Shown here piece after piece: positions 1-35,375 of a DNA stretch of 35,375 bases (the stretch's first letter is position 1; each line of letters opens with the position of its first letter). This DNA is from Verrucomicrobiota bacterium (GTDB taxonomy: Bacteria > Auribacterota > JABMQX01 > JAFGEW01): the NCBI GenBank assembly GCA_016931415.1, contig JAFGEW010000041.1, positions 1 through 35,375 of the forward strand, read 5' to 3'. The translations under genes were made by a program, and so were the position numbers. Under the pieces are notes generated by a model. The model had not been told where the DNA came from and made no database searches. It saw only the letters and a program-made list of their open reading frames with translations.

Positions 1-254
1 CCAAGCAGGTCAACGTGCTCCAGCACGTCATGGGCTTCTTCAAGAAGCAGCTCACGCCCGACGAGAAACAGGAGCTGCTCGATGTCTTCGAGCAGTACCG
101 CCGCCGCACCGTGCCGCTCATCGTGCCGGTCACGCTGCTCAACCACTACGTGCGCCTCTGCGGCTCCGCCAACCGCAGCATCGGCGACTACCTCGCCCAG
201 CAATACTACCTCCACCCCCACCCGATCGAGCTGAGCCTGCGCAGCACCATCTGA
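1..254 (+). CDS. DUF1722 (YbgA-like) protein, C-terminal part
   Basis: The 5' end lies outside the window; the reading frame is open from base 3 and ends with TGA at 252-254. The visible ~83 residues begin KQVNVLQHVMGFFKKQL and continue through LIVPVTLLNHYV to a YYLHPHPIEL ending. This matches, from memory, the conserved C-terminal part of DUF1722, which is usually fused behind a DUF523 domain in a protein of about 320 residues. The biochemical role of the family is not settled; some members occur next to photolyase-type genes. The GTG at base 15 is an internal valine codon, not a start. It converges with the minus-strand WG-repeat gene, leaving only 10 bases between the stops. The family assignment is fairly safe, the function is unknown. 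Confidence 0.8.
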   Translation, partial: KQVNVLQHVMGFFKKQLTPDEKQELLDVFEQYRRRTVPLIVPVTLLNHYVRLCGSANRSIGDYLAQQYYLHPHPIELSLRSTI

Positions 255-264
255 AGCGGGCGGG

Positions 265-1311
265 CTATTCGGGCTTCTCGTGGTCCTGCTTGTCGACCAC
301 GACGGCGGCGCGGGCGAGGCCTTCGTGGAAGTCGCCGGCATCCTCGAGCTTGGCGTCAATGACGCGCTTGCCCGTTGTGTCGATGAAGGCCGGCTTCATG
401 GCAACGTCAATGCGCGCGAGCTTCTCGTGGAAATCGGCGTAGACATTGAAGCCCTCGGCCTTGATGACGAAGTTGCCTGCCGTGTCGATGAAACCCGAGT
501 CGATGCCGCGCGCGGCCCGCGCCCGCCCGTCATGGAACTGCTCGGCCTTGCGGAACGTGTCGGCGATAACGACCTCGCCCGTCTTGTTGATGTAGCCCCA
601 GTTCAGGTCGCGCTTGAACGCCGCAAGGTCCTCGGAGAAATCGCCGACCTGCTTGTACTGCGGCCCGATGACCAGCTTGCCGCTCGTGTCGATGAAACCC
701 ATCTTGCCGCCGACACGGACGGCCGCCATCCCCCCAGAGAAGTCGCGCGCCCACTCGAACGTCGGCTCGACAACGTACTCGCCGTCCTCGTTGATGACGC
801 CGAACTTCTCGCCGACCTGAACGATGGCAAGGCCTTCGGAGAACTCGTTCGCGTCGTCGAACACCGCATCGATCACGAGCGTCCCCGTCTTGTCGATGTA
901 GCCGTACTTGCCCGACCAGCCGCCGACCTTGACGCGCGCCCGGCCGCCGGAGAAGCTCCACGCCTCCGGGAATTCGCTCGGGATGACAAGCTTGCCCTTC
1001 ATATCGATGTAGCCGCACTTGCCGCCGGCCCAGACGTAGGCCAGCCCCTCGTGGAAGTCACCCACGTCGCTGTACGTGGTCTCGAGCGCGAGCTTGCCGT
1101 CTTGGTCAATGAAGCTGACCCGGTCTCGCCCGTCCTTGCGCACCCAGGCGAGGCCCTCGGAGAAGTCGTGCACCTCGTCGAACTGCGGCGCGATAACGAA
1201 CTCGCCTGTCGTGTCGACAAACCCCCACTGCGGCCGCTCGAGATCGAGCGCGGCGGCGCCGCAGGCGGCGATCGCGAGCAGACAACCGGCAAGCGCAGAC
1301 CAACCTCTCAT
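265..1311 (-). CDS. WG-repeat (KWG) exported protein, probable lipoprotein
   Basis: A 348-residue protein made almost entirely of nine WG repeats of about 33-37 residues. Each has a core like WGFVDTTGEFVIAPQF followed by a DFSEGLA-type segment. Such repeats probably form a beta-rich solenoid or propeller and are common in exported proteins of unknown role. The N-terminus is a signal peptide (SALAGCLLAIAAC) whose IAAC fits a lipobox, so the mature protein may be lipid-anchored at the Cys. I chose the ATG at 1311 because GAGGGGG lies eight bases upstream; a GTG at 1320 overlaps that Shine-Dalgarno sequence and would add three residues. It starts 14 bases after the stop of the upstream minus-strand gene, so the two are probably co-transcribed. 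Function unknown. Confidence 0.85.
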   Translation of the reverse strand: MRGWSALAGCLLAIAACGAAALDLERPQWGFVDTTGEFVIAPQFDEVHDFSEGLAWVRKDGRDRVSFIDQDGKLALETTYSDVGDFHEGLAYVWAGGKCGYIDMKGKLVIPSEFPEAWSFSGGRARVKVGGWSGKYGYIDKTGTLVIDAVFDDANEFSEGLAIVQVGEKFGVINEDGEYVVEPTFEWARDFSGGMAAVRVGGKMGFIDTSGKLVIGPQYKQVGDFSEDLAAFKRDLNWGYINKTGEVVIADTFRKAEQFHDGRARAARGIDSGFIDTAGNFVIKAEGFNVYADFHEKLARIDVAMKPAFIDTTGKRVIDAKLEDAGDFHEGLARAAVVVDKQDHEKPE

Positions 1312-1325
1312 CGTTCGCACCCCCT

Positions 1326-2690
1326 CTACTCCGTGTCGTCAGCAAGAACGTTGTCCGCGTAGTGCATCATGGCGCTCATGGCGTGCTGGACGAAATCAAT
1401 GCGGATCTCAGTGGCCGCGGCGTTGGGCTTCTTATTGTGACGTGGTTGGCCGGCGGGGAACCCCGCTCCGAGCGGCGCCCGCGGGATGCCGCCGCAGTAA
1501 GGACCCTCGACGATCTGCGAGCGCACGAGGAAGGCGACGCCCTCGCACCCGGCCGTCTCGATCTGCGCGCGCAACCCGGCGTACTCATCCTCGGGCAGGA
1601 ACGTGAGCGCCGCAAGCAGCCCCTCGAGCCGCGTGGCGGTCGGACACGTACTGCCGCTGGCAGAGAGACAGCCGGCGGTCACGGCGTCCGCGGGCTGAGG
1701 CTTCCGATCCCCGAGCATCCTGGTGCAGATCTGCACGGCGTGGTGCACGAGCGCGGCGCGCGACACGGGCGGCTGGTCGAGCCGGTCGTAGTGCGGCATA
1801 AGGCGCGCCGTGGCGAGCAACGCCCAATGGTCGGGCTCGACGTGGCGCTGGCCCGCCCGCCGGCGGGCGAGCCAGCCGAGCATCCGTGCGGCGCCGTCGA
1901 GCCACTCGGGCGACGGGTCGAGCTCGTAGAGCATTATCAACCCGAGCGCCGCCTCGCCCGGGTAGTAGAGCACGACGCGCTTGTCCGACCGCCCGCCGTC
2001 AGAGGGTATGTACTCGGTGTAGGTGCGCCCGTCGTCGTCCGTCATGTAGAGCACGAATCGCCCAAGCGCGCGCAGTTCCTCGAGCGGCGTCGTACCCGGC
2101 GCGACGCGCTCGACACACACGAGCCCGACAAGCCCGAGACCCGCGGCGCCGAGTTGGGCCCGGAGCGGCCGGTCGGTGTGTTCGAGGTCGGGCTTCGACC
2201 AGACGGCAAGCAGCTCCTCATGCTCGTCAATCGGCCCTATCGTCTCGCGGCGCAGAAAGTGCGCCGCGCGGCGCAACGCGTCGAGCAATGACTCCTCGGG
2301 ACGCCGCTGCGCGTACGTGGCCATGGCGTAGATCGTGCCCGCGTGGCGCACGATGTTGTACGCGGGCTCGACCTTGATGCTCGGGTCGATGTTGACACGG
2401 TAGGTGAACCGGCCGTCCTTGTCGCAGAAGCGGACAAGGTAGGCGGCCGCGGCCGCGATCGTCCCCTCGAGCCGCTCGGCCGTGAAGGGCGCCTCGCTCG
2501 AAGCGCGCCACGGCTGGATCGGCTCGGGCTCGACGGCTGGCCGTGTCTGTGCCTGCGGTGGCCCCGCCTGGGTCGGCCGGGCCTGGGACCGGATGAGCAG
2601 CGCGGTTGCCAAGCCCAGTAGGACAAGCGCGAGCACCACGTACACCATGCCAATCTGTCGCCGCTCTGTCTTCACCGAACTGCCCCGCAC
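1326..2690 (-). CDS. membrane-anchored protein with probable alpha/alpha-toroid domain
   Basis: Up to 454 residues. A short basic segment (KTERRQIG) precedes one hydrophobic helix at about residues 15-33 and a Pro/Gln-rich linker, so the bulk should lie outside the cytoplasmic membrane. The body has repeated helical segments with motifs such as FTYRVNIDPS, AYNIVRHAGTIYAMATYA, YYPGEAALGLIMLYEL and DHWALLATARLM. These resemble the inner-helix repeats of alpha/alpha-toroid proteins (terpenoid-cyclase or glycosidase-like folds). I recognise the pattern but not a named family, and no catalytic residues can be assigned. The start is uncertain: GTG 2690 and ATG 2648 (MVYVVLAL) both lack a convincing Shine-Dalgarno sequence. 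It lies immediately upstream of the WG-repeat gene on the same strand, suggesting a two-gene envelope operon. Confidence 0.7.
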   Translation of the reverse strand: MRGSSVKTERRQIGMVYVVLALVLLGLATALLIRSQARPTQAGPPQAQTRPAVEPEPIQPWRASSEAPFTAERLEGTIAAAAAYLVRFCDKDGRFTYRVNIDPSIKVEPAYNIVRHAGTIYAMATYAQRRPEESLLDALRRAAHFLRRETIGPIDEHEELLAVWSKPDLEHTDRPLRAQLGAAGLGLVGLVCVERVAPGTTPLEELRALGRFVLYMTDDDGRTYTEYIPSDGGRSDKRVVLYYPGEAALGLIMLYELDPSPEWLDGAARMLGWLARRRAGQRHVEPDHWALLATARLMPHYDRLDQPPVSRAALVHHAVQICTRMLGDRKPQPADAVTAGCLSASGSTCPTATRLEGLLAALTFLPEDEYAGLRAQIETAGCEGVAFLVRSQIVEGPYCGGIPRAPLGAGFPAGQPRHNKKPNAAATEIRIDFVQHAMSAMMHYADNVLADDTE

Positions 2691-2821
2691 GATGCCAGAC
2701 TGGATCCGTCTGCGAACAACACCACACTACCGTCGCCCAACGACAACGTAAAGCCGGAAGCAGCGGCCAGGTGCGGCTCCGCAGCCCAGTCCGCGCCAGG
2801 TGGGAGCGACTGACATCGCCG

Positions 2822-2850
2822 TTGACGATGACAGGGCGCCACTGTATAAG
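2822..2850 (+). promoter_or_regulatory. sigma70-type promoter for the PHP/TPR operon
   Basis: TTGACG (2822-2827) and TATAAG (2845-2850) are separated by exactly 17 bases. Transcription would start near 2857, about 68 bases before the PHP start codon. The motif lies in the 234-base gap between divergent genes and points toward the plus-strand pair. Confidence 0.65.
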
Positions 2851-2924
2851 AGGCGCACGCGCAAAGTCCCGGAGCTTGCGCGTGAGGCGTGCGGGGCGAA
2901 ACCCTGCGCGCACGAGGAGGCGGC

Positions 2925-3599
2925 ATGGGCCTGATCGACCTGCACACGCACACGATCCTGAGCGACGGCGAGCTGATCGCCTCGGAACTCGTGCGCCGCG
3001 CACAGGTGGCGGGCTACACGGCCATCGGCATCACCGACCACGCCGATGCCTCGAACCTGGAATGGCTTGCCGAAACCGCGCTTCGCGCCGCCCAGGCACT
3101 CAATGCCCACCAAGAGGTGACCGTCATCCCGGGCGTCGAGCTGACCCATGTGCCGCCGAGCCAGATCGAGGAGCTTGTCGCGCGCGCCAGGGCTCTTGGT
3201 CTCCCCCTGGTCTGTGTCCACGGGCAGACGACGGCCGAGCCGGTTGCACCCGGCACGAATCGTGCTGCACTGCAATGCGATATAGACATTCTGGCGCACC
3301 CGGGGCTGATCACCGAGGCCGATGCACGGCTCGCCGCTGAGCGCGGCGTTTGCCTCGAGCTGAGCGCGCGCCAGGGCCACTGCCTCACTAACGGCCACGT
3401 GGCTCGGAGAGCAATCGAAGCCGGGGCCAAGCTCGTGGTCAACACCGACAGCCACGATCCCGGCGACCTGCTGAGCGAGGCCGCGTGGCGGGCCGTCGCG
3501 CTCGGCGCGGGCCTGACCGAGGCCCAGGCCGCCGAGGTTGCCCACAACAGTGAGGCGCTCGTCGAGAAACTGACAGGACCATCATCCCGGAGTGACTAG
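2925..3599 (+). CDS. PHP-domain phosphoesterase (histidinol-phosphatase-like)
   Basis: A 224-residue single-domain PHP protein. Metal-binding motifs are visible in order: DLHTHT (His7, His9), ITDHAD (Asp38, His39), GVELTHV (Glu), a later AHPGLI and NTDSHD near the C-terminus. PHP enzymes use a di- or trinuclear metal centre to hydrolyse phosphate esters. The ELSARQGHCLTNGHV segment resembles the small 'histidinol phosphate phosphatase domain' proteins rather than DNA polymerase PHP domains, but no his genes are nearby, so the substrate is open. The ATG at 2925 is preceded by GAGGAGG four bases upstream; an in-frame start at 2889 is less likely. The downstream TPR gene starts two bases after this stop, so they form an operon. 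Confidence 0.88.
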   Translation: MGLIDLHTHTILSDGELIASELVRRAQVAGYTAIGITDHADASNLEWLAETALRAAQALNAHQEVTVIPGVELTHVPPSQIEELVARARALGLPLVCVHGQTTAEPVAPGTNRAALQCDIDILAHPGLITEADARLAAERGVCLELSARQGHCLTNGHVARRAIEAGAKLVVNTDSHDPGDLLSEAAWRAVALGAGLTEAQAAEVAHNSEALVEKLTGPSSRSD

Positions 3600-3601
3600 G
3601 A

Positions 3602-4378
3602 ATGGCTAAGAAGACCGCCGCGGAGGCCCCAATGAAGGCCACCAAGCAGCCCACGACCGAGGAGCGCGGGCCTTCGATCGAGGACCGCTTCGCCGAGTTC
3701 TCGGCCCGTTACAAGTGGTACCTTTTCGCCCCGCTGGGGATCCTTATTGTCCTCGTCATCGTGCTGGCCATCAGGTCGGGTCAGACCAACGCCCAGCGCC
3801 GCGCAGCGGCCGCCGCCTTGCGCACCGCCCGGACGGCGGCCGAGTTCGAGTCCGTGACGGCCAAGTACCCGGCCACTTTCGCGGGCCGGTTGGCGCTCGT
3901 GCGGGCCGGCGACCAGCTCTTCCGCGAAGGCAAGTACCCCGAGGCCCGTGCCAAGTACACCGATTTCCTGGCGGCGAAGCCCGACCCCCTGCTCGCCATC
4001 CCCGTGCGCGCAAGCGTGGTTCAGACGTGCATCCGGGAGAAGGACTACACAGCCGCCATCGCCGAGTGCGACCTGCTCGCCGAAGCCGACGGCCGCGATT
4101 TCGCCCTGCACCAGGCGATGTACTTCAAGGGCTACTGCTACGAGCAGCTTGGCCGGCTGGATGACGCCAAGATCTGGTACGAGAAAGCCGCCCCGCGGCC
4201 CCAGAATCAGCTTGGGACCCAGCAGGCGTATTACGCGGCCATGCAACGCCCGTGGTGGCAGCGCAGCACGGAGCGGCTTGGCGAAGTCACACGGCTGATC
4301 GATCTGAACAAGGAAGCGACCGAGAAGCCTGGGCCGGGCGTCTCCCCGGCCGTGAGCACACCACTGACTTCGTCGTGA
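3602..4378 (+). CDS. single-pass membrane protein with periplasmic TPR domain
   Basis: 258 residues: a charged cytoplasmic N-terminus of about 40 residues, one transmembrane helix (WYLFAPLGILIVLVIVLAI, about residues 39-58), then tetratricopeptide-like helical pairs such as GDQLFREGKYPEARAKYTDFL and KGYCYEQLGRLDDAKIWYEKA. The layout resembles YfgM/TPR_21-type proteins, which act as periplasmic chaperone or scaffold partners; homology to YfgM itself is not certain. GGAG nine bases upstream supports ATG 3602. A second in-frame ATG at 3632 is possible. It begins two bases after the PHP stop and is surely co-transcribed. No terminator is visible after it. Confidence 0.75.
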   Translation: MAKKTAAEAPMKATKQPTTEERGPSIEDRFAEFSARYKWYLFAPLGILIVLVIVLAIRSGQTNAQRRAAAAALRTARTAAEFESVTAKYPATFAGRLALVRAGDQLFREGKYPEARAKYTDFLAAKPDPLLAIPVRASVVQTCIREKDYTAAIAECDLLAEADGRDFALHQAMYFKGYCYEQLGRLDDAKIWYEKAAPRPQNQLGTQQAYYAAMQRPWWQRSTERLGEVTRLIDLNKEATEKPGPGVSPAVSTPLTSS

Positions 4379-4470
4379 CCAGGCCGACAGCTCCGCAGAC
4401 GACGTGGAACATCGTGAGCGAGCCCGGCACGGGCGCCTTGCGCCGCCGCATGGGTCACAGTAGAAAGTTG

Positions 4471-4499
4471 TTGACATTTTGTGCCGAGGACTGATAGCT
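4471..4499 (+). promoter_or_regulatory. candidate promoter upstream of the porin leader
   Basis: A perfect TTGACA at 4471-4476 sits in a locally AT-rich stretch. Seventeen bases downstream is only a weak -10 (ATAGCT, 4494-4499), so the start point is uncertain. If used, the leader to the porin start codon would be about 380 bases long. Confidence 0.35.
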
Positions 4500-4656
4500 A
4501 CACGACCGGTGTAATGTCGCTTTACTGCCGCACCTACGGCCGCTCGACACCGTGGTCAGAAGGGAGGGATGAACACAGGAAAGACCGCGAGGACGGAGCC
4601 GGGGTGACTTCATACGCTGAAGGGAAGATAGTCCATCGTTCTTGTCGCAAGACGTC

Positions 4657-4741
4657 CGCCCCGTCGAGGGGTAGGCGAAGGCTCGCCCGCCCGGGTGGCG
4701 CGGGCGAAAGCTCACGACGTGAGCGGCTCACAGAATGAGCC
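4657..4741 (+). ncRNA. hairpin-rich 5' leader of the porin gene (unassigned structured RNA)
   Basis: Four consecutive hairpins are visible. A: CGCC (4657-4660) with GGCG (4674-4677) around an inner CC/GG pair. B: TCGCCCGC (4683-4690) with GCGGGCGA (4700-4707), a perfect 8-bp stem. C: GCTCAC (4710-4715) with GTGAGC (4719-4724). D: GGCTCA (4725-4730) with TGAGCC (4736-4741). The C and D arms share the GCTCA/TGAGC sequence, so the 5' arm of C could pair with the 3' arm of D, giving mutually exclusive folds. No poly-U follows, so this is not a terminator. I could not match it to a riboswitch class I know (c-di-GMP-I, TPP, cobalamin, glycine, fluoride, guanidine). The rest of the 4379-4778 gap shows only the candidate promoter. 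Confidence 0.45.
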
Positions 4742-4778
4742 TGGAAGAAGGGAGAATACGGCCCTACACGAGACGATC

Positions 4779-4883
4779 ATGATCGACGTAGGGAACTGCC
4801 TTCTCGACGAGAACGGAAACGATATGTTGTTTCGGCGGGCCGTGGCGCGCCACAAGCGCAACGCCCGCCACCAGGAGGGATAG
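4779..4883 (+). CDS. small upstream ORF (34 codons) coupled to the porin gene
   Basis: ATG at 4779 opens a 34-residue frame (MIDVGNCLLDENGNDML, then Arg/His-rich) ending in TAG at 4881-4883. The porin ATG follows with no gap. The AGGAGGG that serves the porin start lies inside the last codons of this frame, so translation of the small ORF would pass over or terminate on the porin ribosome-binding site. That suggests coupling or leader-type control. No strong Shine-Dalgarno precedes the small ORF itself and I recognise no family, so it may be a chance frame. Confidence 0.35.
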   Translation: MIDVGNCLLDENGNDMLFRRAVARHKRNARHQEG

Positions 4884-6143
4884 ATGAGACTGCTTGTGGT
4901 CGTTTGCGCGGCTGCGGTGCTGATCGGGGTGTATACTGATGCCTTTGCGCAGGACGCGGGTGTGATCCCGGGCGTCAGCAACCTGTTCGTCGGCGCCGAG
5001 CTGCGGACCCGGGCCTTCTGGACCGAGAACCTGACGGATCTGGGCAACGACGGCGCGATCGATGCCGAGACCGGCGAGCTGGTCGATGATGACTTCGGAT
5101 ACATCGAGCAGCGCGTCCGGCTTACCACTGAAGCCGAGCTCACCGACGGCGGCGTGTGGGTCAAGCTCACCCTTGAGGGGCTCGGTAACTGGGGCGAGGA
5201 GAATGACGGCTGGGAGACCGGCGTCGTGGAAGCCAAGGTGAGCTTCCACAACATCGGCGACAGCGCCTGGTCCGCCATTGCCGGCCGCCAGTATCTGCAC
5301 TTCGGTCGCGGCCTCCTCATCAGCGCCAACGAGCTCGAGATCGAGCACGACGCGATCCTTGTGACCGGCGAGTACTTGCCCTGGAAGATCGCTCTCGCGG
5401 GGATCAAGACCGTCGAAGGTGGCGCTGACGATCTGAATGTCTACCTCGTTGATGTCAACTGGGCGCCGGCCGAGTCAGTGTTCTCGGGCGGCGGCTACGT
5501 TATCCTGCTCGACGACAGTCGGGACGCCTCCGACCGCGAGCCGATCGTGATCGGCGTGCGCGGCGGGTACGACCCGAGCAACGGGCTGGCTGTGTGGGGC
5601 GAGTTCGCCTATCAGATTGGCGACAACGCCGAACTCGACAAGCAGGCCTGGGTCCTCGACATGGGGGCCACCTACTTGATCGACACGACGTGGAACCCTA
5701 CCGTGCGCGTCAACTACCTGTACGCCACCGGCGATGAGAACGCCGACGACGGCGATGATGACGCCTTCGACCCGTTGTTCAACTACACCCGCTACGGAGA
5801 GGCGTACTCGCCCGAACTGAGCAACATCCAGATCATCAACGCCGGTGTAGCCATCCAGCCGAGCGACCGCACCACGGTCTACCTCGACTGGTACCACTAC
5901 ACCCAGAACGAGGCGGCCGCTATGTCGATGGCCAACCCCCGGATCGTCGATCTCGGGGTGACGGCGCTCACAACAGGAGTCGACGACGAGCTCGGCCAGG
6001 AGCTGGACCTCGGCGTCACGCACAACTACACAGATAAGGTGACTGCTTCGATGATCGTTGCGCTGTTCTTCCCGGGGGACGCCTACGGCGCCGACGCCGA
6101 TGATGCCCTCGAGATTAAGGGCACGATCCTCGTCAGCTTCTGA
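4884..6143 (+). CDS. alginate-export-type outer-membrane beta-barrel porin (AlgE-like)
   Basis: 419 residues with a cleavable signal peptide (MRLLVVVCAAAVLIG to TDAFA, cleavage before QDAG). Alternating amphipathic strands then fill the length and the chain ends in a terminal Phe (TILVSF), as is usual for Bam-assembled barrels. Motifs in the second half fit the alginate-export porin family: VRVNYLYATGDENADDGDDD, FDPLFNYTRYGEAYSPELSN and VYLDWYHYTQ. The loops are very acidic (Asp/Glu-rich), typical for calcium-bound or anion-guiding loops, but the substrate cannot be read from sequence. ATG 4884 follows AGGAGGG with ideal spacing. The gene stands alone, between a structured leader and a strong terminator, so it is probably regulated at leader level. 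Confidence 0.82.
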   Translation: MRLLVVVCAAAVLIGVYTDAFAQDAGVIPGVSNLFVGAELRTRAFWTENLTDLGNDGAIDAETGELVDDDFGYIEQRVRLTTEAELTDGGVWVKLTLEGLGNWGEENDGWETGVVEAKVSFHNIGDSAWSAIAGRQYLHFGRGLLISANELEIEHDAILVTGEYLPWKIALAGIKTVEGGADDLNVYLVDVNWAPAESVFSGGGYVILLDDSRDASDREPIVIGVRGGYDPSNGLAVWGEFAYQIGDNAELDKQAWVLDMGATYLIDTTWNPTVRVNYLYATGDENADDGDDDAFDPLFNYTRYGEAYSPELSNIQIINAGVAIQPSDRTTVYLDWYHYTQNEAAAMSMANPRIVDLGVTALTTGVDDELGQELDLGVTHNYTDKVTASMIVALFFPGDAYGADADDALEIKGTILVSF

Positions 6144-6195
6144 CGCGCCGCACCGGCGCACCCTTCAGGGTGTGTTGGCCCGGGAGAGTAAACAA

Positions 6196-6230
6196 CGCGG
6201 CCCCCTCGACCTGAGGGGGCCGCGTTTCGT
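6196..6230 (+). terminator. intrinsic terminator after the porin gene
   Basis: A perfect 12-bp GC stem (CGCGGCCCCCTC at 6196-6207, GAGGGGGCCGCG at 6213-6224), 5-base loop, followed by TTTCGTTTC. It lies 53 bases after the porin stop. Confidence 0.9.
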
Positions 6231-6332
6231 TTCCCTCTCTTGCGCAGCGCCTTGCGTCTTTCGCCTTCTGCTGTACGTTGATGAACAACAACTGTACATG
6301 ACTGCGCTTCTCTGTCGATGGCTGGCAATCAA

Positions 6333-6395
6333 TGTATTTTCTTGTATTTTCCTGCTTGACATTTGCCCTGCCATAGCGTACATTGTGCGATGTCA
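6333..6395 (+). promoter_or_regulatory. promoter and possible operators of the HTH-EIIA gene
   Basis: TTGACA (6356-6361) and TACATT (6379-6384) are spaced by 17 bases, giving a start near 6391. A tandem 10-base direct repeat, TGTATTTTCT then TGTATTTTCC (6333-6352), abuts the -35. An inverted pair, TGACAT (6357-6362) and ATGTCA (6390-6395), brackets the promoter. These repeats are plausible operator or UP-element sites; that role is inference. Confidence 0.65.
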
Positions 6396-6436
6396 GTTGA
6401 CGAGTGGATGCGTCTGCGTCCCCCGATCGAGGGTGC

Positions 6437-7126
6437 ATGTACGATCCTGACGAAATTCTGACGATCAAACAGGTCGCCGACTACCTGAAGGTCAACGAGC
6501 GAGCGGTCTATAAGCTCGCGCAGGAAGGCGGCATTCCGACGGTGAAGATCGCCAATCAGTGGCGGTTTCGCCGCTCCATGATCGACGGATGGCTCGACCT
6601 GCAGATGAGCGGCCATCTGACGACATCCAACGGCAAGACCCCCCCAATCGCCACCGACGGCGACCTGTCTCTCGCCGACGTGCTCCGACCCAAAGCCGTC
6701 GATCTCAACCTTGCCGCCACTACGAAGGTCGATGCGCTCGACAAGGTCAGCGGGCTGCTGTCGGAGCACTACGCCGTGCGCGACCCCATCGGCTTCCGCC
6801 AGGCGGTGCACAACCGCGAGCGGCTCTGTTCGACGGCCATTGTCGAAGGCGTGGCCTTCCCGCACCCGCGCTATAACGGGAGCCGGTTCACGCGCGAGAT
6901 GGCGCTCGCTGTGGGACGCTCCGAGCACGGACTCGACTTCGGGAGCATTGACGGCAAGCCGACGCACCTGATCGTGATGCTGTGCGCGCCCAGCGACGCG
7001 CTTCACCTGAGGATGATCGCAAAGCTCGGCCGGCTCATGGCCGACGCCGAGTTGCGCCGGACGCTGCTGGCGGCACCTGACGCCAAGGCGTTCATCGCGC
7101 TGATCCGCGACCGCGAGTCGCACTAA
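6437..7126 (+). CDS. excisionase-type HTH fused to PTS EIIA (type 2) domain regulator
   Basis: 229 residues in two domains. Residues 6-55 are a MerR/excisionase-type winged helix (ILTIKQVADYLKVNERAVYKL, then VKIANQWRFRRSMIDGWL), the form that binds DNA in helix_turn_helix_17 proteins. Residues about 78-225 are a PtsN/fructose-type EIIA domain with the phosphorylatable His143 in GVAFPHPR. Such fusions occur in Planctomycetes and relatives and probably couple DNA binding to phosphotransfer status. No sugar permease (EIIB/EIIC) is in the window, so a regulatory role is likely. I chose ATG 6437 (GAGGG upstream) because a GTG at 6404 would lie only about 13 bases after the predicted transcript start. 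The zinc-ribbon gene follows on the same strand. Confidence 0.85.
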   Translation: MYDPDEILTIKQVADYLKVNERAVYKLAQEGGIPTVKIANQWRFRRSMIDGWLDLQMSGHLTTSNGKTPPIATDGDLSLADVLRPKAVDLNLAATTKVDALDKVSGLLSEHYAVRDPIGFRQAVHNRERLCSTAIVEGVAFPHPRYNGSRFTREMALAVGRSEHGLDFGSIDGKPTHLIVMLCAPSDALHLRMIAKLGRLMADAELRRTLLAAPDAKAFIALIRDRESH

Positions 7127-7205
7127 ACCATATTCTGTCCCCAACGAACCGGGAGGCCTGGCGGTGGTGGGGAGAAAACAGGGCAACAGGCAATCGGAGG
7201 AGGAT

Positions 7206-7562
7206 ATGGTTCTCAAGGAGCAGGTTCGGGAGCTGTCGAGGCTTCAGAGCTTCGACAACCGGATGGACTCGATGTACAAGGACGGCCTGCCCAATAACGG
7301 CGTGGACCGGCGCGTCGGACCCAAGCAGATGGAGTTCATCCAGCAGCGCCAGAGCATGGTGCGCCAGCTCGACGGGACGCTTGTGCGCCAGTACGAGCGG
7401 ATGCGTCGCTCCAGGATTAAGGCCAACGCCGTGGTCCCCGTCATCAACGGCGTGTGTCAGGGATGCTTCATGGTTGTCACGAAGTCGCTCCTGGCCCAGT
7501 TGATCAACGGCGACTCGCTCACGACCTGCGAGCACTGCGGGCGCATCCTTTACACGGATTGA
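7206..7562 (+). CDS. zinc-ribbon protein with N-terminal helix (zf-RING_7-like)
   Basis: 118 residues from ATG 7206. A helical, charged N-terminal half (LKEQVRELSRLQSFDNRMDSM) is followed by a C4 zinc ribbon: CQGC and, further on, CEHCGRILYTD. This spacing and ending match the C4-type zinc-ribbon family PF02591, whose members are usually about 240 residues with a long coiled coil. This copy is roughly half that, with much of the coiled coil missing. Two starts are credible: ATG 7206 after GGAGGAGG, or GTG 7164 seven bases after GGGAGG, which would add 14 residues. It lies 79 bases after the HTH-EIIA gene and is probably in its transcript. Role unknown; nucleic-acid or protein binding is the usual guess. 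Confidence 0.78.
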   Translation: MVLKEQVRELSRLQSFDNRMDSMYKDGLPNNGVDRRVGPKQMEFIQQRQSMVRQLDGTLVRQYERMRRSRIKANAVVPVINGVCQGCFMVVTKSLLAQLINGDSLTTCEHCGRILYTD

Positions 7563-7593
7563 GCGCCGCCCAACAGTGCCTCCTCCGAGACGG

Positions 7594-7630
7594 CAGACGC
7601 CGCCCGCCGCGGGCGAGCGGCGTCTGGGGT
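7594..7630. terminator. hairpin terminator between convergent genes
   Basis: CAGACGCCGC (7594-7603) pairs perfectly with GCGGCGTCTG (7617-7626). An inner CGCC/GGCG stem continues after one mismatch. GGGTTTCC follows on the plus strand. It sits exactly in the 78-base gap between convergent genes, so it probably stops the plus-strand transcript and may act both ways. Confidence 0.6.
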
Positions 7631-7640
7631 TTCCTTCCTC

Positions 7641-9878
7641 TCAGTCCTGTTCAGCGAGGAATCGCTTCGTCCACGGTGCCCGGCCGGGCGCCGATTCCCG
7701 GAGCCGCTCTCGCCACTTCTCGTCGGTGAGACGGTCGCGCATCGGCTGCTTGAATTCGTAATGGGAGAACACCGGTCCGGCGCCCGCGATCGCCTCGCCG
7801 CTCGCTGAACCCGGTCTGCCCGGCGTCTGCCACACGACCCACATGAGGTCGATGGGCCCTGTACCTTCCTCAAGCACGAGGCCCGAGTTCGGGTCGGTAT
7901 GCACATCGGCGACGATCGTTGTGCGCTTGGTCTCGGTCTTGAGATCGCCGATCGCCCCGTCGAGCGCCGTGCCGAAGTTCTTGATGAGATCGAGATCGTC
8001 CTTGTCAAGCGCCGTGCCCTCGAGCTCCTTGATCGAGATCGCGAGCAGCCGCCGCAGCAGCCGGTCCGTGCTCCGGAACCGCCACTGCATCTCGTCCGGC
8101 ATGACCCCGAGATCGGTCAGCCCCTGCTGTGTCATCGCGTTGAGCGCGATGAGCTCGGCGTAGAGCGCCGGCAGCGGCTCGACGTAGCCCTTGACTTCGG
8201 GCTCCGGCGGCGGCATCGCACTGCCGACCATGGCATACGACTGCTTGGCGTAGAGAATCGTATCATGCCGGAGCTGCGACCACGAGGCGAGCGCCGTGTG
8301 CAACGCTTTGTCCGTGTACGCCTCGGTCTGCATGAAGCTCGGGTAGCCTTCGCCAGAGGGCGCAAGCAGCGTGCGCAACGAGGCGAGCCATCCCCAGTAG
8401 AGATTCTGATGCCAGTCCGCTGGATCAAAACCGTCGAACAGCGTCCGTAACTCGGTAACGTGCGTGGCGTAGTCGGCGTAGGCCGTGTCGCCCTCGGCCT
8501 CGAGGATCGCCAGCGCGCGCGCCGAGCCGAGGATGTGCATCACGTCGAGCCCGCGCGGGAAGCCGCGGATCGGGCCGATCTGCGACATGGTGTACGTAAA
8601 CGGCAACACCTCGTGTTGCTGGGACGAGGCCCGAGAGCTTTGTCCGGCATTGCCGTCGCCCGTGTACGGGAGGTTGACGAGCCGTCCCATGACGTACGAG
8701 TCGGGCACGAACCGCTGGCCCATGAACCGCATGCCCTGGGTCGCCGCGAGGTTCTTCACGATTTCCTCGTCGGTGTACTCCGCAACGGGGGCCAGCCCGG
8801 TGCCCCCGTAGATAAGCGGCGTGCGCTTGCGGGCCAACCGCAGGCGAACGGCGTCGAGGTACTGCGTGCTCGAGACCGCCCCCGCGATCCGATCCTGCAT
8901 CACGTAGTCATCGACCGTTAGATCATCCGAGAAGCCGACGAAGAAGGCGGTGACTGTGTAAAGGCGTTCCCACTTGCCGTAGAGCGCCGGGTCGGCCGTG
9001 AGGTTGCGGGCAATCATCAGGGCGGCAAGCGTCTGCCTGTTGGCCGTGTGCTCGTCGACAAGGGCATCGTGGATCGCATCGTTGTTGCCCTTGAGGAGGA
9101 ACGTCATGCGGCCGAGCCACATCATCGCTTTGAAGTACCGTTTGAGCTTCTCGCTCTGTGTGTAGTGGCCGCGCGGCACGTACTGCGAGTAGTCCTCCTT
9201 GTAGCCGAAGAGCGGGCTGACCGCGAACCCCACGTGCGCGTCGATCAAGGCAAGTTCCTTGTCGACGGCGCCGGCGACGTACTCGGGCGGCTGCCAGTCC
9301 GGATCGAGCAGCTTAGACGCGACGCTAAAGTAGGCGACATTCATCTGCTCAGCTTCAGACTCGATCGGATTCACTGGCCGGCCGCTGAGGCGGACACGGT
9401 CGTGACACTTGATCGCCAACCCCCTGCATATCGTCTCGAGGTCGCCGTAGAAAACCGATTCCTCGACCTGCATGAGCGTGTTGTCGAACATGACGTGGTA
9501 GAGGTGGAGCACGCTGTCGCTCGTGACGACGATAGGCACGTCACGGTCCTTGAGCTGCGTGTAGGCGACGTCAAAAAGGTCCGTGCCGGGGTCGGAGACG
9601 ACGACGAAGCCGTTCCTGGCCAACATCGCCTGTGCCTCCTTCGACGGGAGCTGCTCGCCGACCAACGTAGCGTTGCCGACGGCGCCCAGGTCGAACGGCA
9701 GCGTCAGTTGCGGCGCGTTCGGTTTGACGTCCAACTCCACGGGCGTGTAGGCCCTCAAGAAGGCCGCCTTGAGCGCCTCGCTCTGTTCGTGGATCGCCTC
9801 GGCGGGCTCGCCCGCCGCAAGCGCGGCAGACCCGCCGACAATGCACAGCACCAACGACACAACCGAGATCCGTTTCAT
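7641..9878 (-). CDS. DUF3160 exported protein
   Basis: 745 residues with a clear Sec signal peptide (MKRISVVSLVLCIVGGSAALA, cleavage before AGEP). The segment DVPIVVTSDSVLHLYHVMFDN and the long helical remainder match the DUF3160 family, large secreted or periplasmic proteins of unknown function. ATG 9878 is chosen because GGAGGAG precedes it at good spacing; the frame is open upstream to 9917. It lies 108 bases after the glycosyltransferase gene in the same direction, with a small hairpin between them, so co-transcription with the ilv/leu block is possible but not shown. No catalytic motif can be named. Confidence 0.82.
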   Translation of the reverse strand: MKRISVVSLVLCIVGGSAALAAGEPAEAIHEQSEALKAAFLRAYTPVELDVKPNAPQLTLPFDLGAVGNATLVGEQLPSKEAQAMLARNGFVVVSDPGTDLFDVAYTQLKDRDVPIVVTSDSVLHLYHVMFDNTLMQVEESVFYGDLETICRGLAIKCHDRVRLSGRPVNPIESEAEQMNVAYFSVASKLLDPDWQPPEYVAGAVDKELALIDAHVGFAVSPLFGYKEDYSQYVPRGHYTQSEKLKRYFKAMMWLGRMTFLLKGNNDAIHDALVDEHTANRQTLAALMIARNLTADPALYGKWERLYTVTAFFVGFSDDLTVDDYVMQDRIAGAVSSTQYLDAVRLRLARKRTPLIYGGTGLAPVAEYTDEEIVKNLAATQGMRFMGQRFVPDSYVMGRLVNLPYTGDGNAGQSSRASSQQHEVLPFTYTMSQIGPIRGFPRGLDVMHILGSARALAILEAEGDTAYADYATHVTELRTLFDGFDPADWHQNLYWGWLASLRTLLAPSGEGYPSFMQTEAYTDKALHTALASWSQLRHDTILYAKQSYAMVGSAMPPPEPEVKGYVEPLPALYAELIALNAMTQQGLTDLGVMPDEMQWRFRSTDRLLRRLLAISIKELEGTALDKDDLDLIKNFGTALDGAIGDLKTETKRTTIVADVHTDPNSGLVLEEGTGPIDLMWVVWQTPGRPGSASGEAIAGAGPVFSHYEFKQPMRDRLTDEKWRERLRESAPGRAPWTKRFLAEQD

Positions 9879-9935
9879 GGCTGCTCTCCTCCGGATTCGT
9901 TCAGAGACTTGCCCCATGAGCTCCGGGAGGTTGAG

Positions 9936-9953
9936 ACCCCGCCCAGGCGGGGT
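9936..9953. other. short GC hairpin between the DUF3160 and GT genes
   Basis: ACCCCGC (9936-9942) pairs with GCGGGGT (9947-9953) around a 4-base loop. No T-run follows on the minus strand, so it is a weak terminator at best. Confidence 0.35.
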
Positions 9954-9986
9954 GTTCCCTCTCGATTTCCGGCGCTGCGGCGCCGC

Positions 9987-11531
9987 CTACTCACCCGCGC
10001 TTTCGTAGATAGCCCCGTCGGCGGCCTGCACGAGCAGCTTGAGTTGTAGCCGCCCCGCAAGATCGGCAGGAGCCATGTAGCCCTGCTGTCTTCCCTTCTC
10101 GAAGTAGACCACAACGCCCTGGGTCGCTTCAAGGTGCGCGCGCATTGTCTCGAGCGTCGCCTCGTTCGCTTCAGCGCGGGGGGTAAATGAGGCGCCTCGC
10201 CCGGTGAAGAAGTAAACGACATCCGGTGAGTTAGAGTAGATCGGCCGGTCGACGGCGAGCGCTTTGACGTGCCGCAGGATATCGGCGTTGGCCCATTCAT
10301 CATCGCCGTAGCACAGCCCGCCGTATCTCAGATTCGCCGCCAGCCTGACGGCCCGAACCGAGTACGTGGCGACGAGAAGGACACAGGCCGCTACACACGC
10401 GATCCGAACGAACCGAACCTGCCTCGGCGACCGCAGCTCGCGGGCGACCATCCAGACGGCGAGCAGGACGACCGCCGGGAACACGGGAGAGAGAGTACGG
10501 CCGTTGAGCGGCGTCCCGTGGAAAACAAAACAGATGTAGGCGATCACGAGCGCCAGATGGAACACGACGAGTGCTATGAGAAGCGCCGGGAGTGACGACG
10601 CGGATTCGGCCGTCGATGCCGACCCCGCCGCGGCCCGCCGACGGAGCCAGAAGTGCCACGCGACAGCGCCGGCAACAAGCATACCGAGCACGAGAGCCTG
10701 AACCGCCGGGCTGCTGACAAACTGTGGCAGAACCCACAGTGACGCCGTGTTCAGCCCGTCCCCGAGCTGTACCGGTATCAGGATCGGTTGTGACGCCATC
10801 ACGCGCCCTGTCGCGCTTCCGCCGACGACCACGTTCCGAACGAGCGCCGCGGCCAACGGGACACCGACAACGCCTGCGAAAAGGCCGAGATCGACCAGCC
10901 TCGCGGGGAAACGCCTTCTACCGAGCAGCCCGAGCGCACACGCCCCGACCATCAGGTAAGCGAACGCTGCGTAGCGAGTGAGGAACGCGCATGCCAGAGA
11001 CGCGGCGGCGGCCATGAGCGTCAAGCGGCGCGGCCGATCGAGATGGCGGTCGAGCAACAGGATGCCGAGCAGCCCGAAGAAGATGCAGGGTGGCTCGGAC
11101 CACGCCATCGCATGCACGGCGACCATGTCGTTCGCCGTGGCAACGGACAGCGCGGCGACAAACACAAGCCACGTGGGCGCCGCGAGGCGCCTGGCCATCA
11201 GCCCGACGAGAAAGATCGTCGCCCCGAACAGGACTGCGCTGAGCCAGCGCGCCGCCACAAGGGTCTCGAGGCCCGTGGCGCTGACCGCGGCCAACATGAG
11301 CGGGTACAGTGGGGGCCAGTTCACGATGGGCGCGCACTGCCCGCTGGCATTGGGGAAACGGCACAGGCCGTGCCCGTCGAGCAGATTGCGCACGCCCGAG
11401 ATGTACGATACCGAGTCGGGCGAGACCCCGACGCCGCGGCTCGTGGCCACAAGCGCAAGAGCGATGCCGACCACGCTGCACAGAATCGCGGCGCCGAGGG
11501 CCCTTCGCCGCGAGGGCCTTGCTCCGGGCAT
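9987..11531 (-). CDS. GT39/ArnT-like polytopic membrane glycosyltransferase
   Basis: About 514 residues with 9-11 hydrophobic helices. The first extracytoplasmic loop carries SPDSVSYISG followed by NWPPLYPLMLAAV. This is the arrangement of the GT-C superfamily (PMT/ArnT-type), where an acidic residue in loop 1 is catalytic and a polyprenyl-phosphate sugar is the donor. The C-terminus is a soluble domain of about 100 residues, also usual for the group. Acceptor and sugar cannot be predicted. The start is ATG 11531 (GAGAGG nine bases upstream) or GTG 11537, two codons longer. It starts 58 bases after leuA on the same strand, yet has no obvious link to amino-acid synthesis and may simply be read through from the ilv operon. 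Confidence 0.78.
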   Translation of the reverse strand: MPGARPSRRRALGAAILCSVVGIALALVATSRGVGVSPDSVSYISGVRNLLDGHGLCRFPNASGQCAPIVNWPPLYPLMLAAVSATGLETLVAARWLSAVLFGATIFLVGLMARRLAAPTWLVFVAALSVATANDMVAVHAMAWSEPPCIFFGLLGILLLDRHLDRPRRLTLMAAAASLACAFLTRYAAFAYLMVGACALGLLGRRRFPARLVDLGLFAGVVGVPLAAALVRNVVVGGSATGRVMASQPILIPVQLGDGLNTASLWVLPQFVSSPAVQALVLGMLVAGAVAWHFWLRRRAAAGSASTAESASSLPALLIALVVFHLALVIAYICFVFHGTPLNGRTLSPVFPAVVLLAVWMVARELRSPRQVRFVRIACVAACVLLVATYSVRAVRLAANLRYGGLCYGDDEWANADILRHVKALAVDRPIYSNSPDVVYFFTGRGASFTPRAEANEATLETMRAHLEATQGVVVYFEKGRQQGYMAPADLAGRLQLKLLVQAADGAIYESAGE

Positions 11532-11589
11532 GGTCACGGGCCTCTCTTGGTCCTCCTGTCGGTGTCGCCGGCCGGCGGCACGCTCGACC

Positions 11590-13110
11590 CTATCGTTTCG
11601 TCTTCGCCACGATGAGGCGGTTGACGGCGTTCAGGTAGGCCTTGGCGCTCGCTTCGATGATGTCCGTGCTCGTGCCCCGGCCGGTCGTTTCCGTTAACCC
11701 GCTACGGAGTCGCACGCTCACTTCGCCGAGCGCGTCCTTGCCGCTCGTCACCGCGCGCAGCGAGAAATCGACCAGCGTACAGGTGACCTTCGTGATGCGG
11801 TCGATGGTCTTGTAGGCGGCGTCGACCGGCCCGTCGCCCGTCGACGCGTCCTGGAGCACGTCGGTGCCCTTGAGCAATCGCACGGTGGCGGTCGGCACCG
11901 TGCGGTTGCCGCTCGTGTTGCTGAGATAGTCGAGCCGGTACGTTTCGGGGACTTCGACGATGGCCTCCTCGATCAGCGCGGCGAGGTCGTCGTCGTAGAC
12001 TTCTTTCTTCTTATCGGCGAGCCGGATGAACGCCTCGTAGAGGCCCGTCAGCTCGACGTCGCTCAGCTCGTAGCCGAGCTTCTGGGCGCGCATACGCAGG
12101 CCGTGCTTGCCCGAGTGGCGGCCGAGCACGATCTTCGACTCGGTCCACCCGACGTCGGCCGGCTTCATGATCTCGTAGGTGCGGCTGTCGCTGAGCACGC
12201 CGTGGACATGGATGCCGGACTCGTGGGCAAACGCGTTGTCTCCCACGATCGCCTTGTTGGGCTGCACAACCATCCCGCTCAGGCGGCTCACAAGCCGGCT
12301 TGCCTTGACGATTTCCTGCGAGCGCACGTTCGTCTTGAGGCCGGCGAACCGGTCGGTGCGCGTCTTGATCGCCATGACCACCTCCTCGAGCGAGCAGTTG
12401 CCCGCACGCTCGCCGAGGCCGTTGATTGTGCACTCGACCTGGCGTGCGCCGTTCATGACGCCGGCAAGCGAATTGGCCACGGCAAGGCCGAGGTCATTGT
12501 GGCAATGCACGGCGATGACAACGTCGCGCCCGTGCTTCGTCTCGTCGCGCAGCGTGCGTATGACCTCGCCGAACTCGCCGGGCAGCGCGTAGCCGACCGT
12601 GTCGGGGATGTTCACGGTGCTCGCACCCGCCTCGACGACGGCGTCGAACACTTCGGCGAGGAAGTCGAGCTCGGTGCGCGACGCGTCCTCGGGCGAGAAC
12701 TCAACGTCGTTGCAGAACGTCTTGGCGTAGGCTGTCATCTCGACGGCGGCCTTGAGGATCTCGTCCTTGGCCTTCTTGAGCTTGTACTTGCGGTGGATCT
12801 CGCTCGTGGCAAGGAACACGTGGATGCGCGGGTGCGCGGCGTTCTTGAGCGCCTCGGCCGCCGCGTCGACGTCCTTGCGCACGCAGCGCGCCAGGCCCGC
12901 AATCGCGCAGCCGCGCACCTCCTCGGCAATGAGGCGAACGGCTTCGAACTGCTCCTTGGACGAGACAGGGAAGCCCGCCTCGATCACGTCGACCTGGAGG
13001 CGCTGGAGCTGCTTGGCGATCTCGAGCTTCTCGCGGACGCCCATCGCGGCGCCCGGCGACTGCTCGCCGTCCCGCAACGTCGTGTCGAAGATCAACACCT
13101 GCTCAGCCAT
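11590..13110 (-). CDS. leuA: 2-isopropylmalate synthase
   Basis: 506 residues, the usual length for LeuA. The enzyme condenses acetyl-CoA with 2-oxoisovalerate, the committed step of leucine synthesis. Seen here: DTTLRDGEQSPGAAM at the N-terminus (metal and substrate site), VHCHNDLGLAVANSLAG with the metal-binding HxH, and GLGERAGNCSLEEVVMAI. A full C-terminal LeuA dimer domain, where leucine feedback acts, follows (TVPTATVRLLKG to ASAKAYLNAVNRL). ATG 13110 has GAGGAG upstream; the longer frame to 13149 runs into the intergenic repeat. It is the last recognisable gene of the branched-chain block. Citramalate synthase is a related alternative, but length and motifs favour LeuA. Confidence 0.93.
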   Translation of the reverse strand: MAEQVLIFDTTLRDGEQSPGAAMGVREKLEIAKQLQRLQVDVIEAGFPVSSKEQFEAVRLIAEEVRGCAIAGLARCVRKDVDAAAEALKNAAHPRIHVFLATSEIHRKYKLKKAKDEILKAAVEMTAYAKTFCNDVEFSPEDASRTELDFLAEVFDAVVEAGASTVNIPDTVGYALPGEFGEVIRTLRDETKHGRDVVIAVHCHNDLGLAVANSLAGVMNGARQVECTINGLGERAGNCSLEEVVMAIKTRTDRFAGLKTNVRSQEIVKASRLVSRLSGMVVQPNKAIVGDNAFAHESGIHVHGVLSDSRTYEIMKPADVGWTESKIVLGRHSGKHGLRMRAQKLGYELSDVELTGLYEAFIRLADKKKEVYDDDLAALIEEAIVEVPETYRLDYLSNTSGNRTVPTATVRLLKGTDVLQDASTGDGPVDAAYKTIDRITKVTCTLVDFSLRAVTSGKDALGEVSVRLRSGLTETTGRGTSTDIIEASAKAYLNAVNRLIVAKTKR

Positions 13111-13135
13111 GGCTCCAACTCCTCTGCGATCATGG

Positions 13136-13203
13136 GCCACAGATCGCACAGCTCAACACGGATTCCTTCCATGCTGGTCTGTGCCATCTGTGAAATCTGT
13201 GGC
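13136..13203. repeat. intergenic 'ATCTGTGG' inverted-repeat element
   Basis: GCCACAGATcgCACAG (13136-13151) and CTGTGaaATCTGTGGC (13188-13203) form an inverted repeat with two mismatching positions. The right side also has TCTGTG repeated at about 9-base steps. It fills almost the whole gap between ilvC and leuA. Similar ATCTGTGxxATCTGTGG elements are, as I recall, scattered between genes in several bacterial phyla. Confidence 0.6.
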
Positions 13204-13208
13204 TCCGG

Positions 13209-14213
13209 TTATTTCTTCTTTTTGTCCTGGATAAACGGCATCATGGCGCGCAGCTTGCCGCCGACCGCTTCGATCGGGTGCTGCTGGCCGTCACGCTTCA
13301 AGGCAGTGTAGACGGGCCGCCCGGCCTGGTTCTCGAGCAGCCACTCGCGGGCGAACTCGCCGCTGCGGATCTCGTCGAGGATCTCCTCCATCGCGGCGCG
13401 CGAGGCCTCGCCGATCACGCGCGGCCCGCGCGTCATGTCGCCGTACTCGGCCGTATCGCTCACGACCTCGCGCATACCGCCGATGCCGCGCTGATAGATC
13501 AGGTCGACGATGAGCTTGAGCTCGTGGCAGACCTCGAAGTAAGCGACCTCCGGCTGGTAGCCGGCCTCGACGAGGGTTTCGAATGCCGCCTGGATCAGCG
13601 CCGTCGTGCCGCCGCACAGAATGACCTGCTCGCCGAACAGGTCGGTCTCGGTCTCCTCGGCAAACGTTGTCTCGAGCACGCCGGCGCGCGTGCCGCCGAT
13701 GGCCTTCGCGTGCGCGAGCGCAAGCGTCTTGGCCTTGCCCGTAGCGTCCTGCTCGACGGCGATCGCGCACGGCACGCCGGCGCCTGCCTCGTACTCGCGG
13801 CGAACGAGGTCGCCAGGACCCTTCGGCGCCACCATGTAGACGTCAATGGTCGCCGGCGGCTTGATCTGGTTGTAGTGGATGTTGAACCCGTGCGAGAACA
13901 CGAGCGCCTTGCCCTTGGTCATGGCCGCGGCGACATCGGCCTTGTACACATGCGGTTGCACCGTGTCGGGCAGAAGCAGTTGCACGATATCGCCCTGCTT
14001 GGCGGCCTCGGCCGCCGTCAGCGGCTTGAACTCGTCGGCCTTCGCGCGCTTGTGGTTGGCCGTGCCTTCAAGCTCGGCGACGATCACGTTGACGCCGCTG
14101 TCGCGCATGTTGAGCGCCTGAGCGCGGCCCTGTGAGCCGTAGCCAATGATGGCCACCGTCTTGCCTTTGAGCGCTTTGAGGTCCGCGTCCTTGTCGTAAT
14201 ACAGCTTCGCCAT
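13209..14213 (-). CDS. ilvC: ketol-acid reductoisomerase (class I)
   Basis: 334 residues, the standard class I length. It catalyses Mg-dependent alkyl migration and NADPH reduction of acetolactate or acetohydroxybutyrate in Val/Leu/Ile synthesis. The Rossmann motif [21 protein letters not shown] lies near the N-terminus. The all-helical C-terminal domain has the metal and substrate residues in [33 protein letters not shown] and [18 protein letters not shown] 14213 follows AAGGAGGA. It is 124 bases after ilvH; that gap has only a minor GCAGT/ACTGC hairpin. It ends in a Lys-rich tail. Confidence 0.96.
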
Positions 14214-14337
14214 GGTTCCATCTTCCTCCTTCTCGATTCTGACAAGCCACAGAGCAGTTCGCACTGCCTTTCCTGGACAGCATCAATCGGATCGATGCCT
14301 CCGGGTGAATCCTACTGATCCTATCGAGCTCCAAATC

Positions 14338-14811
14338 CTATGCCCGCGCAATCGCCACCTTGCCCGTACGCGCGAGCTCCTTGATGCCGAATGGGCGCAT
14401 GAGATCAAGAAACGCGCTGATCTTGTCCTCTGTGCCGGTGACTTCGATGGTGAAGTGCTTCTCGCGCACGCTCACGATGCGCGCGCGGAAGATATCGACC
14501 ATCTGCATGATCTCAGCCCGTGTGGTGGCGGTCGCGTTGACCTTGATGAGCACGAGCTCACGGTCGACGAACTCGCCGCCCTGGAAGTCAATGACCTTGA
14601 TCACATCGATGAGCTTGTTGAGCTGCTTGGTGACCTGCTCGAGAACACGGTCGTCGCCCTCGACCACGATCGTCATGCGCGAGGTCGAGGTGTCCTGCGT
14701 CTCGCCTACCGACAGGCTGTCGATGTTGAACCCGCGCGCGCTGAACAGGTTGGCCACGCGCGAGAGCACGCCGAACTTGTTCTGCACCAGCACCGAAATG
14801 ATGTGCTTCAT
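14338..14811 (-). CDS. ilvH: acetolactate synthase regulatory (small) subunit
   Basis: 157 residues, typical for IlvH/IlvN. The N-terminal ACT domain (HIISVLVQNKFGVLSRVANL, then FSARGFNIDSLSVG) binds the feedback inhibitor valine at the dimer interface. The second half is the ACT-like C-terminal domain (REIMQMVDIFRARIV-type segment). It activates the catalytic subunit and confers valine sensitivity. It begins 22 bases after the ilvB stop. The symbol ilvN would fit equally. Confidence 0.94.
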   Translation of the reverse strand: MKHIISVLVQNKFGVLSRVANLFSARGFNIDSLSVGETQDTSTSRMTIVVEGDDRVLEQVTKQLNKLIDVIKVIDFQGGEFVDRELVLIKVNATATTRAEIMQMVDIFRARIVSVREKHFTIEVTGTEDKISAFLDLMRPFGIKELARTGKVAIARA

Positions 14812-14833
14812 CAGTCCGTCTCCTCGATCAGCG

Positions 14834-16582
14834 CTACAGCAGCGTGTAATCGCTCTCGTCTATCATCTCGTGTATGGCCGCGCCGCTGGGCACCATGGGC
14901 CAGACATCTTCCTCGGGCGCGACGATGAAATCGATCACCGTCGGCCGCGTGGTCTCGGCGAGCGCCTGGTCGATGGCGGCCTGGACGCCGGCGAGCTTGT
15001 CGACGCGCAAGCCGGCGGCGCCATAGGCGTCGGCGAGCTTAACAAAGTCCGGATGGTACGGCGGCGGGGCGCTCTCGGATTTCGGGTCGATGCGCGGCTC
15101 GCCCGAGCGGTTCGCCGTGTCGACCAGGCACGTGTGCGCGTAGTTGCGGCCGTAGAAAAGCCGTTGCCACTGGCGCACCATGCCGAGGTAGCGGTTGTCG
15201 AGAATGCACACGACGATCGGCAGCCGGTGGTCCACGGCGGTCGCCAGCTCCTGGATGTTCATCTGGATGCTGCCGTCGCCGGCGAAGCAGACGACCCGCT
15301 TGTTCGGATTGCCGAACTGCGCCCCGATCGCCGCCGGCAGCCCGTAGCCCATCGTGCCCAGTCCGCCCGAGGAGCAGAACGAGCGCGGGTAGCGATGCGT
15401 GAAAAACTGCGCCGCCCACATCTGATGCTGGCCCACGTCGGTGGTCACGACCGCGTTGCCGTTAACGGCCGCGCAGATGCGCTCGATGATGTACTGCGGC
15501 TTGATCGGCCCGTTCTCGTCTTGCTGATACTTGAGCGGGTATTTGGCCTTCCACTCAGCCACCTTCTCGATCCAGGCGGCATAGTCGCCCGGCTCGACGA
15601 TCTCGTTGAGCTTGGCGAGCACGTGCTTGCAGTCGCCCACGACGGGGATATGGACCTCGATGTTCTTCGAGATCGACGACGGATCGACGTCGATGTGCAC
15701 GAACGTCGCGTGCGCGGCGAACTGGTCGAGCCGGCCGGTGACCCGGTCATCAAAGCGCGAGCCGATGGCGATCACAAGGTCGGCCTCGCACACGGCGAGG
15801 TTGGCGTACTTGGTGCCGTGCATGCCGAGCATCTTGAGCGAGAGCGGGTCGGCCTCGTCGAACGCGCCCAGGCCCATGAGCGTGGTGGTGACCGGGATGC
15901 CGGTCTTCCGCACGAGCTCGCGCAGCTCGTCCCATGCGCCGCTCAAGAGCACGCCGCCGCCGGCGTAGATGATCGGGCGCTTGGCCGCCTTGATCGCGTC
16001 GGCCATCTTCTTGATCTGGCGCACGTGGCCTTCGACCGTCGGTTTGTAGCCCGGCATCTCGTGCTTCTCGGGGTAGCGCTTTGAGCTCTTGGCCTTCTGC
16101 ACGTCCTTGGGGATGTCGATCACGACCGGCCCCGGCCGGCCCGAGCGGGCGATGTAGAACGCCTCCTTGATGACCGCGGGCAGCTCATCGGTGGACTTCA
16201 CGAGGTAGTTGTGCTTCGTGATCGGCCGCGTGATCCCGGTCACGTCGGCTTCCTGGAACGCGTCGTTGCCGATCATGGGCGTCGGCACCTGGCCCGTGAT
16301 CGCCACCATCGGGATCGAGTCCATGTACGCCGTGGCGATGCCGGTGACCAGGTTGGTCGCCCCGGGGCCGCTCGTTGCGATGCAGACACCCACCCGGCCC
16401 GTCGAGCGCGCGTATCCGTCGGCCATGTGGGCCGCGCCCTGCTCGTGACGCACAAGGACCAGCTTGATCTCGGATTTGTTGAGCAAGTCGAAGATGTCGA
16501 GCACCGACCCGCCCGGGAAACCGAACATGACGTCCACGCCTTCTTTCTGAAGGCAATCGATGACCAGTTCTGCGCCATTCAT
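14834..16582 (-). CDS. ilvB: acetolactate synthase catalytic (large) subunit
   Basis: 582 residues. It is a thiamine-diphosphate- and FAD-dependent enzyme making acetolactate or acetohydroxybutyrate, the first common step of branched-chain amino-acid synthesis. The N-terminal domain has GFPGGSVLDIFD and the catalytic-Glu segment VRHEQGAAHMADGYARSTG. The C-terminal domain has the TPP/Mg motif GDGSIQMNIQELATA and NRYLGMVRQWQ, which is diagnostic for anabolic AHAS. ATG 16582 has AAAGGA about seven bases upstream. It is the first structural gene of the ilvBHC-leuA block and is preceded by a 300-base attenuator leader. Anabolic rather than catabolic AlsS is supported by the adjacent small subunit. 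Confidence 0.96.
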   Translation of the reverse strand: MNGAELVIDCLQKEGVDVMFGFPGGSVLDIFDLLNKSEIKLVLVRHEQGAAHMADGYARSTGRVGVCIATSGPGATNLVTGIATAYMDSIPMVAITGQVPTPMIGNDAFQEADVTGITRPITKHNYLVKSTDELPAVIKEAFYIARSGRPGPVVIDIPKDVQKAKSSKRYPEKHEMPGYKPTVEGHVRQIKKMADAIKAAKRPIIYAGGGVLLSGAWDELRELVRKTGIPVTTTLMGLGAFDEADPLSLKMLGMHGTKYANLAVCEADLVIAIGSRFDDRVTGRLDQFAAHATFVHIDVDPSSISKNIEVHIPVVGDCKHVLAKLNEIVEPGDYAAWIEKVAEWKAKYPLKYQQDENGPIKPQYIIERICAAVNGNAVVTTDVGQHQMWAAQFFTHRYPRSFCSSGGLGTMGYGLPAAIGAQFGNPNKRVVCFAGDGSIQMNIQELATAVDHRLPIVVCILDNRYLGMVRQWQRLFYGRNYAHTCLVDTANRSGEPRIDPKSESAPPPYHPDFVKLADAYGAAGLRVDKLAGVQAAIDQALAETTRPTVIDFIVAPEEDVWPMVPSGAAIHEMIDESDYTLL

Positions 16583-16633
16583 GGCTCGGTCCTTTCGTAT
16601 CTCATGAGACCGCGCGCGGTTGGCAGGCTGTTT

Positions 16634-16642
16634 AGTATATCA
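16634..16642 (-). promoter_or_regulatory. possible internal extended -10 promoter before ilvB
   Basis: On the minus strand TGATATACT is a perfect extended -10 (TGnTATACT) about 50 bases before the ilvB start and downstream of the attenuator. No -35 is visible. GGCAGGC/GCCTGCC (16622-16628, 16648-16654) could form a stem around it. Confidence 0.35.
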
Positions 16643-16709
16643 GAACCGCCTGCCGCCGCGCCCGCCGCTTGTGCCGCACTCTCTTGGGCTCAGGCCGCTT
16701 GCGCCCAAC

Positions 16710-16741
16710 AAAAAAACCCACCGCCTTTCGGGCGGTGGGTT
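16710..16741 (-). terminator. intrinsic terminator inside the ilv leader (attenuator)
   Basis: Reading the minus strand, AACCCACCGCC (16741-16731) pairs perfectly with GGCGGTGGGTT (16725-16715) around a CGAAA loop. Seven T's follow (16716-16710). It lies 25 bases after the leader-peptide stop and 128 bases before ilvB, so it ends leader transcripts unless the 5' arm is sequestered. Confidence 0.92.
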
Positions 16742-16811
16742 GGATTCGCTCTCGAGGGCCGCGGGCTAGGTCAGCGCATCCATCCCCATCCGCCCGTCCG
16801 TAAGGACGAGC
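16730..16811 (-). promoter_or_regulatory. attenuator pairing regions 1-3 of the ilv leader
   Basis: Region 1, GCTCGTCC (16811-16804, inside Leu/Val codons), can pair with region 2, GGACGGGC (16799-16792), as an 8-bp stem with one G-U and a 4-base loop. Region 2 extended, GGGCGGaTGGG (16795-16785), can instead pair with region 3, CCCACCGCCC (16739-16730), as 10 bp with one bulged A. Region 3 is also the 5' arm of the terminator. The pairings 1:2, 2:3 and terminator are therefore mutually exclusive. A ribosome stalled on the Ile/Leu/Val codons should free region 2 and favour readthrough. The pairings are seen directly; the mechanism is inferred from known ilv/leu leaders. Confidence 0.75.
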
Positions 16812-16858
16812 AGGCCCACACCGACTAGGAGCAAGATGGAGATGGCTCGACCGTTCAC
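16766..16858 (-). CDS. ilvL: ilv operon leader peptide (30 residues)
   Basis: GTG at 16858 opens a 30-codon frame ending in TAG at 16768-16766. It begins MNGRAISILLLVGVGLLVLT and ends in ALT. Eleven of the 14 residues from 6 to 19 are Ile, Leu or Val, including CTA and TTG codons that are uncommon in this GC-rich genome. AAGGA and AGGG lie upstream at usable spacing. It is located about 24 bases after the predicted transcription start and directly before the attenuator hairpins, exactly where a control peptide should be. Role: sensing charged tRNA-Ile, -Leu and -Val through ribosome stalling. A hydrophobic composition alone could arise by chance; the combination with the competing hairpins makes it convincing. 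The symbol is given by analogy. Confidence 0.75.
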   Translation of the reverse strand: MNGRAISILLLVGVGLLVLTDGRMGMDALT

Positions 16859-16879
16859 TCTGCCCTATTCCTTATCTTT

Positions 16880-16917
16880 GAGGCTGCTTTTATAGCCTCC
16901 CACGCTGTGATTGTCAA
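16880..16917 (-). promoter_or_regulatory. ilv operon promoter with overlapping inverted repeat
   Basis: On the minus strand TTGACA (16917-16912) and TATAAA (16894-16889) are separated by 17 bases, a near-consensus sigma70 promoter. An inverted repeat, GAGGCT (16880-16885) and AGCCTC (16894-16899), straddles the -10 and could be an operator. Predicted start near 16882. Confidence 0.85.
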
Positions 16918-17027
16918 GCAAAATCAGTGCCCAGAAGCCTGCCAGACAGCCAAACCAACCGTTTCCACGGACGTTGAAGGAGGCAGGAACCAAGCGTGTC
17001 GCCAGAAAGAGCAGAGAGGATGCACCG

Positions 17028-17720
17028 ATGAGGCCCCTTCCCTTCACCATGCTCATAGCAGTTGTTGCCGCTCTCATCGTCATCTCGCCGGCTTGGGCCC
17101 AGCGCGCCCCGCGAGGCGACCAGCAGGGCCGCGAGCAGATGGAGCAGCACCTGGCCGAGTGCGAGGTCTGCGCCGAGCTCAACGCCCAGATCCAGGAGGT
17201 CGAGGCCAAGCTCGATACGCTCGACCGCCAGAAAGAGGCTCTGCGCCTTGAGCGGCTCGAAGCCAAAGCCAACGAACTCGCTGCCGCCCACCCGGAGCTC
17301 AAGGACCAGCTCGAAGCGCTGCTGGCGCTGTGCAGAAGGGCCGCCGACCTCGAAAAGCAGGCTCGCGAGACGGCCAACACGACCCGCAACCTCCTCGAGG
17401 GCCTCAAGCTCGATCCCGACGACCGCGCCACGCTCAACGAGGCCTTCGGCCCGCCCGACCAGCGCCCGGCGCGCGACCGCCAGTTCAACCGCTTCGCCAA
17501 TCAGCGCGAGCGGCCCGGCCGCGACCGCAATGCCAACGCCGACAGCCGGATCGCCGAATTCGAGGCCGAGCGCAAGCGCCAACTCGAAGCGCTCAAAGAA
17601 AGCGATCCGGACCTCTATGAAATCACCGTCCAGGAAGAAGAGCTCCTCGCCAAACTCGGCAACCTCCAGAACAAGCTGCGCGAGTCCATGCGCGAACACC
17701 TCCGCAACGCGCAGCAGTAA
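17028..17720 (+). CDS. exported coiled-coil protein of unknown function
   Basis: 230 residues. The signal peptide (MRPLPFTMLIAVVAALIVIS, cleavage after PAWA before QRAP) is followed by a highly charged, almost all-helical chain with heptad-like Leu spacing (residues about 45-125 and 165-230). An Arg/Asn/Asp-rich linker of about 50 residues separates the two helical stretches. One CxxC (CEVC) lies just after the signal and a single Cys (LALCRR) further on. No named family recognised; the overall look is of an OmpH-like or periplasmic structural coiled coil, which is only an analogy. ATG 17028 has GAGAGGA seven bases upstream. It is divergent from the ilv promoter, but no convincing plus-strand promoter was found. 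Confidence 0.7.
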   Translation: MRPLPFTMLIAVVAALIVISPAWAQRAPRGDQQGREQMEQHLAECEVCAELNAQIQEVEAKLDTLDRQKEALRLERLEAKANELAAAHPELKDQLEALLALCRRAADLEKQARETANTTRNLLEGLKLDPDDRATLNEAFGPPDQRPARDRQFNRFANQRERPGRDRNANADSRIAEFEAERKRQLEALKESDPDLYEITVQEEELLAKLGNLQNKLRESMREHLRNAQQ

Positions 17721-17840
17721 GGCTGTCTGCGGGAAGCCGGACGGTCCTCAGCCCGTCGACACGCGACAAGCAGCCTTGCCGAGGCGCTCATCCGGGTGTA
17801 TGTAGCTGCGGGCGCAGACGGTAACACGAGAGGCAAGTTG

Positions 17841-19205
17841 ATGAAGTGGCGCCGCCGCTGGGTCCGAAGGCTATGCTATGCGCTATCGGGAGCCGTGATC
17901 CTGTTCGCCATCGTCGCCCTGATAGCCTTCCGGCAGCTGCTTTCTCCCCCGCGAGCCATTCCCAGCCGCATACAGATGGACTACTCGTTCCCGTTCCCCT
18001 TGAGCATCGACGTGCGTGCTTGCCCTGACGTGCCACGCGTCTTCGAGGCACCCCGAGATGCCCTGCCCGATGAGGCGTGGGGCGAGCGCCGAACAGCGTG
18101 GGCCAAGTCCTACGGCGGTCTCGACCGACTGCCGCGTCCCCTGGAACCCCTCGAAGGAGAGGACCAGGCGATGGATCAGTTGTGCTGCTTCCGGTTCACT
18201 TACCACGGGACGAGGCTCACTGCGTTCAGGGTGTATGAGCGGGCCGACAGGCCGCTTCGGTTCAGGGCTCCCCTGGGGCCCCCGCCAGGCCGCGCACCGG
18301 CGCGTCTGCTCTTGAGGAAAGAGCAGCGGGAGTACTGGCGGGTGGTCAGAGGCGAGGCACGAGTCGAGGGCTGGCTGGCGGCGCTCCCGGCCGGGCTCCA
18401 CCGTATCGTTGCCCAGGACCGCCTCGCCGTCACCTACGAGGCCCGCTTCGCGTACGACGCAGAAGGACGGCTATGCGCACGCTGGGACAGGGCGGCCTAC
18501 CCGGAGGCGATCCCGCCCTGGATACCGCGCCGATGGCGCGCGAGGCCGCTTGTCAGGGGCTCGGCCAAGCTATACCGATACAGCCACAGCAGCAGCAGTA
18601 CGGTCCGAGCCGAGTACAGCGGAGCGTGGCTGCTTGACAGCATTCTCCTGATCAAGGACACCGAGGAGCCGACGGGCAAGAGCAGTCTTCTGCTCAAGTA
18701 CAACAGGGACTTACAGTTCACTGAGGCATGGCTCAATCTCACGGATCTGAAGGACCGAGAGCGCGGCATGGCCTACTACGGACGCGATGGCGGCTGCTCG
18801 GAACCTCTCCTATCGGGCGACTTCTCGAAATGGATACAATACGCGGGTGCCCCCGGCGGCAACGTCGCGGCAAAGGCCTGGTTCTATGATGTGAGGATCA
18901 CCGACGCCGTGTCCTACGATTCTGAGGGACGAGTCGTCGCCGACGAGGACCGAGGCTACGCAGTGAAACGCGAGCAGGTTGCCGATGACGGACGGTGGAG
19001 GGCCACTGCCCGGTACGGACTGGACGGACACCTGATCCGAGCGTCCGACGCGATCGAGGTTCTGAACATCGATGGCAAGGACAGACTGTGGGCTGCGTGC
19101 AGGTTCAACCACCGACGGCTGCTCCAGCGCATTCAGGCGCTCATTCTCGTCCCATCCCACCGTCCGCCGGTGGATGAGGCCTATCGAATGCTCTGGTACC
19201 GATAG
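17841..19205 (+). CDS. membrane-anchored protein, paralogue 1 of a tandem pair
   Basis: 454 residues: Arg-rich N-terminus (MKWRRRWVRRL), one transmembrane helix (ALSGAVILFAIVALIAF, about residues 13-29), then a large extracytoplasmic domain. Its blocks recur in the gene at 19340: IQMDYSFPFP here against ISLDYTPPYP, PDEAWGERR against PDEHWGARA, RFTYHGTRLT against RLTYCGDKLT, and ARFAYDAEGRL against TAYAYDDQGHL. Short YDxxGR-type units recall YD/RHS-like repeats but are too few to call. It lacks the C-terminal helix of its partner. ATG 17841 follows GAGAGG; GTG 17796 is an in-frame alternative. Function unknown. Confidence 0.68.
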   Translation: MKWRRRWVRRLCYALSGAVILFAIVALIAFRQLLSPPRAIPSRIQMDYSFPFPLSIDVRACPDVPRVFEAPRDALPDEAWGERRTAWAKSYGGLDRLPRPLEPLEGEDQAMDQLCCFRFTYHGTRLTAFRVYERADRPLRFRAPLGPPPGRAPARLLLRKEQREYWRVVRGEARVEGWLAALPAGLHRIVAQDRLAVTYEARFAYDAEGRLCARWDRAAYPEAIPPWIPRRWRARPLVRGSAKLYRYSHSSSSTVRAEYSGAWLLDSILLIKDTEEPTGKSSLLLKYNRDLQFTEAWLNLTDLKDRERGMAYYGRDGGCSEPLLSGDFSKWIQYAGAPGGNVAAKAWFYDVRITDAVSYDSEGRVVADEDRGYAVKREQVADDGRWRATARYGLDGHLIRASDAIEVLNIDGKDRLWAACRFNHRRLLQRIQALILVPSHRPPVDEAYRMLWYR

Positions 19206-19220
19206 GAGTGCCAATGCCTC

Positions 19221-19261
19221 GTGCACCCCGTGGTCCCCGTGGTCCCCGTGGTTCGTTTCTT
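19221..19261. repeat. intergenic repeat, copy 1 (three CCCCGTGGT units)
   Basis: Three perfect tandem copies of the 9-mer CCCCGTGGT (19226-19252) lie between GTGCA and a TTCGTTTCTT tail, beginning 15 bases after the stop of paralogue 1. The same layout recurs after paralogue 2 at 20738. Confidence 0.7.
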
Positions 19262-19339
19262 CCTCTCCGCGGCTTGCCACGGAGGGGGATCCGGAGTACA
19301 TACCCGAGTGATGGTTGAGACATCCTCGGGACGGAGCCG

Positions 19340-20713
19340 ATGGCGGCGACAAGGTCCGGACTCAGGAAGGTGGGCCTGCTGATTCTGGTGGCGTTCGTCC
19401 TCTTGCTGTTCGACGTCTTCCTGCTGTTCCGTCCGGTGCTCATCCTGCCCTCGATGGTCAAGAGCCGCATTTCGCTCGACTACACGCCGCCGTATCCGTC
19501 GCAGATCGAGCTGCCCGTCGAGGTGCCCGTGACCATCTCGCCCGGCCAGTTCGGCATGCCCGACGAACACTGGGGCGCACGGGCGGTTCGCACGGAGCGG
19601 CCGGAACCAGAGGATACGCCTGAAGACGGTTTCCTCTCTCGACCGGCATTCCGCCGCCTGACGTACTGCGGCGACAAACTCACCGAGGAGCTTGTGCTCG
19701 TCAAACGCGATCGGACAGCGCCATGGAACAACCCGTGGGCGCCGTGGAGACCGACTGGACTTGGATTTGGCGTGACCTACTTCCCTCCTGACGTTCCGGA
19801 AGGGATGTGGTTTGCATCCCCTCTGGATCTCTGGATTGGGGAGACGCTTCAGCGGCTACCCGCTTGGTTCTGCGCGTGGGCCTTCTTCTGGACGAAGGAG
19901 CCTGTATACAGCACAGCATACGCGTACGACGACCAGGGACACTTGGTCGAGCAGTGGGAAGCCAACCTCTGGCGCCCAACTCGTGGGATAGGCTTGGTTG
20001 GGCCTACTGCCCTGCCCGAGGAACCCAAGGTAAGAGCCACGCGGACGATCTACGACGACCAGGACAAGAAGATCGGCGAGCTTCTGTACAAGGACGGTAA
20101 ATTGGCATACGGCAGACTCGAGGTGCTTGAGACTGGCGGCGAGGTCAAGAGCGAGTACAACATCCACGGGTGGGCGGATGGGTTCGACATCACCGTCTTT
20201 CGCCGTCCGGCAACCCGCAGCGCACTCGAGAAGGGCCTACCGACGTGGTCGGCCAGGTACAGCATGCAGGGAAAGCTCCAAGCCGATGCATCGGGTGTTG
20301 CTGGACAGGGGCACTTCCACAAGGCGGGTCAGAGCGTCTGGACATCCGTCCATTTCGACGCGTCGGGATGCGTTGTCGAGAACGATGCGGGCGCTGCCGC
20401 CCACCGCGGCTACTCGAATGAGAGCGGAACCTGGCACGTCAGCGCCGACTACGATGCCTCGGGCCGACTGACGCATGCGGGGTACATGGGCGCGGCCAGT
20501 CAGTACCGCGCCAACAAGCTGCTCCCGTTCGCCACACAGTCGTACTACAAGCCCAACAGGTGGATCTCGCACCTGTACTTCGACACCTATCCCATCGGCC
20601 CGTTCGGCGTGCTTCGCACCATGCGGCTGATCGCGCTGCTCGTCGCGGGGCCGGCGTTCGGCATCATGCTCGTCTGCCTCATCTCCCACCTGCGCAGTCG
20701 AACCGACCCGTAG
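19340..20713 (+). CDS. membrane-anchored protein, paralogue 2 of a tandem pair
   Basis: 457 residues. N-terminal helix (VGLLILVAFVLLLFDVFLLF), a long extracytoplasmic domain sharing the blocks listed for the gene at 17841, and a second hydrophobic helix near the C-terminus (LIALLVAGPAFGIMLVCLI, about residues 430-448) that paralogue 1 does not have. YDxxG-type units recur (YDDQGHL, YDASGRL, and FDASGCV). ATG 19340 has GGAG four bases upstream. The pair probably arose by tandem duplication and then diverged strongly. No enzyme motif or named family recognised; a surface or envelope role is inferred only from topology. Confidence 0.68.
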   Translation: MAATRSGLRKVGLLILVAFVLLLFDVFLLFRPVLILPSMVKSRISLDYTPPYPSQIELPVEVPVTISPGQFGMPDEHWGARAVRTERPEPEDTPEDGFLSRPAFRRLTYCGDKLTEELVLVKRDRTAPWNNPWAPWRPTGLGFGVTYFPPDVPEGMWFASPLDLWIGETLQRLPAWFCAWAFFWTKEPVYSTAYAYDDQGHLVEQWEANLWRPTRGIGLVGPTALPEEPKVRATRTIYDDQDKKIGELLYKDGKLAYGRLEVLETGGEVKSEYNIHGWADGFDITVFRRPATRSALEKGLPTWSARYSMQGKLQADASGVAGQGHFHKAGQSVWTSVHFDASGCVVENDAGAAAHRGYSNESGTWHVSADYDASGRLTHAGYMGAASQYRANKLLPFATQSYYKPNRWISHLYFDTYPIGPFGVLRTMRLIALLVAGPAFGIMLVCLISHLRSRTDP

Positions 20714-20737
20714 CCGCGCCGTCCCAGCGTCCTCCCC

Positions 20738-20770
20738 CGTGCACCCCGTGTCCCGGTGGTTTCTTTTCTT
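20738..20770. repeat. intergenic repeat, copy 2
   Basis: CGTGCACCCCGTGTCCCGG followed by TGGTTTCTTTTCTT aligns with copy 1 at 19221 (GTGCACCCCGTGG core, GTGGTT, then a T/C-rich tail) but has fewer 9-mer units. It begins 25 bases after the stop of paralogue 2. Confidence 0.6.
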
Positions 20771-20842
20771 TTCATTGGCGACTTGGGGAGCGATCCTCTT
20801 TCCCGCGGCCGGTATGGGCTTCGAAGACGTCCCCGAGGGCGT

Positions 20843-21277
20843 TCATTGGCCGCGGCGGCCCTCGCCCTGGCCACGGCGCGGCTGCCCGTCTTCGATGCGC
20901 TGGCCCGCGCCTTTGTCCTTGCGCGCATAGGCGCGCGGCGACGCTTGCCACGCCACCACGAAGATGACGGCCGCCGCCACGATCACCACGGCCACGATGC
21001 CCCACGTCGTCCGGCACAAGAGCCGCTGCGTGCAGGCCACTACCCACGACCAATGCAGCCAGACGTGGACAACAATCAGGACCAGCAGCGCGAGCGAGAG
21101 CACCATGTGCAGGTCGCCCCAGTCGTGCCGATGCAGGCCCAGCAGCAGTTTGACCTCATACCCCGCGCGCTCGCCCTTGGGGATGACGAACCCGAGAAGG
21201 ATACCGATGAACGCGATGTCAAGCATGAGCGCGGCCAGGACGGCATTGATGATGTAGTTGATGGTGTTCTTCATCAT
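20843..21277 (-). CDS. DUF4405-type membrane protein (cytochrome b561-like)
   Basis: 144 residues with three hydrophobic helices (about 10-31, 55-76 and 91-109). The motif GLHRHDWGDLHMVLSLALL followed by VHVWLHWSW supplies four to five histidines in and around the membrane helices. This is the pattern of DUF4405 proteins, relatives of the heme-binding cytochrome b561/FdnI group. A basic, Gly-rich tail follows. Heme binding is inferred, not shown. Its ATG (21277-21275) overlaps the TGA of the symporter gene as ATGATGA, so translation is coupled; GGAGG lies inside the symporter's last codons. An electron-transfer partner is not visible nearby. Confidence 0.72.
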   Translation of the reverse strand: MMKNTINYIINAVLAALMLDIAFIGILLGFVIPKGERAGYEVKLLLGLHRHDWGDLHMVLSLALLVLIVVHVWLHWSWVVACTQRLLCRTTWGIVAVVIVAAAVIFVVAWQASPRAYARKDKGAGQRIEDGQPRRGQGEGRRGQ

Positions 21278-22656
21278 GGCTCAGTGCCTCCATCAGTGTG
21301 GTCGTTCGCCTGCCCCGACCGGGCTCGGAGCGCGGCGCGGATCTCTTCATGGCGCGTCTTGGTGATGGGGTAGAAGAGCGCGGCGAAGATGCCGAGCAAG
21401 GCGACGCACGCCGGCACGGGGCCGAACAACAGGCGAATGGCCCAGAGCACGGTGAGGCGCGGGGTCGGCGCGGACGGGTTGTAATCGAGAAGCCCCAACC
21501 GCGTGCCGATCAGAAAGATGCCGGCGGCCGCGGCCAGCTTCTGGGCGAAGGTGACAAACCCGTAAAACGTCCCTTCACGCCGCATGCCGGTCTTGAGCTC
21601 GTCATACTCGATGCAGTCGGGCACGATGGCCCAGGGCAGCACGTAGATGGCCGAGATGCCGATGCCCGCGCCGACGGCGAAGATCCAGACCTGCTCGGGC
21701 GCCGACGGCCTCAAGGCGAGCGTGCCGAGACCCACGGCGGCGTAGATGGACATGCCCAGAATGTACGCGGCGCGTTTGCCGAGGCGGGCGCTGACATGGA
21801 CCCAGACGGGGAGCATGACGGCGGCCGTGATGAACGTGGCCAGCAGGACATAATCGAGCACGCGCGCGTAGCGCAGCCACGCATTGAAGTAGATGACAAA
21901 CATGCCCGTGGTCATCGAGAGCGCGACCCACGCGGCCAAGTACATCGAGAGCGCCAGGAAGAACGGCCGGTTGTGCAGCACGAGCCGGAAACCCTCGAGC
22001 ATCGACACACGCCGCACGACGCGCTCGGGATGGCGCTCGCGGCAGCCGAGGAACACCACGAGCGGCCCGGTGACCATGACGATCGCGCAGATAGCCGCCG
22101 CACGCGCGAAACCGGCCTGGGTCCAGTGCGCCATCTCGCCGCCGACGAGCCGCGGCGGCAGCACGGAACCCACCATGACGCCCAGGATCGAGAACACCAT
22201 GCGGTACGACGTGAGCCCCGTGCGGGCGTCGTAGTCGCGCGTCAGCTCCGGGGTGAGCGAGGCGTGCGGCACGGCGACGCACGTGTAGGCCGTGGCATGG
22301 AGCAGGTAGACGACGGAGGCAAAGGCGAACGCATCCCACTTGCCGAACTCGATCGGGAGCAGCCAGATCGCGATAAACGACAACCCGAACGGCACCGCGC
22401 CCAGCAGCAGCCACGGGCGGCGCCGCCCCCAGCGGCTGTGCGTGCGGTCGCTCAGCGCGCCGATCAGGGGGTCAGTGACAGCGTCCCACGCCTTGCCGAC
22501 CAAGAGCACGGCGGCAGCCAGAGAGACGCCGACGGCCGTTTTATGCGCGAGATACGGGAACAGGTAGAGACCGATAAACGAGAAAGCGATGCCGAAGCCG
22601 AAATCGGCATAGCCGTAGGCGATCTTCTCCCGAAGCGTCAGCTCGTCGCGCGCCAT
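21274..22656 (-). CDS. GPH-family (MelB-like) sugar:cation symporter
   Basis: 460 residues with about 12 transmembrane helices. Family-diagnostic motifs of glycoside-pentoside-hexuronide symporters are present: GYGYADFGFG-type start (KIAYGYADFGFGIAFSF), WDAVTDPLIGALSDRTHSRW and GRRRPWLLLGAVPFG. The central cytoplasmic loop and second six-helix half follow. It would import a glycoside, hexuronide or similar solute with Na+ or H+; the substrate is not predictable, and no glycosidase lies nearby. ATG 22656 (MARDELTLREK) is chosen because the predicted transcript start falls near 22697 and the in-frame start at 22695 lacks any ribosome-binding site. It overlaps the downstream DUF4405 gene by four bases. 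Confidence 0.88.
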   Translation of the reverse strand: MARDELTLREKIAYGYADFGFGIAFSFIGLYLFPYLAHKTAVGVSLAAAVLLVGKAWDAVTDPLIGALSDRTHSRWGRRRPWLLLGAVPFGLSFIAIWLLPIEFGKWDAFAFASVVYLLHATAYTCVAVPHASLTPELTRDYDARTGLTSYRMVFSILGVMVGSVLPPRLVGGEMAHWTQAGFARAAAICAIVMVTGPLVVFLGCRERHPERVVRRVSMLEGFRLVLHNRPFFLALSMYLAAWVALSMTTGMFVIYFNAWLRYARVLDYVLLATFITAAVMLPVWVHVSARLGKRAAYILGMSIYAAVGLGTLALRPSAPEQVWIFAVGAGIGISAIYVLPWAIVPDCIEYDELKTGMRREGTFYGFVTFAQKLAAAAGIFLIGTRLGLLDYNPSAPTPRLTVLWAIRLLFGPVPACVALLGIFAALFYPITKTRHEEIRAALRARSGQANDHTDGGTEP

Positions 22657-22703
22657 GCGTCCCCCGCCGGCAGGTGCACCTTTCCCCAAGAGCACTCATG
22701 GGA

Positions 22704-22712
22704 AGTATAGCA
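22704..22712 (-). promoter_or_regulatory. extended -10 promoter for the symporter gene
   Basis: Minus strand TGCTATACT (22712-22704) matches the extended -10 TGnTATAAT at all but one position. No -35 is evident. It would give a leader of about 40 bases. The rest of the 22657-22849 gap shows nothing else. Confidence 0.45.
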
Positions 22713-22849
22713 CAGACGGCCTGCGGCGCGCGTTTCGACCCGCCCGCAACTACTGCGCGGCGTGGGACGCGTCGAGGAGGAAGGAACGAGAGCCGGAAGG
22801 GAGAACAGGATCGGCGAGAAGAGAACCGGAGAGAACGGCGCCGGGGCGA

Positions 22850-23653
22850 CTACATGGTGAACTGCTCGCCGAGGTAGACACGGCGGGCGGTGGGGTCGTT
22901 GATGAGGAACTCGGAGGGGCCGCTGACTTCGACGACGCCTTCGTTGATGATGTAGGCGCGGTCGACGATCGAGAGCGTCTCGCGCACGTTGTGGTCGGTG
23001 AGCAGCACGCCGATGCCGCGCTCGCTGAGCTGGCGGATGATCTTCTGCACGTCGAAGACGGCGATCGGATCAACGCCGCTGAACGGCTCGTCGAGCATGA
23101 TGAAGGTCGGCGAGGTCACAAGCGCGCGGCAGATCTCGAGCCGGCGCCGCTCGCCGCCCGAGAGGGTGTAGGCCTTCTGCCTGGCAAGGTGAACGATGTC
23201 GAGCTCCTCGAGCAGGCGCCGGCAGCGGCGCCGGCGCACGTGGACCGACTTCTCGAGCGTCTCGAGAATGGCCAGGATGTTCTGCTCGACGGTCATCGTG
23301 CGGAAGGTCGAGGGCTCCTGCGACAGGTAGCCCATGCCGAGCATCGCGCGCCGGTGCATGGGCAGGCGCGTGATGTCGGCGCCGGCGAAAGTCACCGTGC
23401 CCGCGTCGGGCCGGGTCAGCCCGACGATCATGTAGAACGTCGTCGTCTTGCCCGCACCGTTCTTGCCGAGCAGGCCGACGATCTCGCCGCGGTTAACCGT
23501 GATCTCGACCTCGTTGACGACGCGCCTCCCGCCGTAGACCTTCACCAGCCCCTTGGCGTGCAACAAGGCGTCGCGCGCCACGCCGCTGCTCTCGACGCGC
23601 TCGACGGACCGTGCGGGCTGCGGATCACTCCGCGTCTGTTGTTCCGGCGTCAT
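22850..23653 (-). CDS. lptB: LPS export ABC transporter ATP-binding protein
   Basis: 267 residues. LptB is the cytoplasmic ATPase that, with LptF/LptG, powers extraction of lipopolysaccharide from the inner membrane. Seen: Walker A GKNGAGKT at 63-70, Q-loop around YLSQEPS (109-115), signature LSGGERRRLEICRAL starting at 164, Walker B FIMLDEP at 184-190, and switch His in LLTDHN. The order, spacing and YLGEQF ending are those of LptB rather than a branched-chain amino-acid transporter ATPase. An N-terminal extension of about 30 residues precedes the usual start and overlaps the lptC-lptA gene by 29 bases. A later start is possible. It is the last gene of the envelope operon; lptF/G are not in the window. 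Confidence 0.92.
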   Translation of the reverse strand: MTPEQQTRSDPQPARSVERVESSGVARDALLHAKGLVKVYGGRRVVNEVEITVNRGEIVGLLGKNGAGKTTTFYMIVGLTRPDAGTVTFAGADITRLPMHRRAMLGMGYLSQEPSTFRTMTVEQNILAILETLEKSVHVRRRRCRRLLEELDIVHLARQKAYTLSGGERRRLEICRALVTSPTFIMLDEPFSGVDPIAVFDVQKIIRQLSERGIGVLLTDHNVRETLSIVDRAYIINEGVVEVSGPSEFLINDPTARRVYLGEQFTM

Positions 23654-24764
23654 CGCTCTCGCTCGTCTCGTTGCCCGCGTCGTCCTTGGCGCCCAAGCCG
23701 AAGAAGCCTTCGCGCGTCTCGCTGAAGTCGGTCGTCTCCTGGTGTCCCGCGAACTTCGTCACGCCGCCGGGATTGCGGTCGATGGTGACCTTGTCGGCCT
23801 TGATCTGGTAGCCCTGCGCGACGTTGCGGTACTCGACTTGGGCCGTCTCGGACTTCTCCATCGTGATGGTGTTCGTGGGCAGGTCGTAGACCGCCCGCTC
23901 ACACTTGGCCTGCTCGGTCGTCTGGTCAATGCGCACATGGCCAATGCACGTGATGCGCTTCATGCCGCTCAGCGCCGGGTCGGCCGCTTTCTCTTCCTTG
24001 GTGTAGTACTCGACGATCATCTCGTCGGCCCAGATCGTGCCGCCCTCGTCGCGGGCGACGACATTGCCCCGGAAAACGCCTTTGTCCTCCGCGCTGTGGA
24101 TCTCGAAGTGGTCCGACGTAATGCGCAGCGGCTTCTTCGCCTCGGCCGCGTTCGCCCCGCCGGGGCCGGAGTTGCCGTTGCCGCCCGCGGGCTCGTCGTC
24201 TCCCGTGCCGCCCTCCTCGCTTGCCATGATGCTGAAGGCGTCGCGCTCGATCACATCGACAATCACGTCCTCGTCGAAGTAGGCGTTGACGTGATCGAGC
24301 TCGAGCTGCATTGACTTGGATCGTACGCGGCCCCACGGGAATGTCGTGTGCACGCCGGAGTCGGTGACGAGACGACGCGCCTTGCGGTCGTAGACGGCCA
24401 TGGGCGAGACAAGCACGATCTGGTCCTCGACGTTCGAGGTCTCGAGCCGAAAGTTGACCATCCGGTCGCGGTCGGGCCCGAGGCTGCACGCGAACTCGCC
24501 GGCCGCACGCCAGCGATAGCGGTCGCCGCCGCCGGGCACGGGCAGGCGGGTCGAGAAGTCCCAGCGCGTCACGTCGGTGAAGGCATAGCCCGAGTCCCGC
24601 TTCCGCTTCTTCGGATGCGCCTCGCGGGCGATCGCCTCCTCGGCGCGCCGGACGTCGGCCTCCGAGGGCAGAATCAGAAGGCAGAGGAACACGAGCACGA
24701 CGGCCACGCCGAGGACGAAGCCGATGCCGCCGAGCACGCGCGCCGTTGACCGATCGAGCGTCAT
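23625..24764 (-). CDS. LptC-LptA (OstA) fusion protein for LPS transport
   Basis: 379 residues. One N-terminal transmembrane helix (about residues 12-33, VLGGIGFVLGVAVVLVFLCL) is followed by an LptC-like beta-jellyroll region (FRLETSNVEDQIVLVSPMAV, SGVHTTFPWGRV). A Gly/Asn/Glu-rich linker lies around residues 182-210. Then comes an OstA/LptA-type region (ITSDHFEIHSAEDKGVFRGN, IWADEMIVEYYT, and YQIKADKVTIDRN), and an acidic tail. In E. coli LptC and LptA are separate links of the periplasmic LPS bridge; here they appear joined in one chain. Position between kdsC and lptB agrees. Its ATG overlaps the kdsC stop as ATGA. The domain call is from motif resemblance, so the exact boundary is approximate. 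Confidence 0.82.
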   Translation of the reverse strand: MTLDRSTARVLGGIGFVLGVAVVLVFLCLLILPSEADVRRAEEAIAREAHPKKRKRDSGYAFTDVTRWDFSTRLPVPGGGDRYRWRAAGEFACSLGPDRDRMVNFRLETSNVEDQIVLVSPMAVYDRKARRLVTDSGVHTTFPWGRVRSKSMQLELDHVNAYFDEDVIVDVIERDAFSIMASEEGGTGDDEPAGGNGNSGPGGANAAEAKKPLRITSDHFEIHSAEDKGVFRGNVVARDEGGTIWADEMIVEYYTKEEKAADPALSGMKRITCIGHVRIDQTTEQAKCERAVYDLPTNTITMEKSETAQVEYRNVAQGYQIKADKVTIDRNPGGVTKFAGHQETTDFSETREGFFGLGAKDDAGNETSESDDAGTTDAE

Positions 24765-25297
24765 GGCGTGTCCACGCTCCTGTTGACGGGCGCCGCCTCG
24801 CCGCCGGCGAGCCGTGCGACAATACCGCCCCAGACGCCTTCCTCGTTGAGGATGCGCTCGACGACCTCGCGCACAGCGCCCTGGCCCCCGGGCCGCGTTG
24901 TCACGAACCGGGCGACCGCTTTGACCTCGTCCACCGCGTTGGCCACCGCCACCGGCAGCCCCGCGCGCGTCATCGGCGCCAGGTCAATCAGATCGTCGCC
25001 AATGTAGCAGATCTCCTCGTCGCGCAAGCCGAGCTCGTCGCGGAGCTCCTCGTAGGCGCGGCCCTTCTCGGGCACGTACTGATAGACGCGCTCGATGCCG
25101 AGTTGTTCTGCGCGGCGCAGCAGGCCCTCCGAGCCGGCCGAGGTCATGAGCGCCACGATCTTGCCCGCCTGCATGGCGAGTTTGAGGCCGAGCCCGTCGT
25201 GGACATGGAAACGCTTCGTCGGCTCGCCCGCCTCGCCGACGAGCACCGTGCCGTCGGTGAGCACGCCGTCCACGTCAATGATGATGAGTCTGATCAC
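24761..25297 (-). CDS. kdsC: 3-deoxy-D-manno-octulosonate 8-phosphate phosphatase
   Basis: 178 residues, the normal length for KdsC, a HAD-family (C0-type) phosphatase releasing Kdo from Kdo-8-phosphate. HAD motif I is IIIDVDGVLTDG near residue 10; later motifs include IVALMTSAGS, YIGDDLIDLAPM and the conserved AVANAVDEVK and TTRPGGQGAVREVVE segments. The start is GTG 25297, with GGAG eight bases upstream; the open frame extends to 25384 but there it overlaps kdsD. It begins 22 bases after the kdsD stop and overlaps the lptC-lptA start by four bases. Confidence 0.93.
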   Translation of the reverse strand: MIRLIIIDVDGVLTDGTVLVGEAGEPTKRFHVHDGLGLKLAMQAGKIVALMTSAGSEGLLRRAEQLGIERVYQYVPEKGRAYEELRDELGLRDEEICYIGDDLIDLAPMTRAGLPVAVANAVDEVKAVARFVTTRPGGQGAVREVVERILNEEGVWGGIVARLAGGEAAPVNRSVDTP

Positions 25298-25319
25298 GGC
25301 AGCTTCTCCGGCGCGCGCT

Positions 25320-26309
25320 TCAGGCGAGGCCGAGCAGGTCGCGCTCGTCCACAATGCCGATAGGCCGCTCGTCCGCGTCCACAACGATGAGCGCTCCGAT
25401 GTCGCGGTCTTTGACCGTGCGCAGCGCCTCGGCCACGAGCACGTCGGGCGTCACAGTGGTCGGGTTCTTGGTCATGAACCGGCCGATGGGCTGGCGCGGC
25501 GCGCCCTCGTCCTTCTCGATCGAGCGGCGCAGGTCGCCGTCGCTGAACACGCCGACGAGGCGGCCGTCGGAATCGACGATGGCCACCGTGCCCGCGTGGG
25601 CGCGCGAAACCTCGTGGAGCGCGTCGATGATGCGCGCGTCCTGGTGCACGACGGGCGTCACATTCTGCTGGCGCATGACGTGGCGCACCGTGAGCAGCTT
25701 GCGGCCGATGCTCCCGCCGGGGTGGTAGAACGCGTAGTCCTCGGGGCTGAAGCCCTTGCGGCAGAGCAACGCCACGGCGAGCGCGTCGCCCATGGCGAGC
25801 GCGGCCGTCGTGCTCGCCGTCGGCACAAGGTTCATGGGGCCGGCTTCGCGCGCGACGGCGATGTTGACCACGACGTCGGCGTAGCTCGCCAGCGTCGAGT
25901 CGGAGTTGCCCGTCATGGCGATAATCCGCGCGCCGATTTTCTTGATCGTCTCGATGAGCGTGACGACGCGCAGCACCTCCTCGGTCTCGCCGCTGTTGGA
26001 GAGGGCGAGCACGATGTCGTTGCGCACGATCATTCCGAGGTCGCCGTGGAGCGCCTCTTCGGGGTGAACGAAGTAGGCCGGCGTGCCCGTCGAGGCGAGC
26101 GTCGCGGCGATCTTGCGGCCGATGATGCCCGTCTTGCCCATGCCGGTGACGATGACGCGCCCGGCGCAGGAGTCGATCATTTCGACGGCGGCGTCGAACT
26201 GCGTGTCGAGCTGCGTGGCCAGGCAGGCGACGGCTTCGGCCTCGACGCGCAGCACATCCCGGGCGATCTCGCGGTCACGCGCGGCCGTCGGCTTTTCCTT
26301 CACTGCCAT
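25320..26309 (-). CDS. kdsD: arabinose-5-phosphate isomerase (KpsF/GutQ family)
   Basis: 329 residues with an N-terminal SIS domain (VIVTGMGKTGIIGRKIAATL, HGDLGM, ALSNSGETEEV) and two C-terminal CBS domains (VRHVMRQQNVTPVV to SDGDLRR; IGRFMTKNPTTVTPDVLVAE to VDERDLLGL). It converts ribulose-5-phosphate to arabinose-5-phosphate, the first step of Kdo synthesis. The GVFSDGDLRR and final DERDLL are family-typical. The upstream TGA overlaps the start region (ATGATGG): ATG 26309 sits four bases after GGAGG and is preferred; ATG 26312 would add one Met. Directly followed by kdsC. Confidence 0.93.
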   Translation of the reverse strand: MAVKEKPTAARDREIARDVLRVEAEAVACLATQLDTQFDAAVEMIDSCAGRVIVTGMGKTGIIGRKIAATLASTGTPAYFVHPEEALHGDLGMIVRNDIVLALSNSGETEEVLRVVTLIETIKKIGARIIAMTGNSDSTLASYADVVVNIAVAREAGPMNLVPTASTTAALAMGDALAVALLCRKGFSPEDYAFYHPGGSIGRKLLTVRHVMRQQNVTPVVHQDARIIDALHEVSRAHAGTVAIVDSDGRLVGVFSDGDLRRSIEKDEGAPRQPIGRFMTKNPTTVTPDVLVAEALRTVKDRDIGALIVVDADERPIGIVDERDLLGLA

Positions 26310-27016
26310 CATTCCTCCCCGGTATTCGCGCCGCTTCCGCTCTGGCCCTCAAGTTCGGCTATACGAGCCTGGAGCGCAGCGTTCTCCTTGGTCTTCTGTT
26401 CGACGAGCTCCCTGGCAGCTTCAAGCGTGACGTGTGCCTCGTCAAGCGATTTCTGGAGCCCAGCGGCTCGCGCCTTCTCGGCAGCGGTCGCAGCCTGAGC
26501 GTTCTGCAGGTCGGCCGTAAGCTGGTCCCGCTTGGCCTTCGTGTCGCTGAGGTCGGTGTTGAGCTTCTCGACCAGGTCGGCGACCCGCTTGCGCTCGTTG
26601 CGGAGCTCGGTCTCCCGCTGGGTAACGGCGGCAAGGTCCGCCGTGGCGGTCTCGAGCGCCGCGCGCGCCTCCTCAAGCTGTACGCGCAGGTGAGCGGTCT
26701 CGCTGCGGACCTTCTCGTCGTCGACGAATCGCTCGGCGACCGTGGCGCGGAGCTGCTCGCCTTCCGACTCGAGGCTTGCGATGCGCTCGCGCAGCGCCTC
26801 CAGGTCCGTTGTCCCGTCGCCTTCCGGCACATCGCCCGCGCCCGGAGTGCCCCCCGGGTCATTGGGCTCCGCGGTCTGGACGGGCTTCCGCTCGGTGCTC
26901 AGTGCGCGCTCCCTCTTCACAAGGTTCTGCAGGAGCACGAGGTCGACGACAAAGAAGGCAACGACGACGAATGCGAGGAAAACGACAGCGCGCGTGCCGC
27001 CCGATGTCAAAGCCAT
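26309..27016 (-). CDS. membrane-anchored coiled-coil protein
   Basis: 235 residues: one N-terminal transmembrane helix (AVVFLAFVVVAFFVVDLVLL, about residues 10-29), a Pro/Gly/Glu-rich linker, then a continuous coiled coil (residues about 70-225) dense in Ala, Glu, Leu and Arg. Sequence is low-complexity helical, so family assignment is not possible. It starts seven bases before... that is, just downstream of the 930-residue PKD gene's stop (six-base gap), and its TGA overlaps the kdsD start, so it is embedded in the Kdo/LPS-export operon. A scaffold role in envelope assembly is a guess from context only. Confidence 0.72.
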   Translation of the reverse strand: MALTSGGTRAVVFLAFVVVAFFVVDLVLLQNLVKRERALSTERKPVQTAEPNDPGGTPGAGDVPEGDGTTDLEALRERIASLESEGEQLRATVAERFVDDEKVRSETAHLRVQLEEARAALETATADLAAVTQRETELRNERKRVADLVEKLNTDLSDTKAKRDQLTADLQNAQAATAAEKARAAGLQKSLDEAHVTLEAARELVEQKTKENAALQARIAELEGQSGSGANTGEE

Positions 27017-27022
27017 GGTCCC

Positions 27023-29815
27023 CTACTCCCTCAGCAGTGCCTTGAGTATCGTGTCGACCGCCAGGCGCTGGCCGGCCGCGTTCATGTACATCATGTAGAC
27101 GTTGTCTTCGCCCTCGACCGCGTCGTCGACATAGAGCGCCTTCCAGTCGCCGCCGCTGAGGTTGACCGCCTCGTAGAGATCGGCCAAGTCCACATTGTGG
27201 GCGAGCGCGAACCGGCCGAGCGCCACGGCGAACACCTTCGAGCTGTCCGCCGCGAACGGCCGCGGCGGCGGGGTGACGACGGCCATCTTGGCCCGCGTGT
27301 GCGCGGCGAAGTGGTTCACCATGATCTCGAGGTAGGTGGTCACCGTCTCGGCCGGCGTCCGGGCGAGGAGATCTGCCTGGTCCAGTGTGACAACGACCGC
27401 GTGCGGCTGAAACGCTTCGATGGCCGCGCCGGCCTCGAGCAGGCGCTTGACGGGGAAGTGGCCGAGCGTGTCGCGCTCGGTGGCGAAGCGCTTGACTACG
27501 ATCGTCCTCGACGGGAAGGCGGCCGCAAGCTTCTTCTCGAGCAGGCCGTAATAGAGTGTTGCCTCGTCGGCGCCCGGCCCGCCCGGACAGAGCGAGTTGT
27601 CGATAAGGGCCACGCGCAGCGCGCCGGGCGAGTCGCCGAGGACCTGCGCGAGAGGCTCGCGGGCGAGCCGCTTGCGACCGGTCGCTTTGACGATCACGTT
27701 GGCGCCGTCTGTATCCACGAGGTTCGGGTCGTACGCGGCCAGCTCGGGGAAAGGATCGGTGTCGAGCACGACACGCATCACTTGGCGCGCGAGCACGGCC
27801 TCGCCGTAGCGCACCGTGCTCTCGACGACGAACCGGCCCGGCAGGTTGGGCAGTGTGACCTCGAAGACGAGCTCGCGCTCGAGCCGCGAGCTTGCCGTTT
27901 TGACGACGCGGATCGCGGCCTGCAGCGGGTCGAGGCCAGGCAGTTGGAGCATCGCCGTCTGCTGGCCTGTAATGGCGTCTTCGATGCGCACCAGCAGCGC
28001 GTCGAGTCGGTTCAGTGCTTCAGCGGCTTCGGGCGACATCGGGTCGCCGAGATGCGGGACGGCCGCCTTCAGGCGCGCGGCGGCTTCCTTGAGCCGGGAG
28101 ATGCGCTCGGACCGCGAAAGGCCGCTCGCGTCCTCGGCCAGTTTCTCGACGATAGTAACCGCCTGCGACGCCTCGGACGGAACCGAGTCACCTGTTGTGG
28201 TGTCCTCGGAAGACTGGCGGCCCCCGGTCGCAACCCGGCGGCCTCCTCCCGTCGACGGACCTGAGGGCATACGCCCTGCCCCATCGGCCGGCGGCCGGAC
28301 CGACGCGGAGTCGCTCGACGGCGGCCTGCCTGGTTCCGCCGGCGGTCCATGCCCGAGGCCGGCGGCGGCATCCATGAGCCCAGCGAGTTGGACCTGCTCG
28401 TCGCCGACCTGCATGAGTTCGTCGAGCGTCTCGTGGAGGATCGTCACTTCGTAGCCGCGCCACTCGAGGCGCTGCTCGACAACGAGGTCGGCGTTGATGT
28501 CAGCGAGGAGCTTGAACCCGACACACACCGCCACGGTGGCGTCACCGCCCGAGTTGTAGTCGCCGAGAACGATCTTGCGCTCCTCCTGCTCGCTGAAGAT
28601 GAGCTCCATCCTGCCGCGCACATCGGTGCCGACTGTGAGCGATCGCGAGAACGACGCCTCGAAGCCGAGCGTGTCGCGCGCGGTGAGCGTCACGGTGTAC
28701 GTGCCGGCGCCGCGATAGGTGTGGTCCGGGTCGTGCGCGTCGCTCGTCGCGCCGTCGCCGAAGTCCCACCGGCACGACTTGATCTCGCCGAGGCTCGACG
28801 CGCTCAGGTTCTCGAAGCGCACGGAGGAGAGCACGATGTCGGTTCGCACAAGGCTCGACTGGCCGAACACGCGCGCGCCGAAGAACGCGTTCATGGGCTG
28901 GCCGACACGTTGGCGCGCGATGGGCGTGAGCCCCACGTCGGACGGCAGTGCTTCGGGCGGCACGGACGTGTAGGCGGCCGCGTTGGGCGGCTGCCACTCG
29001 AGCAGCACGTAGTAGTTGGTCGGGTGGCGGCTGAGAACGCAGAGCTGGAGCTGATGGAGGCCCTGTTCGAGGAAGACGGCGTGCTCGGCCGTGAAGCTGC
29101 CCAGCGCGCGGCGTTGCTCGAGCAACGGCTGTCCATCGAGCAGCAGGCAGGCGTAGCCACTCGCTTTGAACCGCACTCCGTAATACCCGCGCTCGGGCGC
29201 GCGCAGCAAGGCGTCGTAGACGGCCAGGCAGCGCGGTGCCCCCTCGGCGAACGGATTGCCGTTGTCATAGATGGCGGTGCGCAGCCCGGAGCCGAGAACG
29301 TCGGCTTTGGCGGCCTCGAAGAGCTCGCGGAACGTGGCGAGGTCATCACACCGTCCGCTGCCGTAGGCGCGCATCTCGAGTCGCACGCCGCCGCGTCGCG
29401 CCGGCAGGTCATCGTACACCTCGGCCGGCGCGTCAGGGTTGCCGTAGTAGACGCAGTAGGTCTGCGGGCCGCCCTTCTGGAGAACGAACCGGACCGTCAC
29501 CTGGCCCTCGCCCGCTTCGAGCAGCGCATGCGGCACCACGCGGCCCGCAGGCGTCGTCACGCGGATATCGCCAAAGTCGGGCCGTGCCAAGTCGCCGACC
29601 TCGATCGTGACCGCGCCCGTCTCGAAGCGATCAAGCCCCGCACCTTCGTCCAGCGTCACGATCTGCCGCCACTGCCACGCTTGGTCGAACCACGGCGCCA
29701 GAGAAGAGGCTGCGGATTCGGCCTCGCCGGCCGGGGCCGCAACAGAGGCCCAGGCCGGCGAGAGGGCCACCAACAGGACCACAGGGAGAACGCTGGCCAA
29801 GCCGTAGGTGTTCAA
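27023..29815 (-). CDS. exported multidomain protein: DUF2341-like, PA14-like, PKD and degenerate SGNH
   Basis: 930 residues with a signal peptide (MNTYGLASVLPVVLLVALS, cleavage near AWA). Residues 45-135 look like DUF2341 (WQWRQIVTLDEG to YCVYYGNPDAP). Residues about 140-275 look PA14-like. A PKD domain spans about 328-398 (WDFGDGATSD, HTYRGAGTYTVTLTA). A Gly/Pro/Ser-rich linker and helical segment follow. Residues 732-930 resemble an SGNH/GDSL hydrolase. There the GDS block reads DNS, and the usual DxxH before the NAAG motif is replaced by Tyr907 and Tyr910, so it is probably not catalytic in the standard way. The start is TTG 29815, five bases after GGGAAGGA. First gene of the kds-lpt operon. 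Confidence 0.75.
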   Translation of the reverse strand: MNTYGLASVLPVVLLVALSPAWASVAAPAGEAESAASSLAPWFDQAWQWRQIVTLDEGAGLDRFETGAVTIEVGDLARPDFGDIRVTTPAGRVVPHALLEAGEGQVTVRFVLQKGGPQTYCVYYGNPDAPAEVYDDLPARRGGVRLEMRAYGSGRCDDLATFRELFEAAKADVLGSGLRTAIYDNGNPFAEGAPRCLAVYDALLRAPERGYYGVRFKASGYACLLLDGQPLLEQRRALGSFTAEHAVFLEQGLHQLQLCVLSRHPTNYYVLLEWQPPNAAAYTSVPPEALPSDVGLTPIARQRVGQPMNAFFGARVFGQSSLVRTDIVLSSVRFENLSASSLGEIKSCRWDFGDGATSDAHDPDHTYRGAGTYTVTLTARDTLGFEASFSRSLTVGTDVRGRMELIFSEQEERKIVLGDYNSGGDATVAVCVGFKLLADINADLVVEQRLEWRGYEVTILHETLDELMQVGDEQVQLAGLMDAAAGLGHGPPAEPGRPPSSDSASVRPPADGAGRMPSGPSTGGGRRVATGGRQSSEDTTTGDSVPSEASQAVTIVEKLAEDASGLSRSERISRLKEAAARLKAAVPHLGDPMSPEAAEALNRLDALLVRIEDAITGQQTAMLQLPGLDPLQAAIRVVKTASSRLERELVFEVTLPNLPGRFVVESTVRYGEAVLARQVMRVVLDTDPFPELAAYDPNLVDTDGANVIVKATGRKRLAREPLAQVLGDSPGALRVALIDNSLCPGGPGADEATLYYGLLEKKLAAAFPSRTIVVKRFATERDTLGHFPVKRLLEAGAAIEAFQPHAVVVTLDQADLLARTPAETVTTYLEIMVNHFAAHTRAKMAVVTPPPRPFAADSSKVFAVALGRFALAHNVDLADLYEAVNLSGGDWKALYVDDAVEGEDNVYMMYMNAAGQRLAVDTILKALLRE

Positions 29816-29859
29816 AGATGTCCTTCCCTCTTCTCTACTGCCCGATGCTGTGCACCCGC

Positions 29860-29888
29860 ATGCTACCGTCCCCGCAGGAGCCGGTCAA
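29860..29888 (-). promoter_or_regulatory. promoter of the envelope (PKD-kds-lpt) operon
   Basis: Minus strand TTGACC (29888-29883), 17-base spacer, TAGCAT (29865-29860). The predicted start near 29853 leaves a 38-base leader to the TTG codon. The divergent gene at 30052 has no clear promoter of its own in the gap. Confidence 0.6.
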
Positions 29889-30051
29889 CACGCTTCGCGC
29901 CCCTATCACCACATAGACCATTTGACTGCCCAGCGACGATGCGGTTCCCTGGGAAGCGCTCCGGTATGTGGCTCTTTAACGATATCAAGGCCGCGTGGGC
30001 TTGCTTCCTCCATGGCTTCGGTGTACCCCATTGAGGGAGACAGGAGGAAGC

Positions 30052-30669
30052 ATGGTCACGGGGAACGACTCAACACGACGGCGGCCCCTATGGGCACGGC
30101 GGGTTTCGCTCGCGGTGTTCTTCGCAGCGGTTGGCCTCGGCGTCGCGCTCTTCATACTCATTTGCCTGACCATACGACCCAGCGAAACAGACCGCAGGAA
30201 ACGGATGACACGACACCTTGTGGTGCAGCTTGACCTCGCCATGAGGCATTTCAGGGCGGGCTTCGGCCAGACGCCCGACAAGATGCCCGCGCGTGATCTC
30301 AGAGAGGATGTCAACCGGCGCGTCCGCCGTTGGCTGACTGGCCTGGACGACAACGGGAATCCCGACGAGGCGGTGCGAGGTGATCCAAGATGGCAAGGGC
30401 CGTATGTTGAGCCCGACCCAAGGTTTCTGGACGTGGACCGGGACCACATCCTCGTCGATTCCTGGGGCAACCCGATCCTGTTCGAGTTCGACGATCCGAT
30501 CTTCAACCCTGGGACGTGGGACATCTGGTCGCTCGGACCGGACGGCAAAGGGTCATCGAGCATGGCCGATCTCGGCGAGGGAACACCGGAGCAGCGGCGC
30601 AGGGTGTTCGAACAGCTCAAGCAGGGGCGTCGCCTGGTGAACGCCGACAGCATCGGCAACTGGGATTAG
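30052..30669 (+). CDS. GspG-like pseudopilin-type protein lacking a prepilin signal
   Basis: 205 residues. An Arg-rich N-terminus and a single helix (VSLAVFFAAVGLGVALFILI, about residues 18-37) are followed by a soluble domain. Its C-terminus closely follows the major pseudopilin GspG layout: DSWGNPILFEFDDP, then DIWSLGPDGKGSS, and a final IGNWD. In GspG these segments bind calcium. Unlike true GspG there is no Gly/Phe-Thr-Leu-x-Glu cleavage motif, so it would remain a membrane-anchored protein. AGGAGG four bases upstream supports ATG 30052. It lies just ahead of two prepilin genes, which supports a link to a type II secretion or pilus-like machine. Confidence 0.68.
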   Translation: MVTGNDSTRRRPLWARRVSLAVFFAAVGLGVALFILICLTIRPSETDRRKRMTRHLVVQLDLAMRHFRAGFGQTPDKMPARDLREDVNRRVRRWLTGLDDNGNPDEAVRGDPRWQGPYVEPDPRFLDVDRDHILVDSWGNPILFEFDDPIFNPGTWDIWSLGPDGKGSSSMADLGEGTPEQRRRVFEQLKQGRRLVNADSIGNWD

Positions 30670-30688
30670 GTCTCGCAGCAGAAACCTC

Positions 30689-30717
30689 TTGCACCGCCCT
30701 CACGCCTTCCGTATGAT
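30689..30717 (+). promoter_or_regulatory. candidate promoter for the prepilin pair
   Basis: TTGCAC (30689-30694), 17-base spacer, TATGAT (30712-30717); the -10 is strong, the -35 partial. It lies in the 92-base gap before the first prepilin gene and gives a start near 30724. Confidence 0.5.
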
Positions 30718-30761
30718 CAGCCCGTCTTGATCGGTAGATGGGGCCTGAGGTGGGAAGAACC

Positions 30762-31526
30762 ATGCTGGCGTTGCGCCGCGCTCGTTTCTCGCATGGGCTA
30801 ACGCTGCTCGAACTGCTCATCGTTTTTGCCGTGCTTGCCATTCTGGCTCTGATCCTCCTCCCCGCTGTCGGCAGCATCCGCGAGCGGTCACGCGTGGTGC
30901 TGTGCCGCTCGCGGCTCGATCAGTGGGGCCAGGCCTTTGGCATGTACGCAGTCGAGTGGGACGGGTTGTGGCCCCACGCCGACTCGAACTACGGCATCGC
31001 GCGCGGCGACGGCGGCAACCCGCCGGGCGAGTGCTGCTGGGTCGACGTGCTGCCGCCGCACATGGGGCTGCGTCCCATGCGCGAGCTGCGCGACGCGGGC
31101 GAGCTGCCGGGCGCCGACACCGTCTACCAGTGCCCGTCCGTCCTGCCCGAGCCGGGCAAGCCCGACTTCGACTACGCCACCTCCGGCTACTACAGCTACG
31201 CGATGAACTCGTACCTCGAAGCCGACTTCCACGGCTGGAACTACCCGCCGTTCGTCGATACCGACATGATCCGGCGAGGCGAGGTCACCGTACTCCTGTT
31301 CGACCAGAACCTCGACCCCGCGGTCGTGCCTGAGATGGGGGAATCCGAGAAGGCCGGGCAGGCCGGCATGTTCCCGTCGTACTCGGTCGGCATGTTCACG
31401 CTGCGACACAGCGGCGGCGGCAACGTGCTGTTCTGCGACCTGCACGTCGAGCACATCAAGCGCAAGATGTGGCTCGATTCCTGGCCGCCACGCGCTGACG
31501 CATGGGTACAGTTTTTCCCGTATTAG
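30762..31526 (+). CDS. prepilin-type N-terminal methylation domain protein (H-X9-DG-like)
   Basis: 254 residues. The type IV prepilin signal is clear: HG followed by LTLLELLIVFAVLAILALIL, with Gly12 at -1 and Glu17 at +5. The C-terminal LRHSGGGNVLFCDLHVEHIK corresponds to the H-X9-DG signature of the large DUF1559-related families of PVC bacteria, here with DL in place of DG. The middle region is Cys-containing and variable. The start at ATG 30762 (GGGA seven to eight bases upstream) gives the usual short positively charged leader; ATG 30738 has no ribosome-binding site. Twelve bases separate it from the next prepilin gene, so they are one operon. Likely a minor pseudopilin or surface protein; precise role unknown. 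Confidence 0.82.
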   Translation: MLALRRARFSHGLTLLELLIVFAVLAILALILLPAVGSIRERSRVVLCRSRLDQWGQAFGMYAVEWDGLWPHADSNYGIARGDGGNPPGECCWVDVLPPHMGLRPMRELRDAGELPGADTVYQCPSVLPEPGKPDFDYATSGYYSYAMNSYLEADFHGWNYPPFVDTDMIRRGEVTVLLFDQNLDPAVVPEMGESEKAGQAGMFPSYSVGMFTLRHSGGGNVLFCDLHVEHIKRKMWLDSWPPRADAWVQFFPY

Positions 31527-31537
31527 GAGATGGAGCG

Positions 31538-32269
31538 ATGCGAGGGCAGCGCGCGTTCACGCTCGTCGAGCTGGTGGTAACGGTCGGCATCATCGCGGCG
31601 ATTGCGGCGGTCGCCGCCTCGGTGATGCGCGGCGCACGCGACCAAGCGCGCGTGGCCGAGTGCGCCTCCAACCTGCGCCAATTCGGCGTCCTGCTCCACG
31701 GCTACGCCCAGGACAACTACTCCTGCCTGCCCGAGGGCAGTACGAACCCTGACCGCCTTCCGCCCGCGACGGCGGATCTGTTCCGCACCATGCTGGACAG
31801 CCGTATCGACGCCCTTTACTGCCGCACGTTCCCGGAACGCGACGGGCGGCGCCGCGAATGGCAGACGGCCATCGCCGACGAGACGCCGCTTTACGAGCCG
31901 TCCATCGGCTACATCTATGTCGCCGGATCGGAATACCCCAATTGGGACGTGCCGAACGAGAAGCTCCCGGAGAGCTTCGCCGGCGCGCGGATCACGTCCG
32001 CCGGCCACGGCATCCGCTACGACGGCAACGCGGTCTGGATGGCCGACTTCGCCCGGTGCACGGGCGGCGACAAGAAGACCCGCAGCAAACCGCATTGCTG
32101 GGACCTGACAAGCCACCCCGCCCAGCTTGTCGAGATCGAGCCGGCCCGCAGCGACTTCCAGCTCCCCGACGGCGCCAACGTGCTGTTCGAGGACGGCCGC
32201 GTCATCTTCCGCAGCTTCGACAAGCTCCGCCCCCGCGTCCTGTGCAACCGCCGCATCTACTTCTGGTAA
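31538..32269 (+). CDS. prepilin-type N-terminal methylation domain protein
   Basis: 243 residues beginning MRGQRAFTLVELVVTVGIIA. The cleavage site is A/FTLVE: Ala6 at -1 instead of the usual Gly, with Glu11 at +5. The H-X9-DG-like end reads DGANVLFEDGRVIF, retaining the DG but not the His. Three scattered Cys residues lie in the central region. ATG 31538 is preceded by AGGAGA eight bases upstream; the TAG of the first prepilin lies within this ribosome-binding site. Probably processed by a prepilin peptidase encoded elsewhere. Partner of the preceding gene. Confidence 0.8.
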   Translation: MRGQRAFTLVELVVTVGIIAAIAAVAASVMRGARDQARVAECASNLRQFGVLLHGYAQDNYSCLPEGSTNPDRLPPATADLFRTMLDSRIDALYCRTFPERDGRRREWQTAIADETPLYEPSIGYIYVAGSEYPNWDVPNEKLPESFAGARITSAGHGIRYDGNAVWMADFARCTGGDKKTRSKPHCWDLTSHPAQLVEIEPARSDFQLPDGANVLFEDGRVIFRSFDKLRPRVLCNRRIYFW

Positions 32270-32328
32270 CGCGTGCTGGCGTGCAGGCTACCGCGGGCGC
32301 ACGGGCGCGTGGCGGGTTACCTTGAGCC

Positions 32329-32358
32329 TGGACAGGGAGTGCGCGCAGGTGCTACAAT
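32329..32358 (+). promoter_or_regulatory. promoter of the PHP-GT4 gene
   Basis: TGGACA (32329-32334), 18-base spacer, TACAAT (32353-32358) with an extended TGC ahead of the -10. Predicted start near 32365, about 30 bases before the start codon. Confidence 0.6.
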
Positions 32359-32393
32359 GCGCCTGCACACAACGGGTAAGAGGCCGCGCCGAG

Positions 32394-34778
32394 ATGCTTG
32401 TCCGAATCGATCCGCACGTCCACACGCGCCACTCGAACGCGCAATCGGACTGGTTTCTTCATTTCTTCAAGTGCCCCGAGTGCGCCACGTGGCCCGACGA
32501 GCTCTACCAGATCTGCCGCAAGCGCGGCATGACGCACGTAACCGCCACGGACCACAACTGCCTCGACGGCTGCCTCGAGCTGGCCTCGCGCTACGACAAC
32601 GTGATCCTCGGCGAGGAGGTCTCGACGACGTTCCCCGAGGACGACGTGCACATCCACGTCGTCGTGCTGGGGCTCGACGAGGCGATGCACCGCGACATCG
32701 CGCAACTGCGCCACAACGTCTATGAGTTCGCCCGCTATCTGGCCGGCAAGCGGCTGCCGCACTTCATCGCGCACCCGCTGTTCAACCACAAGATGGGGCT
32801 GCTTACCTACGAGCACCTCGAACGCATGGCGCTGCTTTTCAAGGGCTGGGAGACGCTCAACGGCGGGCGCGGCAAGCGCTCGAATGTGCTTGCTCACGAG
32901 TTCGTCACCTCGCTCACGCCCGAGCGGATCGCCGAGCTCGCCCAGCGTCACGAGCTCGAACCGCTCTGGCCCGCGCCGTGGACCAAGCACGAGTTCGCCG
33001 GCTCCGATGATCACGCCGGCATCTACCCCGGCACCAACTACGTCGAGTTCGAGACCGACGACACCTCGCCCGAGGCGGTCGTCGACGGGCTGCGCCGGGG
33101 AGCATTCAGCCACGTCGGCACACCGGGTTGCGTGGCCAGCATGGGCGTCCAGATCCTCGGCGTGGGCTACAAGGTGGTCAAGCAGCGCTGGGGCGACCAG
33201 ATCAACAAGAAGGTGTTTGTCTTTCTTGACCAGATCCTCGAGCAGCACACCCGCGCCAAGCTCACGCCGGTCGAGAAGCTGATCGAGGGGCTCAAGACGG
33301 CCATCCTGCCGGGCGACGAGGCGGTGTTCCGCTCGCTCGCCCTGACCATCCGGCGCCAGACGCGCAGCGACGAGCTGTTCCGCGCCGGCTTCCTCTCGCG
33401 CGACCTGTACAACGAGCAGGTCATCGAGCTGTGCTCGACGGTGTGGGACACGCTGCTCGTCTCGGTGCTCAAGAAGAAGTTCGACTGGCACTACCTGGTC
33501 ACGCTCGGCGCCGGCGTGCTCGCGCCGTACATCGTCTCCGCCAACGCCAAGAGCGCCGAGACGCGCTTGTTTCTGGAAATCGAGGACGCGCTCGACCTGC
33601 ACCCCGAGCCGCGCGTGGCGTGGTTCGTCGACGGCTACTCACACGTCGACGGCGTGAGCCGCGCCATCCGGCTGTTTCTCGAGCGCTTCGAGCACGCCGG
33701 CAAGCACGTCAAGCTCATCATCTGCGACCCGAACCCGTACCCGAGCAAGATGATCAAGCGCTTCGAGCCGATCTACTCCAAGGAGCTCAAGGAGTACCGC
33801 AACATCGTGCTCCACATCCCGTCGGCGCTGCACGTGCTGCGCTATCTCGATGCCGGCGGGTTCACACACGTGCTCTGCTCGTCGCCAGGGCCGATGGGGT
33901 TCCTCGGCTTGGCGCTCGGCAAGCTCATGAAGCTGCCCGTGTGCGGCGTGCATCACACCGACTTCGTGCGCTTCGCGCTCGAGGTGACCGGCGACCACGC
34001 GCTCACCGACTTGGTGCGCACTGCGGCGAGCGTCTACTACCGTTACATGTCGAAGGTCTTCGCCCGCTCCAACGCCTACCGCAAGGACCTCATCCAGTTC
34101 GGCGTTGACGACGAACGCATCGGCGTCGTGCCCAGCTGGACCGATACCGAGCGCTACCATCCCGACAAGCGCAAGCCGGGGCTGTTCGGCGGCGGCGCGG
34201 GGTTGACGCTGCTCTCGGTCGGGCGCGTCTCCGAGGAGAAGAACCTGCGGTTTCTGCTCGACGTCTACCGCCGGGTCTCTGCAAGGCGGCCGGGTCTGCG
34301 GCTCGTCATTGTCGGCGAGGGCCCGCTCCGGCCCGTGCTCGGGCGTGAGGCCGCCGACCTGCCCGGTGTCCGCTTCACGGGCGAGCTCCACGGCGACGAG
34401 CTCGCCACCGCGTACGCCTCGGCCGACGTGCTCGTGTTCCCCGCGCGCCACGAGACGTTCGGCAACGTGGTGCTCGAGGCCCAAGCCGCGGGCGTGCCGG
34501 CGATCGTCGCCAACACGGGCGGCCCGAAGGAAATCATCGTGCCCGGCAAGACGGGCTTTGTGTGTAACCCCGACCTGCCCGGCGAATTCGAGGAGGCCAT
34601 CGAGCGGCTCGACACCGACCGCGAACTCCTTGAGGCAATGCGCACCGCGTCGCGCGCCAACGCCCTCGCACGGTTCAACGCCGACACGATCGTCGAGGAC
34701 TTCTACCGCGCCATCATCGGGACACGCGCCGCATCGCTTGCCGCGTCGGTCATCTCCCGTCTCTCGGCCGTGTCGTAA
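32394..34778 (+). CDS. PHP-domain / GT4 glycosyltransferase fusion
   Basis: 794 residues. Residues 1-240 form a PHP domain: DPHVHTRHS (His8, His10), ATDHN, GEEVSTTF, IAHPLFNHK and GSDDHAG supply the metal ligands. Residues about 255-400 are a helical connector of unknown type. From about 400 is a GT-B glycosyltransferase: WFVDGYSHVDGVSRAIRLFL in the acceptor half, then LLSVGRVSEEKNLRFLLDVY, VIVGEGPLRPVL and the GT4 signature ARHETFGNVVLEAQAAGVP with both Glu residues of the EX7E motif. Sugar-nucleotide-dependent transfer is expected; the PHP part may hydrolyse a phosphorylated product or substrate. AAGAGG ten bases upstream favours ATG 32394. The frame stays open upstream to 32127 but that part overlaps the prepilin gene. 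Confidence 0.85.
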   Translation: MLVRIDPHVHTRHSNAQSDWFLHFFKCPECATWPDELYQICRKRGMTHVTATDHNCLDGCLELASRYDNVILGEEVSTTFPEDDVHIHVVVLGLDEAMHRDIAQLRHNVYEFARYLAGKRLPHFIAHPLFNHKMGLLTYEHLERMALLFKGWETLNGGRGKRSNVLAHEFVTSLTPERIAELAQRHELEPLWPAPWTKHEFAGSDDHAGIYPGTNYVEFETDDTSPEAVVDGLRRGAFSHVGTPGCVASMGVQILGVGYKVVKQRWGDQINKKVFVFLDQILEQHTRAKLTPVEKLIEGLKTAILPGDEAVFRSLALTIRRQTRSDELFRAGFLSRDLYNEQVIELCSTVWDTLLVSVLKKKFDWHYLVTLGAGVLAPYIVSANAKSAETRLFLEIEDALDLHPEPRVAWFVDGYSHVDGVSRAIRLFLERFEHAGKHVKLIICDPNPYPSKMIKRFEPIYSKELKEYRNIVLHIPSALHVLRYLDAGGFTHVLCSSPGPMGFLGLALGKLMKLPVCGVHHTDFVRFALEVTGDHALTDLVRTAASVYYRYMSKVFARSNAYRKDLIQFGVDDERIGVVPSWTDTERYHPDKRKPGLFGGGAGLTLLSVGRVSEEKNLRFLLDVYRRVSARRPGLRLVIVGEGPLRPVLGREAADLPGVRFTGELHGDELATAYASADVLVFPARHETFGNVVLEAQAAGVPAIVANTGGPKEIIVPGKTGFVCNPDLPGEFEEAIERLDTDRELLEAMRTASRANALARFNADTIVEDFYRAIIGTRAASLAASVISRLSAVS

Positions 34779-34868
34779 CCCGCCCCTCGCTGCGTACGCC
34801 CCGCCTCTCCGGGAGATCGTCCGATTGCGTCTCGCCGAGGCGCGAGACTCGCCGAGCGGGATTCGGTA

Positions 34869-34877
34869 TGGTATCAT
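34869..34877 (+). promoter_or_regulatory. possible extended -10 promoter for rtcB
   Basis: TGGTATCAT matches TGnTATAAT with one change, about 33 bases before the rtcB start codon; no -35 is recognisable. Confidence 0.4.
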
Positions 34878-34909
34878 CAGCACAACGAGGTGCTTGTGAG
34901 GTGCTCCCC

Positions 34910-35375
34910 ATGAAACGCGTCAGTCCAACCAAGATCGTCCTCGAGCGCGAGGGCGACATGCTGGTCGAAGCCGAGGCTTACGTGGCCGAGGGGATGGACA
35001 TCGAACAGGAGGCGCTGACCCAACTGCGCAACGCGGCGCGGCTGCCCTCGGTGGTCAAGGCCATCGCCATGCCCGACATCCACGTCGGCTACGGGGTGCC
35101 GATCGGCGCCGTGGTGGCCACGCGTGACATCGTCAGCCCGGCCGCCGTCGGCTACGACATCAACTGCGGCATGCGCATCATCACGACACCGATGGATATC
35201 GGCGCCGTCGACCCCGTCGCGATGGCGCAGTCGATCCGGCGCGACATCCCGCTCGGCGAGGGCAAGACGAACGTGCGGATGCACGAGGACGACTTCCGCG
35301 CCGTGATCGAGTACGGCGTCGAGGCGCTCAGGGACGTCAAGCACAAGTCGGGCCGCGTCTGGGACGTGCGCGACG
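34910..35375 (+). CDS. rtcB: RtcB family RNA ligase, N-terminal part
   Basis: The first 155 residues are present and the frame runs off the window. RtcB joins RNA 2',3'-cyclic phosphate or 3'-phosphate to 5'-OH ends using GTP and Mn2+, in RNA repair or tRNA splicing. Seen: IAMPDIHVGYGVPIGAVVAT and SPAAVGYDINCGMRI, with the Mn-binding Asp83 and Cys86 of the DxxC motif both intact. ATG 34910 has GAGG eight bases upstream and encodes MKRVSPTKIVLER. The catalytic guanylylated His and the C-terminus are outside the window. No archease gene is visible on this side. The 132-base gap before it holds a GTCTCGC/GCGAGAC hairpin (34829-34848) without a T-run. Confidence 0.93.
   Translation, partial: MKRVSPTKIVLEREGDMLVEAEAYVAEGMDIEQEALTQLRNAARLPSVVKAIAMPDIHVGYGVPIGAVVATRDIVSPAAVGYDINCGMRIITTPMDIGAVDPVAMAQSIRRDIPLGEGKTNVRMHEDDFRAVIEYGVEALRDVKHKSGRVWDVRD

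Follow-up and report, generated by a model that had tools for sequence, protein, structure and literature searches.

A covarying hairpin family in the leaders of Alginate_exp porin genes, with a purine-rich loop that may dock ribosomes

An interrupted hairpin with a purine-rich loop lies between promoter-like sequence and an Alginate_exp porin gene in bacteria of several phyla, and that these hairpins form a real family is, in our judgement, practically beyond doubt. A probable member precedes the porin gene of contig JAFGEW010000041.1, the 35,375-nt stretch analysed here (hereafter the window), which comes from a 4.06 Mb genome. The leader of this gene would be a divergent member of a new and widespread cis-acting family whose loop docks ribosomes, a chain of claims that, taken whole, we regard as evenly balanced between right and wrong. 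The conserved part of the leader is this interrupted hairpin, located upstream of the four hairpins singled out in an initial annotation of the same DNA, which had missed it. Members occur in the phylum of the window (Auribacterota, sampled with 44 genomes) as well as in other phyla, many of the genomes compared being incomplete assemblies.

The locus and the hairpin family

The gene downstream of the leader, already called AlgE-like in the initial annotation, is borne out as such by its match to PF13372 (E 3e-31), and the perfect TTGACA reported before it is indeed present, as the -35 element of a promoter-like sequence (Table 1) that is missing from a consensus promoter scan because its -10 element is weak. 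At the equivalent place, the leaders of relatives have TTGACA together with TAGTGT or TAGCAT. A TPR gene (3602-4378) lies directly upstream of the porin gene, and the same order is seen in several related porin loci. Just past the porin, a very strong inverted repeat at 6194-6226, with its T run on the minus strand, is probably a terminator and represents the most structured window in the fold scan of the 35 kb; further on, 6356-7126 holds a good sigma-70-like promoter (TTGACA, 17 nt, TACATT) and, behind it, a gene that joins an HTH_17 domain to a PTS EIIA domain.

Table 1. Features of the porin leader in the window, and reduced genes that follow the element in other genomes
Feature	Position	Strand	Remarks
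Promoter-like sequence	4471-4500	+	-35 TTGACA 4471-4476, 18-nt spacer, weak -10 TAGCTA 4495-4500
Conserved interrupted hairpin	4528-4609	+	P0 4531-4535/4602-4606; P1 4537-4546/4594-4601 (interrupted); P2 4551-4557/4583-4589
Purine-rich loop, 25 nt	4558-4582	+	Extended SD-like AGAAGGGAGG 4558-4567; ATG 4569-4571 one nt after
Possible AUAGA-box trace	4628-4631	+	ATAG only, about 22 nt after P0
Multibranch domain	4637-4816	+	Contains the four named hairpins; z -4.95; no counterpart detected in relatives
Four adjacent hairpins	4653-4677, 4683-4707, 4710-4724, 4725-4741	+	Inside the 4637-4816 domain
34-codon ORF	4779-4883	+	Stop TAG abuts porin ATG; porin RBS inside the ORF end
Porin RBS, AGGAGG	4873-4878	+	From sequence
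AlgE-like porin (Alginate_exp, PF13372)	4884-6143	+	419 aa, ends LEIKGTILVSF
Reduced gene	L076:1721-1801	+	26 aa
Reduced gene	L077:1277-1357	-	26 aa
Reduced gene	L078:1257-1337	-	26 aa
Reduced gene	L080:1231-1281	-	16 aa
Reduced gene	L090:1690-2079	+	129 aa

The element was discovered through a short motif pattern whose three matches across the phylum were all porin leaders; an earlier pattern without the variable gap had one match only. Pairwise comparison of the leaders of porin homologues found it to be common to L016, L020, and L021, and covariance models built without the window retrieved 15 further strong members, with one strong copy per genome; the 19 leaders considered below are these three, the 15 found by the models, and that of the window. 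R1, built from the three leaders, found four, all preceding f4 porins, whose E-values ran from 3e-4 to 0.08 over 466 kb and from 1.7e-5 to 0.0043 when less sequence was searched. R2, built from seven, found G014, G021, G006, G036, and G214, the last of which belongs to another phylum (E 3.7e-12 to 3.5e-7 in 240 genomes), and R3, built from twelve, added G240, G328, G250, G156, G294, and G005 (E 9e-12 to 1e-5). Among the weaker model matches, L081-L084, L087, and L092-L096 were inspected and set aside, since most of them fall within coding regions and not one is followed by a porin gene.

PF13372 was found downstream of the element in all nine full-length genes tested, that of the window included, and the remaining full-length downstream genes are porins by similarity to these. 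Four related porins (L017, L018, L019, and L022) have no element detectable in the R1 search; they share an upstream TPR gene, and the leader of L017 has very stable hairpins of its own (z -5.3). Like the leader and riboswitch families of Rfam, the hairpin is structured, occurs once per genome in a 5′ UTR, and goes with a single gene family; it differs from them in that no member matches any Rfam model at gathering score. Rfam gave no match for any member at the element, plasmid and viral searches found nothing, and a limited literature search returned nothing on this element.

The architecture of the family comprises P0 (6 pairs), P1 (9 pairs), a short P2, and a loop mostly of 25-30 nt. In a MAFFT alignment of 12 sequences, 96.1% of the cells are paired and double changes are seen in 10 of the 15 pairs, with a covariation score that none of 500 shuffles reaches; sliding the partner by one column lowers pairing to 38-44%. 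A model-fitted alignment of 18 sequences, which is biased towards this structure, gives 96.3% pairing and double changes in 13 of the 15 pairs. P2, which is outside the counted 15-pair structure and whose covariation was judged by inspection, also varies in a paired manner, as GGC/GCC in most members, GUC/GAC in the window and L016, GAC/GUC in L090, and UGC/GCA in L079 and L085. Early pairing schemes (UCCAUC/GAgUGGA and equivalents) were dropped once the P0/P1/P2 scheme covaried. An AUAGA box follows P0 by about 10 nt in 17 of the 18 relatives and is treated as a frequent, not a defining, feature of the family. The check for covariation in homologous porin leaders that accompanied the initial annotation is thus positive, but for the hairpin at 4528-4609, upstream of those it had named.

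The copy in the window

The window copy is the most divergent of the family. Its position and strand, its loop motif, its P2, and its alignment with L016 nonetheless agree, and on these sequence grounds we consider it very probable that it belongs there. In the 505-base leader, the best match of R3 is full length, at 4529-4607 (9.4 bits, E 0.014); over the genome, the same copy ranks 15th with a non-significant E of about 2.7 in 95 kb, and R1 gives it an E of 8.1 in 35 kb. Because such a score is unremarkable over 95 kb, the model score alone is no proof of membership. Local alignment of the window leader with that of L016, at about 4553-4608, was equalled by none of 200 shuffles, and its alignments with the other leaders were not significant. 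P0, P1, and P2 appear in the minimum free energy fold of the element alone and in that of the whole leader, and P0 and P2 enclose a loop with (G)AARGGRGG that matches the 25-30 nt loop feature of the family. In P1, an internal loop separates four pairs from three, versus nine continuous pairs in the family, and no AUAGA box is found about 10 nt after P0.

Membership has to be weighed against chance resemblance at 4528-4609, in which case the window leader would lie outside the family. Such a coincidence would be compatible with the low model scores (7.6, 6.3, and 9.4 bits), with the sites of equal score elsewhere in the genome, and with the unexceptional fold of the element alone (z -1.17), but it would have to bring together the right place and strand, a full-length match, a significant alignment with L016, the same loop motif, a P2 like that of the nearest relative, and, by the standards of this genome, an exceptional predicted 16S pairing; we hold it to be rather improbable. 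Purine stretches of the GAAGGGA type that resemble the loop motif (repeat D4) are also present at 4618-4630 and 4745-4758, outside the conserved hairpin.

The segment between the hairpin and the porin start

What follows the element differs by lineage, being about 50 nt in L021 and the multibranch domain in the window, and the four named hairpins belong to this lineage-variable segment. They are real, as initially annotated, and unusually stable: the fold of 4632-4820 is more stable than chance (z -4.95, none of 200 shuffles as good), and 4682-4861 ranks among the three most extreme of 470 fold windows across the 35 kb. As a DNA query against 59 genomes, the leader gave no homologue. The broader idea of a structured leader of unrecognised class acting on an outer-membrane protein is supported, but for another part of the leader than the one picked. 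The absence of a recognisable riboswitch class is likewise upheld by Rfam, which at gathering score and at permissive E-values gives only chance matches in the leader (gyrA 16.7 bits, CRISPR-DR9 14.5 bits, minus strand).

Hairpins C and D do share arm sequence (inverted repeat I5), as had been noticed, but the proposed exchange of partners between them is unfavourable, with -16.5 kcal/mol for the separate hairpins and -9.3 for the swapped pairing. That such a swap switches the porin on or off is highly improbable, even in a domain of unusual stability whose arms share sequence, since the swapped form is about 7 kcal/mol worse and no homologue of C and D was found in any relative.

The 34-codon ORF that ends over the porin RBS, also part of the initial annotation, exists, but its length is uninformative because 51% of shuffled leaders contain an ATG ORF of 34 codons or more. 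In codon composition it resembles a gene (+7.8 bits), with a score reached by none of 3000 shuffled leaders and by 5% of off-frame stretches of real genes. Judging from these features, the ORF is possibly translated and coupled to the porin. A search of 59 genomes gave no convincing homologue of it, and coupling as the means of control, as first suggested, would be peculiar to the species of the window.

In the f4 leaders, a terminator-like hairpin followed by a T run is found between the element and the porin; it was called by the scan in L025 (421-446) and is seen by eye in L024, L026, and L027, that of L024, which has a longer loop, not being called by the scan. This suggests premature termination as a control in this group. 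If the element were a riboswitch that senses a ligand, or a regulated attenuator of another kind with its output at the downstream terminator, this would accommodate the f4 leaders as well as the fact that the element is single copy, strictly upstream, and covarying. We nevertheless find this unlikely: in most members, the window included, no terminator separates the element from the porin, the conserved core is a plain rod capped by a purine loop instead of a multi-helix pocket, and no convincing antiterminator pairing was found.

The purine-rich loop and its possible role

In 19 of the 19 leaders, the strongest predicted match to the 16S tail is the loop, with -16.3 to -22.3 kcal/mol when the usual tail is assumed, and the predicted pairing of the genes' own RBS is weaker (-10.4 to -12.9 kcal/mol). 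The duplex predicted for the window loop, again with the usual tail sequence, is the best of its leader (-18.1 kcal/mol), and over 160 kb of strand from the same genome no site reaches -18 kcal/mol. The loops of L020, L089, and L091 contain AGAAAGGAGGUGA, which is perfectly complementary to the usual 16S tail over 13 nt. We would put the chance that the loop binds the 16S tail, as these models predict, at about one half; 16S 3′ ends matching CCUCCUUUCU would support docking.

Start triplets behind the loop motif have no consistent placing, being 1-2 nt away, far, or absent. As ATG, GTG, or TTG is found within 1-2 nt of the motif in many members, initiation at the loop could still take place. 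The loop might then start an upstream ORF, such as the 1-5 codon ORFs of L020 and L024-L027, or the 34-codon ORF, with its gene-like codons and its stop adjoining the porin ATG, might be a leader peptide, translation in either case controlling the porin via coupling. Both variants appear improbable, given that L076, L077, L078, L088, L089, and L090 have no suitable start within 16 nt of the motif, that 1-2 nt leave too little room for normal initiation, that the encoded peptides are not conserved, and that the 34-codon ORF is without convincing homologue.

With start codons absent or badly spaced, the extended SD of the loop would instead capture 30S subunits without a translation start there. 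A docked 30S subunit would protect the 5′ end of the mRNA and/or stand by for the porin start, which lies 130-360 nt further downstream, and the segment after the element would be adapted in each lineage, with the terminator-like hairpin in f4 and the multibranch domain and possibly coupled small ORF in the window. By analogy with STAB-SD, 30S docking that loads or protects the porin mRNA is the most likely function; that stabilising or loading is the main effect is a more tentative proposition, to which we give somewhat less than an even chance.

The STAB-SD of cry3A in Bacillus thuringiensis is a non-initiating SD near the 5′ end of the transcript, where the bound 30S subunit blocks the 5′-3′ exoribonuclease RNase J1 and thereby protects the mRNA (PMC4113751). 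The element shares with it a long SD-like sequence that lies within the 5′ UTR well upstream of the gene, at a non-initiating distance and complementary to the 16S 3′ end (tail assumed), and this likeness is what favours 30S docking for protection or standby. In contrast to STAB-SD, which is described as lying near the 5′ end of its transcript, it is displayed about 35-120 nt into the transcript by a conserved covarying hairpin that holds it in its loop, outside the Firmicutes and before one porin family, and both 30S binding and stabilisation are here predicted by analogy. Ribosome standby sites similarly provide ribosome contact in a structured leader away from the start codon, as is predicted for the element. 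No standby site is known, however, that forms a covarying RNA family conserved in different phyla or that displays in a loop, as is the case here, 10-13 nt complementary to the 16S tail.

A different partner for the loop can also be envisaged, namely an sRNA whose seed is rich in C and U, or a protein that binds RNA, for example CsrA, either of which would repress or stabilise the porin mRNA. Porin mRNAs are common sRNA targets in enterobacteria, and the window loop contains AGGGAUG, which we take to be close to the CsrA motif, in a genome that encodes CsrA. However, CsrA was not found in G001, G004, and G020 (81-95% complete), all of which have the element, and the loop matches the 16S tail over its full length, which exceeds the need of an arbitrary factor; a trans-acting factor at the loop is thus on the unlikely side, although it deserves some weight. 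The CsrA gene of the window's genome (PF02599; G000:C16:54240-54389, L040) has no counterpart detected in the seven relatives searched, and CsrA as the common reader of the element was rejected on its absence in relatives. Post-transcriptional control through the 5′ UTR of abundant outer-membrane proteins is described for ompF/micF, ompC/micC, and ompA/micA (PMC1489923). The hairpin, too, is in the 5′ UTR of an abundant outer-membrane protein. It differs from the sRNA sites of the ompF, ompC, and ompA mRNAs, which overlap or adjoin the start region and have a partner RNA.

Five genomes keep the element while the gene is reduced to an ORF of 16-129 aa that ends in the last strand of the porin; a porin search at E 1e-10 gave no match in these genomes. 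In G014, G021, and G006, from three different genera of a single family, an ORF that has its own RBS and is exactly 26 codons long comes after the element and ends in IEIRGEILVSF or IEIRGDILVSF, i.e., the last porin strand. Strong terminators come after this ORF in G021 and G006, and the contig of G014 ends there. After the element, G036 has an ORF of 16 codons and G005 one of 129 aa, which begins like a signal peptide and has a porin tail of the same type. By group, f7, f13, and f6 genomes have lost the porin body and kept the promoter, the hairpin, and an ORF ending EIRGEILVSF (or close), whose C-terminal codons are under purifying selection in f7. Comparison of the three 26-codon ORFs gave pS of 0.86-1.19 and pN of 0.07-0.12 for the last 12 codons, with weak or no constraint in the first 14; the low pN relative to pS indicates that the peptide tail is under selection though the porin body is gone. 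Together with the porins of L017, L018, L019, and L022, which are without a detectable element, the reduced genes indicate that element and porin body are separable. Hairpin and last strand might even form a two-part module, in which the RNA and a beta-signal peptide take part in an outer-membrane feedback circuit outliving the porin, but this is a speculative and improbable reading.

These results add to the known RNA families a covarying one that is absent from Rfam, occurs in several bacterial phyla, and is tied to one porin family. The retention of the hairpin beside a gene shrunk to its final strand raises the separate question of what the module is for. A long complement of the ribosome tail is displayed in the loop, where a translation start is improbable, and family and complement together offer a testable case in which non-initiating ribosome docking would control abundant outer-membrane proteins outside the Firmicutes.
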